From assembly GCF_013032005.1 (NCBI RefSeq), contig NZ_WQBE01000002.1, positions 186,001-250,000 on the forward strand: DNA of 64,000 nt. The letters run 5' to 3'. This DNA is from Ruegeria atlantica. Its GTDB lineage: Bacteria; Pseudomonadota; Alphaproteobacteria; Rhodobacterales; Rhodobacteraceae. Position 1 is the first letter of the stretch, and each line of letters opens with the position of its first letter. Positions 1 through 64,000 of this stretch are shown piece after piece. The notes under the pieces are model-generated. The model was not told where the DNA came from. It saw only the letters and a list, made by a program, of their open reading frames with translations, and did not search any database. The position numbers and the translations under genes are program-made.

Positions 1-848
1 GCCACGTTCCAGCGATTCTCAGTCAGGCCGTGACAGGCGATCTGCATGCGCCAATCCGTCAGATATTGCATGGGGGTCGCGTTCATCTTCTCGGCAAACA
101 ACTGCGCGAAGGCGGTACGTGACATCCCGGCCTCACGCGCCAGTGACTCGACACTCCATTCCTGTGCGGGGGCCTGATGAAAGGCGGTCAGCGCCCGCGA
201 GATGCGCGTATCAGCGAACCCGGCCAAGGCGGTATCGCTGGGGCTTTGGTATTCCAGATGGGCGCGTATGGCTTGCGCAAATAACACTTCGGACAGTTTC
301 AGGGCGATCAGGTCGCCCCCGATACGGGCACCGTTGATCTCGGACCCGATCATGCGCAGGGTCGCTTCGATCCAGGCACCGGCCTCTTCGCCGTAGTTTT
401 CGATCAGAATGTACGACGGCAAGCGGTCGATCAGCATATGACCTGCGCCCCTTCGTCCCGGCGGACCAGTGAATGAGAAATGGCCGCACACCAGCTGAGT
501 ATCGCGGCTTTTATCCTCGCCCCCGTAAATCAGGACGCCATCGCCCTGATAACCGGCCTCCTCCAGAACCTGCTCTAATGGCAACGCGTCCAGTGGCTTG
601 ATCTCATTGCACAGCAGCGCGTGCGCGGCCCCGTGTGGGATCAGGATCAAATCGCCTTGCTTGAGCCGCAGCGTTTCCCCTGTGTTAGAGACGTAAACCT
701 TCAATTCGCCGCGCTGAACAAAGTGGAACCGGGCGACATTTTGATAGGCAGGGACCTGAATACCGAAAGGCGGCGTGAATGACGTGCGGAAATAGAATGT
801 CCCCCGCAAAGACAGGCGGGTGAGGATATCGCTGAGCAGGTCCAACAT
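1..848 (-). CDS. AraC-family transcriptional regulator, 3' end cut by window edge
   Basis: The frame is open from an ATG at 848 to position 1, giving 282 residues with no stop, so the C-terminus lies outside the window. Residues 1-180 look like the cupin-type sensor domain of AraC regulators (PF12852-like): a beta-rich stretch starting LLSDILTRLSLRGTFYF and a GDLILIPHGAAH segment. From about residue 230 the AraC helix-turn-helix begins, with the typical EWSVESLAREAGMSRTAFAQ and FAEKMNATPMQYLTDWRM helices. The effector is unknown. It lies downstream of ilvE on the same strand but is separated from it by a strong terminator, so it is probably transcribed on its own. Target genes cannot be inferred. 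Confidence 0.88.
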   Translation of the reverse strand, partial: MLDLLSDILTRLSLRGTFYFRTSFTPPFGIQVPAYQNVARFHFVQRGELKVYVSNTGETLRLKQGDLILIPHGAAHALLCNEIKPLDALPLEQVLEEAGYQGDGVLIYGGEDKSRDTQLVCGHFSFTGPPGRRGAGHMLIDRLPSYILIENYGEEAGAWIEATLRMIGSEINGARIGGDLIALKLSEVLFAQAIRAHLEYQSPSDTALAGFADTRISRALTAFHQAPAQEWSVESLAREAGMSRTAFAQLFAEKMNATPMQYLTDWRMQIACHGLTENRWNV

Positions 849-921
849 GGGCGTAACCTATCGCTGCCTGCGCTGCCGTCCAGCCCGTTGAACGATCTGC
901 ACAAGAACTTGAACGGCAGGC

Positions 922-951
922 AAAGAAAAACCCCCACGAAACGCGGGGGTT
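922..951 (-). terminator. Rho-independent terminator of ilvE
   Basis: On the minus strand a GC-rich stem (arms 929-938 and 942-951, one mismatch) is followed by a run of T with one C. It starts about 25 bases after the ilvE stop and separates ilvE from the AraC gene. Confidence 0.85.
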
Positions 952-975
952 CCTAACTGTGCGTTTCTGGTCAGA

Positions 976-1842
976 TCAGGCGCGTACCAGCGCCTCATAA
1001 TCTGCGGCGATCTCGCGGGTCAGATCTCCGACTTCGAAAGTGTAGTCGCCGATTTGCCCCACCGGAGTGACCTCGGCCGCTGTGCCGGTCAGCCAGCATT
1101 GCTCGAAATCAGCCATTTCTTCGGGCTTGATACGACGTTCGATCACGTTGATGCCCTTGTCTTTCAGCATCTGGATCACGGTCTGACGGGTGATGCCGTT
1201 CAGGAAGCAATCGGCCAACGGAGTATGTACCTCGCCATCCTTGACGAAAAACACGTTGGCACCGGTCGCCTCGGCCACATAGCCGTTGTAGTCCATGAAC
1301 AGCGCGTCCGAGCAGCCCTTGGCCTCGGCCTTGTGCTTGGAAATGGTGCAGATCATGTAGAGACCCGCCGCCTTAGCGTGAACCGGGATGGTTTCGGGGC
1401 TGGGGCGTTTCCATTCGGCGATGTCCAGCTTGGCGCCTTGCATCTTAGCGTCGCCATAATAGGCGCCCCAAGGCCAAACCGCGACGGCCATACGTACCGG
1501 GTTTCGGGCCGAGGCCACGCCCATATCTTCGCCCGAACCGCGCCAGACCAGCACCCGCACATAGGCGTCCTGCAGACCGCTGGCTTTCAGGGTTTCTTCC
1601 TTGGCGGCTTCGATCTGATCGATCGTATAAGGCATCGGCATGTCCAGCGCGTCGGCAGATGCGATCAAACGCTCGGAATGCTCGCGGCTTTTGAAGATCT
1701 TGCCGTTATATGCGCGCTCACCTTCGAACACCGAGGACGCATAGTGCATTGCATGAGACAGGATGTGTACATTGGCATCGCGCCAAGGCACCAGTTCACC
1801 GTCTATCCAGATCACGCCGTCACGATCATCATACCCCGCCAT
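976..1842 (-). CDS. ilvE: Branched-chain amino acid aminotransferase
   Basis: PLP-dependent class IV aminotransferase of 288 aa that interconverts Leu/Ile/Val with their 2-oxo acids in the cytoplasm. The N-terminus MAGYDDRDGVIWIDGELV and the segments HAMHYASSVFEGERAY, SKHKAEAKGCSDALFMD (PLP lysine region) and EATGANVFFV are typical of bacterial IlvE. The start is set at 1842, not the upstream ATG at 1887, because an AGGAGG sits about 6 bases before it and the length then fits the family. It is divergent from petP; the 160-bp gap should hold both promoters. A strong terminator follows it. Confidence 0.95.
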   Translation of the reverse strand: MAGYDDRDGVIWIDGELVPWRDANVHILSHAMHYASSVFEGERAYNGKIFKSREHSERLIASADALDMPMPYTIDQIEAAKEETLKASGLQDAYVRVLVWRGSGEDMGVASARNPVRMAVAVWPWGAYYGDAKMQGAKLDIAEWKRPSPETIPVHAKAAGLYMICTISKHKAEAKGCSDALFMDYNGYVAEATGANVFFVKDGEVHTPLADCFLNGITRQTVIQMLKDKGINVIERRIKPEEMADFEQCWLTGTAAEVTPVGQIGDYTFEVGDLTREIAADYEALVRA

Positions 1843-2002
1843 GCGAAACCTCCTGAACTGGGTTGAATTTTTCGCTTGTTGCGCCATTTAAGTCCGATGC
1901 GGACATAAAGTTGCGCAGAAACTGCGGTTCGATACCTGTCCACTCTTGGAATGTCAATAACGCTGACATAAAGTCGGTCCTGAGTAACGAATGAGGCAAA
2001 TG

Positions 2003-2515
2003 ATGTCGGATACGCGCCCCGCCCAAGTGTTTGGCGGTGAAAGCCTTTTGTTTTTGACCGACGAACAATTGCGACAAGGGATCGAAGCGATGTTTTTCGC
2101 TTACCGGGGCTTTACCGCCGATCCTGATCGCATTCTGGCGCAACTCGCCTATGGTCGAGCCCATCACCGCGCCGTTCATTTCATCAACCGCGCGCCAGGA
2201 ACGACCGTGAACAACTTGCTGGCAATCCTGGGCGTGACGAAACAGTCGCTGAATCGGGTACTGCGGACCTTGATCGATGACGGGCTGGTCGAAAGCCGCG
2301 TGGGCACAGTGGACAAGCGCGAACGACATCTGTTTCTGACCGAAAAAGGCAAGGCGCTTGAGGCCAAACTCTCTGAGGCACAGCGGGTGCGAATGCGCGC
2401 CGCCTACAAGGATGCGGGCCCCGAGGCGGTATCAGGATTTCGTAAAGTACTTGAAGCAATGATGGATGCTGATATGCGTCATGCTTACACGAAACTGCGG
2501 GATACGACCTCATGA
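2003..2515 (+). CDS. petP: MarR-family transcriptional regulator, PetP-like
   Basis: 170-aa MarR-type winged helix protein. The HTH core reads TTVNNLLAILGVTKQSLNRVL, followed by a wing with DKRERHLFLTEKGKAL. It overlaps the next gene by 4 bases (ATGA), so the two are translationally coupled. A MarR/response-regulator pair with these sequences matches my memory of PetP-PetR of Rhodobacter capsulatus, where PetR is needed for cytochrome bc1 expression. Here petABC does not follow. Start chosen at 2003 because TGAGG at 1992-1996 gives a 6-base spacing; ATGs at 1991 and 2000 are in frame. Gene name is by resemblance only. Confidence 0.75.
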   Translation: MSDTRPAQVFGGESLLFLTDEQLRQGIEAMFFAYRGFTADPDRILAQLAYGRAHHRAVHFINRAPGTTVNNLLAILGVTKQSLNRVLRTLIDDGLVESRVGTVDKRERHLFLTEKGKALEAKLSEAQRVRMRAAYKDAGPEAVSGFRKVLEAMMDADMRHAYTKLRDTTS

Positions 2516-3213
2516 GCGATTTGGATGCCCATCTGCTGATCGTCGACGACGATGAGCGTATTCGTGATCTGCTCAAGAAATTCCTGATGCGCAGCGGGTT
2601 TCTGGTGACCGCCGCCCGCGATGCCGCCCATGCGCGTCGGGTACTGTCGGGGCTGGACTTCGACATGATCGTTCTGGACGTGATGATGCCGGGCGAAGAC
2701 GGCGTAAGCCTGACCAGAACTCTGCGCGAAACCCATTCAACCCCGATCCTGCTGTTGACCGCGCGTGGTGAGACCGAACACCGGATCGCTGGGCTTGAGG
2801 CCGGTGCGGACGATTACCTGGCCAAGCCGTTCGAGCCAAAAGAGCTGTTGCTGCGCATCAACGCGATCCTGCGGCGGATGCCTGAAACACCGGCGCAAGA
2901 TACGGCGACCAAGATTTTGACCCTCGGCCCGATCCGCTATGACGTGGAACGTGGTGAGATGTGGCAGGGCGAAGAACCGGTGCGTCTGACTGCGACGGAA
3001 AGCCAGTTGATGAAGATCTTCTCGACCCAACCCGGTGAGCCGATTAGCCGCGCCAAGCTGGTCGAGGATCTGGGCCGCGACAAGGGACAGGCGCAGGAAC
3101 GCGCGGTTGATGTGCAGATCACCCGGCTGCGGCGCAAGATCGAACAAGACCCAAAGCAGCCACGTTATCTGCAGACGGTCCGGGGCGCCGGGTATATGCT
3201 GGCGCCGGATTGA
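2512..3213 (+). CDS. petR: OmpR-family response regulator, PetR-like
   Basis: 233 aa. The receiver domain (residues 8-120) has the acidic pair in IVDDDERIRD, the phosphoacceptor Asp56 in IVLDVMMPGEDG, Thr in LLLTARG and Lys105 in LAKPFEPKEL. The C-terminal winged helix (about 135-230) carries VRLTATESQLMKIF and VDVQITRLRRKIE, ending in TVRGAGYML. It should bind DNA when phosphorylated. No histidine kinase gene is nearby, so its partner lies elsewhere. Coupled to the MarR gene by a 4-base overlap and followed by a small terminator. The PetR name (regulator needed for bc1 expression in R. capsulatus) is by sequence resemblance and gene order; an OmpR-type regulator is certain. Confidence 0.85.
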   Translation: MSDLDAHLLIVDDDERIRDLLKKFLMRSGFLVTAARDAAHARRVLSGLDFDMIVLDVMMPGEDGVSLTRTLRETHSTPILLLTARGETEHRIAGLEAGADDYLAKPFEPKELLLRINAILRRMPETPAQDTATKILTLGPIRYDVERGEMWQGEEPVRLTATESQLMKIFSTQPGEPISRAKLVEDLGRDKGQAQERAVDVQITRLRRKIEQDPKQPRYLQTVRGAGYMLAPD

Positions 3214-3238
3214 TCAGGCCGGCTCGCGGCGACTATTG

Positions 3239-3259
3239 GCCTTCGGCGAAGGTATTTTT
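3239..3259 (+). terminator. Probable terminator after petR
   Basis: A short stem CCTTC/GAAGG with a GGC loop, extended by a G-U pair, is followed by TATTTTT. It ends the petP-petR unit 24 bases before the HDAC start. Confidence 0.6.
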
Positions 3260-3282
3260 AGCCAGATGAACAGGGGATCGAT

Positions 3283-4209
3283 ATGAATACCGCCCTTTTG
3301 ACTCATGCGGATTGTCTGGAGCATGTCACCCCGGATGGGCACCCTGAGCGGGTGGCCCGGCTGGAGCATATTCTGCATGCGTTGGAGTCATTGGACCTGA
3401 ACCGGGTGACTGCGCCACTGGCGGCGGATGACGATCTGCTGCGCATACATCCGGAAAGCTACATCCGGGATGTGCGCAAAATGCGCCCCGCGGAGGGCTT
3501 TGCCCAGATCGACGGGGACACGTTCATGTCTCCGGGCTCGGTCGATGCGGCCTATCGCGCGGCGGGGGCTGTGGTGCGGGCGGTGGATATGGTGCTGGGC
3601 GGTGAGGCACAAAATGCGTTTTGTGCGATCCGGCCTCCGGGGCATCACGCCGAGACTGACACCGCGATGGGTTTTTGCTTGTTCGGCAATGCCGCGCTGG
3701 CGGCAAAACATGCGCTGGATCACCACGGGCTGAACCGCGTCGCAGTGGTTGATTTTGACGTGCATCACGGCAATGGCACGCAGGATTTGCTGTGGGATGA
3801 GAAACGCGCACTTGTGATCACCAGCCAGCAGATGCCGTTGTGGCCCGGATCGGGGCGTCCGGATGAAACCGGCGCGTATGAGACCATTCTCAACATCCCC
3901 CTGTCCCCCGGTTCCGGCGGGGCCGAGATGCGTGCGGCCTATGAAACACAGGCGTTCCCGCGCCTGCGCGCCTTCAAGCCGGACCTGATCATCATCTCGG
4001 CTGGATTTGACGCGCATCAGGACGATCCATTGGCCAATCTGAACTGGTCCACAGGTGACTTTGCCTGGGTCACCGCGGAGCTTTGCAAAATAGCCGATGA
4101 GCTTTGCGGGGGACGTATCGTCTCGACTCTGGAAGGCGGGTATGATCTGAACGCACTGGCCCAGGCCACACGCGCCCATGTGGATGAATTGATGAAGGCA
4201 GCCCGATGA
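3283..4209 (+). CDS. Histone deacetylase family hydrolase
   Basis: 308-aa zinc amidohydrolase of the arginase/deacetylase superfamily (acetylpolyamine amidohydrolase/AcuC group). Visible motifs: RPPGHH at 117-122, the metal ligands Asp159 and His161 in DFDVHHGNGT, Asp243 in SAGFDAHQDDPL and the catalytic Tyr287 in EGGYDL. It should remove acyl groups from lysines or polyamines; the true substrate cannot be told from sequence. It overlaps xseB by 4 bases and opens the HDAC-xseB-ispA-dxs operon, an arrangement I know from many alphaproteobacteria. Start ATG at 3283 has GGGGAT just upstream. Confidence 0.9.
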   Translation: MNTALLTHADCLEHVTPDGHPERVARLEHILHALESLDLNRVTAPLAADDDLLRIHPESYIRDVRKMRPAEGFAQIDGDTFMSPGSVDAAYRAAGAVVRAVDMVLGGEAQNAFCAIRPPGHHAETDTAMGFCLFGNAALAAKHALDHHGLNRVAVVDFDVHHGNGTQDLLWDEKRALVITSQQMPLWPGSGRPDETGAYETILNIPLSPGSGGAEMRAAYETQAFPRLRAFKPDLIIISAGFDAHQDDPLANLNWSTGDFAWVTAELCKIADELCGGRIVSTLEGGYDLNALAQATRAHVDELMKAAR

Positions 4210-4448
4210 CCGATACCCCAGTAGACCAGATGACATTCGAACAGGCGATGAAAGAGCTTGAGGCCGTTGTTGGCCAGCTCGAGCGCGGCGATGTGGCGCT
4301 GGACCAGTCCATCGCGTTGTATGAGCGCGGCGCGGCGTTGAAAAAGCGCTGCGAGGAGGAGTTGAAGCGGGCCGAAGAAAAGGTGGCCGCTATTACTCTG
4401 GACGCCAACGGTCAGCCGACCGGGACGACGACTGTCGAAGGTCAGTAA
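4206..4448 (+). CDS. xseB: Exodeoxyribonuclease VII small subunit
   Basis: 80 aa, usual length. The family signature TFEQAMKELEAVVGQLERGDVALDQSIALYERG is complete. It forms a complex with XseA (not in the window) to degrade single-stranded DNA in DNA repair. Starts inside the end of the HDAC gene (ATGA) and ends directly before ispA, so it is cotranscribed with isoprenoid genes, as is common in Proteobacteria. Confidence 0.95.
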   Translation: MTDTPVDQMTFEQAMKELEAVVGQLERGDVALDQSIALYERGAALKKRCEEELKRAEEKVAAITLDANGQPTGTTTVEGQ

Positions 4449-5315
4449 ATGTTTCGTAAAAAACTAGCGCAGGATGCGGCGCGGATTCAGGATCAGTTCG
4501 ATCTGGTTCTGGGCGCGCTGGACGATCTGAATGTGACCCGTGCGATGGCCTATGCCATCAAAGGTGGCAAACGGTTGCGTGGGTTTCTGGTGCTGGAAAG
4601 CGCGCGCCTGCACGGCGTAGATGCAATTCGCGCCGTTTTGCCCGCCACCGGGATCGAAGCACTGCACGCGTACTCACTAGTCCATGACGATCTGCCCTGT
4701 ATGGATGACGACGATCTGCGCCGTGGGCGGCCCACGGTTCATGTGAAATGGGACGAAGGCACCGCCGTTCTGGCCGGGGACGCGTTGCAGACGCTGGCCT
4801 TCGAACTCTGCACCCGCCCCGAGGTCGGCACGGCCGAGGTTCGGGCAGAATTGGCTCTGACCCTTGCCAAGGCCAGCGGAGCGCAAGGTATGGTGCTGGG
4901 TCAGGCGCTGGATATCGCGGCGGAAACGGCTGCAGCACCGCTGACCCTGGACGAAATCACGCGCCTTCAAGCGGGTAAGACCGGTGCCCTTATTGAATGG
5001 TCCGCATGTGCAGGCGCACGATTGGCGCAGGCCGACCCCGGGCCATTGCGCCAATATGCCCGGGCACTGGGGCTTGCTTTTCAGATCGCGGACGACATTC
5101 TGGATGTCGAGGGTGATGCCGAAAAGGCTGGAAAACGCCTGCAAAAGGATGCCCAGGCTGGCAAGGCCACATTTGTTTCACTGTTGGGTCTGGAAGCAGC
5201 CAAAGCCCGTGCGGCGGAACTGGTGGATCAAGGCTGCGCCGCATTGGACGGCTATGGCGCATCGGCAGAAACCTTGAAGGACGCCGCCCGCTTCGTTATT
5301 GCCCGGGACAGCTAA
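4449..5315 (+). CDS. ispA: Polyprenyl (farnesyl) diphosphate synthase
   Basis: 288-aa cytoplasmic prenyltransferase that condenses IPP with allylic diphosphates to FPP. The first Asp-rich motif is DDLPCMD (residues 80-86), followed by the RRGRPT arginines; the second is DDILD near residue 215. [10 protein letters not shown] near residue 40 binds IPP. A bulky Tyr five residues before the first motif fits a short-chain synthase, though FPP versus GGPP specificity is not certain. It follows xseB without a gap and precedes dxs by 14 bases, so precursor supply and chain elongation are coexpressed. Confidence 0.92.
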
Positions 5316-5329
5316 GCCAGGAACGCCAA

Positions 5330-7258
5330 ATGTCTGACCGCCCGAAAACGCCTTTGCTGGACCTTGTGAGCCGCCCTGCGGATCTCAAGCAGTTCTCGGA
5401 TGCGCAACTGCATCAGGTGGCACAGGAATTGCGAACCGAAACGATCTCGGCCGTGTCCGTCACAGGTGGGCACTTGGGCGCGGGCCTAGGTGTAGTCGAG
5501 CTGACCACTGCTTTACATGCGGTGTTCGACACGCCCCGCGACAAGATCATTTGGGATGTGGGGCATCAGTGTTATCCGCATAAGATCTTGACCGAGCGGC
5601 GCGACCGTATCCGAACCCTGCGCATGAAGGACGGGCTGAGCGGGTTCACCAAGCGTAGCGAAAGCCCGTATGATCCGTTTGGGGCGGCGCATAGCTCAAC
5701 CTCGATCAGCGCCGCACTTGGGTTTTCCGTGGCTCGCGATCTGGGAGGCGTCACGCCCGAAGGGCTGGGTGACGCAATTGCCGTGATCGGCGATGGGTCG
5801 ATGTCGGCGGGTATGGCCTTTGAGGCGATGAACAACGCCGGTCATCTGGGCAAACGTCTGATCGTCATCCTTAATGACAATGAGATGAGCATCGCCCCGC
5901 CCGTCGGTGCACTGTCCAGCTATCTGTCGCGAATTTATACCGAAGCCCCGTTCCACGAATTGAAAGCGGCTGCCAAAGGTGCGGTTTCGCTTCTGCCTGA
6001 ACCGTTCCGAGAAGGTGCAAAACGGGCCAAGGAAATGCTGAAAGGCATGGCGGTGGGCGGCACGCTGTTCGAAGAGCTTGGCTTTTCCTATATCGGGCCT
6101 CTCGACGGTCACGACATGGATCAGTTGCTGCCGGTTTTGCGCACGGTCAAAGCACGGGCGACCGGTCCGATCCTGATCCATGTGCTGACAAAAAAGGGCA
6201 AGGGCTACGCGCCCGCCGAGCAGGCCCGCGACAAGGGCCACGCCACCGCGAAATTTGACGTGGTCACGGGCGAGCAGAAAAAGGCCCCGTCCAACGCGCC
6301 ATCATATACGTCGGTCTTTGGCAAAGCGCTGGTTGATGAGGCGGGGCGCGATGACAAGATCGTGGCTGTCACGGCCGCAATGCCGGACGGCACCGGGTTG
6401 AACCTGTTTGCCGAACGCTACCCGTCGCGCTGTTTCGACGTCGCAATTGCGGAACAGCACGGCGTGACCTTCGCGGCGGCGCTGGCGGCTGGCGGTATGA
6501 AACCGTTCTGCGCGATGTATTCGACCTTTTTGCAGCGCGGCTATGATCAGGTGGTGCATGACGTGGCCATTCAGCGCCTGCCGGTGCGTTTTGCCATCGA
6601 CCGTGCAGGGCTGGTGGGTGCTGATGGCGCAACCCATGCGGGATCCTTCGATATTGCCTATCTTGCCAACCTGCCCGGCATGACCGTCATGGCCGCTGCG
6701 GATGAGGCCGAACTGATGCATATGGTTGCCACGGCGGCGGCCCATGATGACGGTCCCATTGCGTTCCGCTATCCGCGCGGCGAGGGTGTGGGCGTCGACC
6801 TGCCTGAACGAGGCGAGGTGCTTGAGATCGGCAAAGGCCGCATGATCCAAAAAGGTGCGCGCGTGGCGCTTTTGTCCTTTGGCACCCGCTTGGCCGAGGT
6901 GCAGAAGGCCGCCGAGGCCCTTTCAGCCCGCGGGATCACACCCACCATCGCCGACGCCCGTTTCGCCAAACCGCTGGACCGCGATCTGATCCTTGATCTG
7001 GCCGCTAACCACGAGGCTCTGATCACCATCGAAGAAGGTGCAGTTGGCGGATTTGGCAGCCACGTGGCACAGCTATTGGCGGATGAGGGTGTGTTCGATC
7101 ACGGGCTGAAATACCGCTCGATGGTGCTGCCGGATATCTTCATCGATCAGGCCAGCCCAGCGGACATGTATGCCGTTGCCGGCATGAATGCCGAACAGAT
7201 CGAAGCCAAGGTTCTGTCGGTTCTGGGCGTCACAACAATAGGCGAAAAACGCGCCTAA
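5330..7258 (+). CDS. dxs: 1-deoxy-D-xylulose-5-phosphate synthase
   Basis: 642-aa thiamine diphosphate enzyme that condenses pyruvate and glyceraldehyde 3-phosphate, the first step of the MEP pathway. Motifs: [14 protein letters not shown], the ThDP site [18 protein letters not shown] near 150-165, [16 protein letters not shown], and the activating Glu in [13 protein letters not shown] near 380. It is the last gene of the HDAC-xseB-ispA-dxs operon and needs the thiamine made by the thi operon at 49-53 kb. No clear terminator was seen between it and the tRNA gene, which is on the opposite strand. Confidence 0.96.
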
Positions 7259-7290
7259 GCGGTTACCGGAACACGATTCGGGAATGCATG

Positions 7291-7366
7291 TGGTGCCTCA
7301 AGAGGGACTCGAACCCCCGACCTTGTCCTTACGAAGGACCTGCTCTACCAGCTGAGCTATTGAGGC
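7291..7366 (-). tRNA. tRNA-Thr (anticodon CGU)
   Basis: Reading the minus strand, the acceptor arms GCCTCAA and TTGAGGC pair fully, the D arm is GCTC/GAGC, the anticodon loop is TTCGTAA (CGU, reads ACG, Thr), and the T loop is TTCGAGT. Discriminator A and an encoded CCA follow (7291-7293). The outermost anticodon-stem pair is a G-A mismatch. It marks the left side of the arsenic cassette. Confidence 0.95.
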
Positions 7367-7558
7367 AAGCGAGGGTTCGTTTAAACGGTCGGGGTGGTAC
7401 GTGCAAGCCTACTTCTTTTTGGTTTCCTCGTGCTTTTTCCACGCGTTTGGGCAAGCTGTGCTGTTGACCGCTCGACCCCAACGCGAACATTCAGTGACAA
7501 CGAATGTGAATTTATTGTAACGGCGCAGGTTAGGGATTGTTGCTTGCGTATTATTTCG

Positions 7559-7574
7559 ATATTTCATGAAATAT
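7559..7574. promoter_or_regulatory. 16-bp perfect palindrome over the arsR start, probable operator
   Basis: ATATTTCATGAAATAT is a perfect inverted repeat that overlaps the first two bases of the ATG of the ArsR-ArsC fusion. The gene has no Shine-Dalgarno here, so a leaderless transcript is possible. ArsR proteins bind palindromes at their own promoters, so autoregulation is a reasonable inference. Confidence 0.5.
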
Positions 7575-8400
7575 GATAAATCGAATAACAAACCAACTCG
7601 CTGTCCTTGGCCACCCGCAACGTATTTCGGTGTTTCGTATATTGATGCGACGCTTTCCTGACGCCGTTCCGGCGGGTGAATTGGCGACAGAGCTGGGTAT
7701 CAAACCCAGCACTCTGTCGAACTATCTGAACGCATTGCAACGATCCGGGCTGGTGACGCAGAAACGGTCGGGGACTTCCCTGCTTTATTCGGTTGAAATG
7801 AAGAACGTGCAGAACATGCTGGGCTTCCTGCTGAACGATTGCTGCCGTGGCCGCCCTGATATCTGCATGCCATCCGAGCAAGGAAACGGCGCAATGACGG
7901 GCCGCAAATTCAACGTGTTGTTTATCTGCGTAGGCAACTCGGCGCGTTCCATTTTTGCCGAGACCCTGCTGCGAGACATCGCCGGGAACCGGTTCAACGT
8001 CTACTCAGCTGGCACAAAATCGTTTTCCGAGCTGAATCCGATGGCCATGCAAGTGCTTGAGGACAAGGGTCATGACACCTCGGGTCTACGGTCCAAAAGC
8101 ATATCTGAATTCTCGGGCCCCGACGCGCCCGAGTTGGATTTCGTTTTTACTGTCTGCAACAAGGCCGCAAACGAAGAATGCCCCGCCTGGGAAGGTCAGC
8201 CGATCAGCGGCCACTGGGGTATGATCGATCCGGTCCAGACCGAAGGCACAGACGCCGAAAAAAGCCTGGCCTTCCAGAACACTTATGGCGCGCTCAAGCG
8301 CCGGATCGAAGCCTTCACCTCTTTGCCGGTCGAAAGTCTTGACCGGATCGCATTGCAATCTGCTGTCGATGACATCGGCAGAACGCCTGTCGAGGAATAG
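7573..8400 (+). CDS. ArsR repressor fused to low-molecular-weight arsenate reductase
   Basis: 275 aa with two domains. Residues 1-95 are an ArsR winged helix ([30 protein letters not shown]) with a Cys cluster at C90, C91 and C98 that is a likely As(III) sensor site. Residues 111-260 are a low-Mr phosphatase-type ArsC with the CX5R loop CVGNSAR (Cys119 to Arg125) and a late DPV acid segment. It should repress the operon until arsenite binds, and reduce arsenate. The two downstream genes follow with a 2-base gap and then a 4-base overlap. A stop codon two codons upstream of 7573 excludes a longer start. Such fusions are known but uncommon. Confidence 0.9.
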
Positions 8401-8402
8401 TT

Positions 8403-9401
8403 GTGACGACCTACGCACTGAACGGTTTGGGCCGGATGGGAAAGCTGGCCTTGAAACCATTGTTGGAAAAAGGCGCCAAGATCGCCTGGATCAATGATGC
8501 AGTGGGCGACCCCGAAATGCACGCGCATCTGCTGGAGTTTGACACCGTGCATGGCCGCTGGGATGCCAATTTCGAGCATGACGCAGAGAGTGTCACGATC
8601 AATGGCACCCGCCTGCCTTTTATTGGCACCAAGGACCTGAATGCCCTTCCACTGGACGGTGTCGATGTGGTGATCGATTGTACAGGCGTTTTCAAGACCG
8701 AGGCCAAGTTGGCCCCTTATTTCACGGCTGGCGTCAAAAAGGTTGTCGTCTCGGCCCCGGTCAAGGATGGGCCCACCGCAAACATCGTCGTGGGCGTCAA
8801 CGATGCCACCTATGACCCGAAAAAGCACCTAATCATCACTGCGGCCTCATGCACCACCAACTGCCTGGCGCCTGTGGTCAAGGTGATCCATGATAACCTG
8901 GGCATTCGACACGGATCGATGACCACAATCCACGACGTGACCAACACGCAAACCATCGTGGATCGACCGGCCAAGGACCTGCGCCGCGCACGCTCGGCGT
9001 TGAATTCTCTGATCCCGACCACCACCGGATCGGCCACCGCAATCACGCTGATCTACCCCGAACTCACGGGGCGGCTGAACGGCCATGCGGTGCGTGTGCC
9101 GTTGCTGAACGCCTCGCTGACCGATTGCGTGTTCGAAGTCGAGCGGGAAACAACTGCTGAAGAGGTCAACGCCCTGTTCAAAGCCGCCGCCGAAGGGGAC
9201 TTGAAAGGTATTCTGGGTTATGAAACGCGGCCATTGGTGTCGACCGACTACACCAATGATACACGCTCTTCGATCGTGGATGCGCCTTCGACCATGGTGG
9301 TGAACAAAACGCAGGTAAAGATCTATGCCTGGTACGACAATGAAATGGGTTATGCGCACCGCCTGGTGGACGTTGCCCTGATGGTTGGGTCGGGGCTGTG
9401 A
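8403..9401 (+). CDS. ArsJ-associated glyceraldehyde-3-phosphate dehydrogenase
   Basis: 332-aa GAPDH. The NAD site starts [20 protein letters not shown], and the catalytic Cys is in [10 protein letters not shown] near residue 150. Divergence from housekeeping Gap (GLGRMGK instead of GFGRIGR) and its place directly before arsJ point to the arsenate-detoxifying form: it adds arsenate to G3P to give 1-arseno-3-phosphoglycerate, which ArsJ exports (known from Pseudomonas arsenic islands). GTG start at 8403 has GAGGA upstream. The stop overlaps the ArsJ start as GTGA, so the two are coupled. Confidence 0.9.
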
Positions 9402-10663
9402 CCAAACGGCCTGAGGGTCTGTCGGCCTATATCGCGGTCACAGCCGCCTATTGGGCGTTTATGCTGACCGACGGTGCGTTGCGCATGTTGGTGCTGTTGC
9501 ATTTTCATTCGCTAGGTTTTTCCCCGGTGCAGCTGGCCTATCTGTTTGTTTTGTATGAGGTCGCAGGGATCGTAACCAATCTGACGGCGGGCTGGATTGC
9601 GGCACGCTTCGGGTTGACCTCGACGCTTTATGCCGGTCTGGGACTTCAGGTTCTGGCCTTACTGGCGATGACGCAACTGGACCCGAATTGGACCATCGCA
9701 GCATCGGTGACCTTTGTGATGATGGTGCAAGGGGCCAGCGGCGTGGCCAAGGACCTGGCCAAGATGTCCTCGAAATCTTCTGTGAAACTGCTGGCACCCA
9801 CCGAGGGGGGCGGGCTTTTTCGTTGGGTAGCGGTGCTGACCGGATCCAAGAATGCGGTGAAAGGGCTGGGCTTTCTGCTGGGTGCGGTGATGTTGGCCAC
9901 CTCGGGATTCATGATGGCGGTCCTGATTATGGCCGCAGTTCTGGCGCTGATATTGATTGGAGTAATACTGTTCATGCCCGCAGGTCTGCCCATGGGCCGC
10001 AAGGGGGCAAAGTTCTCCGAGGTGTTCTCGAAGTCCGCCAATGTGAACTGGCTTTCGGCGGCGCGTGTCTTTCTTTTTGGCGCCCGAGACGTGTGGTTCG
10101 TGGTCGGCATCCCGATCTATTTCTACGCCGTGCTGTCCGACGGCACCCAAGAAGGAAACCGTGCAGCCTTTTTCATGATCGGCTCTTTCATGGCGGTCTG
10201 GGTTATCCTTTACGGCGCAGTTCAAGCCAGCGCGCCCAAGATTCTGCGCGCCAGTGAACGCAGCGAAGCAGACCTGATCCACTCCGCCCGCAGCTGGGCC
10301 GCAGCTTTGTTTTGTGTACCCGCCGCATTGACGGGTGCGGTGTTGGTATCCTCAGGCCCCGAAACATGGTTAACCGTCACGCTGGTGCTGGGCCTGCTGC
10401 TGTTCGGCGCGGTGTTCGCAGTCAACTCATCGCTGCATTCCTACTTGATTCTGGCCTTCACAAAATCGGAACGGGTGACGATGGATGTCGGATTTTACTA
10501 CATGGCCAACGCGACGGGCCGCCTTGTGGGCACCGTCCTCTCCGGGCTGACCTATCAAATCGGAGGTCTTTCCCTGGTCCTGGGCACCGCAGCCGCGATG
10601 GTTGCACTGGCAGCGCTGGCATCGGGCAAGCTGACCGATCAAACCGTTGACGCCTATTCTTGA
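9398..10663 (+). CDS. arsJ: ArsJ organoarsenical efflux permease (MFS)
   Basis: 421-aa inner-membrane protein with about 12 hydrophobic segments. Landmarks I associate with ArsJ are [26 protein letters not shown] at the N-terminus, [21 protein letters not shown] near 115-135 and [19 protein letters not shown]. It is expected to export 1-arseno-3-phosphoglycerate made by the preceding GAPDH. GTG start overlaps the GAPDH stop. It is the last gene of the cassette; tRNA-Arg follows on the opposite strand. No ArsB or Acr3 arsenite pump is present beside it. Confidence 0.92.
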
Positions 10664-10719
10664 ATGTTGTCGTACACTACCTGACCGCCCGGCCGCCTGT
10701 AGCCGTGTTTCAGCAAACT

Positions 10720-10796
10720 TGGCGACCCCGGCAGGATTCGAACCTGCAACCTGCCCCTTAGGAGGGGGCTGCTCTATCCAGTTGAGCCACGGGGCC
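10720..10796 (-). tRNA. tRNA-Arg (anticodon CCU)
   Basis: On the minus strand, acceptor arms GGCCCCG and CGGGGTC pair (one G-U), the anticodon loop is CTCCTAA (CCU, reads AGG), the T loop is TTCGAAT, discriminator G, and CCA is encoded at 10720-10722. It bounds the arsenic cassette on the right. Reader tRNAs for rare Arg codons are frequent integration sites. Confidence 0.95.
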
Positions 10797-10831
10797 GCGC
10801 AAGGCTCTCTGTAACCCGGTTTTTTCAGGTT

Positions 10832-10856
10832 GTCATGACCTTTGCACAACAGTTGT
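10832..10856. promoter_or_regulatory. Two short palindromes upstream of the LacI-type gene
   Basis: GTCATGAC (10832-10839) and ACAACAGTTGT (10846-10856) are both perfect inverted repeats 56-80 bases before the LacI-family start. They are candidate autoregulatory operators; this is inference from position and symmetry only. Confidence 0.3.
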
Positions 10857-10911
10857 AAATCAAGTCCCGTTCACGCTACCATCGGGCAAAACAACAGTGC
10901 AGGTGCCCTCC

Positions 10912-11937
10912 GTGACCACAGAAACAAAACGTCCGCTTACCCTTCGTGATGTCTCGGAAGCGTCAGGAGTGTCCGAAATGACGGTCAGCCGCGTTCTGAG
11001 GAACCGAGGTGACGTGTCCGACGCCACCCGCACCCGCGTTTTGGCTGCCGCGAAAGAGTTGGGATACGTTCCTAACAAGATTGCAGGCGCGCTGGCTTCC
11101 AGCCGCGTAAATCTGGTTGCGGTGATTATCCCGTCGCTGTCCAATATGGTCTTTCCCGAGGTTCTGACCGGTATCAATCAGGTGTTGGAAGACACTGAAT
11201 TGCAGCCCGTGGTCGGCGTCACCGATTACCTGCCCGAGAAAGAAGAAAAAGTCCTTTACGAGATGCTCTCGTGGCGGCCGTCGGGTGTGATCATCGCGGG
11301 ACTGGAACATACCGAAGCCGCCCGCGCAATGCTGGATTCAGCCGGAATTCCAGTGGTCGAGATCATGGATACAGATGGCAAACCAGTCGACGCAATGGTC
11401 GGCATCTCGCACCGTCGCGCCGGGCGTGAAATGGCTGCTGCGATCCTGAAAGCGGGTTATCAACATATCGGTTTCATGGGCACCAAGATGCCGTTGGACC
11501 ACCGCGCGCGGAAACGCTTTGAAGGTTTTACCGAAGTGCTGGGCAAGAACGGGATCGAGATCGAAGATCGTGAGTTCTATTCCGGCGGTTCGGCCCTGGC
11601 CAAGGGGCGCGAGATGACGCAGACCATGCTGGATCGTTCGCCCGACCTGGATTTCCTGTATTATTCCAATGATATGATTGGTGCTGGTGGATTGCTGTAC
11701 CTGCTGGAACAGGGCATCGACATACCGGGACAGATCGGTCTGGCCGGGTTCAACAATGTGGAACTGCTGCAGGGGTTACCACGCAAGCTTGCCACGATGG
11801 ATGCCTGCCGTCTTGAGATCGGGCGCAAGGCGGCCGAGATTATCGCCACGCAATTGGCCGATCCGAATACCGAGGTCGACACGCGTCTGACACTGACCCC
11901 CAAGATCAGCTACGGCGACACCCTGAAGCGGCGCTAA
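10912..11937 (+). CDS. LacI-family transcriptional regulator
   Basis: 341 aa. N-terminal HTH LTLRDVSEASGVSEMTVSRVLRNR and hinge LGYVPNKIAGALASSR, then a periplasmic-binding-type effector domain from LVAVIIPSLSNMVFPEVL. It resembles the GntR (gluconate repressor) branch of LacI proteins, but no sugar catabolic gene is adjacent, so the effector is open. GTG at 10912 is preferred over GTG 10897: AGG at 10901-10903 gives an 8-base spacing and the HTH then begins near residue 9. The next gene starts 4 bases after its stop. Confidence 0.88.
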   Translation: MTTETKRPLTLRDVSEASGVSEMTVSRVLRNRGDVSDATRTRVLAAAKELGYVPNKIAGALASSRVNLVAVIIPSLSNMVFPEVLTGINQVLEDTELQPVVGVTDYLPEKEEKVLYEMLSWRPSGVIIAGLEHTEAARAMLDSAGIPVVEIMDTDGKPVDAMVGISHRRAGREMAAAILKAGYQHIGFMGTKMPLDHRARKRFEGFTEVLGKNGIEIEDREFYSGGSALAKGREMTQTMLDRSPDLDFLYYSNDMIGAGGLLYLLEQGIDIPGQIGLAGFNNVELLQGLPRKLATMDACRLEIGRKAAEIIATQLADPNTEVDTRLTLTPKISYGDTLKRR

Positions 11938-11941
11938 ACTC

Positions 11942-13150
11942 ATGGCGCCGCGGCGGCTGGACAACAAAACGGCCCGCGCGTTGTTTATGGATCACCATGC
12001 GCTGGCCGAACCGCCTTCGGGCGGGGCCAAAGGTGCGGATTTATTGGATTTGATCCACCGACTGGGCTTTGTTCAGCTGGACAGTATCAATACCGTGGCG
12101 CGCGCCCATGACATGATCCTGTATTCGCGCAGGCCATCCTATCGCGCCAAAAACCTCAAACAGCTTTACGAACGTGACAAGGCGCTGTTTGAACACTGGA
12201 CTCATGACGCTGCTGTCATCCCGATAGAGTTTTACCCCCATTGGCATCTGCGATTTCAACGTGATGAGGTATTGTTGAAATCCCGGTGGAAAAATTGGCG
12301 CCGGGATGGGTTTGAGCAGCAGTTTGCCTCTGTCCTGCAACATATCCGCGATCATGGCCCGGTCTCGTCCTCGGATGTGGGCAAGGACGAGAAAAAGGGC
12401 TCGGGCGGTTGGTGGGATTGGCACCCATCGAAAACAGCGCTTGAGTTCCTGTGGCGGTCGGGCGCGCTGACCGTGGTTGGCCGCAACGGGTTTCAAAAAC
12501 AATACGATCTGACCGAACGGGTCATCGAGACGCATCTGTGTCCTGGCAACATGCCCTGCAACGCCGAGGAAACCGTGGATTGGTTGTGCAATGCAGCGTT
12601 GGACCGGCTGGGATTTGCCACACCCGGAGAGCTGGCGGCATTCTGGGATACGGTCAGTGTTAGCGAAGCCAAAAACTGGTGCAATAAGGGTCTAACACAG
12701 GGCATTCTGGAGGAGATTGAAGTCACCTGTGCCGATGGAAGAAGCCGCAAACTGCTCGCGCGCCCGGATTTGGCCGAGAAAAACCCGCCTTCGCCGTCCA
12801 GCCGCATTCGCGTGCTTAGCCCCTTTGACCCGATGCTGCGCGACCGCAACCGCGCGGAACGTCTGTTCGGGTTCCATTATCGGATTGAGGTCTTCGTTCC
12901 CGCCGCCAAACGGACCTATGGCTATTACGTGTTTCCGCTGCTGGAAGGGGACCGATTGATTGGCCGGATCGATATGAAAGCCCAGCGCGACTGTGGCATT
13001 CTACAGATCAACGCGTTATGGCCAGAGCGATCCGTGCGCTGGTCCGACGCGCGGACACGCAGGCTAGAGGCCGAGATGGACCGCGTCCGCCGGTTTGCTG
13101 GATTGGACGGTATTGAATTCGCAACCGATTGGCTGAAAGACCCTAAATAG
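11942..13150 (+). CDS. YcaQ/AlkX-type winged-helix DNA glycosylase
   Basis: 402-aa HTH_42 (DUF1006) protein. The family's catalytic Q-x-D/Q motif is visible as QLD at residues 45-47 in LGFVQLDSINTVARAHD. The WTHDAAVIPIEFYPHW segment, the central winged helices and the C-terminal FDPMLRDRNRAERLFGFHYRIE-like block (split here only for length) follow. Characterised members excise alkylated bases and unhook interstrand crosslinks. It sits 4 bases behind the LacI regulator, so cotranscription is likely although the functions look unrelated. Length is normal. Confidence 0.88.
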   Translation: MAPRRLDNKTARALFMDHHALAEPPSGGAKGADLLDLIHRLGFVQLDSINTVARAHDMILYSRRPSYRAKNLKQLYERDKALFEHWTHDAAVIPIEFYPHWHLRFQRDEVLLKSRWKNWRRDGFEQQFASVLQHIRDHGPVSSSDVGKDEKKGSGGWWDWHPSKTALEFLWRSGALTVVGRNGFQKQYDLTERVIETHLCPGNMPCNAEETVDWLCNAALDRLGFATPGELAAFWDTVSVSEAKNWCNKGLTQGILEEIEVTCADGRSRKLLARPDLAEKNPPSPSSRIRVLSPFDPMLRDRNRAERLFGFHYRIEVFVPAAKRTYGYYVFPLLEGDRLIGRIDMKAQRDCGILQINALWPERSVRWSDARTRRLEAEMDRVRRFAGLDGIEFATDWLKDPK

Positions 13151-13153
13151 GGT

Positions 13154-13852
13154 CTATTCTGAGTCCGTCAGCGTCAATTGGATCGGCTGCAACCCGTCAA
13201 TCCCCCCTTCGATCACATCCCCAGCCTGCACTGGGCCAACACCGGCGGGTGTGCCCGTCAGGATCAGGTCACCTGGACGCAGATGGTAATATCCGGACAA
13301 ATGGCTGATGATTTCGTCGATCTTCCAGATCAGTTCGCTCAGCGTGGCATCCTGACGAATGTCGCCGTTCACGCTTAGATGAATGCGTGTGTTGCCTTGC
13401 GGTGACCAGTCCGCAGCCGAGGTCAGGGGCGCAAACACTGCCCCGGCCTCAAGGTCCTTACCCAGATCCCAGGGTCGCTGTTTGTTGCGCTCTCGGATTT
13501 GCAGATCCCTACGGGTCATGTCCAGGGCACAGCCATAGGCATAGACGGCGTCCCAAGCCTGCGCACTGGTGGCGCGGAAAACGGGCTTTCCGATGGCTAC
13601 AGCCAGCTCCATCTCGTAATGAAAATTCTCGGTCCCCGGCGGGTATGGCACAGACGCACCAGTCAGAACTGCGTTTGGCGCTGATTTGGTGAAATAAAAA
13701 GGGGCTTCGCGGTCGACCTCGTGCCCCATTTCGGCGGCATGAGCGGCATAGTTACGGCCCACACAGAAAATTCGCCCCACCGGATAAGTCGCATCCTGCC
13801 CCTGCATCGGAATCACAACCGGATCGGGAAGAGAAAACAAATTGTCTGGCAT
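13154..13852 (-). CDS. Fumarylacetoacetate hydrolase family protein
   Basis: 232 aa of the FAH fold. Visible features: VGRNYAAHAAEMG, PFYFTKSAPNAV, the metal-binding acidic cluster in HYEMELAVAIGK (about residues 78-89), ALDMTRRDLQ and DLILTGTPAGVGPV. These enzymes cleave or decarboxylate beta-keto acids such as fumarylpyruvate or homoprotocatechuate-pathway intermediates (HpaG). The HpaR/HpaI pair 0.5-3 kb away makes a role in aromatic breakdown possible, but length and sequence look closer to fumarylpyruvate hydrolases. It converges on the YcaQ gene with 3 bases between the stops. Confidence 0.87.
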   Translation of the reverse strand: MPDNLFSLPDPVVIPMQGQDATYPVGRIFCVGRNYAAHAAEMGHEVDREAPFYFTKSAPNAVLTGASVPYPPGTENFHYEMELAVAIGKPVFRATSAQAWDAVYAYGCALDMTRRDLQIRERNKQRPWDLGKDLEAGAVFAPLTSAADWSPQGNTRIHLSVNGDIRQDATLSELIWKIDEIISHLSGYYHLRPGDLILTGTPAGVGPVQAGDVIEGGIDGLQPIQLTLTDSE

Positions 13853-14183
13853 GGCAGCCCCCTAATCTATCAGCCAGCGCGCATCTTAATGCGGTGAACC
13901 GCGGGAACAAGTCGCCGCTTCTCGCGACATCGGCTGAATTCACTGCAATTTTACCTGCCAATCGGCAAGCCCTGGCCGACAGCTGTTCACAATCTGGTCG
14001 ACGGGCTTGGAAAACGCTCAAACAGCTCTAAGTTGAAAGATGGCTGGGTGACGAGCGCTGGCAAATCGGGGTGCCGCGCGCTCTGACCGCCACTCACAGA
14101 TATGGCGGGGACCCAAGCACCCGCCACGACGTCAAGACACCCCATAGGGTCCCGCATCACGCGGCATTATCGGGTGCGAATAT

Positions 14184-14268
14184 TTCAGAGAACTATGGTC
14201 AAAGGCGTTACCCCCAATGTCTTTGGCGCAAAAAGCCGGTTACTTTTTTGATTGGCGCGTTCTCTGAA
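14184..14268. repeat. 85-bp interval bounded by 10-bp inverted repeats
   Basis: TTCAGAGAAC at 14184-14193 is matched exactly by its reverse complement at 14259-14268. Between them an A-rich/T-rich pair could form an inner stem. The interval could be a structured RNA, a regulator site or a short inverted-repeat remnant. Confidence 0.4.
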
Positions 14269-14346
14269 TTGCGGGCCGGACCGTCGGGAACTATCCGGTG
14301 CAACCGGCCTCGGGCCAGGCATATAATCCAGTACACGTCTGGCCGC

Positions 14347-14378
14347 CCCGTCAGAGATAGCACCTGTCTCTGGCGGGG
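14347..14378. terminator. Hairpin downstream of hpaR
   Basis: Arms 14347-14358 and 14367-14378 form a 12-bp stem with one G-U pair, 16 bases past the hpaR stop on the minus strand. No clear U-run follows, so it may be a weak terminator or a 3'-end stabiliser. Confidence 0.45.
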
Positions 14379-14393
14379 TTCGTATTTGGGGTG

Positions 14394-14828
14394 TCACGTT
14401 TCCAGTTCGCGCAATTCGTTCAGCAGGTCCAACAGGGCCTCATGCCGGTCGGGCCCAAGTTTGGTGCGCAGATCCTCGGCCAGATGGATGGTTATCTGAA
14501 TATTGTCCTGGATAATCTGCTTTCCTTTGGCTGTGATGTCGACGATCTGGCGGCGCTTGTCACAAGGATGCGCGCTCCGCAGGATCAGGCCTTTGACCTC
14601 AAGCTTTTGCAGAATGCGAGTGAGGCTGGGCAACAACAGGCAAGCACGGTCCGCAATATGAGTCGGCTCTTGCGGGCCTTCCTCGTTCAGGACACGCAGC
14701 ACGCGCCATTGCTGTTCGGTCACACCAACATCCACCAGCATCTTGCGAATGGGTCCCATGACCCGTTCCCGCGCCCGCAGCAACGCAATGGGCAATGAAC
14801 GTGACGTCAATGGTACATCATTGGTCAT
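14394..14828 (-). CDS. hpaR: HpaR-type MarR regulator
   Basis: 144-aa MarR protein. The run RSLPIALLRARERVMGPIRKML, VTEQQWRVLRVLNEEGPQEP, ACLLLPSLTRILQKLE and the wing HPCDKRRQIVDIT closely fit HpaR, the repressor of homoprotocatechuate (4-hydroxyphenylacetate) meta-cleavage operons. An in-frame TTG at 14870 lengthens it by 14 residues, but ATG 14828 fits family length. It is divergent from a decarboxylase-aldolase pair, which suggests it controls them through the 236-bp gap. That gap contains a TAGACTCTA palindrome as a possible operator. Its effector is likely an aromatic acid. Confidence 0.82.
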   Translation of the reverse strand: MTNDVPLTSRSLPIALLRARERVMGPIRKMLVDVGVTEQQWRVLRVLNEEGPQEPTHIADRACLLLPSLTRILQKLEVKGLILRSAHPCDKRRQIVDITAKGKQIIQDNIQITIHLAEDLRTKLGPDRHEALLDLLNELRELET

Positions 14829-15064
14829 ACGAAATTCTTGCCGAATTCCGCCGACACTGCAACGGGACAAAGGGTTTTTTCGGCTGTTCTTACCTGTTTA
14901 GCCATAAATAGACTCTAAATCATGGGATATTTTCACAGGGTTGTCATTTTGTGGTGAAGTGAAGGATCGAAAGATCGTTGACCTTCTGCCCGCGTTGTCC
15001 ATCACTATCAGCAAGACAAAACCAGCCCGGGGGTAACCCGCACCAAACAATGCTGAGGATAGCG

Positions 15065-16477
15065 ATGAAATGGGATGAATTCTCAGACTGGGGCAAGAAA
15101 ATATCCGAATGGGCACAGGATTATCACCTGACCGTGGGGGACAAACCGGTGCGCGCCCAGACCGAGCCCGGAGAAGTTTTCAACGCCCTGCCCGCCCATC
15201 CGCCGGAACAGGCGCAGGCGATCGAGGACATTTTCCGCGATTTCGAAGATATCGTGATGCCTGGTATTACCCATTGGCAGCACCCCCGGTTCTTTGCCTA
15301 TTTCAACTCGAACGCCTCGGCCCCTTCGGTTCTGGCCGAGTTTCTGGCCAGCGCAATCGCGCCACAATGCATGCTGTGGCAGACCTCGCCCGCCGCAACC
15401 GAGATGGAAACGCGGATGATGGACTGGCTGCGACAGGCGCTGGACCTGCCCGAAGAGTTTGCTGGTGTCATCCAGGATTCTGCTTCGTCGGCAACGCTGG
15501 CCGCTGTGCTGACTATGCGGGAAAAGGTGTTGAACTGGCAAGGCAATCGTCAGGGGTTGTTCGGTCAGAAACCGCTTCGTGTCTATTGCTCGGCCGAGGT
15601 CCATACATCGGTGGACCGCGCCATCTGGGTTGCGGGGATTGGGCAGGATAATCTGGTACGTGTTCCGATCAAGGGAGATTGGCGCGGGATGGATCCTGCG
15701 GTACTAGATAGGGCAATTCAAGCCGATTTAGACTCTGGTTTTCAGCCCGCCGGTGTCATTATGTGTGTTGGTGGCACCGGAACTGGGGCCACCGATCCGA
15801 TCGACGAATGCTTGAAGGTGGCGCAGAAATACGGGCTTTATACGCATGTGGATGCGGCCTGGGCCGGGTCGGCGATGATCTGCCCGGAATATCGCCACTA
15901 TTGGCCCGGCGTGGATCAGGCCGATAGCATCGTCTTCAACCCGCATAAATGGCTTGGTGTGCAATTCGATTGCTGTGCGCATTTCCTGAAAAGCCCGGAT
16001 GATCTGGTGCAGACGTTGGCGATTAGCCCGGAATTCCTGAAGACACATGGTAAGGACGGGGTCATCAACTATTCGGAATGGTCGGTGCCTCTGGGCCGTC
16101 GGTTCCGTGCGCTAAAACTGTGGTTCGTTATACGCGCCTATGGGCTTGAGGGGTTGCGTGAACGGCTGCGCAATCATGTGAACTGGTCCGTCGACCTGCA
16201 TGACAAGTTGGCGGTCGAGCCGGATTTCCAGATCACCACGCAACCGATGTGGTCGTTGTGGACCTTCCGCTATGCGCCTGAAGGGCACCCCGATCTGGAC
16301 GCGCTGAACCTGCGTCTGGTTAATGCCATCAACGATGATGGCCGCATTTACCTGACCCAAACCCGTGTCGACGGTGATATGACGATCCGTTTTCAAGCCG
16401 GTCAGTTCGAAACCACTGAAGATGACGTGCGGATGGCCTATGATGTCATCACCGAAATCGCACGCTCACTAACCTAA
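15065..16477 (+). CDS. PLP-dependent aromatic amino acid decarboxylase (group II)
   Basis: 470 aa. Visible: FFAYFNSNASAPSVLAEFL, HTSVDRA with stacking His180, HVDAAWAGSA with Asp263, and the Schiff-base Lys295 in NPHKWLGVQFDC. This is the AADC/tyrosine-DOPA decarboxylase branch. Likely reaction: an aromatic L-amino acid to its amine plus CO2; the exact substrate is not readable. Start 15065 follows TGAGGAT with good spacing, whereas the upstream frame from 14978 lacks a ribosome site. The HpaI-type aldolase begins 11 bases after the stop and hpaR is divergent, which suggests a tyrosine/tyramine to homoprotocatechuate context. Confidence 0.88.
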   Translation: MKWDEFSDWGKKISEWAQDYHLTVGDKPVRAQTEPGEVFNALPAHPPEQAQAIEDIFRDFEDIVMPGITHWQHPRFFAYFNSNASAPSVLAEFLASAIAPQCMLWQTSPAATEMETRMMDWLRQALDLPEEFAGVIQDSASSATLAAVLTMREKVLNWQGNRQGLFGQKPLRVYCSAEVHTSVDRAIWVAGIGQDNLVRVPIKGDWRGMDPAVLDRAIQADLDSGFQPAGVIMCVGGTGTGATDPIDECLKVAQKYGLYTHVDAAWAGSAMICPEYRHYWPGVDQADSIVFNPHKWLGVQFDCCAHFLKSPDDLVQTLAISPEFLKTHGKDGVINYSEWSVPLGRRFRALKLWFVIRAYGLEGLRERLRNHVNWSVDLHDKLAVEPDFQITTQPMWSLWTFRYAPEGHPDLDALNLRLVNAINDDGRIYLTQTRVDGDMTIRFQAGQFETTEDDVRMAYDVITEIARSLT

Positions 16478-16487
16478 GGGTTCCACC

Positions 16488-17258
16488 ATGTCTGCACCAA
16501 AAAATACTTTCAAACAGGCTCTGATCAACGGAGATCGCCAAATCGGTTGCTGGAGCAGTTTTGCCGAACCCATCGCAACCGAGATCATGGGCACCGCCGG
16601 ATTCGACTGGCTGGTGATCGACGGTGAACATGCGCCGAATGACATCCGTTCGATACGCGATCAGCTTATGGCGCTGGCCGCCAGCCCCTCGCATCCGGTG
16701 GTACGCGTGCCCGTGGGGGAAACGGCGAAGATCAAGATGGTGCTGGATGTGGGGGCGCAAACCATTCTGGTACCGATTGTAGAATGCGCCGAACAGGCAC
16801 AGGAATTGGTCCGCGCCTGTCGTTATCCGCCCATGGGCCTACGCGGTGTCGGTGCAGGGGCCGCACGGGCGACTGGCTATGGGTCCGTCACGGATTACAT
16901 TCAAACAGCAGATGCGCAGATTTGCCTGCTGGTTCAGGTGGAAAACCGCGCCGGGATGGCAGCACTGGACGATATTCTGACGGTTGACGGTATTGATGGT
17001 GTGTTCATCGGCCCGGCGGACCTGTCCACCGACATGGGCTATCAAGGCAATAGCGCCGCGCCCGAGGTGCAGGCCACCATCGCCGACGCCATCACCCGTA
17101 TCAAGGCAGCCGGCAAGGCACCTGGCATTCTGGGCACCAATGATCAGGCAAGCCAGACCTATATGGATATGGGCGCGCAGTTTCTGGCAGTGGGAATTGA
17201 TGTGATGCTATTGGCGCAGGCGGCGCGGGCACTGGCGGCCAAGTGGAAATCGAAGTAG
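16488..17258 (+). CDS. hpaI: HpcH/HpaI aldolase (4-hydroxy-2-oxoheptanedioate aldolase type)
   Basis: 256-aa class II pyruvate aldolase. Motifs: the general-base region VIDGEHAPND near 45, Arg in VVRVP, VQVENRAG (metal Glu), FIGPADLSTDMGY (metal Asp) near 170-182. It splits 4-hydroxy-2-oxoheptanedioate or similar 2-oxo acids into pyruvate and a semialdehyde, the last step of homoprotocatechuate breakdown. Cotranscribed with the decarboxylase and probably under HpaR. The other Hpa enzymes are not in this window, so the pathway must be split or the aldolase has another substrate. Confidence 0.87.
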   Translation: MSAPKNTFKQALINGDRQIGCWSSFAEPIATEIMGTAGFDWLVIDGEHAPNDIRSIRDQLMALAASPSHPVVRVPVGETAKIKMVLDVGAQTILVPIVECAEQAQELVRACRYPPMGLRGVGAGAARATGYGSVTDYIQTADAQICLLVQVENRAGMAALDDILTVDGIDGVFIGPADLSTDMGYQGNSAAPEVQATIADAITRIKAAGKAPGILGTNDQASQTYMDMGAQFLAVGIDVMLLAQAARALAAKWKSK

Positions 17259-17262
17259 CGCT

Positions 17263-18405
17263 TTAGCCTCGCATCCCTGCCGCGGCCTGCGCGTAACCGC
17301 CCGAAGCGCCGTCCACGAAATGCACGTGATCATCGCGCGTGGCCGAGGGCACGAAACAGGTCATCATCGCCTCATCCTGCGCATGTAGGCCGTAGCGTAC
17401 CTTGCCCTGCCCGCGCGCTTGTTCCAGCATCATGCGGATCTGCGATAAGGTGGCCGGATCGCAATCCAGCGTCATTTTCAACCCATCATCGAATTTGCGG
17501 AAATCGGCATTGCGACTGACCATGTGTTTGTAATGCTCGGGGTCGAACTGACCCAATCGCTTACCGGTCTTGAACAGCAGCGCAATCAGCAGGTTTTGCC
17601 CCAAAAGTTTGAGTTTCTGCGCAAACAGGTTGCGCCCGGCCCGTGACACACGCGCATCAAGCGCGACATCGGGGGGTGGCCAACTGATCGGTGGGCCGTT
17701 TTCTGGCACCGGGTGACCTGCGCGCTCCAACCGATCGGCCGCGGATAGGACGGATTGAGACAGATCGGCAAAATCGCTTTCGGTGGCTTTGGAAGTCGGC
17801 TGCACCACGACCGAGACGATCATTCCATGCCGTGCCCTGCTGTTGGACCAGCGACAGGACAGGCCGGTAAGGTCGGGCTGCGCGCCGGGGTCGGCGGGCG
17901 GCACTTCGAACTGGCCTTCTTTCATCTGCGCCTCAGCCCAGGCCAGCCCACCCCCCGAGAACATGGCGTAATCCACCCCGTCTGACGGCGCATAGCGTGC
18001 CACACGCAGGTCTTTGCCCGCCATGCGGATTTCGGACACAGGCACCAAGGCCCCGCGCAGAGTAATCCCAAACTCCTCGTCCGCCCAGCGCCGAAGCTGG
18101 GCCAGGACCGTTCGGCCCGTGTCAACCGCGCTGGCGGGTATGGCAAATCCGGCCCCGTCGCCACCGAAGACATAGGGAAACTCCTGCCCCTTCAACCCGT
18201 TGATCATGCCCGAGATCACAGCCGCGCCGACCATATTGACGGTTTTATAACGCCCTTTGGCAATCTCACCGGTGGAATCAACGATATCGGCCACGCCCAG
18301 CGCCCAGTCATTCGGCACAGCGGTAAACCGCGCAGGCTGAGCCAGTCGAGTAAAGTCCCGCTGCAGGGGAAGGCTGTCATAAAAGGCGGCCTGGGCGTCT
18401 TTCAT
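17263..18405 (-). CDS. DUF3095 protein, nucleotidyl cyclase-like
   Basis: 380 aa with no assigned function. The segment VADIVDSTGEIAKGRYKTVN resembles the metal-binding first strand of class III nucleotidyl cyclases, and PYVFGGDGAGFAIP resembles the GGDEF/cyclase turn, consistent with the DUF3095 family. The C-terminal half (from about 235) is not recognisable. It may make or bind a nucleotide signal, but key catalytic pairs were not verified. ATG 18405 follows CGAGGTGCAG with good spacing. Convergent with hpaI (4 bases between stops); its upstream neighbour, an MFS gene, is divergent. Confidence 0.75.
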   Translation of the reverse strand: MKDAQAAFYDSLPLQRDFTRLAQPARFTAVPNDWALGVADIVDSTGEIAKGRYKTVNMVGAAVISGMINGLKGQEFPYVFGGDGAGFAIPASAVDTGRTVLAQLRRWADEEFGITLRGALVPVSEIRMAGKDLRVARYAPSDGVDYAMFSGGGLAWAEAQMKEGQFEVPPADPGAQPDLTGLSCRWSNSRARHGMIVSVVVQPTSKATESDFADLSQSVLSAADRLERAGHPVPENGPPISWPPPDVALDARVSRAGRNLFAQKLKLLGQNLLIALLFKTGKRLGQFDPEHYKHMVSRNADFRKFDDGLKMTLDCDPATLSQIRMMLEQARGQGKVRYGLHAQDEAMMTCFVPSATRDDHVHFVDGASGGYAQAAAGMRG

Positions 18406-18547
18406 CTGCACCTCGGGGTGATGGGTAAATAGTTAGATAGACCGAATGTGAACGCTGTCCGGTGAAAACAGTATAGCACACGCGCTTGTGTGGCGCATCC
18501 TGACGTGCGAAGCATTTCCGCGCAGGCAGGGGTAGAAGGGACGAAAA

Positions 18548-19720
18548 ATGAAGGCAGGTCTGGTGGTCTTGTGCCTAGGCTATGTGCTCAGCCAGTTCTT
18601 TCGCGCCTTTCTGGCGGTTCTCAGCGTTGATCTGGGCCGCGATATCGGCGCCACACCCGAGGATCTGGCCTTTGCCTCGGGTCTTTGGTTTCTGATTTTT
18701 GCCGCGATGCAATTACCGGTAGGATGGGCGCTGGATCAAGTCGGGCCGCGCCTGACCTCGGCCGTTCTTTTGCTGGTCGGCGGCGCAGGCGGCGCAGCCC
18801 TGTTTGCCGTGGCCCAAACGCCGTTTCACATCGCCATCGCCATGGGATTGATCGGGGTCGGATGCTCCCCTGTTTTGATGGCATCTTATTATATCTTCGC
18901 GCGGGAATACCCGCCCGCCCGCTTTGCGACATTGGCCGCGGTGATGTTGGGGGTTGGATCGGTCGGCAATCTGGTGGCCTCATACCCCACTGCGCTGGCG
19001 GTCGAACTGGTTGGATGGCGCGCAACGATGTGGGTGTTGGCGCTGTTTTCGGGGGCTATCGCACTGGGTATCTTGTTCACCGTGCATGACCCAAAACGGG
19101 TCGAGACCGAACACAGGGGGTCCGTGCTGGATTTGCTGAAGGAACCCGCGCTTTGGACGATCCTGCCTTTGATGCTGGTCGCCTATGCACCCTCGGGCGC
19201 CACACGAGGACTGTGGGCCGGGCCGTATCTGAGTGACGTTTTCAACCTCAGCACCACTCAGATTGGGACGGCGACTCTGATCATGGGCGCGGCGATGATT
19301 GCAGGCACTTTTGCCTACGGGCCGCTTGACCGGATGCTAGGCACGCGGAAATGGGTGATTTTCGGCGGCAATGCGTTGGGCACCGTGGCGCTGGTGCTGT
19401 TGTGTCTGTGGATCGACAACGCCGTCTGGGTATCAGTGGTTCTGATGGCGGTGATTGGGTTCATGGGGGCCAGCTTTCCGGTGATCATGGCGCATGGCCG
19501 CGCTTTCGTTGCACCGCATCTGGTTGGGCGCGGCATGACCTTGCTGAACCTGTTTGGCATCGGTGGTGTGGGGCTGGCCCAATTTATCACCGGACGCATT
19601 CACGCGGCCACGGTGGACATCAGCCCGACCGCACCCTACACAGCGATATTCGGCTTTTTCGCAGTCGCGCTTGCTATCGGGTGCGTGATTTATCTATTCA
19701 GCCGCGACAGCATAGACTGA
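18548..19720 (+). CDS. MFS transporter
   Basis: 390-aa inner-membrane protein with about 12 hydrophobic segments and the N-terminal phrase YVLSQFFRAFLAVLSVDLG. Conserved MFS loop features after TM2 (GWALDQVGPR) are present. Substrate unknown. GAAGGGA precedes the ATG. The glycosyltransferase gene follows after 33 bases on the same strand, but nothing links their functions. Confidence 0.85.
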   Translation: MKAGLVVLCLGYVLSQFFRAFLAVLSVDLGRDIGATPEDLAFASGLWFLIFAAMQLPVGWALDQVGPRLTSAVLLLVGGAGGAALFAVAQTPFHIAIAMGLIGVGCSPVLMASYYIFAREYPPARFATLAAVMLGVGSVGNLVASYPTALAVELVGWRATMWVLALFSGAIALGILFTVHDPKRVETEHRGSVLDLLKEPALWTILPLMLVAYAPSGATRGLWAGPYLSDVFNLSTTQIGTATLIMGAAMIAGTFAYGPLDRMLGTRKWVIFGGNALGTVALVLLCLWIDNAVWVSVVLMAVIGFMGASFPVIMAHGRAFVAPHLVGRGMTLLNLFGIGGVGLAQFITGRIHAATVDISPTAPYTAIFGFFAVALAIGCVIYLFSRDSID

Positions 19721-19753
19721 TCCCGCCTCGGATCATCGGGTATGGAGAACTCA

Positions 19754-20791
19754 ATGCAGGATATCGAAGTTCTGGCGCCGAACCTGAAACATAGTCTTTC
19801 GGGAGTGACCACAACTGTTATCCGGCTGCTGCCCATCCAGGCAAAGATGATCAACATCCGCGCCACGGGTCCAGGGTTGCCAGATAATATTCCGCATATC
19901 CCCCTTTGGAAGACTCTGTTTTTGCCCAATCGAGAGCCCATCGTTTGGCATGCGCGTCGCAACACCGAAATGCTGATGGGACTGTTCCTAAGGTCCGTAT
20001 TCCGCCGCAACTATAAAATGCTGTTCACGTCGGCCGCACAACGCGATCATTCGGGATTTACCAAAAAGCTGATCTCGAAAATGGATGCGTTGATTGCCAC
20101 CACACCACAGGCGGCCTCATTCCTGCAACACCCGTCGAAGGTGATCATGCATGGCGTTGATACGCAGATCTTCCACCCGGCCGAGGATAAGGAAGCACTG
20201 CGCGCCAAGCTTGGATTGCCAACCGGGACGTTGATCGGGTGTTTCGGGCGTATTCGACCCCAAAAAGGCGTCGATCTGTTGGTTGATGCGGCGATCAAGG
20301 TGCTGCCATCCTTTCCTGATGCCAAAATCGTCTTTACCGGCAATGCCACGAAAGAATTCGAAGCCTTCCAGCGTGAACAGGAAACCAAGCTGAAACAGGC
20401 CGGGCTGGCCGACCGTGTCCGGTTTCTGGGCGAACGCCCGTGGGAGGAGATCGTCGAAACCTATCGCGCGCTGGATTTGTTCGTCGCCCCTGCCCGCCAT
20501 GAAGGGTTCGGCCTGACCCCGCTTGAAGCGATGGCATCAGGCGTTCCGGCCATCGCCTGCCATGGCGTTGGCGCCTTTAGTGCGCAGATTCAGGACGGAG
20601 TAACCGGTCGTTTGGTAGAAAAAGACAACGTTGATGCGCTGGCCGAGGCTTTGCACGACATGCTGAGCGACCCAGGCAAAATGGCCGCCGCCGGAACCGC
20701 CGCCCGCCAGCATATCGAACAGAATTTTCGAATCGAAGGCGAGGCAGAAGGGATCGTCAAGGTGTATCGATCCCTGTTAGCGCAAGACTGA
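19754..20791 (+). CDS. GT4-family glycosyltransferase (LPS core type)
   Basis: 345 aa, GT-B fold. The C-terminal donor domain shows FGRIRPQKGVDLLVDA near 180 and the E-x7-E motif in HEGFGLTPLEAMASG near 255. The N-terminal acceptor domain has NREPIVWHARRNTEMLMG. The whole resembles alphaproteobacterial LPS-core mannosyltransferases (LpcC-like), which is a resemblance and not proof. Start 19754 was chosen over ATG 19742 because GGAG at 19744-19747 is correctly spaced for it. The stop codon lies within a small hairpin. Confidence 0.82.
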   Translation: MQDIEVLAPNLKHSLSGVTTTVIRLLPIQAKMINIRATGPGLPDNIPHIPLWKTLFLPNREPIVWHARRNTEMLMGLFLRSVFRRNYKMLFTSAAQRDHSGFTKKLISKMDALIATTPQAASFLQHPSKVIMHGVDTQIFHPAEDKEALRAKLGLPTGTLIGCFGRIRPQKGVDLLVDAAIKVLPSFPDAKIVFTGNATKEFEAFQREQETKLKQAGLADRVRFLGERPWEEIVETYRALDLFVAPARHEGFGLTPLEAMASGVPAIACHGVGAFSAQIQDGVTGRLVEKDNVDALAEALHDMLSDPGKMAAAGTAARQHIEQNFRIEGEAEGIVKVYRSLLAQD

Positions 20792-20807
20792 GGCCGGAAA
20801 CGCCTCA
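20789..20807 (+). terminator. Small hairpin at the end of the GT4 gene
   Basis: TGAGGC and GCCTCA pair around a 7-base loop, and the stop codon is part of the stem. No U-run follows, so termination is uncertain. Confidence 0.35.
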
Positions 20808-20901
20808 AATCGCCGTCATCCTCGGAATAATGGCGCGATTCCTCTTTTTTCTTTGCTGCAACGCGGCTATGAACGCGCGTCCTTAACTTTGGAGACATGA
20901 A

Positions 20902-21924
20902 ATGGGCTATCGCGTCGTAGTCGTCGGCGCCACGGGTAACGTGGGCCGCGAAATGCTGAACATCCTGGCGGAACGCCAGTTCCCTGTCGATGAACTTGCC
21001 GCCCTGGCAAGCCGTCGTTCGCTGGGAACTGAGGTGACTTTTGGCGACAAGACCCTCACGACCAAAGACTTGGACACATTCGATTTCACCGGCTGGGACA
21101 TGGCACTGTTTGCCGTGGGGTCCGAGGCCACCAAGGTTTACGCCCCCAAGGCGGCCGCGGCTGGCTGCGTGGTGATCGATAACTCGTCGCTCTATCGCTA
21201 TGACCCGGAGATTCCGCTGATCGTGCCGGAATGTAACCCGCAGGCGATTCACGACTATAAGAACAAGAACATCATCGCCAACCCCAACTGCTCGACCGCG
21301 CAGATGGTTGTCGCGCTGAAGCCGCTGCATGACCGCGCCAAGATCAAGCGCGTTGTCGTGTCGACTTATCAGTCGGTTTCGGGTGCTGGCAAAGAAGGGA
21401 TGGATGAGCTGTGGGATCAGACCAAGGCCATCTACAACCCCACCACCGAGGTTGAACCGAAGAAGTTCCAGAAACAGATCGCCTTCAACGTCATTCCTCA
21501 GATCGACGTCTTCATGGAAGACGGCTCGACCAAGGAAGAGTGGAAGATGGTTGTCGAAACCAAAAAGATCGTCGATCCGTCGATCAAGGTCACGGCCACC
21601 TGCGTCCGCGTTCCCGTGTTCGTCGGCCATTCCGAGGCCGTGAACATCGAATTCGAAGAATTCCTAGACGAAGACGAAGCCCGCGACATCCTGCGCGAGG
21701 CTCCGGGCATCATGGTGATCGACAAGCGCGAACCCGGCGGCTACGTCTCGCCGATCGAATGCGCGGGCGATTTTGCCACCTTCATCAGCCGCATCCGTCA
21801 AGATTCGACGATCGAAAACGGCCTGAACCTGTGGTGCGTGTCCGACAACCTGCGCAAGGGCGCGGCGCTCAACGCTGTGCAGATTGCCGAACTGCTGGGT
21901 CGCGAAGTCCTGAAAAAGGGCTGA
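20902..21924 (+). CDS. asd: Aspartate-semialdehyde dehydrogenase
   Basis: 340 aa. NADP site VVVGATGNVGREML, catalytic Cys130 in ANPNCSTAQM, STYQSVSGAGKEGMDEL, and the late CVRVPVFVGHSEAVNIEF segment are complete. It reduces aspartyl phosphate to the semialdehyde for Lys/DAP, Thr and Met synthesis. GGAGAC precedes the ATG. It appears monocistronic with a strong hairpin after its stop. Confidence 0.96.
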   Translation: MGYRVVVVGATGNVGREMLNILAERQFPVDELAALASRRSLGTEVTFGDKTLTTKDLDTFDFTGWDMALFAVGSEATKVYAPKAAAAGCVVIDNSSLYRYDPEIPLIVPECNPQAIHDYKNKNIIANPNCSTAQMVVALKPLHDRAKIKRVVVSTYQSVSGAGKEGMDELWDQTKAIYNPTTEVEPKKFQKQIAFNVIPQIDVFMEDGSTKEEWKMVVETKKIVDPSIKVTATCVRVPVFVGHSEAVNIEFEEFLDEDEARDILREAPGIMVIDKREPGGYVSPIECAGDFATFISRIRQDSTIENGLNLWCVSDNLRKGAALNAVQIAELLGREVLKKG

Positions 21925-21934
21925 TAAACATATC

Positions 21935-21966
21935 GAATGTGCCATGTTGGATGACGTGGCACATTC
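21935..21966 (+). terminator. Hairpin after asd
   Basis: GAATGTGCCA at 21935-21944 pairs perfectly with 21957-21966 around a 12-base loop, 11 bases after the asd stop. There is no U-run, so it is a likely but not canonical terminator. Confidence 0.55.
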
Positions 21967-22085
21967 CACCTCTGCCTGTTGACAAAGACAGGCTGGCTTG
22001 TCACCAAAATGACGCGCTTTGACAGCGGGACATGTGACACAGCAAACCACATGCATTGCCCCGCACAAAGCGACAGAGGCAGAGC

Positions 22086-23003
22086 ATGCGAGTTTTGACC
22101 AAGCACAGGATTGTACGAAATCTGATCATAGGCTGCGCAAGTATGCTGATGGGTCTGGTCATTATTGGCTTTACAGGCCCCGTCATTGCAGCTGGGGATT
22201 CGTTCGCCCTGCTTCGTCCGCTGGCCGGCGTTCTGCTTTTACCATGCGCCGTGATTTTGCTGTGCATGCGCGCGCGCTACGTGGCATTGAGCGCGATAGC
22301 CGTCGCTGTCCTCGCGATTGGGTCAATCGCAACCAGCTATGCAGCGCCCTCAGGTGATTGCAATGGCGCTTGCCTGACGTTGTATCAAAAGAACCTCATG
22401 AGCCAGGCCTGGCCACGCTATCCCTTGGCCGATGACATAATAGAATCCAACGCCGAGATCGTGACCTTGCAGGAAGTGTCCAGTCACAATCGCAAGTTCA
22501 TGAGAAACATGTTCGAGCATTACCCGGCAAAATCGATCTGTGAATTTCGCCCCGAACAAAACGTCGCCATCCTGACCACATTGCCAATTGTCGAAGGTTC
22601 CGAGTTTTGCCTGGAAGGGTATGGGCTTGTCGGGGTGCAGGTTAAAACCCCCGGCGGCGGTCTGGTTTGGGCTGTATCCGTACACCTGAACTGGCCGTTT
22701 CCTTATGACCAATCCAAACAAAGCCAAGTGATTGCTGACCGCATTAAGGAACTCGACGGGCCGGTTCTGATTGCCGGAGATTTCAATATGGTGCCCTGGG
22801 GCCAAAGCGTTCAGCGGATCGCGGCGGCAGCAGACAATCAAAGCTTTGGAACTAACCTGAACACTCATAACCTTGGCAGCTGGCAGATACCCTTGCCAAT
22901 CGACATCCTGTTGTTCCCGAAAGGAACAACGGGAACGGTTGAGCTGCGCCCCTTCATGGGCTCCGACCACCTTGGAAAGCTCGCCAGAATTCGATTTGAA
23001 TAA
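22086..23003 (+). CDS. Membrane-anchored endonuclease/exonuclease/phosphatase family protein
   Basis: 305 aa. Three hydrophobic segments fill residues 10-95, then an EEP (DNase I-like) domain with the metal Glu in VTLQEVSSHNRK, VSVHLNWPF, GDFNMVPWGQS and the terminal SDHLG His. The catalytic domain probably faces the periplasm. The substrate may be nucleic acid, a phospholipid or a phosphoester; sequence does not decide. ATG 22086 follows AGAGG with 6 bases spacing; the upstream ATG at 22056 lacks a site. Monocistronic. Confidence 0.83.
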   Translation: MRVLTKHRIVRNLIIGCASMLMGLVIIGFTGPVIAAGDSFALLRPLAGVLLLPCAVILLCMRARYVALSAIAVAVLAIGSIATSYAAPSGDCNGACLTLYQKNLMSQAWPRYPLADDIIESNAEIVTLQEVSSHNRKFMRNMFEHYPAKSICEFRPEQNVAILTTLPIVEGSEFCLEGYGLVGVQVKTPGGGLVWAVSVHLNWPFPYDQSKQSQVIADRIKELDGPVLIAGDFNMVPWGQSVQRIAAAADNQSFGTNLNTHNLGSWQIPLPIDILLFPKGTTGTVELRPFMGSDHLGKLARIRFE

Positions 23004-23063
23004 TCTGCCCGGCCGTTGCGCCGGGCTGCATAGATCAAAACCTGGGGCGCAAAACCTATCGGC

Positions 23064-23600
23064 TTAGGTCTGCCCTTCGACCAGCGCCTTTAGATTGCTC
23101 AGCCCCTGTTCGTAATCGCCGCCGACCCACTTATCCATCATCAAACCCATCCAGAGCGCCATCGGGTTTATCCCAAGATCGGACTCAAATCCCCAAGTTA
23201 CCTGCGTCTGATCACCTTCGGGCGCCAGCTCAAACGACGCCGATGCCGTGCCCATCGGACCAAAATCCAGCGCGGTTCTGACGGTCTGATCCGGAACACT
23301 TTCGATGATTTCCTGAGTGCCGCTGCCGACCTGTGGATGCTCGGAACTCCAGCTCAGGGTGTTGCCCACCCCAGCTTCGGGTCCGCTATAGGACAGTTGC
23401 GTTTCCGGGTCCCGCGCCAGCCAGGGAGACCATTTCTCGGTCTCTTGCATGGAATTCACATAAGGAAAGATGGCGCTGGCCGGGGCATCGATGGTGATGC
23501 TGCGCGACACGATCGCCTTGCCGGGCAGCAGGTATGAGACACCGATCAATAGCAAAACAAGACAGATTAGAAAAAGGAAAATACGTTTGATGACTCGCAT
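23064..23600 (-). CDS. SRPBCC-family (polyketide cyclase/START-like) membrane-anchored protein
   Basis: 178 aa. A hydrophobic N-terminal anchor (residues 5-24) is followed by a SRPBCC domain: SITIDAPASAIFPYVNSMQETEKWSPW and VTWGFESDLG. The fold binds hydrophobic ligands; function is unknown. Start 23600 follows GGAGG with a 6-base gap. It stands alone, convergent with the EEP gene. Confidence 0.8.
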   Translation of the reverse strand: MRVIKRIFLFLICLVLLLIGVSYLLPGKAIVSRSITIDAPASAIFPYVNSMQETEKWSPWLARDPETQLSYSGPEAGVGNTLSWSSEHPQVGSGTQEIIESVPDQTVRTALDFGPMGTASASFELAPEGDQTQVTWGFESDLGINPMALWMGLMMDKWVGGDYEQGLSNLKALVEGQT

Positions 23601-23705
23601 ATCGCGCCTCCGACCCAAACCCGGATCAGGCCACTATACCAAAAAAGGGCGCAGAATCAGAGACCTGATCCCCCGCCCACTATTTGCGCAACATTTCAGC
23701 GCCGC

Positions 23706-24356
23706 TTAGACGACGACGAATTTCTTTTCCTGCGGATCATAGCTTTGCAGCCCGCCTTCGCCGATATCGGTCCACAACCCATGCAGGCTGAGCGAACCAT
23801 CCTGCACCGCAGAGGACACGAAGGGAAAGGTCATCAGGTTCTCAAGCGAGGCCACAACCGCCTGCCGTTCAAACTGACGCGCCTGTTCAACGCTGTCCTC
23901 GACATCGGCGACCAGGTCGTATTTCGGTTTGAGGATATCCATCCAGCGGCCCACAAAGCTTTCTTTGGCTTCCAGTTGCGGGGCCTGCCCCTTGCACATG
24001 TCGATACAGCCCTGCACACCACCACATTGCGAATGGCCCAGCACGATCAGATGCGCCACTTTCAGAGCGGTGACCGCATATTCAATCGCCGCACTGGTGC
24101 CGTGATGATCACCATCCGGTGCATAGGGCGGCACCAGGTTGGCAATGTTGCGGTGAATAAAGAACTCACCCTGATCGGCCCCGAAGATCGAAGTGACATG
24201 GACGCGGCTGTCACAACATGAAATCACCATCGCCCGTGGACGTTGTCCTTCAGTGGCCAGACGGCGATACCAGACTTGATTTTCAGAATATGTGGTGGCT
24301 TTCCAGCCGTGATACCGCTTGACCAAATAGTTCGGCAAAGGTTTGGCGTGATCCAT
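23706..24356 (-). CDS. Beta-class carbonic anhydrase
   Basis: 216 aa. Zinc ligands Cys48 (in CCDSRVH, with the Asp49-Arg51 dyad), His108 and Cys111 (in GHSQCGG) are all present, so it should interconvert CO2 and bicarbonate. FFIHRNIANLVPP is also typical. Start 24356 follows AGGGA and gives the usual length; the frame runs further upstream without a good site. It is divergent from the small Hpt-like gene. Confidence 0.94.
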   Translation of the reverse strand: MDHAKPLPNYLVKRYHGWKATTYSENQVWYRRLATEGQRPRAMVISCCDSRVHVTSIFGADQGEFFIHRNIANLVPPYAPDGDHHGTSAAIEYAVTALKVAHLIVLGHSQCGGVQGCIDMCKGQAPQLEAKESFVGRWMDILKPKYDLVADVEDSVEQARQFERQAVVASLENLMTFPFVSSAVQDGSLSLHGLWTDIGEGGLQSYDPQEKKFVVV

Positions 24357-24506
24357 TTGAAAGTCCCTGATTTGTTCGCTGGAGGCTGCTCTACCCCGAA
24401 TTCGAAGAAAATTCGAGCGATTATCCCCCGCGAATGCAAGGTTTTGCAAAGGAATTCGCGGTCAAAGTCGGTCCATGCCGTGGGGGCGCAAAATATTGGG
24501 GTGAAT

Positions 24507-24890
24507 GTGGTGGATAAGATACTCACGCTTGAACACAAAGAAACCGTTCGTCTGGATCAGGACCGGCTGAATGGATTGTACCGGCAATTGGGCGACAAGA
24601 ACGCACTGGACGTATTGTGCCGCACGGTCGAGGAACTGGCCGTGCGCCTGTCGAACTGCGAACGGTTCTGGCGGCAACGCGATTGGGCCGGGTTGCGCAA
24701 ATGCGCGCGGTCGCTGGTGGCGATCGCCGAACAGATCGGCATGGTCGCATTGGCCCGCGTCGCCGGAGATGTGGCGCAGTCCGTGGATGCAGGGGATGCC
24801 GTTGCCACCGGCGCCACCCTGTCGCGGCTGATCCGGGTCGGTGAAAACTCGTTGACGGTGATCTGGGATCAGCAGGACCTTTCGGTCTGA
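24507..24890 (+). CDS. Small helical protein, degenerate Hpt-like
   Basis: 127 aa, strongly alpha-helical. The segment CARSLVAIAEQIGMVALARVA (residues 66-86) follows the spacing of a histidine-phosphotransfer helix, but Arg68 stands where the phosphorylated His would be. It may be a decoy or scaffold for a phosphorelay, or only a similar four-helix bundle. GTG codons at 24501, 24507 and 24510 compete as start; 24507 has GGGG upstream. It precedes the M17 peptidase by 63 bases on the same strand and is divergent from carbonic anhydrase. Confidence 0.6.
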   Translation: MVDKILTLEHKETVRLDQDRLNGLYRQLGDKNALDVLCRTVEELAVRLSNCERFWRQRDWAGLRKCARSLVAIAEQIGMVALARVAGDVAQSVDAGDAVATGATLSRLIRVGENSLTVIWDQQDLSV

Positions 24891-24953
24891 CGGGGCTTGC
24901 GGACGGGCCGTGGGCGGCTAGGTTGGGCGCAAATCGAACAAGCCGAGATTTCC

Positions 24954-26336
24954 ATGACCCTGTCCTTCGCTTCCTCTTCTGATCCATCGCTTCCGCTGCA
25001 TGTCATCGCACAACCCGATCTGGAAGACTGGCTGAGCGATCAGCCAGACCATATTGCAACCTGGGTCAGGGCCAGCGGGTTCACCGGTGCGCTGGGTCAG
25101 GCAGTGCTGATTCCCGGACCGGAAGGCAAACCCGAATTTGCGCTGGGGGGATATGGCAAAGCAACAGGCCGGGTGCGCAAGCGCTTTCCGCTGGCCGCCG
25201 TGGCCGAATCCCTGCCAGAAGGCGCCTATCACATTGCTTCTGGCGTCCCATCCGAGGTGTTAGCGACCGAATGTCTGGGCTGGTTGCTGACCGGCTATGC
25301 GTTCAACCGCTATGCCAAGCAATCTCCGGCCAACGCCCGGCTGATCGCGCCCGAGGGCGTCGACGCCACGTTGATCGAAGTTTTGGCCCAAGCCGAGGCC
25401 CTGACCCGCGATTTGGTCAACACGCCCACCGCAGATATGGGTCCGGATCAATTGCAAGCTGCGGCAGAGGCGCTGGCGCAGGAATTCGAGGCGTCGTGCG
25501 ACGTGATCCGCGGTGCGGCGCTGTTGGACCAGAACTTTCCGATGATCCACGCCGTTGGCCGGGCATCCGCGCAGGACCCCCGGCTGATCGAGATAAACTG
25601 GGGCAGTGTCGGTCCCAAGCTGACATTGGTCGGCAAAGGTGTGTGTTTTGATACCGGTGGGTTGAACCTGAAACCCGGCAACTCGATGGGCTTGATGAAG
25701 AAGGACATGGGCGGATCGGCCAATGTGCTGGGCCTGGCCCGGATGATCATGGCGTTGAACCTTCCGCTGCAACTGCGGGTGTTGATCCCAGCGGTTGAAA
25801 ATTCGGTGGCCGGAGACGCCTTTCGCCCCGGCGATATCCTGACCTCGCGCAAGGGCCTGACGGTTGAGATCAACAATACCGACGCCGAGGGGCGGCTAGT
25901 ACTGGCCGATGCGCTGACGCTGGCAGATGAGGGGGAGCCGGATCTGGTAATCTCGATGGCCACGCTGACGGGTGCCGCGCGGGTGGCCGTTGGCCCCGAT
26001 CTTGCGCCGTTTTACACCGATGACGACAGTGCTGCCGATGCTTTGACTCAAGCAGGCAGGCAGGCCGCTGATCCGGTTTGGCGGATGCCGTTCCATGAAC
26101 CCTATGAGGCAATGATCGAACCCGGCATCGCCGATCTGGACAATGCGCCTCCGGGTGGGTTTGCAGGCTCGATCACCGCCGCGCTGTTCTTGCGTCGGTT
26201 TGTGGGCAATAGTCGTTACATGCATTTCGACATCTACTCGTGGCAGCCCAGCAAGGTCCCGGGCCGCAGCAAAGGCGGCCTCGGTCAAGGCCCCCGCGCC
26301 ATATTGACCGCCCTACCCGAGATTCTGGGCTTATGA
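24954..26336 (+). CDS. Leucyl aminopeptidase family protein (M17)
   Basis: 460 aa. The catalytic C-terminal half has Lys228 and Asp233 in VGKGVCFDTGGLNLKPG, DMGGSANVLG, and NTDAEGRLVLADAL with the bicarbonate-binding Arg. The N-terminal half is the variable M17 domain. It removes N-terminal residues in cytoplasmic peptide turnover. The NlpC/P60 gene overlaps its stop by 4 bases (ATGA), so a cell-wall peptide recycling role is plausible. The frame extends 19 codons upstream, but ATG 24954 fits homologs better. Confidence 0.9.
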   Translation: MTLSFASSSDPSLPLHVIAQPDLEDWLSDQPDHIATWVRASGFTGALGQAVLIPGPEGKPEFALGGYGKATGRVRKRFPLAAVAESLPEGAYHIASGVPSEVLATECLGWLLTGYAFNRYAKQSPANARLIAPEGVDATLIEVLAQAEALTRDLVNTPTADMGPDQLQAAAEALAQEFEASCDVIRGAALLDQNFPMIHAVGRASAQDPRLIEINWGSVGPKLTLVGKGVCFDTGGLNLKPGNSMGLMKKDMGGSANVLGLARMIMALNLPLQLRVLIPAVENSVAGDAFRPGDILTSRKGLTVEINNTDAEGRLVLADALTLADEGEPDLVISMATLTGAARVAVGPDLAPFYTDDDSAADALTQAGRQAADPVWRMPFHEPYEAMIEPGIADLDNAPPGGFAGSITAALFLRRFVGNSRYMHFDIYSWQPSKVPGRSKGGLGQGPRAILTALPEILGL

Positions 26337-27070
26337 CCCAACAGCGCATCATAACCCCCGTCGCCGACCTGTTGCGCCGCCCGGATGGTCCGCGGGACCG
26401 GCAGCTTTTATTCGGTGACACCGTCACCGTCCTTGAAACGCAACAGGGTTGGGGCCGGATCACCGCCGACAAGGACGGTTACCCGGGATGGGTAAACCTG
26501 GATCATTTGGGGGTACCGGTGCCCGATACGCATTGGGTCACGGCGCCTGCGACCCACGCCTATGCGCAGCCAGATATGAAAAGCCCCGACCGGGTCTCGT
26601 TAAGTTTCGGCAGCAGGGTTCAGGTTCTTTCGGAAAGTGGCCGGTTTCTGGAAACTGAGCTGGGATTCATCCCCGCCGTTCATGCCAAGCGCACCGCCAT
26701 CCACCTGACCGATCCGGTTTCCGTGGCCGAACTGTTTCTGGGCACACCCTATCTTTGGGGCGGCAACAGCCGGTTCGGATTGGATTGCTCGGGTCTGGTG
26801 CAGGCTGGGCTATTGGCCTGCGGCACGCCCTGTCCCGGCGATAGCGGCGATCAAGAGCGTGAATTGGGCGAGGCCCTGCCTGCTGGGACGGAACCGAAAC
26901 GCGGCGATCTGCTGTTTTGGAAGGGACACGTCGCCTGGGTCTATGGCGAAAACATGCTGCTGCATGCCAATGCCTATCACATGGATGTGACGTTCGAGCC
27001 GATGGATCAGGCTATCACGCGTATTCTGGAACAGGGTGATGGGCCAGTGACCGCCCACAAACGGCTCTAA
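26333..27070 (+). CDS. NlpC/P60 family C40 peptidase with SH3-like domains
   Basis: 245 aa. Two N-terminal SH3b-like repeats (about 5-60 and 70-118) precede a C40 peptidase domain with catalytic Cys152 in LDCSGLVQ, His199 in KGHVAWV and His211 in LLHANAYH. These enzymes cut gamma-D-Glu-diamino acid bonds in wall peptides. No signal peptide is visible, so it may act on imported muropeptides in the cytoplasm, which suits its coupling to the M17 aminopeptidase. Its last codons overlap the convergent DUF2794 gene by 4 bases. Confidence 0.88.
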   Translation: MTQQRIITPVADLLRRPDGPRDRQLLFGDTVTVLETQQGWGRITADKDGYPGWVNLDHLGVPVPDTHWVTAPATHAYAQPDMKSPDRVSLSFGSRVQVLSESGRFLETELGFIPAVHAKRTAIHLTDPVSVAELFLGTPYLWGGNSRFGLDCSGLVQAGLLACGTPCPGDSGDQERELGEALPAGTEPKRGDLLFWKGHVAWVYGENMLLHANAYHMDVTFEPMDQAITRILEQGDGPVTAHKRL

Positions 27071-27417
27071 TCAAGATCGACCGAGCGAATCAGCTTGCGT
27101 TCCAACACCCTTAGAACCGTGCGCAAATCCTGGCCGCGTTTCAGGATGCGGCCATCCATGCCAACCACCGAATACATCCCCTGCCTTTGCCGCAGACGTG
27201 GATGTTTCTCGACCCGGTAAATCGGATGTTCTGCCGTTCGCCGAAAGATGGAAAACACCGCCATGTCGCGCAGGTTGGAAATTCCGTAATCGCGCCATTC
27301 TCCAGCGGCGACCATCCTGCCATAGACGGATAGAATATGGGACATCTCGTGCCGGTTAAACGCGACGGGCATCTGGGCCGAGTTTGCAGAAAACCGGCTG
27401 GGAGGCTGCATGTTCAT
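27067..27417 (-). CDS. DUF2794 protein
   Basis: 116 aa, matching the alphaproteobacterial DUF2794 family: FNRHEMSHILSVYGRMVAAGEWRDYG and YRVEKHPRLRQRQGMYSVVG are recognisable. Function unknown. ATG 27417 (MNMQPPSR) is favoured over 27462 since TTGGGG lies just before it and homologs begin near here. Convergent with the NlpC/P60 gene. Confidence 0.8.
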   Translation of the reverse strand: MNMQPPSRFSANSAQMPVAFNRHEMSHILSVYGRMVAAGEWRDYGISNLRDMAVFSIFRRTAEHPIYRVEKHPRLRQRQGMYSVVGMDGRILKRGQDLRTVLRVLERKLIRSVDLD

Positions 27418-27493
27418 ACCCCAAGCCTTGCCGGAAATTGCGTTTGAATCAAGCCCAAGCACAACAGGATGTGATTTTTTGGTTCGCCCTGTG

Positions 27494-29158
27494 CTAGCGC
27501 CGCCTTACCTGACGGCAGATCAGAATCACCGGCAACAGCCCCACCGCAAGGATCACCAACGAGGGCACGGCGGCACCCTCCAACCGCTCATCCGAGGCCA
27601 GCCGATACGCCTGTACCGCCAGCGTATCAAAGTTGAAGGGCCGCATGATTAGGGTGGCGGGAAGCTCTTTCATCACGTCGACAAAGACGATCAGCAGCGC
27701 CGTCAGCAGCGAGGGTGTCAGGATCGGCAAATGCACCCGTCTCAGCGTTCCCAACGGGGTCTGGCCCAGCGACCGTGCAGCGGCGTCCATGTTGACATGC
27801 ACCGTGCTTTGCCCACCCTCATAAGCGCTGAGCGCAGCGGCCAGGAAACGCACCATATAGGCCGCGATCAGCAACCAGATTGACCCGGTAACCAGCAGTC
27901 CGGTCGAGATATCGAAAGTATCGCGCATCCAAGCATCCAATGCGTTGTCGAAACTGGCAAATGGCACCAAAAGGCCCACCGCGATTACACCGCCCGGCAC
28001 TGCATAACCCAGCCGCGCGACATAACCCGTCGTGGCTGACCCTTTGCCCGGGCGCAACCGCTGATAGAACCCGATGCAAATCGCCGCAAAAACGGTGACG
28101 ACGGCGGCCGTACCTGCCAGCGTCAACGAGTTCTGGATAAACCCGATATAGCGCCGCGACAGCAGGTTCTGTTCCGATTCAAGCCCCATCTGCACCAGAA
28201 TGAACACCGGCAGCAAAAAACCCAATAGCACCGGAATGGCACACAGCGTGAACCCCGCAACTGCAAACCAACCTTTAATCTGCTGTGCTGGCAGTGGGGC
28301 GTGGCTTTTACCTGCCTGGTAATATTTTGCCTTGCCCCGCCGAGTGCGTTCGATCACTGCCAGTAGCAATGCGAAACCCAGCAGGCACATGGCCAGCTGC
28401 GCGGCGGCAGCGCGGTCTCCGATCGAAAACCAGCTGGTATAGATACCGGTGGCAAAGGTCTGGACACCGAAATAGGCCACGGTACCAAAATCAGCGATGG
28501 TCTCCATGATCGCCAGCAGGACCCCGCCGGCAATTGCCGGGCGCGCCATTGGCAAGGACACATGCCAGAACGCCAGCCAAGGGCTTTTTCCCAACGCCCG
28601 CGCGGCCAGAAAAGCGGTCGAGCTTTGCTGTAGAAAGGCGGCGCGGGCCAACAAATAGACATAAGGATACAGAACCAGGATCAGCATCACCGCCGCGCCC
28701 CCGGTCGAGCGAATCTCGGGGAACCAATAATCGCGCGGGCCCCAGCCGGTCACCTCGCGCAGGGTGGTCTGTACGATACCGGGGTGATCCAGAATGAACG
28801 TATAGGCATAGGCCAGAACATAAGCCGGAAAGGCCAGTGGCAAGACCAGTGCGATCTCAAGAAAGCGGACGCCCGGAAAGCGGGTCATCGTCACCAGCCA
28901 AGCCGCGCCCACACCGATGGACAAGGTGCCAATGGCGACCAGAACCACCAAAATCAACGTTGTTAGCGCATAGCCGGGCAGAACCGTATCCAGCAGGTGT
29001 GAGATCGTTTCCGTCCCACCCGTCACTGCCGCAAGCACAACCGCAATCATCGGCAGCAGACAGGCTGCTGCCACCAGATAGGCCACCACGGCCACCAACC
29101 GGGTGCCAAACACGCCCCGATTGCGCGTTCCGTGTTCTGAGTATTCGATTTCAGCCAT
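27494..29158 (-). CDS. Iron(III)-type ABC transporter permease, two fused permease domains
   Basis: 554 aa with about 12 membrane segments. Two binding-protein-dependent permease units are visible, each with an EAA-like loop (RALGKSPWLAFWHVSLPMARPAI and RSLGQTPLGTLRRVHLPIL). This is the FbpB/SfuB architecture that moves Fe3+ across the inner membrane. No binding protein or ATPase gene is next to it, so partners must lie elsewhere. A near-palindrome upstream could be an iron-responsive operator. It is isolated from the upstream Liv-type array by a strong terminator. Confidence 0.88.
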   Translation of the reverse strand: MAEIEYSEHGTRNRGVFGTRLVAVVAYLVAAACLLPMIAVVLAAVTGGTETISHLLDTVLPGYALTTLILVVLVAIGTLSIGVGAAWLVTMTRFPGVRFLEIALVLPLAFPAYVLAYAYTFILDHPGIVQTTLREVTGWGPRDYWFPEIRSTGGAAVMLILVLYPYVYLLARAAFLQQSSTAFLAARALGKSPWLAFWHVSLPMARPAIAGGVLLAIMETIADFGTVAYFGVQTFATGIYTSWFSIGDRAAAAQLAMCLLGFALLLAVIERTRRGKAKYYQAGKSHAPLPAQQIKGWFAVAGFTLCAIPVLLGFLLPVFILVQMGLESEQNLLSRRYIGFIQNSLTLAGTAAVVTVFAAICIGFYQRLRPGKGSATTGYVARLGYAVPGGVIAVGLLVPFASFDNALDAWMRDTFDISTGLLVTGSIWLLIAAYMVRFLAAALSAYEGGQSTVHVNMDAAARSLGQTPLGTLRRVHLPILTPSLLTALLIVFVDVMKELPATLIMRPFNFDTLAVQAYRLASDERLEGAAVPSLVILAVGLLPVILICRQVRRR

Positions 29159-29196
29159 GTTTCCGGTGTTACAGGCAAAGAGGCGCAGGTTTCGCC

Positions 29197-29210
29197 TTTA
29201 ATCGACTAAA
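29197..29210. promoter_or_regulatory. Near-palindrome upstream of the iron-type permease
   Basis: TTTAATCGACTAAA is symmetric apart from one base pair and lies about 40 bases before the permease start. TTTA-N6-TAAA half-sites recall alphaproteobacterial iron-response elements, but I cannot assign it to Fur, Irr or RirA. Confidence 0.3.
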
Positions 29211-29242
29211 ATGCTAAGAAACACCAGTAGGCAAAGGAACAA

Positions 29243-29267
29243 TTCTGCGGCACAAACTGCCGCAGAA
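29243..29267 (-). terminator. Terminator of the ligase/Liv-type operon
   Basis: A perfect 10-bp stem TTCTGCGGCA/TGCCGCAGAA with a 5-base loop is followed on the minus strand by a U-rich stretch. It lies 12 bases past the PaaK-like stop. Confidence 0.85.
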
Positions 29268-29279
29268 CCCTTTGTTGGA

Positions 29280-30500
29280 CTATTCGTAAACGCGCTGATC
29301 CTCGATCACCAACCCGTCCTTGGGCAGCGAACCGGGGGCCACAACCTCAATCGCGCCTTTCAGTTTCAGCACTTCAATTACGGATTTGGCATAGGTCACG
29401 TCATCGTCGCGTGGACTTTCGATCTGAACGGTCATCGTGTCCATTTCCCCCTGTCGCGCGGCGATGACACGGGCTTTGACGATCTCTGAATGTTTGTCGA
29501 CCAGCGCGGCCACCTGTTCAGGACGCACGAACATGCCTTTGATCTTGGTGGTCTGATCGGCCCGTCCCATCCAACCCTTGATACGCAGGTTGGTGCGGCC
29601 ACAAGGCGATTGTCCGGGCATGATCGCGGACATATCACCGGTGGCAAACCGGATCAGCGGATAATCTGGGTTTAGCGAGGTCACCACGACCTCACCCACC
29701 TCACCCGTTGCAACCGGGGTGCCTGTGCCGGGCGTGACGATTTCGACAATCACATGCTCGTCGATGATCATTCCCTCCATCGCGTGGCTTTCATAGGCGA
29801 TATTGCCCAGATCGGCGGTGGCATAACATTGCAGACAGGAAATACCCCGGTCGGCATAATCCTGACGCAGCGATGGGAACAGTGCGCCACCACCCACCAC
29901 GGCAGAAGAAAAGTTCAGCTCCACGCCCATCTCATCCGCTTTGTCCAGAATGACCTTCAGGTAATCCGGAGTACCCGCATAAGACGTACACCCCACATCA
30001 CGCGCCGCAGTGACCTGCAGCTCGGTCTGGCCGGTACCGGCGGGCAGCACAGCGGCCCCAACAGCCCGCGCACCACTTTCAAAAATCATCCCAGCCGGGG
30101 TCAGGTGATAGCCAAAACAGTTATGGACGATATCGCCGGGTCCTACGCCTGCCGCATGCAGGAACCGGCCCATGCGCCACCAATCGGGATCAGTGCTGCC
30201 GGGCTCATAAATCGGGCCCGGGGACTGGAAAACATGGTGAAAATGCCGCGCCGGTGTGACCGTGAACCCACCAAACGGCGGCCGCGCCGCCTGTGCCTGC
30301 GCCAGTTCAGATTTGCGCAGCACTGGCAGTTTCACCAGATCCTCGGCCGAGGCAACAGCACTGCAATCAACCCCTGCCAGATGCGCCGCAAAACCGGGCG
30401 CGGACAACGCCCGCTGAATTTGAACACGCAGCGCCTGCGCCTGATCGGCAGCGCGCTCGTCGGCTGAACGGGTCTCGAGCGCGTCGTAGTAATTCGTCAT
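29280..30500 (-). CDS. PaaK-like acyl/aryl-CoA ligase (AMP-forming)
   Basis: 406-aa ANL-superfamily enzyme of the phenylacetate-CoA ligase group. Seen: VFQSPGPIYEPGS (a variant of the Ser/Thr/Gly P-loop), CYATADLGNIAYES (adenine-binding), FATGDMSAIM with Asp, and the C-terminal GRADQTTKIKGMFVRPEQV hinge. It should activate a carboxylic acid to its CoA thioester. Start 30500 follows GGAGGATCTGGTC. It is the last gene of the Liv-type array, 19 bases after livF, which implies that the imported acid is its substrate. The substrate is unknown; PaaK itself is slightly longer. Confidence 0.85.
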   Translation of the reverse strand: MTNYYDALETRSADERAADQAQALRVQIQRALSAPGFAAHLAGVDCSAVASAEDLVKLPVLRKSELAQAQAARPPFGGFTVTPARHFHHVFQSPGPIYEPGSTDPDWWRMGRFLHAAGVGPGDIVHNCFGYHLTPAGMIFESGARAVGAAVLPAGTGQTELQVTAARDVGCTSYAGTPDYLKVILDKADEMGVELNFSSAVVGGGALFPSLRQDYADRGISCLQCYATADLGNIAYESHAMEGMIIDEHVIVEIVTPGTGTPVATGEVGEVVVTSLNPDYPLIRFATGDMSAIMPGQSPCGRTNLRIKGWMGRADQTTKIKGMFVRPEQVAALVDKHSEIVKARVIAARQGEMDTMTVQIESPRDDDVTYAKSVIEVLKLKGAIEVVAPGSLPKDGLVIEDQRVYE

Positions 30501-30519
30501 GACCAGATCCTCCATCCGC

Positions 30520-31353
30520 TTACAGCCACCTTTTGCGGCGGCGGTATGAGCGCACGTCACGGAAGCTTTTGCGCCCCTCGTCGGACATGCCCAGATAAAA
30601 CTCTTTCACATCCGGGTTTTCGCGTAGATCGGCCGCCGGGCCGTCCATCACAACACGCCCCGATTCCAGAATGTATCCGTAATGTGCAAACCGCAGCGCC
30701 ACATTGGTGTTCTGTTCGGCCAGCAGGAAGGACACGCCCTCTTTCTCGTTCAAATCCTTAACGATGCCGAAAATCTCTTCGACCAGCTGCGGCGCAAGAC
30801 CCATCGAAGGCTCATCCAGCAGGATCGTTTCTGGGCGCGACATCAAAGCCCGACCCATCGCCACCATCTGCTGTTCCCCGCCCGAGGTATAGCCCGCCTG
30901 CGACCGGCGCCGTTCTGCGAGACGCGGGAAATAGGAATACACAAGTTCAAGATCCTGCTGGATCGCCGCGTTGCCATCCTTGCGAGTATAGGCCCCGGTC
31001 AGCAGATTTTCCTCGACCGTCAGGTGTTCAAAGCAATGGCGGCCTTCCATCACCTGAATGACGCCCTTTTCCACCAGATCGGCCGGATCGCTTTCATGCA
31101 CGCTGGTGCCGCGATAGGTGATCGTACCCTTGGTGACCTCGCCCCGTTCGGACTGCAGCAGGTTCGACACCGCCTTGAGCGTCGTGGTCTTGCCCGCCCC
31201 GTTGCCGCCCAGCAAGGCGGTGATCCCACCCTTGGGCACGGTCAGGCTGACGCCCTTCAGCACAAGAATGACGTGGTTGTAGATCACCTCGATATTGTTG
31301 ACCTCCAACAGGGTTTCGGCCTGTACATCGGTGGTTTGTGCCGCATCCAGCAT
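30520..31353 (-). CDS. livF: Branched-chain/organic-acid ABC transporter ATPase (LivF type)
   Basis: 277 aa. Walker A GGNGAGKTTTLKAV, signature segment SGGEQQMVAMGRAL (YTSGGEQQ), Walker B ILLDEPSMGLAP and the LivF feature EEIFGIVKDL. It powers the LivHM-type permease with LivG. ATG 31353 has GGGAG at proper spacing; the TTG at 31359 is disfavoured. The stop of the patatin-like gene lies 2 bases before. The tail after residue 245 is longer than in E. coli LivF and is basic. Confidence 0.92.
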   Translation of the reverse strand: MLDAAQTTDVQAETLLEVNNIEVIYNHVILVLKGVSLTVPKGGITALLGGNGAGKTTTLKAVSNLLQSERGEVTKGTITYRGTSVHESDPADLVEKGVIQVMEGRHCFEHLTVEENLLTGAYTRKDGNAAIQQDLELVYSYFPRLAERRRSQAGYTSGGEQQMVAMGRALMSRPETILLDEPSMGLAPQLVEEIFGIVKDLNEKEGVSFLLAEQNTNVALRFAHYGYILESGRVVMDGPAADLRENPDVKEFYLGMSDEGRKSFRDVRSYRRRKRWL

Positions 31354-31355
31354 CG

Positions 31356-32585
31356 TCAACTCCCGTAGATTTCGTTGATCTTGCGCTCCAACTCAGCCGC
31401 GGTCAGCCACGGGATGGGTTGAGAGCTTGTCATGTTCTTCCCCGCCTCGAACAAGGCCCCGGTGATACATTTGTCAAAAAGGGGTTCGGGGTTCTTGCAA
31501 TTGAGCGCGGGCAGTTCAGGCGCAACCAATGCCTTAAAGGTCCAAGAGGGGTTCTGTTTCACAACGCGAAGGGTTCGGTCGATCGACTCGCGAAATCCCT
31601 GATCGGTGACCAGTTGGAAATTCCGGCCTGCCAACGCGAGGATACCGGGTCCTGGGTCCTTTTCCGCGACAACCAGGTCACCGTTCACCAGCAAAGTTAC
31701 CCGAACGTCAAATTGTTGGCCTGTGCGCTGCGTAGCTGTTTGCTGACCTTTAGCCAGGCCTTCCAGAAACACATGCTGGCGCACACCTGCATCCGCGTAT
31801 AGGTCCCCATTGATCTTGCGAGGCGGGAACAGAACCGGAATGGCCGAGCTGGCCAGAACCGCCTCGGACACGCAATCCTCTTTTGTCGCGAAATCATCTG
31901 GGGTGGTGGCCAGATACTGACCGATATCCATGATGTCGAACCGCCCGGTTTTCAGATTGACCGCGCCGACCACCACGCTGTTGACCTCTTGCCCGGATTG
32001 GCCCGGGTCGGCCCGCTTGGCGATACGATCCAGCAGAGGTTCGTCAATTTCACTTTCGACCAGCCGTTTCAGCTTTTTGGTGCTGAAGACAGAACTGGCC
32101 AAAGGAATCGGTGGCACGATTTGCAGCGACAGCACATCGTTCAAATTGATCCTGGTATTGGATTTCAGGCGCGCGTCAAACGCCGATCCCGCAAATGCCA
32201 GAGGGGTAATCAACGCCCCGGCGCTGGCCCCGGTCACGACGTTGAAGTCTGGCCTGCCGTTTTCTGTCCAGCCCGTCAGAACGCCTGATGAGAAGGCACC
32301 ATATTGCCCACCGGTGGTCATAGCCAGAATTTCGACGGGAATGCCCCGCCCATCGCGGTCAAGGTCTGCACGTTGCGCGGCCTGACCTTCGAACACCCGG
32401 GCAAACAGATCCGCAGTCGCATCCACATTCGGCGCTGAGCTGCGCCCGACAACGGATTTCGCCGGAACAAAATCTCGGACAAGCCCGGTGCAGGTCGGCC
32501 CGTCGATCTCGGGCGCGCTGCACGCAGCAAGCCCAAGTACCGCACTCAGCACTATCCCTGTTCTTATCCGGAGAAACTCCAGCAT
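31356..32585 (-). CDS. Patatin-like phospholipase, predicted lipoprotein
   Basis: 409 aa. A lipobox LGLAAC near residue 22 predicts lipidation. The patatin core is visible: TTGGQYGAFSSGVLTGW (oxyanion glycines), the nucleophile Ser in VVTGASAGALITPL, and DAGVRQHVF replacing the usual DGG near 270. It should hydrolyse acyl esters at the cell envelope. Its place between the binding protein and livF of a transport operon is unusual and suggests that it releases the acid that the system imports. AGGA precedes ATG 32585. Expression is probably lowered by the hairpin just upstream. Confidence 0.83.
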   Translation of the reverse strand: MLEFLRIRTGIVLSAVLGLAACSAPEIDGPTCTGLVRDFVPAKSVVGRSSAPNVDATADLFARVFEGQAAQRADLDRDGRGIPVEILAMTTGGQYGAFSSGVLTGWTENGRPDFNVVTGASAGALITPLAFAGSAFDARLKSNTRINLNDVLSLQIVPPIPLASSVFSTKKLKRLVESEIDEPLLDRIAKRADPGQSGQEVNSVVVGAVNLKTGRFDIMDIGQYLATTPDDFATKEDCVSEAVLASSAIPVLFPPRKINGDLYADAGVRQHVFLEGLAKGQQTATQRTGQQFDVRVTLLVNGDLVVAEKDPGPGILALAGRNFQLVTDQGFRESIDRTLRVVKQNPSWTFKALVAPELPALNCKNPEPLFDKCITGALFEAGKNMTSSQPIPWLTAAELERKINEIYGS

Positions 32586-32610
32586 CACCGCCTGTCCTTG
32601 TTTGGGGGTT

Positions 32611-32642
32611 GGGGCGGCGGATCACCGCCACCCCTTTTTTTT
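32611..32642. terminator. Intercistronic hairpin behind the binding-protein gene
   Basis: Arms 32611-32620 and 32625-32634 form a GC-rich stem, 8 bases beyond the binding-protein stop on the minus strand. On the plus strand it is followed by eight T. For the minus operon it can protect the 3' end of the binding-protein mRNA and thin out transcription downstream; for antisense transcripts it is a full terminator. Confidence 0.6.
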
Positions 32643-32650
32643 GTTGCGCT

Positions 32651-33934
32651 TTAGTTGCAGCGCCCCTCGAGGTTGTTTTCCGACGCGTAAGCTGCGGAAT
32701 CCTCGTCGATAAGCGCACCGATCACGTCACCATCTGTTGGTTTGAAGTCAGAAATCAGCGACCAGGTCTTGTTCGCCGCGTCCCACTGCGTCACACCAAC
32801 CAGAGCGTCGCCGCCGTGGTTTTTGCACGAGACCGAGAAGGTCGGACCAAAGTTCGGCAGGCCCAGCTCAGCCATTTTCTCTTCGGTCATTTCAAGCGCT
32901 TCCATACCGTCACGCATGTCAGCCGGAGTGATTTCGGCATTGCCCGAAAGCTCTTGTGCTTTCTTAATGGCTTCTGCAGCCAGCACCGCAGCGTAAAGGC
33001 CACGGTTATACAGTACCGTCCCAACCTGATCGCCTGCACCGGCAGCCTTGCCAGAATCGACCACATATTGTTGCAGGTCAGCAAAGACCGGGAAATCCGT
33101 GCCCACATTGTGGAAGGTCAGCGCCTTGTAGCCATTCGCGGCCTCACCCGCAGGCACAACGTCATTTTCCGAGCCGGACCACCAGATACCGATGAAATTC
33201 TCCATCGGGAAGCGGATGTTCGCGGCTTCCTGTACCGCAACCTGGTTCATGACGCCCCAGCCCCACATCAAGACATAGTCAGGACGGTCGCGGCGGATCT
33301 GCAGCCATTGCGATTTCTGCTCTTGACCGGGGTGATCAACCGGTAGGGCCGCGAGCTCAAAGCCGTGCTTCTTGGACAGTTCTTCCAGCGTGCGGATCGG
33401 CTCCTTGCCGTAGGCCGAATTGTGGTAGACAAGAGCAATTTTCTTGCCGCTCAGATCGCCACCGTTTTCTTCCAACAGATAGTTGATCGCACCTGAGGCC
33501 CCGTCCCAATAGTTGGCCGGATAGTTGAACGTATGGCTAAAAACGTCGCCATTCTTAGCCGAAGTCCGGCCATATCCCATCGTGTGCAGCGGGATATTGT
33601 CCGCGGTCACTTTTGGAATCAACTGATAGGTGATGCCCGTCGAGAGCGGTTGATACACCAACGCGCCTTCGCCCTTGGTTGATTCGTAGCACTCAACCCC
33701 TTTTTCGGTGTTGTAGCCGGTTTCGCATTCGACCACGCGGATCGGCACGCCGCCAATGCCGCCATCCCGTTCGTTCAACAGGGTGAAATAGTCGTTATAC
33801 CCGTCCGAAAACGGAATGCCGCCAGCTGCATAGGGCCCAGTCCGGTAGCTGAGATCAGGGATTACCAAATCCGCCAGAGCCGGTCCTGCGGCCATCAGGG
33901 CGCCAAGCGCCGCGGTTGCCAGTGTCAATTTCAT
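32651..33934 (-). CDS. ABC transporter substrate-binding protein (Liv/urea-type)
   Basis: 427 aa. Signal peptide MKLTLATAALGALMAAGPALA with a cleavage site after ALA, then a type I periplasmic binding fold (Peripla_BP_6). It holds GGIGGVPIRVVECETGYNTEKGV in the family position, and Cys residues that may form disulfides (about 69/76, and two near the C-terminus). It captures the ligand for LivH/LivM. Sequence does not give the ligand; two CoA ligases in the operon favour a carboxylic acid over an amino acid. GGAGGAG stands before ATG 33934; the longer frame to 34081 is rejected. Confidence 0.9.
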   Translation of the reverse strand: MKLTLATAALGALMAAGPALADLVIPDLSYRTGPYAAGGIPFSDGYNDYFTLLNERDGGIGGVPIRVVECETGYNTEKGVECYESTKGEGALVYQPLSTGITYQLIPKVTADNIPLHTMGYGRTSAKNGDVFSHTFNYPANYWDGASGAINYLLEENGGDLSGKKIALVYHNSAYGKEPIRTLEELSKKHGFELAALPVDHPGQEQKSQWLQIRRDRPDYVLMWGWGVMNQVAVQEAANIRFPMENFIGIWWSGSENDVVPAGEAANGYKALTFHNVGTDFPVFADLQQYVVDSGKAAGAGDQVGTVLYNRGLYAAVLAAEAIKKAQELSGNAEITPADMRDGMEALEMTEEKMAELGLPNFGPTFSVSCKNHGGDALVGVTQWDAANKTWSLISDFKPTDGDVIGALIDEDSAAYASENNLEGRCN

Positions 33935-34007
33935 CGGGTGTCTCCTCCCTTGGTTGGTCCGATGTTGGGGTCGGGCTTTGCACCCGTTATCTGATTGGGC
34001 CTGCCCC

Positions 34008-35084
34008 TTAGTGCGGGAACGGCCAGAGTCTGAGTTTCTCTTTCGCCACGCGCCAAAGCTGCGCCAGACCGTGTGGCTCAAGGATCAGGAACATGATGAT
34101 CAGCGCGCCGACAATCACCAGCTGCAGATGCGCCACAATATCGGTGGGCCAGCCCAGCCAATCGGCGCCAACAACTTTCAGCACCACGGGCAGCAACACC
34201 AGAAACGCAGCGCCCGCAAAGGATCCGAAAATAGACCCTAACCCGCCAATAATGATCATGAACAGCACCAGAAATGATTTCTGAATGCCAAAGACCTCAC
34301 CCACTTCGACAGCGCCCAAATAGACGGCAAAGAACAGCGCCCCGGCGATGCCCACAAAGAACGAGCTGACGGCAAAAGCGGTCAGTTTCGCCTTCAGCGG
34401 GTTCACCCCGATGATCTCGGCGGCGATATCCATGTCGCGGATCGCCATCCAGCTGCGCCCCGTGGTGCCACGCGTCAGGTTGCGCGCAATGATCGCGCTG
34501 ACCGACAGGAAGATCAGGCAGAACAGATAGGTGGCCCAGGCCGGTGCATTCGGGCCGGTGATGATGATGCCGAACACGTCACGCTCGGGCGCGTTGATCT
34601 GGCCCGAAGCGGAATAGTTGTAGAACCACGGTACGCGGTTGAAAAGCCAGACCAGAAAGAACTGCGCGGCCAGGGTTGCCACCGCCAGATAGAACCCCTT
34701 GATCCGCAGGCTTGGCAGGCCGAACAGCACGCCGACAATGGCGGTGATCCCGCCCGCCAGAATGACATGTATGAACATGCTGACATCCGGGAACGCGGTC
34801 ATCAGCTTGTAGCAGGCATAGGCCCCCACGGCCATGAACCCCCCGGTGCCCAAGCTGACCTGACCGCAATAGCCCACCAGAATGTTCAACCCGATCGCTG
34901 CAATCGCGTAGATCAGAAACGGCAACAGCAACGCATTGGCCCAGTAATCATTGATGAGGAACGGAATAATCCCAAAGGCCACGGCCAGCACGACATAGTA
35001 CCGATACCGGTCGAACTTGATCGGAAAGGTCTGGTTGTCATCGATGTAGGAGGTTTTGAAATCCCCGGCCTCACGGTAGAACAT
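34008..35084 (-). CDS. livM: ABC transporter permease, LivM type
   Basis: 358-aa inner-membrane protein with about 9-10 hydrophobic segments. LivM markers: GLNILVGYCGQVSLGTGGFMAVGAYA, SLRIKGFYLAVATLAAQ, and the EAA-like loop GINPLKAKLTAFAVSSFFVG (here GVNPLK). GGGAG precedes its ATG. It works with LivH in the membrane. It starts 3 bases after the stop of a small membrane protein gene that, unusually, splits livH from livM. Confidence 0.92.
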   Translation of the reverse strand: MFYREAGDFKTSYIDDNQTFPIKFDRYRYYVVLAVAFGIIPFLINDYWANALLLPFLIYAIAAIGLNILVGYCGQVSLGTGGFMAVGAYACYKLMTAFPDVSMFIHVILAGGITAIVGVLFGLPSLRIKGFYLAVATLAAQFFLVWLFNRVPWFYNYSASGQINAPERDVFGIIITGPNAPAWATYLFCLIFLSVSAIIARNLTRGTTGRSWMAIRDMDIAAEIIGVNPLKAKLTAFAVSSFFVGIAGALFFAVYLGAVEVGEVFGIQKSFLVLFMIIIGGLGSIFGSFAGAAFLVLLPVVLKVVGADWLGWPTDIVAHLQLVIVGALIIMFLILEPHGLAQLWRVAKEKLRLWPFPH

Positions 35085-35087
35085 AAC

Positions 35088-35345
35088 TTACTTCTCCCAC
35101 TCTTCCTGTGCCCGGTTACGAGCCTCGGCATCCAGTTGGTTTGTGCCCTTGGCGTATCCGCTCGCCTCGGAGTTGCGCACCAGTTTCATGTAGGCCAGAA
35201 CGCCCGTGATCAGCCCGGCAAAAGCCAGTATCGCGGCCACGACCAGCTGGCTTTCGGTCAGATCTTCCGAGGTGACGGCGATATAGCCAAAGGCCCAGAA
35301 CCCTGCCCATGCGATGACGTTGATGATGGCGATCAGTTTGGTCAT
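35088..35345 (-). CDS. Small membrane protein between livH and livM (second)
   Basis: 85 aa with two hydrophobic segments (about residues 3-23 and 32-55) and a charged C-terminal tail rich in Glu and Arg. No family recognised. Its ATG overlaps the stop of the preceding small gene (ATGA), and livM follows 3 bases later, so it is clearly translated in the operon. It could be an accessory subunit that stabilises the permease, as small proteins do in other transporters; that is inference. Confidence 0.75.
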   Translation of the reverse strand: MTKLIAIINVIAWAGFWAFGYIAVTSEDLTESQLVVAAILAFAGLITGVLAYMKLVRNSEASGYAKGTNQLDAEARNRAQEEWEK

Positions 35346-35596
35346 GCAGCGACCCCGCGGCTTTTGACGTTCAGCCAATGCACCACAGCAGCAAAAGCTG
35401 CGTAGAAGAACAGCGAGTCCAAGGCTCGCAGATAGCTCACAATGAGCAACATCCTCATCTCCCACGCTGTATCGCCAGGCATCGCTATGCTTGAACCAGA
35501 CAGGTTGAGTTCAAAGCAGTCACCAAGTGACCGCGCGAACCCATAGGCCAGCAATGCAATTGGCAACGTTTTGAAGAGGGGTTCCAGCTTATCCAT
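35342..35596 (-). CDS. Small membrane protein between livH and livM (first)
   Basis: 84 aa, with hydrophobic stretches near residues 8-22 and 48-75. No family recognised. It begins directly after the livH stop and overlaps the next small gene by 4 bases. The tight packing argues that it is a genuine gene and part of the transporter or its assembly. Confidence 0.72.
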   Translation of the reverse strand: MDKLEPLFKTLPIALLAYGFARSLGDCFELNLSGSSIAMPGDTAWEMRMLLIVSYLRALDSLFFYAAFAAVVHWLNVKSRGVAA

Positions 35597-36583
35597 CTAT
35601 ACTCTCTCGATAATTTTCTCACCGAAGAGACCTTGCGGACGAAACACCAGGAAGACCAACGCCAAAACGTAAGCGAACCAGTTCTCAGTCGCGCCGCCGA
35701 CCAGCGGGCCGACGGCGAACTCGAACAGTTTCTCACCCACACCGATTATCAACCCGCCGACAATGGCACCTGGGATCGAGGTAAACCCGCCCAGCATCAG
35801 CACCGGCAGCGCCTTGAGCGCGATCAGCGACAGCGAGAACTGCACGCCCGACTTGGTGCCCCACATGATGCCCGCGACCAGCGCCACGAACCCAGCCACC
35901 GACCAGACCATGATCCAGATGAAGTTCAGCGAGATGCCAACCGACAGTGCTGCCTGATGGTCATCGGCCACTGCACGCATGGCCCGGCCCTGTTTGGTGT
36001 ACTGGCTGAACGCCACCAAGGCCGCCACCAGCAGCGCCGCAATCACGGTCGCCACGATGTCCAGATTGTCGAGGAAGAAGCCATAACCGAAGATGTTAAA
36101 GGTGCTCTCATCAATCCACAGATTGATGCCCTGCGGCAGGCCCACATCCAGCGTCTTGATCTCGGACCCCCACATCAGGTCGGCCACACCTTCAAGGAAA
36201 TAGGCCAGCCCGATGGTGGCCATGAACAGGATGATCGGCTCTTGCCCTACCAGATGACGCATGACGAACCGCTGTACCGCCCAGGCCAGCAATACCATGA
36301 CACCCATGGTCAAAAGGATCGCCACAAAAGCGGGCACATTCCACCCGAAGGTATGAACATGCGTGCCAAAAGTTGCATTTATCACATGCGCAAAGGGCAC
36401 CTGCCCGTTCATGACCCCGACCAGCGTCATCGCCGCAAACAGCGCCATAACGCCTTGGGCATAATTGAAAATCCCCGAAGCTTTGTAGATCAGAACAAAG
36501 CCCAGCGCGACCAACGCATAGAGCACCCCGGCCATCAGACCGTTGAGGATGACCTCCATCGCGAATACGAGTTGTTCAGGCAT
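35597..36583 (-). CDS. livH: ABC transporter permease, LivH type
   Basis: 328 aa, about 8 hydrophobic segments. LivH markers: NGLMAGVLYALVALGFVLIYKASGIFNYAQGVMALF at the N-terminus (quoted in parts as NGLMAGVLYALVALG and GIFNYAQGVMALF), RAMRAVADDHQAALSVGI (EAA-like loop) and PGAIVGGLIIGVGEKL. Forms the channel with LivM. It follows livG by 29 bases and is contiguous with the two small membrane protein genes. Confidence 0.92.
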   Translation of the reverse strand: MPEQLVFAMEVILNGLMAGVLYALVALGFVLIYKASGIFNYAQGVMALFAAMTLVGVMNGQVPFAHVINATFGTHVHTFGWNVPAFVAILLTMGVMVLLAWAVQRFVMRHLVGQEPIILFMATIGLAYFLEGVADLMWGSEIKTLDVGLPQGINLWIDESTFNIFGYGFFLDNLDIVATVIAALLVAALVAFSQYTKQGRAMRAVADDHQAALSVGISLNFIWIMVWSVAGFVALVAGIMWGTKSGVQFSLSLIALKALPVLMLGGFTSIPGAIVGGLIIGVGEKLFEFAVGPLVGGATENWFAYVLALVFLVFRPQGLFGEKIIERV

Positions 36584-36612
36584 CTGCGCCTCTCCCCATG
36601 TCTGTCCGATGC

Positions 36613-37431
36613 TCAGTCATGACTGACCCCCAGATAGGCGTCGATGACGTCCTGATTGCTGCGCACCTCATCCGGGGTGCCGTCGCCGATTTTTTTTCCG
36701 TAATCCATCACGACCACGCGGTCGCTCAGGTCCATCACCACGCCCATATCGTGTTCGATCAAGGCAATGGTGGTGCCGAATTCGTCATTCACGTCTAGGA
36801 TAAAGCGGCTCATGTCCTCTTTTTCTTCGACATTCATGCCCGCCATCGGCTCATCCAGCAGCAGCAGCCTGGGTTCGGCCGCCAGCGCACGGGCCAGCTC
36901 GACCCGCTTTTTTAACCCGTAAGGTAGGCGCGAGACCGGAGTTTTTCGGATGTGCTGGATTTCCAGAAAATCGATGATCTTCTCCACCGCCTCGCGGTTT
37001 TCCACCTCTTCCGCTTCTGCCTTGCCCTTCCACCAGGCCTGCTGAAAAATGTTGGTCTTCATAAAGTTCAGCCGTCCGGTCATAACGTTGTCCAAAACGC
37101 TCATACCTTCGAACAGAGCGATGTTCTGGAACGTCCGCGCAATGCCTTGCTGCGCGACCTCGAATGGCCGCATCGGTGGGCGCTTGGCCCCGTGAAACCA
37201 GACCTCACCCTCCTGCGGAACATAGAACCCGGAAATCACGTTCAACATCGAGGATTTACCTGCCCCATTCGGCCCGATGATGGCGCGGATCTCACCCTCG
37301 CGAATATCAAACGAGATATCCTTGATTGCCACAACACCGCCAAAACGCAGAGTGATGTTCTTCATCTCCATCACCACGCCGCCGATCTTGCGGCCGTCTT
37401 CGGTGACATATCCTTCGGAACTATCCAGCAT
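36613..37431 (-). CDS. livG: Branched-chain/organic-acid ABC transporter ATPase (LivG type)
   Basis: 272 aa. Walker A GPNGAGKSSMLNVISGFY, the ARTFQNIALFEGMSVLDNVM segment typical of LivG, the VSRLPYGLKKRVELARAL signature region, Walker B LLLDEPMAGMN and switch His in ALIEHDMGVVMDL. The N-terminus (first 20 residues) is longer than in E. coli LivG. It pairs with LivF. It lies 78 bases after the acyl-CoA ligase, inside the same minus-strand array. Confidence 0.93.
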   Translation of the reverse strand: MLDSSEGYVTEDGRKIGGVVMEMKNITLRFGGVVAIKDISFDIREGEIRAIIGPNGAGKSSMLNVISGFYVPQEGEVWFHGAKRPPMRPFEVAQQGIARTFQNIALFEGMSVLDNVMTGRLNFMKTNIFQQAWWKGKAEAEEVENREAVEKIIDFLEIQHIRKTPVSRLPYGLKKRVELARALAAEPRLLLLDEPMAGMNVEEKEDMSRFILDVNDEFGTTIALIEHDMGVVMDLSDRVVVMDYGKKIGDGTPDEVRSNQDVIDAYLGVSHD

Positions 37432-37509
37432 CAGTCACTCCCTGACCTACGCAAAAACGGGATGGCGGGCGGGGCGATGACCGCAGGTCGAGCGGCGCTC
37501 GGCGACCCA

Positions 37510-39483
37510 TCATTCCGCAGCCACTTTATGTTGAGCGACCGGTACAACCGGCGCATCTACGATCTCAAGCGTCGCGCTGATCGATCCCTTGCGGCCGTCC
37601 TCATAGGTCACTTCCGTTTTGGTCGAGACGGTCTCTGACCCGTCATACAGCGCCGCAATAATGTCGCTGAACTTGTCCTCGACAAACCCGCGCCGCACTT
37701 TCCGCGTGCGGGTCATCTCGCCGTCATCCGCATCCAGTTCCTTGTGTAGAACCACAAAGCGATGCACCTGACAGCCCGACAGCATCTCGTCGGCGGCAAC
37801 AGATTTGTTCACCTCTTCCACATGCGCCTTGATGGTCTCTAACACCTGTGGATTCGCCGTCAGTTCTTGATAAGACCCGTAGGCCACGTTGTTACGTTCC
37901 GCCCAATTGCCCACTGCTGTCAGGTCGATATTGATAAAGGCCACGCAACGATCCTTGCCGTTTCCGAACAAAACAACTTCAAGGATGTCAGGATAGAATT
38001 TCAGCTTGTTCTCGACGTATTTCGGCGCAAACATCGACCCGTCGGCCATCTTGCCCACATCCTTTGCGCGGTCAATTATCCGCAAATGTCCTGAGTTCTC
38101 TTCGATGAAACCGGCATCGCCAGTGGCAACCCATCCCTCGGCATCTTTGGTCGAGGCCGTGGAATCCGGGTTTTTGAAATACTCAACAAAAACACCGGGC
38201 GAGCGATAGTGAATTTCTCCCTTGTCATCGATCTTCAACTCGACATCCGGCGCAGGCACACCAACCGTATCCGCGCGTACTTCGCCGTCCGGTTGCACGG
38301 TGATGAACACGGTGGCCTCGGTCTGGCCGTAGAGCTGTTTCAGATTGATGCCAAGGGATCGGTAGAAATCGAAAATCTCGGGCCCGATGGCCTCACCCGC
38401 CGTATAGCCCACCCGGAACCGACCATAACCCAGCGTATCCTTCAGCGGGCCGTAGACCAGCAGATTGCCCAGCGCGTATTTCAACTTATCACCGAGGCCC
38501 ACGGGTTTGCCATCCAGCAGCAAACCTCCGACCTTCTTGGCATGCGCCATGAAGTGATGGAACATGCGCTGCTTCAGCTTGCCCGCATCCTCCATCCGGA
38601 TCATCACGTTGGTCAGCTGTGTTTCGAACACGCGCGGCGGGGCGAAGAAATAGGTCGGTCCGATCTCGCGTAGATCGGTCATCATCGTATCGGCACTTTC
38701 GGGGCAGTTCACGCAGAACCCGCACCAATAGGCCTGACCGATGGAAAAGATAAAATCGCCTACCCAGGCCATCGGCAGGTAGGACAGGATATCCTCGCTC
38801 TGGGTAAGATGATCGAACTCGGCTGAATTCTTGGCGCTTTCGATGACGTTGCGGTTCGACAACACCACGCCCTTGGGCTTGCCGGTAGTGCCCGAGGTAT
38901 AGAGCATCACGCAGGTATCGTCATAAGTGATCGCAGCGATGCGCTTGTCCAGTTCCGCATCGAACCGGGCGTGACCGGCACGGCCTTCGGCCATGATATC
39001 ATCCAGCGCATTCATCTGGGAATGGTCGTATTTCCGCATCCCCCGCTTGTCGGTATAAAGGATGTGTTTGACCTGGTGCAGGTTTTCCTGAATCTCGATG
39101 ACCTTATCGACCTGCTCTTGGTCCCCGCAGACGACGTATTTTGCACCGCAATGTTCCAGCACATAGGCCATCTCTTCGGCCACCGCGTCCTGATATAGTG
39201 GAACCGGAACCGCACCGACCATTTGCGCCGCGACCATCGACCAATAATGCGCCGGGCGGTTGCGACCGATCACAGCAATATGGTCGCCCTTTTCAACACC
39301 TAACTCGAGAAACCCCAACGCGATGGCACGAATTTCCTTAGTCGTCTCAGCCCAGGTCCAGCATTGCCAGATGCCGAATTCTTTCTCTCGATAGGCCGGG
39401 GCGTCCCCGAACTGTGTCGCGTTTCGGTGTAGCAGCGCAGCAAGGGAGTGCATCCCCTCGGCGCCCGACTGCGTCTGAGCCAA
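37510..39483 (-). CDS. Long-chain acyl-CoA synthetase-type AMP ligase
   Basis: About 657 aa, ANL superfamily. P-loop MLYTSGTTGKPKGVVLSNRN near 200, YGQTEATVFITV, TGDAGFIEENSGHLRIIDRAKDV, and a late Lys region. Overall it is closest to FadD15/bubblegum-type synthetases, which activate fatty or aromatic acids to CoA esters. A TTG at 39483 is directly preceded by GGAGGAGAGGAAGA, so I prefer it over ATG 39453 (MHSLAALLHR). It is the first gene of the ligase-Liv-ligase array, and its substrate is probably the imported compound or its acyl product. Confidence 0.87.
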   Translation of the reverse strand: MAQTQSGAEGMHSLAALLHRNATQFGDAPAYREKEFGIWQCWTWAETTKEIRAIALGFLELGVEKGDHIAVIGRNRPAHYWSMVAAQMVGAVPVPLYQDAVAEEMAYVLEHCGAKYVVCGDQEQVDKVIEIQENLHQVKHILYTDKRGMRKYDHSQMNALDDIMAEGRAGHARFDAELDKRIAAITYDDTCVMLYTSGTTGKPKGVVLSNRNVIESAKNSAEFDHLTQSEDILSYLPMAWVGDFIFSIGQAYWCGFCVNCPESADTMMTDLREIGPTYFFAPPRVFETQLTNVMIRMEDAGKLKQRMFHHFMAHAKKVGGLLLDGKPVGLGDKLKYALGNLLVYGPLKDTLGYGRFRVGYTAGEAIGPEIFDFYRSLGINLKQLYGQTEATVFITVQPDGEVRADTVGVPAPDVELKIDDKGEIHYRSPGVFVEYFKNPDSTASTKDAEGWVATGDAGFIEENSGHLRIIDRAKDVGKMADGSMFAPKYVENKLKFYPDILEVVLFGNGKDRCVAFINIDLTAVGNWAERNNVAYGSYQELTANPQVLETIKAHVEEVNKSVAADEMLSGCQVHRFVVLHKELDADDGEMTRTRKVRRGFVEDKFSDIIAALYDGSETVSTKTEVTYEDGRKGSISATLEIVDAPVVPVAQHKVAAE

Positions 39484-39843
39484 TCTTCCTCTCCTCCACA
39501 TCCGGCCTCTCCCCGGGCCGGAAAAAGCGGACCCGAGGATCAACCCCGGACGCCAACGCCCGATTAAGGGACGCTTGCACGATCAGCGTCAACTTTTTCC
39601 TGATGTTTTCTCAATTCTTACGAATTGTAACAACCAAGACGTGGTGAAACCTGACCGATCTTGGGTGTGGAAATTGCAAACCTAAACCAAACGAACAGAT
39701 AAACAGCCCTGACCTACTATCAAATGCTCTGATCGTCAGGAACGATTTGCCGCCGCAGAAATCGGTCTTGCGGAGGTCTTCTAATGGCTAAATATTCTGG
39801 ATTACCACATAAGATACGGCGCGTTGGGCTCTGGTAAAAAAAT
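39484..39843. other. AT-richer upstream region of the ligase/Liv-type array
   Basis: No gene seen. It contains the palindrome at 39612-39627, several AT-rich patches that may hold the array promoter on the minus strand, and a chance-looking 17-codon frame at 39784-39837. Its base composition is visibly lower in GC than both flanks. Confidence 0.5.
39612..39627. promoter_or_regulatory. CAATTC-N4-GAATTG palindrome, candidate operator
   Basis: A perfect 6-bp arm inverted repeat with a 4-base spacer, about 130 bases before the ligase start. A TetR- or MarR-type regulator could bind it. No regulator gene is adjacent. Confidence 0.35.
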
Positions 39844-40011
39844 TCAGAAAATCGCGTGTTGATGAAGGCCGACAACAACAAAGGCCGACGCCGCAATGAC
39901 CAATGCAGACGCGAAATACTTGAAACTTAGCTGTTTCTTTTCAGGCTTCATCGTCCATGTCGCCCATTTGTTTTGCAATTCTTTGTTGGTGGAACTTGTA
40001 TCGCTTTTCAT
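39844..40011 (-). CDS. Possible small single-TM membrane protein
   Basis: 55 aa: a charged N-terminal half with lysines, then one hydrophobic helix (about residues 31-49). GGTGATGTT before ATG 40011 is a weak ribosome site. No family recognised. The in-frame ATG at 40041 adds 10 residues. It lies in an AT-richer area, so it may be a recent or decaying gene; real coding is uncertain. Confidence 0.42.
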   Translation of the reverse strand: MKSDTSSTNKELQNKWATWTMKPEKKQLSFKYFASALVIAASAFVVVGLHQHAIF

Positions 40012-40236
40012 AACATCACCAATCCGATCTGCGCCATTCAATCTGCGTAGCCGCCCCTGACCTTATCATCGAGTAATTCTGCAGACAGGCACCATTAGGT
40101 GTTTTCGACTCGCCGTAAGCTAACAGAGTTTGCATCAACAATATTAAATACAGAAGCAACGCGTTGTTCACATTGCATTCACATTCTCTTGGTTGAAAAC
40201 GGCACTGATTTCGTTCCGACGTCCAATCTGACGGAT

Positions 40237-40635
40237 TTACAGCCAGTCCCGCAAAATTGGGATCAGCGGCACATCTGCTGCAGGCATCGGATAGTTTCGC
40301 AGCTCATTCGCGCGCACCCATTTCAGTGCCTGCCCTTCTTTAGACTGCGGGATCCCATCCCACTTGCGGCAGGCAAACAAGGGCATCAACAGGTGAAAAT
40401 CGTCATAGCTGTGACTGGCGAAGGTCAGCGGGGCAAGGCACGAGGCCCAGGTGTCGATGCCCAGCTCCTCATGCAATTCGCGGATCAAGGCGGCTTCGGG
40501 CGTTTCTCCGGCTTCGATCTTGCCGCCGGGGAACTCCCACAAGCCCGCCATGGATTTGCCTTCCGGGCGCTGCGCCAGCAACACCCGGCCCTCGATGTCG
40601 ATCAGGGCGACGGCAGACACTAATACGGTTTTCAT
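40237..40635 (-). CDS. mutT: MutT-type Nudix hydrolase (8-oxo-dGTP diphosphatase)
   Basis: 132 aa. The Nudix box is complete: GGKIEAGETPEAALIRELHEELG near residues 38-60 (key residues Gly, Glu, REXXEE). WEFPGGK before it is typical of MutT. It removes oxidised dGTP from the nucleotide pool. Start ATG 40635 gives the usual length. It follows argJ by 55 bases in the order ppi-argJ-mutT, and the 3' side opens into the AT-richer gap. Confidence 0.9.
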   Translation of the reverse strand: MKTVLVSAVALIDIEGRVLLAQRPEGKSMAGLWEFPGGKIEAGETPEAALIRELHEELGIDTWASCLAPLTFASHSYDDFHLLMPLFACRKWDGIPQSKEGQALKWVRANELRNYPMPAADVPLIPILRDWL

Positions 40636-40690
40636 GGTCGCAATCCCGGACGCAAAACCGGGCTCCACTTTTGCTGGAATTGCTCCGGTT

Positions 40691-41917
40691 TCACGAGCGA
40701 TAATCCGCGTTGATCTCGATATACCCGTGGGTCAGATCGCAGGTCCAAACGGTGGACTTACCTTCGCCCAGCCCCAGGTCGACCGAGATCACCAGATCCT
40801 GACCTTTCATATAGGCGGCGGCGGCGTCCTCGCTGTAATCGGGGCTGACCCAGCCTTTCTCGGCCACCAGAATGTCACCGAAAGAAATGCTCAGCAGGTC
40901 CCGATCCGCCGCGGCACCCGATTTTCCGATGGCCATAACAACGCGGCCCCAGTTCGGGTCCTCGCCCGCAATTGCGGTTTTGACCAGAGGGGAATTGGCA
41001 ATGGCCAACCCATGCACCTTGGCATCTGCGTCCGAGGTGGCCCCAGTCACGCGGATTTCCACGAATTTCGTCGCACCTTCTCCGTCGCGCACTACCTGCT
41101 GCGCCAAATCCAGCATCACGCCTTCCAGTGCCTCGGCAAAGGCGACATTGCCCGTCGCATCCACGCCTGACGCCCCGGTCGCGCACAGCAACAGGCTGTC
41201 CGAAGTTGAGGTATCGCTATCCACCGTGATGCAGTTGAATGTCCGGTCCGTCTGCGCGCCTAGCAGCGCCTGCAGCGCCGACTGTTCGACCTGCGCATCG
41301 GTGAAAATGTAAACCAGCATCGTCGCCATATCCGGGGCAATCATGCCTGATCCCTTTGCAATCCCCGCAATAGAGACTGTTTTTCCATCAATCTCGACCT
41401 GCGCGCAGGATCCTTTCGGGAACGTGTCTGTGGTCATCATCGCGCGCGCGGCATCCTCGACCGCGTGACGGCTGAGGCCCGCTTTCAGAGCCTCAAGCTG
41501 CGCCACGATACGCTCATGAGGCAACGGCTCACCAATTACGCCGGTGGACGAGGTAAAGACCCGTTCGACCGGAACACCGGTGGCCTTGGAAACTGCCTGT
41601 GTCACCTCGGCCACCGAGGTCTGACCATAATGACCGGTAAAGGCATTGGCATTGCCTGAATTCACCAGGATCGCAGCTGGTCCCTCGTTGGTTCCTCCGA
41701 TCTTGTCCTGACAGTCTAGGACCGGGGCCGCGCGTGTGGCGGAGCGGGTGAACACCCCCGCCACCGAAGTGCCGGGATCCATCACCGCCAGCATAACATC
41801 AGTACGGCCCTGATAGCGCACACCGGCCTCGACCGTGGCGAACCGCACACCGTCAATCGCGGGCAAATCGGGAAAGGCCGCCGGGGCCAGCGGAGATACC
41901 TTGGTGATCGTGGCCAC
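40691..41917 (-). CDS. argJ: Bifunctional glutamate N-acetyltransferase/amino-acid acetyltransferase
   Basis: 408 aa. It is made as a precursor that cleaves itself before the nucleophile Thr in APDMATMLVYIFTDA (near residue 190). Also seen: VLVNSGNANAFTG-like ILVNSGNANAFTGHYG, FTSSTGVIGEPLP (oxyanion Thr-Gly), DSDTSTSDSLL. It moves acetyl from N-acetylornithine to glutamate in the cyclic arginine pathway. Starts 5 bases after the ppi stop and is cotranscribed with it. Confidence 0.95.
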   Translation of the reverse strand: MATITKVSPLAPAAFPDLPAIDGVRFATVEAGVRYQGRTDVMLAVMDPGTSVAGVFTRSATRAAPVLDCQDKIGGTNEGPAAILVNSGNANAFTGHYGQTSVAEVTQAVSKATGVPVERVFTSSTGVIGEPLPHERIVAQLEALKAGLSRHAVEDAARAMMTTDTFPKGSCAQVEIDGKTVSIAGIAKGSGMIAPDMATMLVYIFTDAQVEQSALQALLGAQTDRTFNCITVDSDTSTSDSLLLCATGASGVDATGNVAFAEALEGVMLDLAQQVVRDGEGATKFVEIRVTGATSDADAKVHGLAIANSPLVKTAIAGEDPNWGRVVMAIGKSGAAADRDLLSISFGDILVAEKGWVSPDYSEDAAAAYMKGQDLVISVDLGLGEGKSTVWTCDLTHGYIEINADYRS

Positions 41918-41922
41918 GGGGG

Positions 41923-42771
41923 TTACTCCTGAAGCAGTTCGATCTGACGCAGCGCCTCGGGGCCAGCACCCTCGGGGGCGGGACGATCGATGTCGGCCTC
42001 GCGAGTCAGCTCGTCGATCCGTGCCTGAATGACGCCCTGTTGCAGGGTTTGGGTCAACTCGGCGCGTACCTGTTCCAATTCAGGCGCTTCGGTTTTGCGC
42101 TTGTCGTTCAGGGTGACCAGATGCCAGCCGAACTGAGTTTTCACCGGCTCGGAAATCTGGCCTTTGTCCATCGCGATCACGGCCGCCTCAAATTCCGGGA
42201 CCATCTGACCGGGTCCGAACCAGCCCAGCTCACCCCCGTTCGGGCCCGACGGGCCGGTGGAGTGTTCTTTGGCCATCTCGGCAAAATCGGCGCCGTCATC
42301 CAGCTGTGCCTTGATTTCTTTGGCTTTGTCTTCCGTTTCCACCAGAATATGGCTGGCGTTGAACTCGTCCGAACCTTCGAAATCCGCGTACTGGGCGTCA
42401 TAGGCGTCTTGTATCACGTCGTCGGTCAGGTTTTCGTCGATCAACGCATCCACCGCCTGCACCGCCCGCATGGATCGCGTCTCGTTTTCCAAGGCCAGAG
42501 TGTTCAGTTTGCTCAAAGCGTCCTGCTGCTGGCTCAACAATTGTTGCTGGATCAGCTGATCCAGAATCAGATCATACAGAACATCATCTTCGATCTGCTG
42601 GTACTGCTCGGGCAGCGCGGCTGCGGTGGCGATGATGTGACCCAATGTGATTTCATCACCGTTCACACGAGCGACCACGGTGGCGGCATCAGGTTTGGTT
42701 TCGGCGGCCAATGGCAGGGCCATCACAGCAGCAAGCGCCAACGATGGCAGAAAAGTGAGGCCTTTGGGCAT
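41923..42771 (-). CDS. Parvulin-type peptidylprolyl isomerase, exported
   Basis: 282 aa. Signal peptide (residues 1-23, ending LPLAAE), a helical SurA-like N-domain rich in Gln, and a PpiC domain with ASHILVETEDKAKEIKAQL, STGPSGPNGGELGWFGPGQM and EPVKTQFGWHLV. It should assist folding of periplasmic and outer-membrane proteins. It is divergent from secA, so secretion and folding genes share one intergenic region. First gene of ppi-argJ-mutT. Confidence 0.9.
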   Translation of the reverse strand: MPKGLTFLPSLALAAVMALPLAAETKPDAATVVARVNGDEITLGHIIATAAALPEQYQQIEDDVLYDLILDQLIQQQLLSQQQDALSKLNTLALENETRSMRAVQAVDALIDENLTDDVIQDAYDAQYADFEGSDEFNASHILVETEDKAKEIKAQLDDGADFAEMAKEHSTGPSGPNGGELGWFGPGQMVPEFEAAVIAMDKGQISEPVKTQFGWHLVTLNDKRKTEAPELEQVRAELTQTLQQGVIQARIDELTREADIDRPAPEGAGPEALRQIELLQE

Positions 42772-42947
42772 GGAATCATCCTATTTCTTTGCCGCGACAG
42801 GGCGCAGCGTTGACACTCTGGGACCTGCCGCTTACATCGCTTTGAAGCCTTGGACAGGGCCGCCTTTCACCCCCCGTATCTATGGGTTGCGCGCAAGGTG
42901 GGCAAGCCTGTCGCAACCACGATAAGAACAGATCCGCTGGAGTGAAC

Positions 42948-45665
<2,718 letters not shown>

Positions 45666-45697
45666 CGTCAGCGTAATTCAGACACATTGAGTCCCCC

Positions 45698-45720
45698 TCA
45701 CGGCCACATATTGGCCGTGA
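45698..45720 (+). terminator. Hairpin after secA
   Basis: TCACGGCCA and TGGCCGTGA pair perfectly around a 5-base loop, 33 bases after the secA stop. No long U-run follows. Confidence 0.6.
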
Positions 45721-45765
45721 TTCAGAATCAATATGCGACTCGCTCCTTCAACTGGGGAGGGTGTC

Positions 45766-46689
45766 TTGTTTGTAATAAAGAACTACGTGACCACCGGCGG
45801 CACAGTCGTTTGCGCGCTGGCAATTGGTTACCTGATGCAAAATGGATTTCCTGCGTGGTCTGACGACGTGCAGGGCACTGAACTTGCGGCCGCTGATCAA
45901 GGTGCCGGTATTCCCGGGCTGGAGGACATCGTCTTGACCTCCTCGACCCCCGCCCAGGAAACGGTTCGCGCCATCCCTTCTGCACAACGAGTTGAGACTC
46001 CCAGCCGGTCAACCCCCTCTGATCACGCTGATTGTAGCCTTAGTGCCCGCGCACGCGCCGTGCCCGGTGCTGCCGCGCGCCTGATCATCAAGGCCCCCTG
46101 CCACGGTAATGAACGGATCGAGGTGCATCACAGTGGACTGACCGTAACCCAGCAGACAGACGCCAATGGCACGCTGGACCTGACCATACCGGCCTTGTCG
46201 GAATACGCGATCTTCCTGATCTCACTTGACGATCAGAAAGGGACCGTAGCCACCACTCACGTTCCCGACATCAGCCAGTATGCCCGCGTTGTATTACAAT
46301 GGCAGGGCACGACCGAGCTGCAGATCCACGCGCTGGAATTTGGGGCCAGCTATGGGGATGCAGGTCATGTTTCGGCTCAGTCTGACTCGCAAGGCGCAGG
46401 CAGTGTCGTTCAGCTGACGCAACCGACCTTCAGCGATGCGCGCAACCTCGAGATCTATTCCTTTCCCGCCGCGCAATCGGATCAATCGGGCTCGATCGAA
46501 TTGACGGTCGAGGCTGAGGTGACGGCAGAAAATTGCGGCACGGACCTGCACGTCCAGTCGCTGGAGTTGCGCGAAGACCGGAAACTGCGGCCGCGCGAAT
46601 TAACGCTGAACTTTCCAGACTGCTCCAAAACAGGTGAGTTTCTGGTGTTGAATAATCTGTTCCAAAACCTGACAATCGCGGCAAACTAA
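45766..46689 (+). CDS. Hypothetical single-TM envelope protein
   Basis: About 307 aa. One hydrophobic segment (residues 8-24) is followed by a low-complexity linker and beta-rich domains; the cysteines near residues 90 and 110 and a later pair could form disulfides. No family recognised. A TTG at 45766 is preceded by GGGGAGG with 5-base spacing and is preferred over the ATG at 45733. The PstS-OmpA gene follows 25 bases later on the same strand, so the two proteins probably work together in the envelope. Homologs in Roseobacters would be expected. Confidence 0.62.
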   Translation: MFVIKNYVTTGGTVVCALAIGYLMQNGFPAWSDDVQGTELAAADQGAGIPGLEDIVLTSSTPAQETVRAIPSAQRVETPSRSTPSDHADCSLSARARAVPGAAARLIIKAPCHGNERIEVHHSGLTVTQQTDANGTLDLTIPALSEYAIFLISLDDQKGTVATTHVPDISQYARVVLQWQGTTELQIHALEFGASYGDAGHVSAQSDSQGAGSVVQLTQPTFSDARNLEIYSFPAAQSDQSGSIELTVEAEVTAENCGTDLHVQSLELREDRKLRPRELTLNFPDCSKTGEFLVLNNLFQNLTIAAN

Positions 46690-46714
46690 AACCGCAGGCA
46701 GGCTAGAACTTCCT

Positions 46715-48271
46715 ATGACATTTCTTCGTGTGGCGGCGGTCGCACTGTTTTCGGCAACACTTTCCTCAGCCGTTCAGGCGCAGGATATCACGCTCACCTC
46801 TCATGACGGCAAGGTCGAGGTGACAGGTACCCTGCTTGGCTTTGACGGAGAGTTCTACCGCGTCGACACCCAATTTGGTGAGCTGACGGTGGATGGCTCG
46901 GGCGTGACCTGCGATGGCCCTGCCTGCCCCAATCTGACCGATTTCGTGGGCGAACTGAGGTTTTCAGGCTCTTCCGTCATGGCCGAGAAGGTGTTGCCTG
47001 CCCTGTTGATGGGCTTTGCCGAACAGGAAGGGCTGTCAGTCACGTCCCGCCAATCCGCTCCGGACAGTTTGATATACGAGCTTCATCAGGATGGGCGCGA
47101 CGCGCTGCTGGGCCGATTCTATTTCGATATCGGCAATACCGGTCAGGGCTTTGCCGATCTGATCGCGGATCAAACCGACATTGTCATGGCTTTGCGCGAA
47201 ATTCGCCCGTCAGAGCAAGAGGCTGCCGAGGCCGCTGGTTTGGGCGACTTGAACCACGCGCGCCGGTCGCGGGTTATTGCGTTGGATGCGTTGGTGCCCA
47301 TCGTGGCGCCGGACAATCCCGTGCCCCAAATCTCTCCCGCGGATCTCGCCTTGGTGTTTTCTGGCACGATTGACAATTGGTCCGCCTTGGGTGGACCCGA
47401 CGCACCAATTGCGCTGCACCTGCCCGACGCCGGATCAGGTCTGGCACAAGGGGTCGAGGATCAACTGCTTTCACCCACCAGTGTCGTTCTGTCTGATGCC
47501 GTTATCCGGCATGAGCGCAGCAGCGATCTGGTTCAAAAGGTCACCAAGGACCCTTTTGCCATCGGCATCGCTAGCCAGGCCGAGGCTGACGCGGCCCGCG
47601 CACTGCCCCTGACCGGTGGATGTGGTCACGTGTTGATGGCCACCCGGCAGACGATCAAGACCGAGGACTACCCGCTGACCTCACCCATGTTCCTGTACCT
47701 CCCCAAGCGCCGCCTGCCCCGTATCGCCCGGCAGTTTCTGGCCTATACCCAAGGCGACGCAGCCCAAAAGGCGATCCGCAATGCGGGTTTTGTCGATCAG
47801 GAGCCCGAGATGATGCGGATTGGACTGCAGGGCGATCGTCTGGCCAATGCGGTGGCCTCGGGTGGCCCCGAGGTTGGGTTGGAGGAATTGCAGCGCATGG
47901 TCGATACCCTCAGACCCATGTCCCGGCTGTCGCTATCGGTCAGATTCGAGGCAGGCTCGTCCCGCCCCGACGCACAATCACGGTCGAACATCCAGCATTT
48001 GGCCCAACAGCTTGAGGCCGGGACGCTGAATGCGCGCAAGCTGGTGTTCGTTGGTTTCAGCGACGGCGACGGAGCCGCGACTGCAAATAAGCGGATCGCC
48101 TTGCTGCGCGCCAAAACCGTGCGCAATGCGGTGTTGGCGGCGGTGGAAACTGCCATTCCCGATAGTGTTGAATTGCAAGTCGATGCGTTTGGTGAGGCGA
48201 TGCCGATGGCTTGCGACGACACCGAATGGGGCCGAAAGATCAACCGCCGGGTCGAGATCTGGGTTCAGTAA
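46715..48271 (+). CDS. PstS-like binding domain fused to OmpA-type peptidoglycan-binding domain
   Basis: 518 aa. Signal peptide (1-22, ending VQAQ), a small beta domain (25-75), then a phosphate-binding-protein-like region from about 85 (ELRFSGSSVMAEKVLPALL; LALVFSGTIDNWSALGG), and a C-terminal OmpA domain from about 410 (VRFEAGSSRPDAQS; NKRIALLRAKTVRNAV; WGRKINRRVEIWV). It should be exported and hold to peptidoglycan. A cell-wall-fixed ligand sensor or scavenger is a fair guess. Convergent with radC with 4 bases between stops. Confidence 0.83.
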   Translation: MTFLRVAAVALFSATLSSAVQAQDITLTSHDGKVEVTGTLLGFDGEFYRVDTQFGELTVDGSGVTCDGPACPNLTDFVGELRFSGSSVMAEKVLPALLMGFAEQEGLSVTSRQSAPDSLIYELHQDGRDALLGRFYFDIGNTGQGFADLIADQTDIVMALREIRPSEQEAAEAAGLGDLNHARRSRVIALDALVPIVAPDNPVPQISPADLALVFSGTIDNWSALGGPDAPIALHLPDAGSGLAQGVEDQLLSPTSVVLSDAVIRHERSSDLVQKVTKDPFAIGIASQAEADAARALPLTGGCGHVLMATRQTIKTEDYPLTSPMFLYLPKRRLPRIARQFLAYTQGDAAQKAIRNAGFVDQEPEMMRIGLQGDRLANAVASGGPEVGLEELQRMVDTLRPMSRLSLSVRFEAGSSRPDAQSRSNIQHLAQQLEAGTLNARKLVFVGFSDGDGAATANKRIALLRAKTVRNAVLAAVETAIPDSVELQVDAFGEAMPMACDDTEWGRKINRRVEIWVQ

Positions 48272-48275
48272 CTCG

Positions 48276-49031
48276 CTACAGATATCCCTGCGACCGAAAA
48301 CTCAGTTCATTCGATTTGCCGATGATCAGATGATCATGCAGCGTCAGCCCCAGGGCCAGACATGCGTCCTGTATCCGGTTGGTCATGTCGATATCTGATT
48401 GCGACGGGGTCGGATCGCCCGAAGGGTGATTGTGTACCAGGATCAAGGCTGACGCATTCAATTCCAACGCCCGTTTCGCAACCTCGCGCGGATAGACAGG
48501 TACGTGATCGACGGTGCCCTTGGCCTGTTCCTCATCCGCGATTAACACGTTCTTGCGATCCAGATAGAACACCCGGAACTGCTCCGTTTCGCGATGGGCC
48601 ATCGTGGTGTGACAATAGTCCAGCAGTGCATCCCAACCTGAAATCACGTGCCGCTGCATCACCCGCGCGCGGGCCATGCGATGGGCGCAGGCCTCAAGTA
48701 TCTTCAGATCGGTGATCACCGTGTCACCAACGCCCTTGATCTGACGCAGCCGTTCCTCGGGCGCGGTCAGAACCCGGTTGAAATCCCCAAACGTGTCCAT
48801 CAGCGCCCGTACCAGCGGCTTTACATCCTGCCGCGGGATTGAACGGAACAGCACCAGTTCCAACAGTTCATAATCCGGCATCGCCGCCGATCCGCCTGAC
48901 ATGAACCGTTCCCGCAGGCGTTTCCGGTGGTCTTTGATGTAGGACGGTAACCGACCCGAGGGCAGGGGCGCCACCGGGGCTTCGTCACTTTCAAACAGCA
49001 TCGGGGCTTCGGCAAAGGCGTCCTGAGTCAT
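48276..49031 (-). CDS. radC: RadC family JAB1/MPN-domain protein
   Basis: 251 aa. A helix-hairpin-helix-like part with LRQIKGVGDTVI (about 95-106) and a JAMM metalloprotease-type domain with VHNHPSGDPTPSQSD (His-x-His-x10-Asp set) near 200. Historically called DNA repair protein RadC, but that role is doubtful; a nuclease or protease-like function is open. ATG 49031 is preferred over TTG 49079. It is isolated; the thiF stop is 110 bases upstream on the same strand. Confidence 0.9.
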   Translation of the reverse strand: MTQDAFAEAPMLFESDEAPVAPLPSGRLPSYIKDHRKRLRERFMSGGSAAMPDYELLELVLFRSIPRQDVKPLVRALMDTFGDFNRVLTAPEERLRQIKGVGDTVITDLKILEACAHRMARARVMQRHVISGWDALLDYCHTTMAHRETEQFRVFYLDRKNVLIADEEQAKGTVDHVPVYPREVAKRALELNASALILVHNHPSGDPTPSQSDIDMTNRIQDACLALGLTLHDHLIIGKSNELSFRSQGYL

Positions 49032-49141
49032 GCGTTCAGATTTGCGCAGAATCGGTTTCCGAAAGGTTAACGCGCCCAAACGACCTTAGACCCCTTTGGT
49101 CGATAGTCACCGGTTTCCACCTACCTCGTGTATCAATTCAC

Positions 49142-50104
49142 TCATGTAGTTGAGGCTGCAACCAGGACAATCTCACCGGACCAATCCGATTGAATTTGCT
49201 CAGCCGCCCGCCATGCGCGCAATCCGCTAGAGCAACAAAGCGCAAGTCTTTTTCCTTTGTTAGGCTCTGTTTTCAGGGATTCAACAATGTCCCGACGTGC
49301 CCTGCTGTGAAGAGGCTCGGGGGCCTCGTCCCGGGTGCGCAGTTCAATGATCACATCATCTTCGGTCAATTGGCTGGCGGAAAGAAATCGAAAGTAGTGC
49401 GCCGGTTCCGGTGCGCCGTCAAATCTGAATGTGCTGTTGCGCAGCGTGCGGGCGTCAAACTGTACCAACTGTCCCAAAGGCGAGGGGTCCAGGCCAAGGA
49501 TCACGCCCAGCGCCATTTGCGCCTGCAAGGCACCTATCACCCCAACGACAGGGCCCAGCACGCCGGCCGTTGCACAGCTCGCGCCGCTATCCGGTGCATC
49601 CGGAAACACCGCACGCAAGGACGGCGCGCCAGCACAGAACCCACCGACATAGCCGGTCAGCCCCAATACGGATGCGCTGATCAGCGGCTTGCCCTGCAAC
49701 AAACAGGTATCCGACAGGATATAGCTGGCCGCATAACTGTCCGCGCAGTCCAGAACAATGTCAGAGCTGCGGACAAAATTTAACACATTCTGGTTTGTTA
49801 GAGCCTGATTCTCAGCCATTACGGTGATGTCACCATTCAGCGCCCGGCAGCGTTCTGCGGCGACTTTGGCCTTGGCGCGCCCACAGTCGGATTCAGCGAA
49901 CAATGTCTGCCGATGCAGGTTCGATAGCGCGATCTGATCCCGGTCCAGGATGGTTATATGCCCAACCCCGGCCCCGGCCAACAAGGGTAAGACCGGGGAG
50001 GCTAATCCGCCTGCGCCCACCACCAGAACCCGCGCTGCTGACAGGCGGGTCTGGCCTGCCGGTCCAACCTCGGGCAGGATCATCTGGCGGGCATAACGGC
50101 TCAT
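49142..50104 (-). CDS. thiF: ThiF/MoeB-type adenylyltransferase with C-terminal rhodanese-like tail
   Basis: 320 aa. Residues 1-235 are the E1-like fold: GAGGLASPVL, DRDQIALSNLHRQTLF, DCADSY, and Cys177 in SGASCATAGVLGPV. Residues 245-318 resemble half a rhodanese domain with the loop CSSGLRAW (Cys291 to Arg296). It should adenylate the ThiS C-terminus and may hand on sulfur itself. No CxxC zinc pairs of E. coli ThiF are visible. It overlaps thiE by 4 bases and ends the thi operon. Start 50104 follows GAGG. A MoeB role is not excluded. Confidence 0.85.
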   Translation of the reverse strand: MSRYARQMILPEVGPAGQTRLSAARVLVVGAGGLASPVLPLLAGAGVGHITILDRDQIALSNLHRQTLFAESDCGRAKAKVAAERCRALNGDITVMAENQALTNQNVLNFVRSSDIVLDCADSYAASYILSDTCLLQGKPLISASVLGLTGYVGGFCAGAPSLRAVFPDAPDSGASCATAGVLGPVVGVIGALQAQMALGVILGLDPSPLGQLVQFDARTLRNSTFRFDGAPEPAHYFRFLSASQLTEDDVIIELRTRDEAPEPLHSRARRDIVESLKTEPNKGKRLALCCSSGLRAWRAAEQIQSDWSGEIVLVAASTT

Positions 50105-50697
50105 CTCGTGACCTCGATCCATTCGCGAACGCGGGTTTCTGGATCGGAATTCAGCGTGATGTCCGTGACGACCGAGACGATGTCGGCCCCCGCCTGCAAG
50201 ACGCCCGGCGCCCGCTCAACGCTCATGCCGCCAATCGCGACCAGAGGGGTATCCCCCACCCGTGCCTTCCATTCGGTGACGCGTGGCAGGCCCTGCTGTT
50301 CCCATTTCATTTTTTTCAGGATCGTCGGATAGACCGGGCCCAAAGCCACATAATCCGGGTCCATGGTCAGGACTCGCTCTAATTCATCATCATCGTGGGT
50401 AGAGACACCCAGTTTCAGCCCCGCCTTGCGGATGGCTTTCAGATCGGCCTCGTCCAGATCCTCTTGCCCGAGATGAATCCACTCGCAACCAGCGTCGATA
50501 GCCGCCTGCCAATGATCATTGACCACCAGCACGGTGCCGTGGGCACGGCATAGTTCTAACGATTGGGCGATCTGTTCCCGTATGATCACATCAAGCTGAT
50601 CCTTGATCCGCAGTTGCACCAGCTTCACATCCAGGGGCAGCATCCGGCGCAACCAGTCAGAGTGGTCGAAGATCGGATAGAACCGGTCTAACATCAT
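50101..50697 (-). CDS. thiE: Thiamine phosphate synthase
   Basis: 198 aa. Substrate features: [53 protein letters not shown] and IGGMSVE. It joins the pyrimidine HMP-PP and thiazole phosphates. Slightly short but complete. Overlaps thiG and thiF by 4 bases each, so it is tightly coupled within thiDOSGEF. Confidence 0.94.
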
Positions 50698-51458
50698 GAT
50701 AAGAAGGCCTTTCCGATTACCGGAGTTGATGGTTCGGCCATATCGCGCGCCTCGATCGGGTCGGCTTGATGCGCCAGTTGCCCGGCCTGAATCGCCAGCA
50801 TCATTGCGCGGGCCATGGCCACAGGGTTTCCGGCGCGAGCGACAGCGGTATTCAGCAGAACGGCGTCATAACCCAACTCCATCGCCTGCGCGGCGTGACT
50901 GGGCAGGCCGATCCCGGCATCCACAACCAAAGGAACATCGGGGAACTCGGCCCGCATCGCGCGCAGAGCATATTCGTTGTTCAGCCCCCGTCCCGACCCG
51001 ATGGGCGCCCCCCAAGGCATCAGCACCTCACACCCGGCGGTCAGTAGCCGCTCGCCCACTATCAGGTCGTCGGTGGTGTAGGGGAAAACCTGAAACCCGT
51101 CCCCGGTCAGTATGCGCGCGGCCTCGACCAGTTGAAACACATCTGGCTGCAAACTGTCAGTGTGGCCGATCAGTTCCAGCTTGATCCAATTAGTGTCAAA
51201 CACCTCACGCGCCATATAGGCGGTGGTTACGGCTTCTTTGACCGTGTGGCACCCAGCGGTGTTTGGCAGGATCAGCACGCCCAGCTCGCGGATCATCTGC
51301 CAGAAGGTCTGCCCAGCCCCGGATTCACGGCGCAAGGACACTGTGGCAACACCCGCGCCGCTCTCGCGAAACGCCTGTTCCAGAATGGCGGGGCTGGGGT
51401 ACTGCGCCGTGCCCAGCATCAATGAGTTGGGAAGTTGGGTCCCATAAAAGCTTTTCAT
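50694..51458 (-). CDS. thiG: Thiazole synthase
   Basis: 254 aa TIM-barrel protein. Schiff-base Lys region ([10 protein letters not shown]), [51 protein letters not shown] in the usual order (quoted in part). It builds the thiazole from DXP, dehydroglycine and ThiS-thiocarboxylate; its DXP comes from Dxs and its imine from ThiO. Starts 2 bases after the thiS stop. Confidence 0.95.
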
Positions 51459-51460
51459 CC

Positions 51461-51655
51461 TCAGCCTCCCTGCATCGGCGCGACGACTTCAACCCGGTCG
51501 CCATCGGTCAACTTTTGAGCAATGCGCAGACCCGAGGGCACAAAGTCTTCGTTTACAGCTGTCGCCACCCGTCCAGAGAATCCACATTCGACCAACAGAT
51601 CCGAGAGGATTTCGGCGCACACCTCGCGCGATTCACCATTAAGCACGATCTTCAT
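51461..51655 (-). CDS. thiS: Sulfur carrier protein ThiS
   Basis: 64 aa. Ends in the diagnostic Gly-Gly ([10 protein letters not shown]), with [11 protein letters not shown] in the ubiquitin-like core. The C-terminus is adenylated and thiocarboxylated by ThiF. It starts inside the 3' end of thiO (17-base overlap in another frame) and continues to thiG with no gap. Confidence 0.95.
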
Positions 51656-52616
51656 CAACCATCTCCGAATGTTTGTTGTCCAACGCCAGATCGGCCACGC
51701 CCTGCGCCAACGCTGGGGCCAGCAGATAGCCATGGCGGTACAGTCCGTTGGCATAAATCGTATGCCCCAGCCGCCGGATGCGGGGCAGGTTGTCGGGAAA
51801 AGCCGGGCGCAGATCGACACCGATCTCAAGCACCTCGGCCTCGCCAAAGGCGGGGTTCAGCGCATAGGCGGCGCTGAGCAGTTCCAGCATGGATCGGGCC
51901 GTGATGCGGCTGCTGTCTTCGCTTTCGATCATCGTTGCGCCCAGCATGTAGACACCATCCCCACGCGGCACGATGTACAGCGGCATCCTTGGATGCAGTA
52001 GACGTACAGGTCGCGTCAGGGTCACGTCCGGGCAGCGGATCACCAACATCTCTCCCTTAACGCCGCGCAGGTCGTGCAAAACCTCACGCGCGTGCAGACC
52101 GCGGCAATCGATGGCATTCTCCAGCTGGGTCGGGGCCAGTTTCCGGTGGAAGACTACCCCTTGGTCCTGCAATTGGCGGTGCAGATTCCGCAGCGCCTGT
52201 CGCGGGTTCAGATGAGCCTCATCCGTGAAATGCAGACCTTTGGTGAAACTGGTTAAATCAGGCTCTAAATTGGCAATTTCAACCTGATTAATCTCGGTAT
52301 ACCCCCCGGTCCGACGGGCGAACCGACGCAAATCCGGCAGATCACGCGGGTTGGCAACAACCAGCGTGCCTCGTTGTTCCACCCGAGTACGCGTAGACCA
52401 CCACTCGAACGCAGCCTTTCCCAGCCGCAACACCGGTTCTTCAGCGTTTTCAAACTCGCACCACGGGGCCAGCATACCGCCAGCCCACCAAGAACACCCA
52501 TGCGGGCCAGGTGGACCACTGGGATCAAAGATCTGAACCTTGGCCCCGCGCGACACTAGCTCGCTGGCTGCGGCCAGCCCGGCCACACCGGCCCCTATGA
52601 CCGACCAGACCGTCAC
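51639..52616 (-). CDS. thiO: Glycine oxidase (FAD-dependent)
   Basis: 325 aa DAO-family enzyme. FAD site VIGAGVAGLAAASELVSRGA, VQIFDPSGPPG, GCSWWAGGMLAPWCE (typical of ThiO), AIDCRGLHAR and YRHGYLLAPALA. It oxidises glycine to the imine needed by ThiG, the aerobic route in place of ThiH. Overlaps thiD by 4 bases and thiS by 17. The FAD P-loop is intact. Confidence 0.93.
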   Translation of the reverse strand: MTVWSVIGAGVAGLAAASELVSRGAKVQIFDPSGPPGPHGCSWWAGGMLAPWCEFENAEEPVLRLGKAAFEWWSTRTRVEQRGTLVVANPRDLPDLRRFARRTGGYTEINQVEIANLEPDLTSFTKGLHFTDEAHLNPRQALRNLHRQLQDQGVVFHRKLAPTQLENAIDCRGLHAREVLHDLRGVKGEMLVIRCPDVTLTRPVRLLHPRMPLYIVPRGDGVYMLGATMIESEDSSRITARSMLELLSAAYALNPAFGEAEVLEIGVDLRPAFPDNLPRIRRLGHTIYANGLYRHGYLLAPALAQGVADLALDNKHSEMVDEDRA

Positions 52617-53416
52617 GCGGGCCAGACCCGATGGAAATGATGAACCGGGCCATGCCCCTGTCCGACCATCAGACTGTCAGCTTTAGCAATGGCCCCTTGC
52701 AGATACTCATGCGCCTGCGCGACCGCGTCGGTCAGGCCCAGCCCTCGCGCCAGCCCGGCTGCTATCGAAGACGACAGGGTGCAACCGGTGCCATGCGTAT
52801 TGCGCGTATCGCACCGGGGGGCGGTGAATTCTGCCACAACTCCCGAAGGATCAAGCAAGACGTCGTGGCAAACGTCGCCGCGCCCATGTCCGCCTTTCAT
52901 CAATACCGACCGCGCCCCCAGCCCGCACAGCGCCATCCCCTGCGCGATCATCTGATCGGGGGATTCGGCATCCGTGGTGCCCAGCAAACAAGCGGCCTCG
53001 GGTAAGTTCGGGGTAAGCATGGTCGCTCGGGGCACAAGAACATCACGCAGGGTCTGAACCGCATCCTGTGCCAGCAAGCCATCGCCAGATTTGGAGATCA
53101 TCACCGGGTCCAGAACGACGGGGCCATCATACCCAGCGATAGTCTCGGCAACAGTTTGAATAATTTCAGGGGTCGCAAGCATGCCGATCTTGATCGCGCC
53201 TACATCCAGGTCGGTCAGCACCGCCTCGATCTGAGCGGCCACTACGTTGAGCGGTATGCCATGCACTGCGGTCACAGCCCGCGTGTTCTGCGCCGTGACC
53301 GCCGTGATCACGCTGGCCCCATACACGCCCAACGCAGACATCGCCTTAAGATCCGCCTGAATCCCGGCCCCACCGCCACTGTCCGAGCCCGCAATTGTCA
53401 GGGCAATATGCGCCAT
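52613..53416 (-). CDS. thiD: Hydroxymethylpyrimidine (phosphate) kinase
   Basis: 267-aa ribokinase-fold enzyme. IAGSDSGGGAGIQADLKAMSALG, VLDPVMISKSGDGLL, LTPNLPEAACLLG and NTHGTGCTLSSSIAAGLARG (anion hole with the catalytic Asp replaced locally by THGTGC form as in the family) are visible. It phosphorylates HMP twice before ThiE. It is the first gene of the operon and lies 55 bases behind the TPP riboswitch; GGAG precedes its ATG. Confidence 0.94.
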   Translation of the reverse strand: MAHIALTIAGSDSGGGAGIQADLKAMSALGVYGASVITAVTAQNTRAVTAVHGIPLNVVAAQIEAVLTDLDVGAIKIGMLATPEIIQTVAETIAGYDGPVVLDPVMISKSGDGLLAQDAVQTLRDVLVPRATMLTPNLPEAACLLGTTDAESPDQMIAQGMALCGLGARSVLMKGGHGRGDVCHDVLLDPSGVVAEFTAPRCDTRNTHGTGCTLSSSIAAGLARGLGLTDAVAQAHEYLQGAIAKADSLMVGQGHGPVHHFHRVWPA

Positions 53417-53471
53417 ATCGTTGCTCCATCATCAGGGGGCAACGCAGCATGGAAAACGTCTGTTTGTGTAG

Positions 53472-53561
53472 ACCGTTCCCTACGCCGGTATTGCCCGGAT
53501 CAGGTTCGATGGGTTAGCGCATTCACGCCTCTCAGCCCCTCGATCAGGGCACCCCAACGGT
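53472..53561 (-). promoter_or_regulatory. TPP riboswitch (THI box) of thiDOSGEF
   Basis: On the minus strand the element reads GGGGTGCC, CTGAGAGG, then GAACCTGATCCGGG and ends CGTAGGGAACGGT; closing stem P1 is ACCGTT/AACGGT (53556-53561, 53472-53477). These are the conserved aptamer parts that bind thiamine diphosphate. High TPP should lower expression of the downstream operon. No classic terminator is seen after it, so control of translation is more likely. Confidence 0.92.
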
Positions 53562-53642
53562 TGGCGCGACAATCTCAGGGGATGCGAAGGGATTCAAGGG
53601 CCAATTTTCGCGAAGTTCATGAACAAACTGGACCTATAAACG

Positions 53643-53668
53643 AAAAAAGCCGACCCAAGGGGATCGGC
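53643..53668 (-). terminator. Rho-independent terminator of dnaJ
   Basis: On the minus strand GCCGATCC pairs with GGGTCGGC through one G-U pair and is followed by six T. On the plus strand the same position would be a C-A mismatch, which fits use in the minus direction. It separates dnaJ from the thi riboswitch. Confidence 0.85.
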
Positions 53669-53693
53669 CTTTTGGCAACTTGGCGGAGTGATC

Positions 53694-54848
53694 TTAACCC
53701 TTCATCCCATCCCAAAAGGATTTGACGGATGAGAAAAAGCTTTTTGATTCCGGGTGGTTATCCTCACCCAAATCGTCGAACTCTTTAAGCAGTTCCTTCT
53801 GGCGGCTGGTCAGATTGACCGGCGTTTCCACCGCCAGTTCGATGAACATGTCGCCCACACCACCACCGCGCAGGGCGGGCATGCCTTTGCCGCGCAGGCG
53901 CATCTGACGGCCCGATTGGCTGCCTGCTGGTATTTGCACGCGGCCGCGGCCACCATCGATGGTTGGCACTTCGATCGAACCGCCCAGCGCAGCCTTGGCC
54001 ATGCTGACCGGGACGCGGCAATAGAGGTTCACACTGTCGCGTTCGAACAGCTTGTGATCCGACACTTCGACAAAGATATACAGATCACCCGGAGGGCCAC
54101 CGCGCATCCCAGCTTCACCCTCACCCGCCAGGCGGATGCGGGTTCCGGTCTCGACACCGGCGGGGATGTTGACGGACAGCGCACGCTCTTTTTCCACGCG
54201 GCCTGCACCGCCACAGGCTTTACAGGGGTTCTTGATGATCTGACCCAGACCCGAACAGGTCGGGCAGGATCGTTCGACGGTAAAGAAACCCTGCTGTGCA
54301 CGCACCTTGCCCATGCCCGAACAGGTTGGACAGGTGGTTGGCTCCACTCCGCCTTCTGCGCCCGATCCGTCACAGGCCGAACAGGCCACGGCGGCAGGAA
54401 CACTGATGGTTTTCTGCAGGCCCGCGAACGCCTCTTCCAGCGTCACGCGCAGGTTATAGCGCAGGTCCGATCCGCGCGCCGCTCGGCGCCCGCCACCGGG
54501 GCCGCCACGCTGACCGCCCATGAAATCGCCGAACAGATCGTCGAACACGTCTGAGAATGCGCTGGAGAAATCACCCTGACCAAAGCCGCCGCCCGGACGA
54601 CCACCACCGCCGCCCATACCGTTTTCAAAGGCGGCATGGCCGAAACGGTCATATGCGGCCTTTTTGTCGGCGTCGCGCAGAACATCATAAGCCTCGTTGG
54701 CTTCTTTGAACTGCGACTCGGCATCCGGGTTGTCTTTGTTGCGATCGGGATGCAACTCTTTGGCTTTCTTGCGAAAACCCTTTTTGATTTCATCCGCTGA
54801 TGCGCCCTTTGATACGCCGAGCACATCGTAGTAGTCGCGTTTTGACAT
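53694..54848 (-). CDS. dnaJ: Chaperone protein DnaJ
   Basis: 384 aa. J domain with HPD ([10 protein letters not shown], about 32), a Gly-rich linker (70-100, [15 protein letters not shown]), four zinc CxxCxGxG repeats starting near 145 ([32 protein letters not shown]), and the C-terminal substrate domains. It delivers clients to DnaK and stimulates its ATPase. Start 54848 ([11 protein letters not shown]) follows AAGGAA. Downstream of dnaK with a 74-base gap. Confidence 0.97.
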
Positions 54849-54922
54849 CAGTATTTCCTTCAGCCTCAACGTATTTGGGCCGGCCCGGCAACCGGACCGG
54901 CCCACATTGGCCCGGTTACCCG

Positions 54923-56830
54923 TTAGTTACGCTTGTCGTCGTCCAGATCTTCGAACTCGGCGTCAACAATGTCGTCCTCACCCGGCGCAGCATCTGCCGC
55001 CGCAGGCTCATCCTCACCTTCTTCGGCTTGCGCCTTATAGATGGCTTCGCCCAGCTTCATGGCCGCTTCGGTGACGTTCTGGATGCCCGACTTGATCTTG
55101 TCGGCATTCTCAGTCTCCAGCTCGTCCTTCAGCGCGGCAATTGCCAGCTCGATGGCTTCGATGGTGGTCGGGTCGACCTTGTCGGCATGCTCTTCCATCG
55201 ACTTTTCGGTCGAGTGGATGAGGCTTTCCGCCTGGTTCTTGGCGTCTACCAGCTCGCGGCGTTCCTTGTCGGCTTCCGCGTTCTCTTCGGCGTCCTTGAC
55301 CATCTTGTCGATGTCTTCATCCGACAGACCGCCCGAGGCCTGGATGGTGATCTTCTGCTCTTTGCCGGTGCCTTTGTCCTTGGCCGAAACCGAGACAATG
55401 CCGTTGGCGTCGATATCAAAAGTCACCTCGATCTGAGGCATGCCGCGCGGTGCAGGCGGGATATCTTCGAGGTTGAACTGACCCAGGATCTTGTTGTCCG
55501 CAGCCATTTCACGCTCACCCTGGAACACGCGGATGGTTACGGCGTTCTGGTTGTCCTCGGCGGTCGAGAAGACCTGAGACTTTTTGGTCGGGATCGTGGT
55601 GTTGCGATCGATCAGGCGGGTGAACACGCCACCCAGCGTTTCGATACCCAGCGACAGCGGGGTCACGTCCAGCAGAACAACGTCTTTGACGTCGCCCTGC
55701 AGAACACCGGCCTGGATGGCGGCGCCCATGGCAACCACTTCGTCCGGGTTCACACCCTTGTGCGGCTCTTTCCCGAAGAACTTGGTGACCTCTTCGATCA
55801 CTTTCGGCATCCGGGTCATACCACCGACCAGAACAACCTCGTCAATGTCGCCAGCCGACAGACCAGCGTCTTTCAGTGCGGCCTGGCAGGGCTTCATCGA
55901 CTTTTTGATCAGGTCCGAAACCAGCGATTCCAGCTTGGCACGGGTCAGTTTCATGACCATGTGCAGCGGCTGACCGTTCGAACCCATCGAGATGAACGGC
56001 TGGTTGATTTCGGTTTGCGAAGTCGAAGACAGCTCAATCTTGGCTTTCTCAGCAGCTTCTTTCAGACGCTGCAGCGCCATCTTGTCTTGCGACAGGTCGA
56101 CACCGTGTTCCTTTTTGAACTCATCCGCCAGGTAGTTGACGATGCGCATGTCAAAGTCTTCACCACCCAGGAAGGTGTCACCGTTGGTCGATTTGACCTC
56201 GAACAGGCCGTCGTCGATTTCCAGAATAGTCACGTCGAAAGTACCGCCACCAAGGTCATAGACCGCGATGGTTTGGGTTTCTTCCTTGTCCAGACCATAG
56301 GCCAGCGCAGCGGCTGTCGGTTCGTTGATGATCCGCAGCACTTCCAGACCGGCGATTTTACCGGCGTCTTTGGTGGCCTGACGCTGGGCGTCGTTGAAAT
56401 ATGCAGGAACGGTGATGACCGCCTGCGTGACTTCCTCACCCAGATAGCTCTCGGCGGTTTCCTTCATCTTGCCCAGAGTGAAGGCCGAGATCTGGCTTGG
56501 GGAGTACTTTTCACCGCGGGCTTCAACCCACGCGTCGCCATTGCCGCCATCGACGATGGCGTACGGCACCATTTTCTTGTCTTTTTCGACTTCTGCATCA
56601 TCCACACGACGACCGATCAGACGCTTAACACCAAAGATCGTGTTGTCGGGGTTGGTAACCGCCTGGCGTTTTGCAGGCTGACCGACCAGTCGCTCATCTT
56701 CGGTGAAGGCGACGATCGAGGGCGTGGTCCGCGCCCCTTCGGCGTTTTCGATGACCTTCGGCTGCGAGCCGTCCATGATGGCCACACACGAGTTGGTGGT
56801 TCCGAGGTCAATCCCGATTACTTTTCCCAT
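54923..56830 (-). CDS. dnaK: Chaperone protein DnaK (Hsp70)
   Basis: 635 aa. [72 protein letters not shown] and the C-terminal acidic tail ([11 protein letters not shown]) are intact. ATP-driven folding chaperone, working with DnaJ and GrpE. First gene of dnaK-dnaJ, with a sigma-32 type promoter upstream. Confidence 0.98.
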
Positions 56831-56940
56831 ATGTTCAATCCCTTTCTCTTCAAGGCGATGTCCCGAGGTCCGAACCCGTTATGGCACCCGGCCCCGATCT
56901 GATGTGCGCAACAGCCCTACACCATCGCGCGTCCCGGCGT

Positions 56941-56969
56941 ATATAAGGGCGGGATCAGAGGCCTGCAAG
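56941..56969 (-). promoter_or_regulatory. Heat-shock (sigma-32, RpoH) promoter of dnaKJ
   Basis: On the minus strand CTTG (56969-56966) and CTTATAT (56947-56941) are separated by 18 bases. This matches the alphaproteobacterial RpoH consensus CTTG-N17/18-CYTATNT in every defined base and lies about 110 bases before the dnaK start. Confidence 0.82.
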
Positions 56970-57042
56970 CGTTGTAAAACGCAGGTTTTCGGGAATCTGT
57001 GGCCTTTTTGGCAAGGTTTTGGCAAGGATCGGGGATTCTCGG

Positions 57043-57645
57043 ATGGCGCGGCTGCTTTTACGCGGTTTTGATATCAGGAAAGCCTGGCTGGACGGGCCCG
57101 CGCAGGAGCGGCTGATCGACAGCCTGCGGCCGATTCTGAAATCCGCCCCTTTGTTCCGGCCGGTCACGCCATCGGGTAAGGAAATGTCCGTGCGTATGAC
57201 GTCGGCCGGGTCACTGGGCTGGGTCACCGACAAGACGGGGTACCGATATCAGGCGCAACACCCCAAAGGCGCGGTTTGGCCTGCGATCCCGGATCAGATT
57301 CTTGGTATCTGGCGCGACCTTGCCAGCGCGGATCGCGATCCTGATTGCTGTTTGATCAACTACTACGGCGAAGGGGCCCGGATGGGGTTGCATCAAGACA
57401 AGGACGAGGCCGATTTTTCCTGGCCGGTCCTGTCGATCTCACTGGGGGATGATGCCCTGTTCCGCATCGGCAACCAGACACGGGGCGGCAAGACCGAGTC
57501 CATCTGGCTGAATTCGGGTGATGTGGTGATCATGGGCGGGCCCGCCCGGCTGACCTATCACGGCGTCGACCGCATCCGGTTCGGGTCTTCGAAACTGTTG
57601 CCCAAGGGTGGTCGGATCAACCTGACGCTGCGTGTGGCCGGTTAG
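57043..57645 (+). CDS. alkB: Alpha-ketoglutarate-dependent dioxygenase AlkB family
   Basis: 200 aa. AlkB core: NYYGEGARMGLHQDKDE with Fe ligands His and Asp, then LGDDALFRIG and HGVDRIRF with the third His and the 2-oxoglutarate Arg. It repairs N1-methyladenine and N3-methylcytosine by oxidative dealkylation. ATG 57043 is chosen over TTG 57019. Divergent from dnaK; its stop overlaps that of the convergent permease gene. Confidence 0.92.
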   Translation: MARLLLRGFDIRKAWLDGPAQERLIDSLRPILKSAPLFRPVTPSGKEMSVRMTSAGSLGWVTDKTGYRYQAQHPKGAVWPAIPDQILGIWRDLASADRDPDCCLINYYGEGARMGLHQDKDEADFSWPVLSISLGDDALFRIGNQTRGGKTESIWLNSGDVVIMGGPARLTYHGVDRIRFGSSKLLPKGGRINLTLRVAG

Positions 57646-58463
57646 CGGCGCGCCTCCCAGCTTTGGGACACATGCTGACGGGAAAAGAAAATTCCCAACA
57701 AGCCGATCAGCAGCAGGATCAGCCCCACCCAAAGCGCGTATTCCCAGCTGGTATTGCGAGGAAAATAATTGCGGAAAAGAAAACCGCGGCACTGATCGAT
57801 GACGTGAAACAGGGGGTTCCAGGTGAACATGGCCAACGTGGCACCGCCCAGCGCATTCGCCACGAACATTTTACCCGAAAAGATCATGTTCAAGCGCCGG
57901 TAGATATTGGTCAGGACTGTCACAAAAGTGGGAAACCACGGTCGCAGAGCCATGAAGACGACGCCAATTGCGCAGCCAACAAACCAGCTCAGGATCAACA
58001 TGCCAAAAGCGCCGCCCGGTTCCTGAATTTCAATTGGCGCGACTGCTACACTGTAAATAAAGAGGATCACGATGATTGTCACAATCTGCGTGTAAAGCGC
58101 CCCAAAAGCGGTGGCCAACAGGACGACAACCATGTTCATAGGCGAATGCAGCATCATCGGGTTGTTGCCGGTCCCGACCCCCGCTACCGCGCTGACGGAT
58201 TTGATATGGGTGATGAACAGAAACACGCCCGACAGCAGAAACAGGACAAATTCGCCCCGGATTCTTGCAATACGTGGTCCCAGGAAAGACAGGATCGTAT
58301 ATAACACCAAAACCAGGGCCAGAACCTGCAAGATGTTGATGATTATGGCCACGACCGCGTTGTGATGCTGGGACCGTATGCTGCGAACAACGGCATGGAA
58401 AATCAGCTCGGCCGTTGTGAACGCGCCGCCCAGTAAGGACTGGTTTCGCTTGAAATAATACAC
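57642..58463 (-). CDS. Polysaccharide-export ABC transporter permease (KpsM-like)
   Basis: 273 aa, about six hydrophobic segments, with features of ABC-2 permeases (HSPMNMVVVLLATAFGALYT; RRLNMIFSGKMFVANA; WNPLFHVIDQCRGFLF). This group exports capsule or O-chain across the inner membrane. No ATPase gene is adjacent. GTG start at 58463 has no clear ribosome site. Its C-terminus runs over the alkB stop by 3 bases. A role with the polysaccharide genes to the right is plausible. Confidence 0.82.
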   Translation of the reverse strand: MYYFKRNQSLLGGAFTTAELIFHAVVRSIRSQHHNAVVAIIINILQVLALVLVLYTILSFLGPRIARIRGEFVLFLLSGVFLFITHIKSVSAVAGVGTGNNPMMLHSPMNMVVVLLATAFGALYTQIVTIIVILFIYSVAVAPIEIQEPGGAFGMLILSWFVGCAIGVVFMALRPWFPTFVTVLTNIYRRLNMIFSGKMFVANALGGATLAMFTWNPLFHVIDQCRGFLFRNYFPRNTSWEYALWVGLILLLIGLLGIFFSRQHVSQSWEARR

Positions 58464-58585
58464 CCGAAGCGTCTTTCCCGTTTTTTCGCCTGCAATCTGT
58501 CACGAAATTCTTGCCGTTCCGTAACCGGCACATCATAAGGCCGTCAGGCTATTCGATCAACAAATCACAGGAACGGAGCTTTTTT

Positions 58586-59383
58586 GTGACCTACGACGCC
58601 CTCATTCCCGTCATTCGACGGCTGGCCCTGGAAGCCGGTGACAAGATCATGGAGATCTACAATTCGGATGATTTCGACGTAATGGTCAAATCCGATTCCA
58701 GCCCGGTGACCGAAGCAGACGAAGCTGCCGATGCCCTGATTTCGGCCGGTCTGCGCGATGCCTTCCCGGATATTCTGCTGGTGACAGAGGAACAGGCAGC
58801 CTCGCATTCAGAAAAGGGTGACAGATTCCTGATTGTTGATCCATTGGACGGCACCAAGGAATTCATCAACCGGCGCGGCGATTTCACGGTGAATATTGCG
58901 TTGGTTGAAAACGGCGTTCCAACCCGTGGCGTGGTTTATGCGCCTGCAAAGGGCCGCATGTTTTATACACAGGCCGATGGTCAATCGGTCGAAGAGACCG
59001 GCGCGTTGGACAAGACGCAGGTTGGGGATGTGGCGCCAATTTCAGTGTCTAATCCGGACAATTCAGCGCTTCTAATCGTGGCGTCGAAATCGCACCGCGA
59101 TCAGGCCACCGAGGATTACATCAACAAATATCAGGTGAAGGACAGCAAGAGCGCGGGCTCATCCCTGAAATTCTGTCTGGTGGCCACGGGCGAGGCAGAT
59201 CTTTACCCCCGCGTTGGCCGCACGATGGAATGGGACACAGCTGCGGGCCATGCCGTGCTGGCCGGTGCGGGCGGCAACGTGGTGCGCTTTGATGATCATT
59301 CACCGCTGACCTATGGCAAGGACGGCTATGCAAACCCGTTCTTTATCGCCTACGCTCCGGGTGTTGACCTGAAGGAGGCCTGA
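58586..59383 (+). CDS. cysQ: 3'(2'),5'-bisphosphate nucleotidase CysQ
   Basis: 265 aa of the inositol monophosphatase fold. Metal motif DPLDGTKEFINRRGDF near 90 and the second site WDTAAGHAVLAGAGG near 215. It removes the 3' phosphate of PAP formed in sulfate assimilation. GTG 58586 follows GGAACGGAG at fair spacing; the frame starts at 58511 without a better site. The stop overlaps kdsB (TGATG). Confidence 0.92.
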   Translation: MTYDALIPVIRRLALEAGDKIMEIYNSDDFDVMVKSDSSPVTEADEAADALISAGLRDAFPDILLVTEEQAASHSEKGDRFLIVDPLDGTKEFINRRGDFTVNIALVENGVPTRGVVYAPAKGRMFYTQADGQSVEETGALDKTQVGDVAPISVSNPDNSALLIVASKSHRDQATEDYINKYQVKDSKSAGSSLKFCLVATGEADLYPRVGRTMEWDTAAGHAVLAGAGGNVVRFDDHSPLTYGKDGYANPFFIAYAPGVDLKEA

Positions 59384-60183
59384 TGTCCGTTCTGATCGCC
59401 ATTCCCGCCCGCTATGCCTCGACCCGCTATCCGGGCAAACCGCTGGTTCCGCTGACCGGCGCCAATGGCACCGCGATGACGTTGATCGAGCGGTCCTGGC
59501 GCGCTGCCTGTTCGGTGTCGGGCGTCGACAAGGTGGTCGTTGCCACCGATGACGACCGCATCCGCGAAGTGGCCGAAGGGTTCGGGGCCGAGGTGGTGAT
59601 GACCTCGGAAAGCTGTGGCAATGGCACCGAACGCTGCGCTGAGACCCATGCCAACCTTGGCGCTGGCTATGACATCGTGGTGAACCTGCAAGGCGACGCG
59701 CCGCTGACACCGCATTGGTTTGTCGAAGACCTAGTCGCTGGCCTGCGCGCCGCGCCCGGGGCGGGCGTGGCCACACCCGTGCTGCGCTGCGATGGTGACG
59801 CGCTGAACAGTCTGCTGAACGACCGCAAGCACGGGCGCGTTGGCGGCACCACCGCCGTCTTCGCCGCGGATCACAGCGCCATGTATTTCTCAAAAGAAGT
59901 CGTCCCGTTCACCGCCGAGACCTACGCAGGCGAAGAAGAGACCCCGGTTTTCCACCATGTCGGCGTCTACGCCTATCGCCCCGATGCTTTGGCCGCCTAT
60001 TCCACCTGGCCGGTGGGCCCGCTGGAACAGCTGGAAGGGCTTGAGCAACTGCGCTTTATGGAGAATGGCCGCAAAGTTCTGTGCGTCGAGGTTGAGGCCA
60101 AAGGCCGCCAGTTCTGGGAGCTGAACAACCCGCAGGACGTTCCCAAGCTTGAGGAAATGATGGCCGCGATGGGGTTGGATTGA
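59383..60183 (+). CDS. kdsB: CMP-KDO synthetase
   Basis: 266 aa. N-terminus IAIPARYASTRYPGKPL with the nucleotide-binding Arg/Lys, VATDDDRI, TSESCGNGTERCAE, VNLQGDAPL (metal Asp). It activates KDO with CTP for addition to lipid A. Translationally coupled to cysQ by a 1-base overlap and followed after 70 bases by galE. Confidence 0.93.
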   Translation: MSVLIAIPARYASTRYPGKPLVPLTGANGTAMTLIERSWRAACSVSGVDKVVVATDDDRIREVAEGFGAEVVMTSESCGNGTERCAETHANLGAGYDIVVNLQGDAPLTPHWFVEDLVAGLRAAPGAGVATPVLRCDGDALNSLLNDRKHGRVGGTTAVFAADHSAMYFSKEVVPFTAETYAGEEETPVFHHVGVYAYRPDALAAYSTWPVGPLEQLEGLEQLRFMENGRKVLCVEVEAKGRQFWELNNPQDVPKLEEMMAAMGLD

Positions 60184-60253
60184 GCCATTTTCCCCCTGAC
60201 CTGGACACACCTGTTGGCATAGCAGGGCACAAACTTCTTTGTCTGGAAGACAG

Positions 60254-61237
60254 ATGACCAATATTCTTGTAACCGGCGGAGCTGGATATATCGGATCGCA
60301 TGCCTGCAAAGCGCTGGCGCAGGCGGGCTATACACCCGTGACTTATGACAACCTGATCACCGGCTGGCAGGACGCGGTGAAATTCGGACCGTTCGAACAG
60401 GGCGATCTGCTGGATCGCGCTCGGTTGGATGAGGTCTTCGCCAAATACCAGCCCGCCGCCGTAATGCACTTCGCCGCCCTCAGTCAGGTGGGCGAGGCGA
60501 TGTCCCAGCCCGGCAGATATTGGACCAACAATGTCACCGGATCACTGAACCTGATCGAGGCAGCCGTGGCAGCCGGTTGCCTGAACTTTGTGTTCTCCTC
60601 GACCTGCGCCACCTATGGTGAGCATGACAATGTGGTGCTGGATGAAGACACACCGCAACTGCCGCTGAACGCTTATGGTGCCTCAAAGCGGGCCATCGAA
60701 GATATCCTGCATGATTTCGAGGCCGCATATGGCCTGAACCACGTGATCTTCCGCTATTTCAACGTGGCCGGTGCCGACCCCGAGGGTGAAGTGGGGGAAT
60801 TCCACCGTCCCGAAACTCATCTGGTGCCGCTGATGCTGGACGCCATTGACGGCAAGCGCGACGGGCTGACCGTATTCGGCACCGATTACGACACACCCGA
60901 CGGTACCTGCATCCGCGACTATGTGCATGTCTGCGATCTAATTGATGCTCATGTTTTGGGGTTGAACTGGCTGGAACAGGGCAAGGGTAGTCGGGTTTTC
61001 AACCTTGGCACCGGATCGGGCTTTTCGGTGATGGAGGTGATCGACCATTCCAAAGCCGTCACCAACCGCGAGGTGCCTTATTCCATCGGCCCCCGCCGCG
61101 CTGGTGATTGCACCAAGCTTGTTTCAGGCTCGGTCCGTGCGGGGCAAGAGCTTGGTTGGACCCCAAAAAGATCAACGTTAGAGACGATGATCAGTGATGC
61201 CTGGCGCTGGCATCAGAACGGCAATTACGAAAAGTGA
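60254..61237 (+). CDS. galE: UDP-glucose 4-epimerase
   Basis: 327-aa extended SDR. NAD motif VTGGAGYIGSHACKAL, SSTCATYG with Ser/Thr, catalytic Tyr-x3-Lys in YGASKRAIE (near 143-151), FRYFNVAGADPEG, and CIRDYVHVCDLIDAHVLGL. It interconverts UDP-Glc and UDP-Gal for surface glycans. ATG 60254 follows GGAAG. The first glycosyltransferase starts 7 bases after its stop. Confidence 0.93.
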   Translation: MTNILVTGGAGYIGSHACKALAQAGYTPVTYDNLITGWQDAVKFGPFEQGDLLDRARLDEVFAKYQPAAVMHFAALSQVGEAMSQPGRYWTNNVTGSLNLIEAAVAAGCLNFVFSSTCATYGEHDNVVLDEDTPQLPLNAYGASKRAIEDILHDFEAAYGLNHVIFRYFNVAGADPEGEVGEFHRPETHLVPLMLDAIDGKRDGLTVFGTDYDTPDGTCIRDYVHVCDLIDAHVLGLNWLEQGKGSRVFNLGTGSGFSVMEVIDHSKAVTNREVPYSIGPRRAGDCTKLVSGSVRAGQELGWTPKRSTLETMISDAWRWHQNGNYEK

Positions 61238-61244
61238 ACCATAG

Positions 61245-62282
61245 GTGACAGATCATGCAGCCGATAATCTTCCCCCCATTGGATGGGTGCAGAAGTACCG
61301 GTTGCGTCTGAAACGACGGCGGTTGCTTTGGCGATCCTTTCGCAGCCGCCATCAGCTAGCCAGCCTCAAGGATCAGACCGCGCAAATCAGACCAGGCGCG
61401 GTAATGGCCTTCACCTCGCTGCGCAATGAAGTCAATCGCCTTCCGTGGTTCTTCCGCCACTATCGCGGGCTCGGGGTGGATCACTTTCTGGTCGTGGATA
61501 ACGGCAGCGATGACGGCTCGGTCGGATTTCTGCGCGATCAGCCCGATGTGTCACTGTGGCAGACCTCTAACAGCTATCGCGACGCGCGATACGGTTTGGA
61601 TTGGCTGACATGGCTGCAAATGCGCTATGGCCACGGACACTGGACCTTGATGGTGGACGCGGATGAGCTGCTGATCTACCCCAACCACGACAGCAAATCC
61701 CTGCATGACCTAACAGGCACCTTGGAACAACGGGGCCACATTGCCTTTGGCGCGCTGCTGCTGGATCTCTACCCCAAGGGGCCACTGGGCGCGCAGCCCT
61801 ATGACCCCGAAATGGACCCGACCAAAACCCTTAGCTGGTTCGATCCCGGCCCCTACCGGGCGCAGCGCCAAAGCCCATTGGGCAACCTGTGGGTGCAGGG
61901 TGGCGCGCGAGAACGGATGTTTTTTGCTGACAGGCCGCGGCATTCGCCCACGTTGAACAAAATACCGCTGGTGCGCTGGTCACGGCGCCATGCCTATGTG
62001 AACTCGTGCCACTCGGCCCTGCCCCGACACCTGAACACGGTCTATGACGGCCCCGGCGGCAAGACGCCTTCGGGCGTGTTGCTGCACACTAAATTTCTTC
62101 CTGAGGTGGTGGACAAGTCATCGACCGAAAAAACCCGACGGCAGCATTTTCATGATCCCGACCTATTTGGGTCATATTATGATGCAATTGGAAACCGCCC
62201 CGACATGTGGACGCCTCAGTCCGTGCGTCTTGAGGGCTGGGCCCAGTTACAACAATTGGGTCTGATGGGGAAAGTTTGCTGA
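61245..62282 (+). CDS. Family 2-like glycosyltransferase (Glyco_tranf_2_4 type), first paralog
   Basis: 345 aa. N-terminal basic stretch (KYRLRLKRRRLLWRSFRSRH), then FTSLRNEVNRLPWFFRHYRGLGVDHFLVVDNGSDDGS-type GT-A motifs and MVDADELLIY (DxD-like Asp-Ala-Asp) near 130. It resembles PF13704 enzymes. It probably transfers a sugar from a UDP donor; the product is unknown. GTG 61245 directly follows galE by 7 bases, suggesting cotranscription. About 40% identical by eye to the next gene. Confidence 0.85.
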   Translation: MTDHAADNLPPIGWVQKYRLRLKRRRLLWRSFRSRHQLASLKDQTAQIRPGAVMAFTSLRNEVNRLPWFFRHYRGLGVDHFLVVDNGSDDGSVGFLRDQPDVSLWQTSNSYRDARYGLDWLTWLQMRYGHGHWTLMVDADELLIYPNHDSKSLHDLTGTLEQRGHIAFGALLLDLYPKGPLGAQPYDPEMDPTKTLSWFDPGPYRAQRQSPLGNLWVQGGARERMFFADRPRHSPTLNKIPLVRWSRRHAYVNSCHSALPRHLNTVYDGPGGKTPSGVLLHTKFLPEVVDKSSTEKTRRQHFHDPDLFGSYYDAIGNRPDMWTPQSVRLEGWAQLQQLGLMGKVC

Positions 62283-62424
62283 AAAGCAGCATATGTGACT
62301 AACGGTTTTTAAATTCGTTGCCTTGAAAGATGCATCAATGGCATAAAACGGCACTTGCCCGGCACCACTCTGGATCGTCCAGCCCCCGGGCATGCTCGCG
62401 TAACGAAAAAGGCAGTGCAAACGC

Positions 62425-63435
62425 GTGAGCCTGTTGGATTCATACCGAATGAGATTGCGGCGCAAGCGTCGTCTGGTGCGCTGCCTGCGCAAACGTCGGC
62501 AATTAAAGCCGATTTCCGACAAGACCAACGATATCCAACGCGACGATATCTTGTTGATGAGCGTTCTGCGGAACGAGAAAATCCGCCTGCCTTACTTTCT
62601 GGAATACTACCGCAGGATGGGCGTCGATCATTTTCTGTTTGTCGACAACGACAGCGATGATGGCTCGGGCGAATACCTGGCAAGCCAACCCGACGTTTCG
62701 GTCTGGCGGGCAAATGCCAGCTATAAACAGGCTTCGTTTGGATTGGATTGGTCAAACTACCTGTTGCGAAAATACGCACACGGACATTGGGTTCTGACAG
62801 TCGACCCGGATGAGTTCTTTATCTATCCGTTCTGCGACACCCGTCCGATCCGCGCCCTGACCGATTGGCTGGACGGCTGCGCGGTACGCAGTTTCGGCAC
62901 CATGCTGATCGACATGTATCCGCAAGGACCAGTGGATGCTCAGCCGTATCACGAAGGGCAGGACCCGTTTGAGATCGCCCGCTGGTTTGATGCTGGCAAC
63001 TATATGATCACAAAGAACCCCGAGTATAAGAATCTGTGGATTCAGGGGGGACCTCGTGCGCGCGTGTTCTTTCGCGACACCCCCTTGCAAGCGCCTGCGC
63101 TGAACAAGATCCCCTTGGTCAAATGGGACCGTCGCTATGTCTATGTCAGCTCGACCCATTCGCTGCTGCCGCGTGGCTTAAACCAGGTTTATGACGATTG
63201 GGGCGGTGAAAAGACCAGTGGCGCGTTGCTGCACGCAAAGCTGATCAGCACGCTGGGCGACAAAGCCCGCGAAGAGATGCAGCGTGGCCAGCATTACCGC
63301 CGCTCGGGCGAATATCGCGCATATGCCCAGGGGCTGGACGAGCAGCCGGTGTTTTGGTGCGACCGGTCCGAGAAATACATCAACTGGCGTCAGCTTGAGA
63401 TCCTTGGCCTCATGTCGAAAGGAAACTGGGCATGA
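62425..63435 (+). CDS. Family 2-like glycosyltransferase, second paralog
   Basis: 336 aa. The same scheme as the preceding gene: basic N-terminus (RLRRKRRLVRCLRKRRQ), SVLRNEKIRLPYFLEYYRRMGVDHFLFVDNDSDDGS-type motif, VDPDEFFIYPFC near 125, and the shared LNKIPLVKWDRRYVY (LNKIPLVRWSRRHAY in the first paralog). GTG 62425. The 142-base gap before it may hold a separate promoter. The next gene starts inside its stop codon (ATGA). Confidence 0.86.
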   Translation: MSLLDSYRMRLRRKRRLVRCLRKRRQLKPISDKTNDIQRDDILLMSVLRNEKIRLPYFLEYYRRMGVDHFLFVDNDSDDGSGEYLASQPDVSVWRANASYKQASFGLDWSNYLLRKYAHGHWVLTVDPDEFFIYPFCDTRPIRALTDWLDGCAVRSFGTMLIDMYPQGPVDAQPYHEGQDPFEIARWFDAGNYMITKNPEYKNLWIQGGPRARVFFRDTPLQAPALNKIPLVKWDRRYVYVSSTHSLLPRGLNQVYDDWGGEKTSGALLHAKLISTLGDKAREEMQRGQHYRRSGEYRAYAQGLDEQPVFWCDRSEKYINWRQLEILGLMSKGNWA

Positions 63436-64000
63436 GCCGTCTGGGCGTTGTTATGCTGGTTCATACAGCACTGCACCGGGCCGAGCAGGTGGCACGGCAT
63501 TGGACGGCATCGGGCTGTCCGGTGGTGATCCATGTGGACCGCAAAGTGCCGGATCAAGTTTATTCCGATTTCGTTGCCGCATTCGCGGATGAAGCGTTGA
63601 TCCGGTTCTCGGAACGCCATACCTGCGAATGGGGTAGTTGGGGAATTGTCGCGGCCTCACAATCCGCGTCCGAACTGATGCTTGAGGCTTTTCCGGATGT
63701 ACATCACGTCTACCTGTCTTCGGGGGCCTGCCTGCCCCTGCGGCCCGTGGATGAGCTGATCGACTATCTTTCTGACCGGCCTCGGGTCGATTTCATCGAA
63801 AGCGCCACGACCGCCGATGTCAGCTGGACGATCGGTGGGCTGGATCAGGAACGTTTTACACTGCGCTTTCCGTTTTCCTGGCGCCGGAACCGCAAACTGT
63901 TCGACGCTTATGTAAAACTGCAACGCGCCCTCGGGATGCGCCGCAAAATCCCCGAAGGGCTGATGCCGCATATGGGCAGCCAATGGTGGTGCCTGACCCG
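63432..64000 (+). CDS. Core-2/I-branching (GT14) type glycosyltransferase, 3' end outside window
   Basis: 189 residues visible. VVMLVHTALHRAEQVARHW, VVIHVDRKVPDQVY, WGSWGIVAASQSASELMLEAF and VYLSSGACLPLRPVDELIDYL follow the PF02485 (xylosyl/GlcNAc transferase) pattern. Many Rhodobacterales carry such genes with an unknown acceptor. Starts at ATG 63432 overlapping the second paralog, so the block continues to the right. Confidence 0.82.
   Translation, partial: MSRLGVVMLVHTALHRAEQVARHWTASGCPVVIHVDRKVPDQVYSDFVAAFADEALIRFSERHTCEWGSWGIVAASQSASELMLEAFPDVHHVYLSSGACLPLRPVDELIDYLSDRPRVDFIESATTADVSWTIGGLDQERFTLRFPFSWRRNRKLFDAYVKLQRALGMRRKIPEGLMPHMGSQWWCLT

Follow-up and report, generated by a model that had tools for sequence, protein, structure and literature searches.

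Two small membrane-protein genes between livH and livM in a ligase-type liv cluster of Ruegeria: a conserved neighbour of livM and a variable occupant of the preceding junction

KdpF is a short hydrophobic protein associated with a larger membrane complex and, like CydX and AcrZ, belongs to a group of such proteins that are mostly single-helix. New small orphan-like genes are also known to be inserted between conserved genes in the course of operon evolution. For liv-type operons the nearest comparison is DUF6867 (PF21741), a small membrane protein of other alphaproteobacterial liv operons, which we detected in 25 of 76 genomes of the class and whose gene came immediately after that of a livF-type ATPase in all 20 loci fetched; the two genomes of the family studied here that were part of this 76-genome search gave no match to it. 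Our literature search found no paper on DUF6867, and among the matches listed for small membrane proteins together with livH and livM there was no relevant one. Passages of two papers describe CydX (PMC4325964) and AcrZ (PMC7267776) as short hydrophobic partners of larger membrane complexes, and a passage of a third describes termination-reinitiation coupling for genes that overlap by ATGA or TGATG (PMC6728339). Passages of a paper on R. pomeroyi list several liv-type genes (PMC9870897), none of which could be tied from those passages to the cluster described below, and the reference-list passages of PMC10130141 contain no liv terms.

The window analysed here is a 64,000-nucleotide stretch of Ruegeria atlantica (NZ_WQBE01000002.1, positions 186,001 to 250,000; coordinates below count from its first letter), whose minus strand carries a liv-type cluster in the order acyl-CoA ligase, livG, livH, small1, small2, livM, binding protein, patatin-like gene, livF and PaaK-like ligase. 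An AMP-forming acyl-CoA ligase (ACS; 37510-39543, from the first possible start) heads the cluster and is followed by the ATPase gene livG (36613-37431) and the permease gene livH (35597-36583, from profile search and sequence). The membrane-protein genes small1 (35342-35596; 84 aa) and small2 (35088-35345; 85 aa) come next, both confirmed on the minus strand exactly at the positions first claimed for them, and lead into the permease gene livM (34008-35084), the gene for a periplasmic substrate-binding protein (32651-34081, from the first possible start), the ATPase gene livF (30520-31359) and the terminal PaaK-like CoA ligase gene (29280-30560). The ATG of small1 abuts the TAG of livH with 0 bases between them, small1 and small2 share an ATGA stop-start overlap read from the sequence (35342-35345), and livM starts with the ATG at 35084 after a gap of 3 bases behind small2; gene lengths, overlap and both junctions were all as the first-pass annotation had described them. 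DUF6867 resembles small1 and small2 in being a small protein (about 105 aa) whose gene lies within a liv-type ABC operon, but it sits after livF whereas the two genes studied here lie between livH and livM, and homology was rejected by hhalign (probability 0.9% with small1 and 0.2% with small2).

That livH adjoins livM in ordinary liv operons, another premise of the first reading, is true in this genome, where four further livH-livM-like pairs are spaced by -4, +4, -4 and +3 bases (the livH partner of the fourth pair was inferred from an ORF and had no search match, and a fifth LivM-like match, a 670-codon open frame without an adjoining livH match, was left out of the count). With such small gaps elsewhere, an insertion between livH and livM is unusual for this genome. 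The nearest named locus is that of R. denitrificans CECT 5091 (L051), whose small2 is 98% identical, the best of the 80 highest-scoring small2 relatives among 398. A check for a link with ligase-type clusters had also been suggested, and all of these best 80 of 398 loci hold small2 within an ACS-livG-livH-small2-livM-livK-livF-PaaK cluster, with the ACS gene itself present in 79 of 80. The patatin-like gene (31356-32588, minus strand) interrupts the junction of the binding-protein gene with livF, which is 1291 nt long in the window; it had no match at the other 80 named loci, and in another genus (L165) a 43% relative comes after the gene for the binding protein.

Small2, a conserved neighbour of livM

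Small2 represents an undescribed protein family of the Rhodobacteraceae, about 85 aa long and new to Pfam and NCBIfam. The first-pass annotation had called both proteins unrecognised, and neither is indeed in either collection. No Pfam-A or NCBIfam family scored above its curated cut-off for small2; the best Pfam match, Anthrone_oxy, reached 18.6 bits where 27.3 are required, DUF4064 also stayed below cut-off, and both were rejected. Fold searches of PDB and BFVD gave 0 matches at E ≤ 0.001, searches of small1 and small2 against plasmids gave no match, and a profile comparison of the two proteins showed no relation between them. The small2 gene was present in 54 of 54 genus genomes, and in 72 (single sequence) or 73 (profile) of 198 family genomes, as one copy per genome except for a weak second match in G105. 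A class-wide profile search returned matches in 5 of 385 genomes, three of them from the window's family, including the genome that carries the window; the remaining two (E 0.001 and 0.008) were marginal, fell inside long open frames and were taken as chance.

The dN/dS of small2 was 0.08-0.20 in all ten pairs among the five small1 carriers, and an alignment of 27 sequences held 18 invariant columns, 12 of them in helix 1, where the motif NV..W.GFWAFGY.A is invariant. Hydrophobic segments had been proposed for both proteins and were recovered in both, with two clear segments in small2 (17-residue Kyte-Doolittle peaks of 2.66 and 1.92) and weaker ones in small1 (1.59 and 1.16). The AlphaFold2 model of small2 (mean pLDDT 90.1) contains helices at 2-25, 31-62 and 73-84, the first two being of membrane length and forming a predicted two-helix hairpin, and the third a short helix in a short amphipathic C-terminal tail. 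Small2 is modelled as a helical hairpin, probably with both termini in the cytoplasm, and its two helices set it apart from the mostly single-helix CydX, KdpF and AcrZ. It would represent a new family of a known kind, the small accessory membrane proteins.

Its linkage to livM is conserved. Among LivM-bearing family genomes 63 of 140 have small2, compared with 10 of 58 LivM-less ones (Fisher p 0.0002, a value that ignores kinship), and in all 63 genomes that hold both, small2 precedes livM on the same strand, with the two matches less than 200 nt apart in 55 and more than 200 nt apart in 8. In the near-locus set (the best 80 of 398 named loci plus the window, 81 in all, many of them close kin) the gap was 6 nt or less in 77 and never 150 nt or more, which makes co-translation with livM likely; the first reading, which had deduced selection for co-translation from the packing, is to that extent supported for small2. 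Small2 is also kept with two permease types, one with LivH about 80-97% and the other about 54% identical to the window's, which would suit a function directed at some general property of the permease. The second cluster version (L138, L140, L142 and others) retains small2; its ligase and its livG and livF are about 70-90% identical, LivH and LivM about 54% and the binding protein about 46%, as though the permease and its binding protein had been replaced together.

Small2 was not found in 77 of the 140 LivM-bearing family genomes, so that the transporter apparently works without it there. Forty of these 77 were fetched and one was cut by a contig end; of the remaining 39 livH-livM junctions, 12 were within 3 nt, 10 had 45-168 nt and 17 had 241 nt or more, and a weak small2-like ORF, shortened in one case, was seen in five. 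Six more of the 77 had livH-livM gaps of 2 to 476 nt with no clear small2. A small2-like gene was found elsewhere in ten family genomes without LivM at E ≤ 1e-85, each at least 98% complete, and these make up 10 of the 73 small2-positive genomes, so small2 does not occur solely with the permease. Seven of nine such solo copies are without the conserved tail, and two (G049 and G080) retain the tail typical of liv-linked copies. LivM-less carriers and the many clusters without small2 together argue that it is not an obligate subunit; small2 looks optional to the transporter and, judged from these sequences, may have a job of its own. By eye, the solo small2-like gene of four LivM-less genomes lies near formate dehydrogenase-like genes (L173:3974-4243; L152, L163 and L169 near position 4000).

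Small1 and the livH-small2 slot

Small1 was found in only 5 of 54 genus genomes (E < 5e-31; all other matches E ≥ 0.06), in 1 of 198 family genomes (its own) and in 4 of the best 80 of 398 named small2 loci, and it is 84 aa long in all five carriers. Its dN/dS was 0.08-0.23 in nine of ten carrier pairs, the tenth being saturated, and with four full-length relatives in the genus this identifies it as a real gene under purifying selection. It had no Pfam hit at E ≤ 1 and no NCBIfam family, and a small1 profile run over 198 family genomes was significant in its own genome alone, with none of the other 197 reaching E < 0.049. The model (pLDDT 66) places helices at 5-34 and 45-81 with low confidence. 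In another genus, the 710-nt livH-livM interval of L284 contains a faint small1-like ORF beside a glyoxalase-like gene (hmmsearch E 0.007 among 267 ORF segments and 0.032 among 1238; 0 of 2000 shuffles scored as well). A 246-nt stretch in L199 that by eye resembles a decayed small1 failed the small1 profile and was rejected.

The alleles of small1 are deeply diverged, with dS of 1.3-2.0 (values that exceed 1 and are rough) compared with 0.2-1.1 for small2, livG, livH and livM. Between L085 and L063, for example, dS is 2.03 for small1 and 0.19-0.33 for small2, livG, livH and livM; most flanking 100-nt bins are 92-99% identical (a first bin, upstream of livH at L085's own insert, was left out), the last 200 nt of livH are 83 and 85% identical, the first two bins of small1 (200 nt) fall to 66%, and the next bin, half small1 and half small2, is at 82%. 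The GC content of small1 is 49-54%, against 57-61% in livH, small2 and livM. Low GC together with deep divergence between sister loci with similar flanks points to exchange. On a quick livG/livH/livM/livF tree the presence of small1 needs at least four changes, and the sister rows L051 (R. denitrificans) and L075 (HKCCD9208) on the flank tree are both without it. L051, the window's nearest relative, has 3 bases where the window has small1, and other near relatives have unrelated genes there, so that small1 fails as a permease subunit on the refuting condition set in the first reading, namely that close relatives have unrelated sequences here. The two genes had been presented as a pair, a description that is not supported: small2 is found in all 54 genus genomes and small1 in five, and their histories differ.

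The livH-small2 junction is the loosest of the operon. Across the 81 near loci it measured 150 nt or more in 17, 6 nt or less in 46 and an intermediate length in 18, compared with none at 150 nt or more for small2-livM and livM-livK and 3, 6, 6 and 9 of 81 (80 for ACS-livG) for the remaining cluster junctions. Of the 17 large slots, five contain small1, two a membrane protein of 61-74 aa, two a protein of the Glyoxalase_6 type, three signal-peptide-like proteins and five antisense genes whose SHOCT or GvpG match is below threshold; near relatives have nothing, a hairpin or at least four kinds of gene other than small1 at this place. In a wider set of 179 different livH-livM intervals from all loci collected, 174 genes were predicted, including small2 in 133 intervals, a glyoxalase-like gene in 10, an antisense gene in 8 and several single small membrane proteins, all of these counts being lower bounds, as the codon score missed 3 of 5 small1 copies and both 61-74 aa genes. 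Inserts of 150 nt or more preceded small2 in 26 of the 133 intervals with a predicted small2 and followed it in 6, none of the latter among the 81 near loci, which places the slot mainly, though not solely, on the livH side. The six later inserts are in L017, L142, L143, L148, L161 and L165, with a related small gene in L142, L148 and L161 and a glyoxalase-like gene in L017 and L165; overall the glyoxalase-like gene stood before small2 in 4 intervals, after it in 2 and without small2 in 4.

Whatever their kind, all 12 same-strand slot genes among the 81 loci overlap the start of small2, nine by ATGA (4 nt) and three by TGATG (1 nt). The small1/small2 overlap is of the type for which termination-reinitiation coupling has been described; unlike the described cases, unrelated slot genes here all overlap one and the same downstream gene. 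Upstream, the 3' end of livH, GAGAGAGTATAG, could serve as the ribosome-binding site of small1. Unlike an ordinary operon insertion, one junction appears here to have been refilled repeatedly with different genes, and more than the operon's other junctions.

Possible roles of small1 and small2

We lean, at slightly better than even confidence, towards small2 as an optional accessory or assembly factor that is co-translated with LivM and small1 as exchangeable cargo. Small2 would be translated together with LivM and would pack against LivH/LivM, where it is predicted to aid assembly, stability or activity without being indispensable. Small1 would stand outside the LivH/LivM machine, a diverged, GC-poorer guest in the livH-small2 slot, whatever benefit it may bring; its start would be served by the end of livH as a ribosome-binding region, and through the ATGA overlap it would pass ribosomes on to small2, keeping translation running from livH. 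The slot itself would be refilled repeatedly by horizontal exchange.

The proposal of the first-pass annotation, in which small1 and small2 both serve the LivHM permease as accessory subunits, would suit the perfect packing on either side, the purifying selection on both genes and the two-helix architecture given for both by model or hydropathy, but we consider it very improbable: 49 of 54 genus genomes gave no match to small1, named loci without it, including the nearest relative, keep an otherwise intact cluster, and unrelated genes, some apparently soluble or secreted, occupy the same position. Conserved linkage to the permease genes is seen for small2 (63 of 63) and not for small1 (5 of 54), so the claim falls for small1; for small2 it is undemonstrated, given the ten LivM-less genomes that keep a small2-like gene and the many clusters without one. 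A more serious alternative, less probable than our favoured one by our estimate and still a sizeable minority reading, is that small2 is a stand-alone small membrane protein unrelated to the transporter and in the operon merely for expression. The small2-like genes of the ten LivM-less genomes, which lie in various places, some by eye near formate or saccharopine dehydrogenase-like genes, speak for it, as do the single copy per genome (barring G105) and the many clusters in which small2 was not found. Its enrichment with LivM (again disregarding kinship), its position upstream of livM in all 63 genomes with both, the lack of the conserved tail in seven of nine solo copies and the rarer interruption of the livM side than of the livH side (0 compared with 17 of 81, and 6 compared with 26 of 133) argue the other way.

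For small1, an ancestral origin in the genus or beyond, followed by many losses rather than repeated gains, would account for the shared slot, the constant 84 aa, the deep dS between alleles and the faint relative in L284; we think it somewhat unlikely, since the GC of small1 is below that of its flanks, sister loci with similar flanks diverge deeply in small1 itself, and none of the 197 further family genomes yields a profile match at E < 0.049. It is also conceivable, though to our minds quite improbable, that the livH-livM junction is an exchange slot for interchangeable accessory modules around a small2 anchor coupled to LivM. The modules would be small membrane proteins, periplasmic proteins and a glyoxalase-like enzyme, docked mostly just before small2 by ATGA or TGATG overlap and recombining between livH and small2, and close strains would then fit the same importer with different accessories.

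On our favoured reading, of small2 as an optional partner of LivM beside an exchangeable small1, tight packing is no proof of shared function, as equally packed neighbours can be an old conserved gene (small2) and a changing guest (small1). Small2 is a conserved family in a widespread marine group, tied to a liv-type importer, and the slot offers a testable case of operon remodelling in which varied small genes enter a constant operon with the stop-start overlap preserved, a striking sort of remodelling and probably not an unprecedented one.

Hairpin spacers and other junctions

Some livH-small2 or livH-livM spacers share a recurring two-stem hairpin that carries the motif CGANNCCCGCCCNCCCG, for example at L104:4422-4500. 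The exact motif occurred in 20 of 299 loci, from about 13 different genomes, and a close form, CGACNCCCGCCCNCCCG, had 0 matches in the window at up to two mismatches. Compensatory change was seen in 4 of 12 predicted pairs among 10 hand-picked sequences, with a covariation term of -0.31, and the hairpin spacers of six loci had no Rfam match. Such a spacer may act on mRNA processing or stability.

Other junctions of the cluster also hold additional genes at some loci. The livG-livH junction of L064, L065, L076, L085, L095 and L113 (6 of 81) contains a same-strand ORF of 184-220 aa, most of these having an apparent signal peptide by eye and four of the six ending in a PEEC- or QGEC-type cysteine motif. 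The livF-PaaK junction of L096 and L098 carries antisense genes of 277-282 aa that, by eye, are related to each other.
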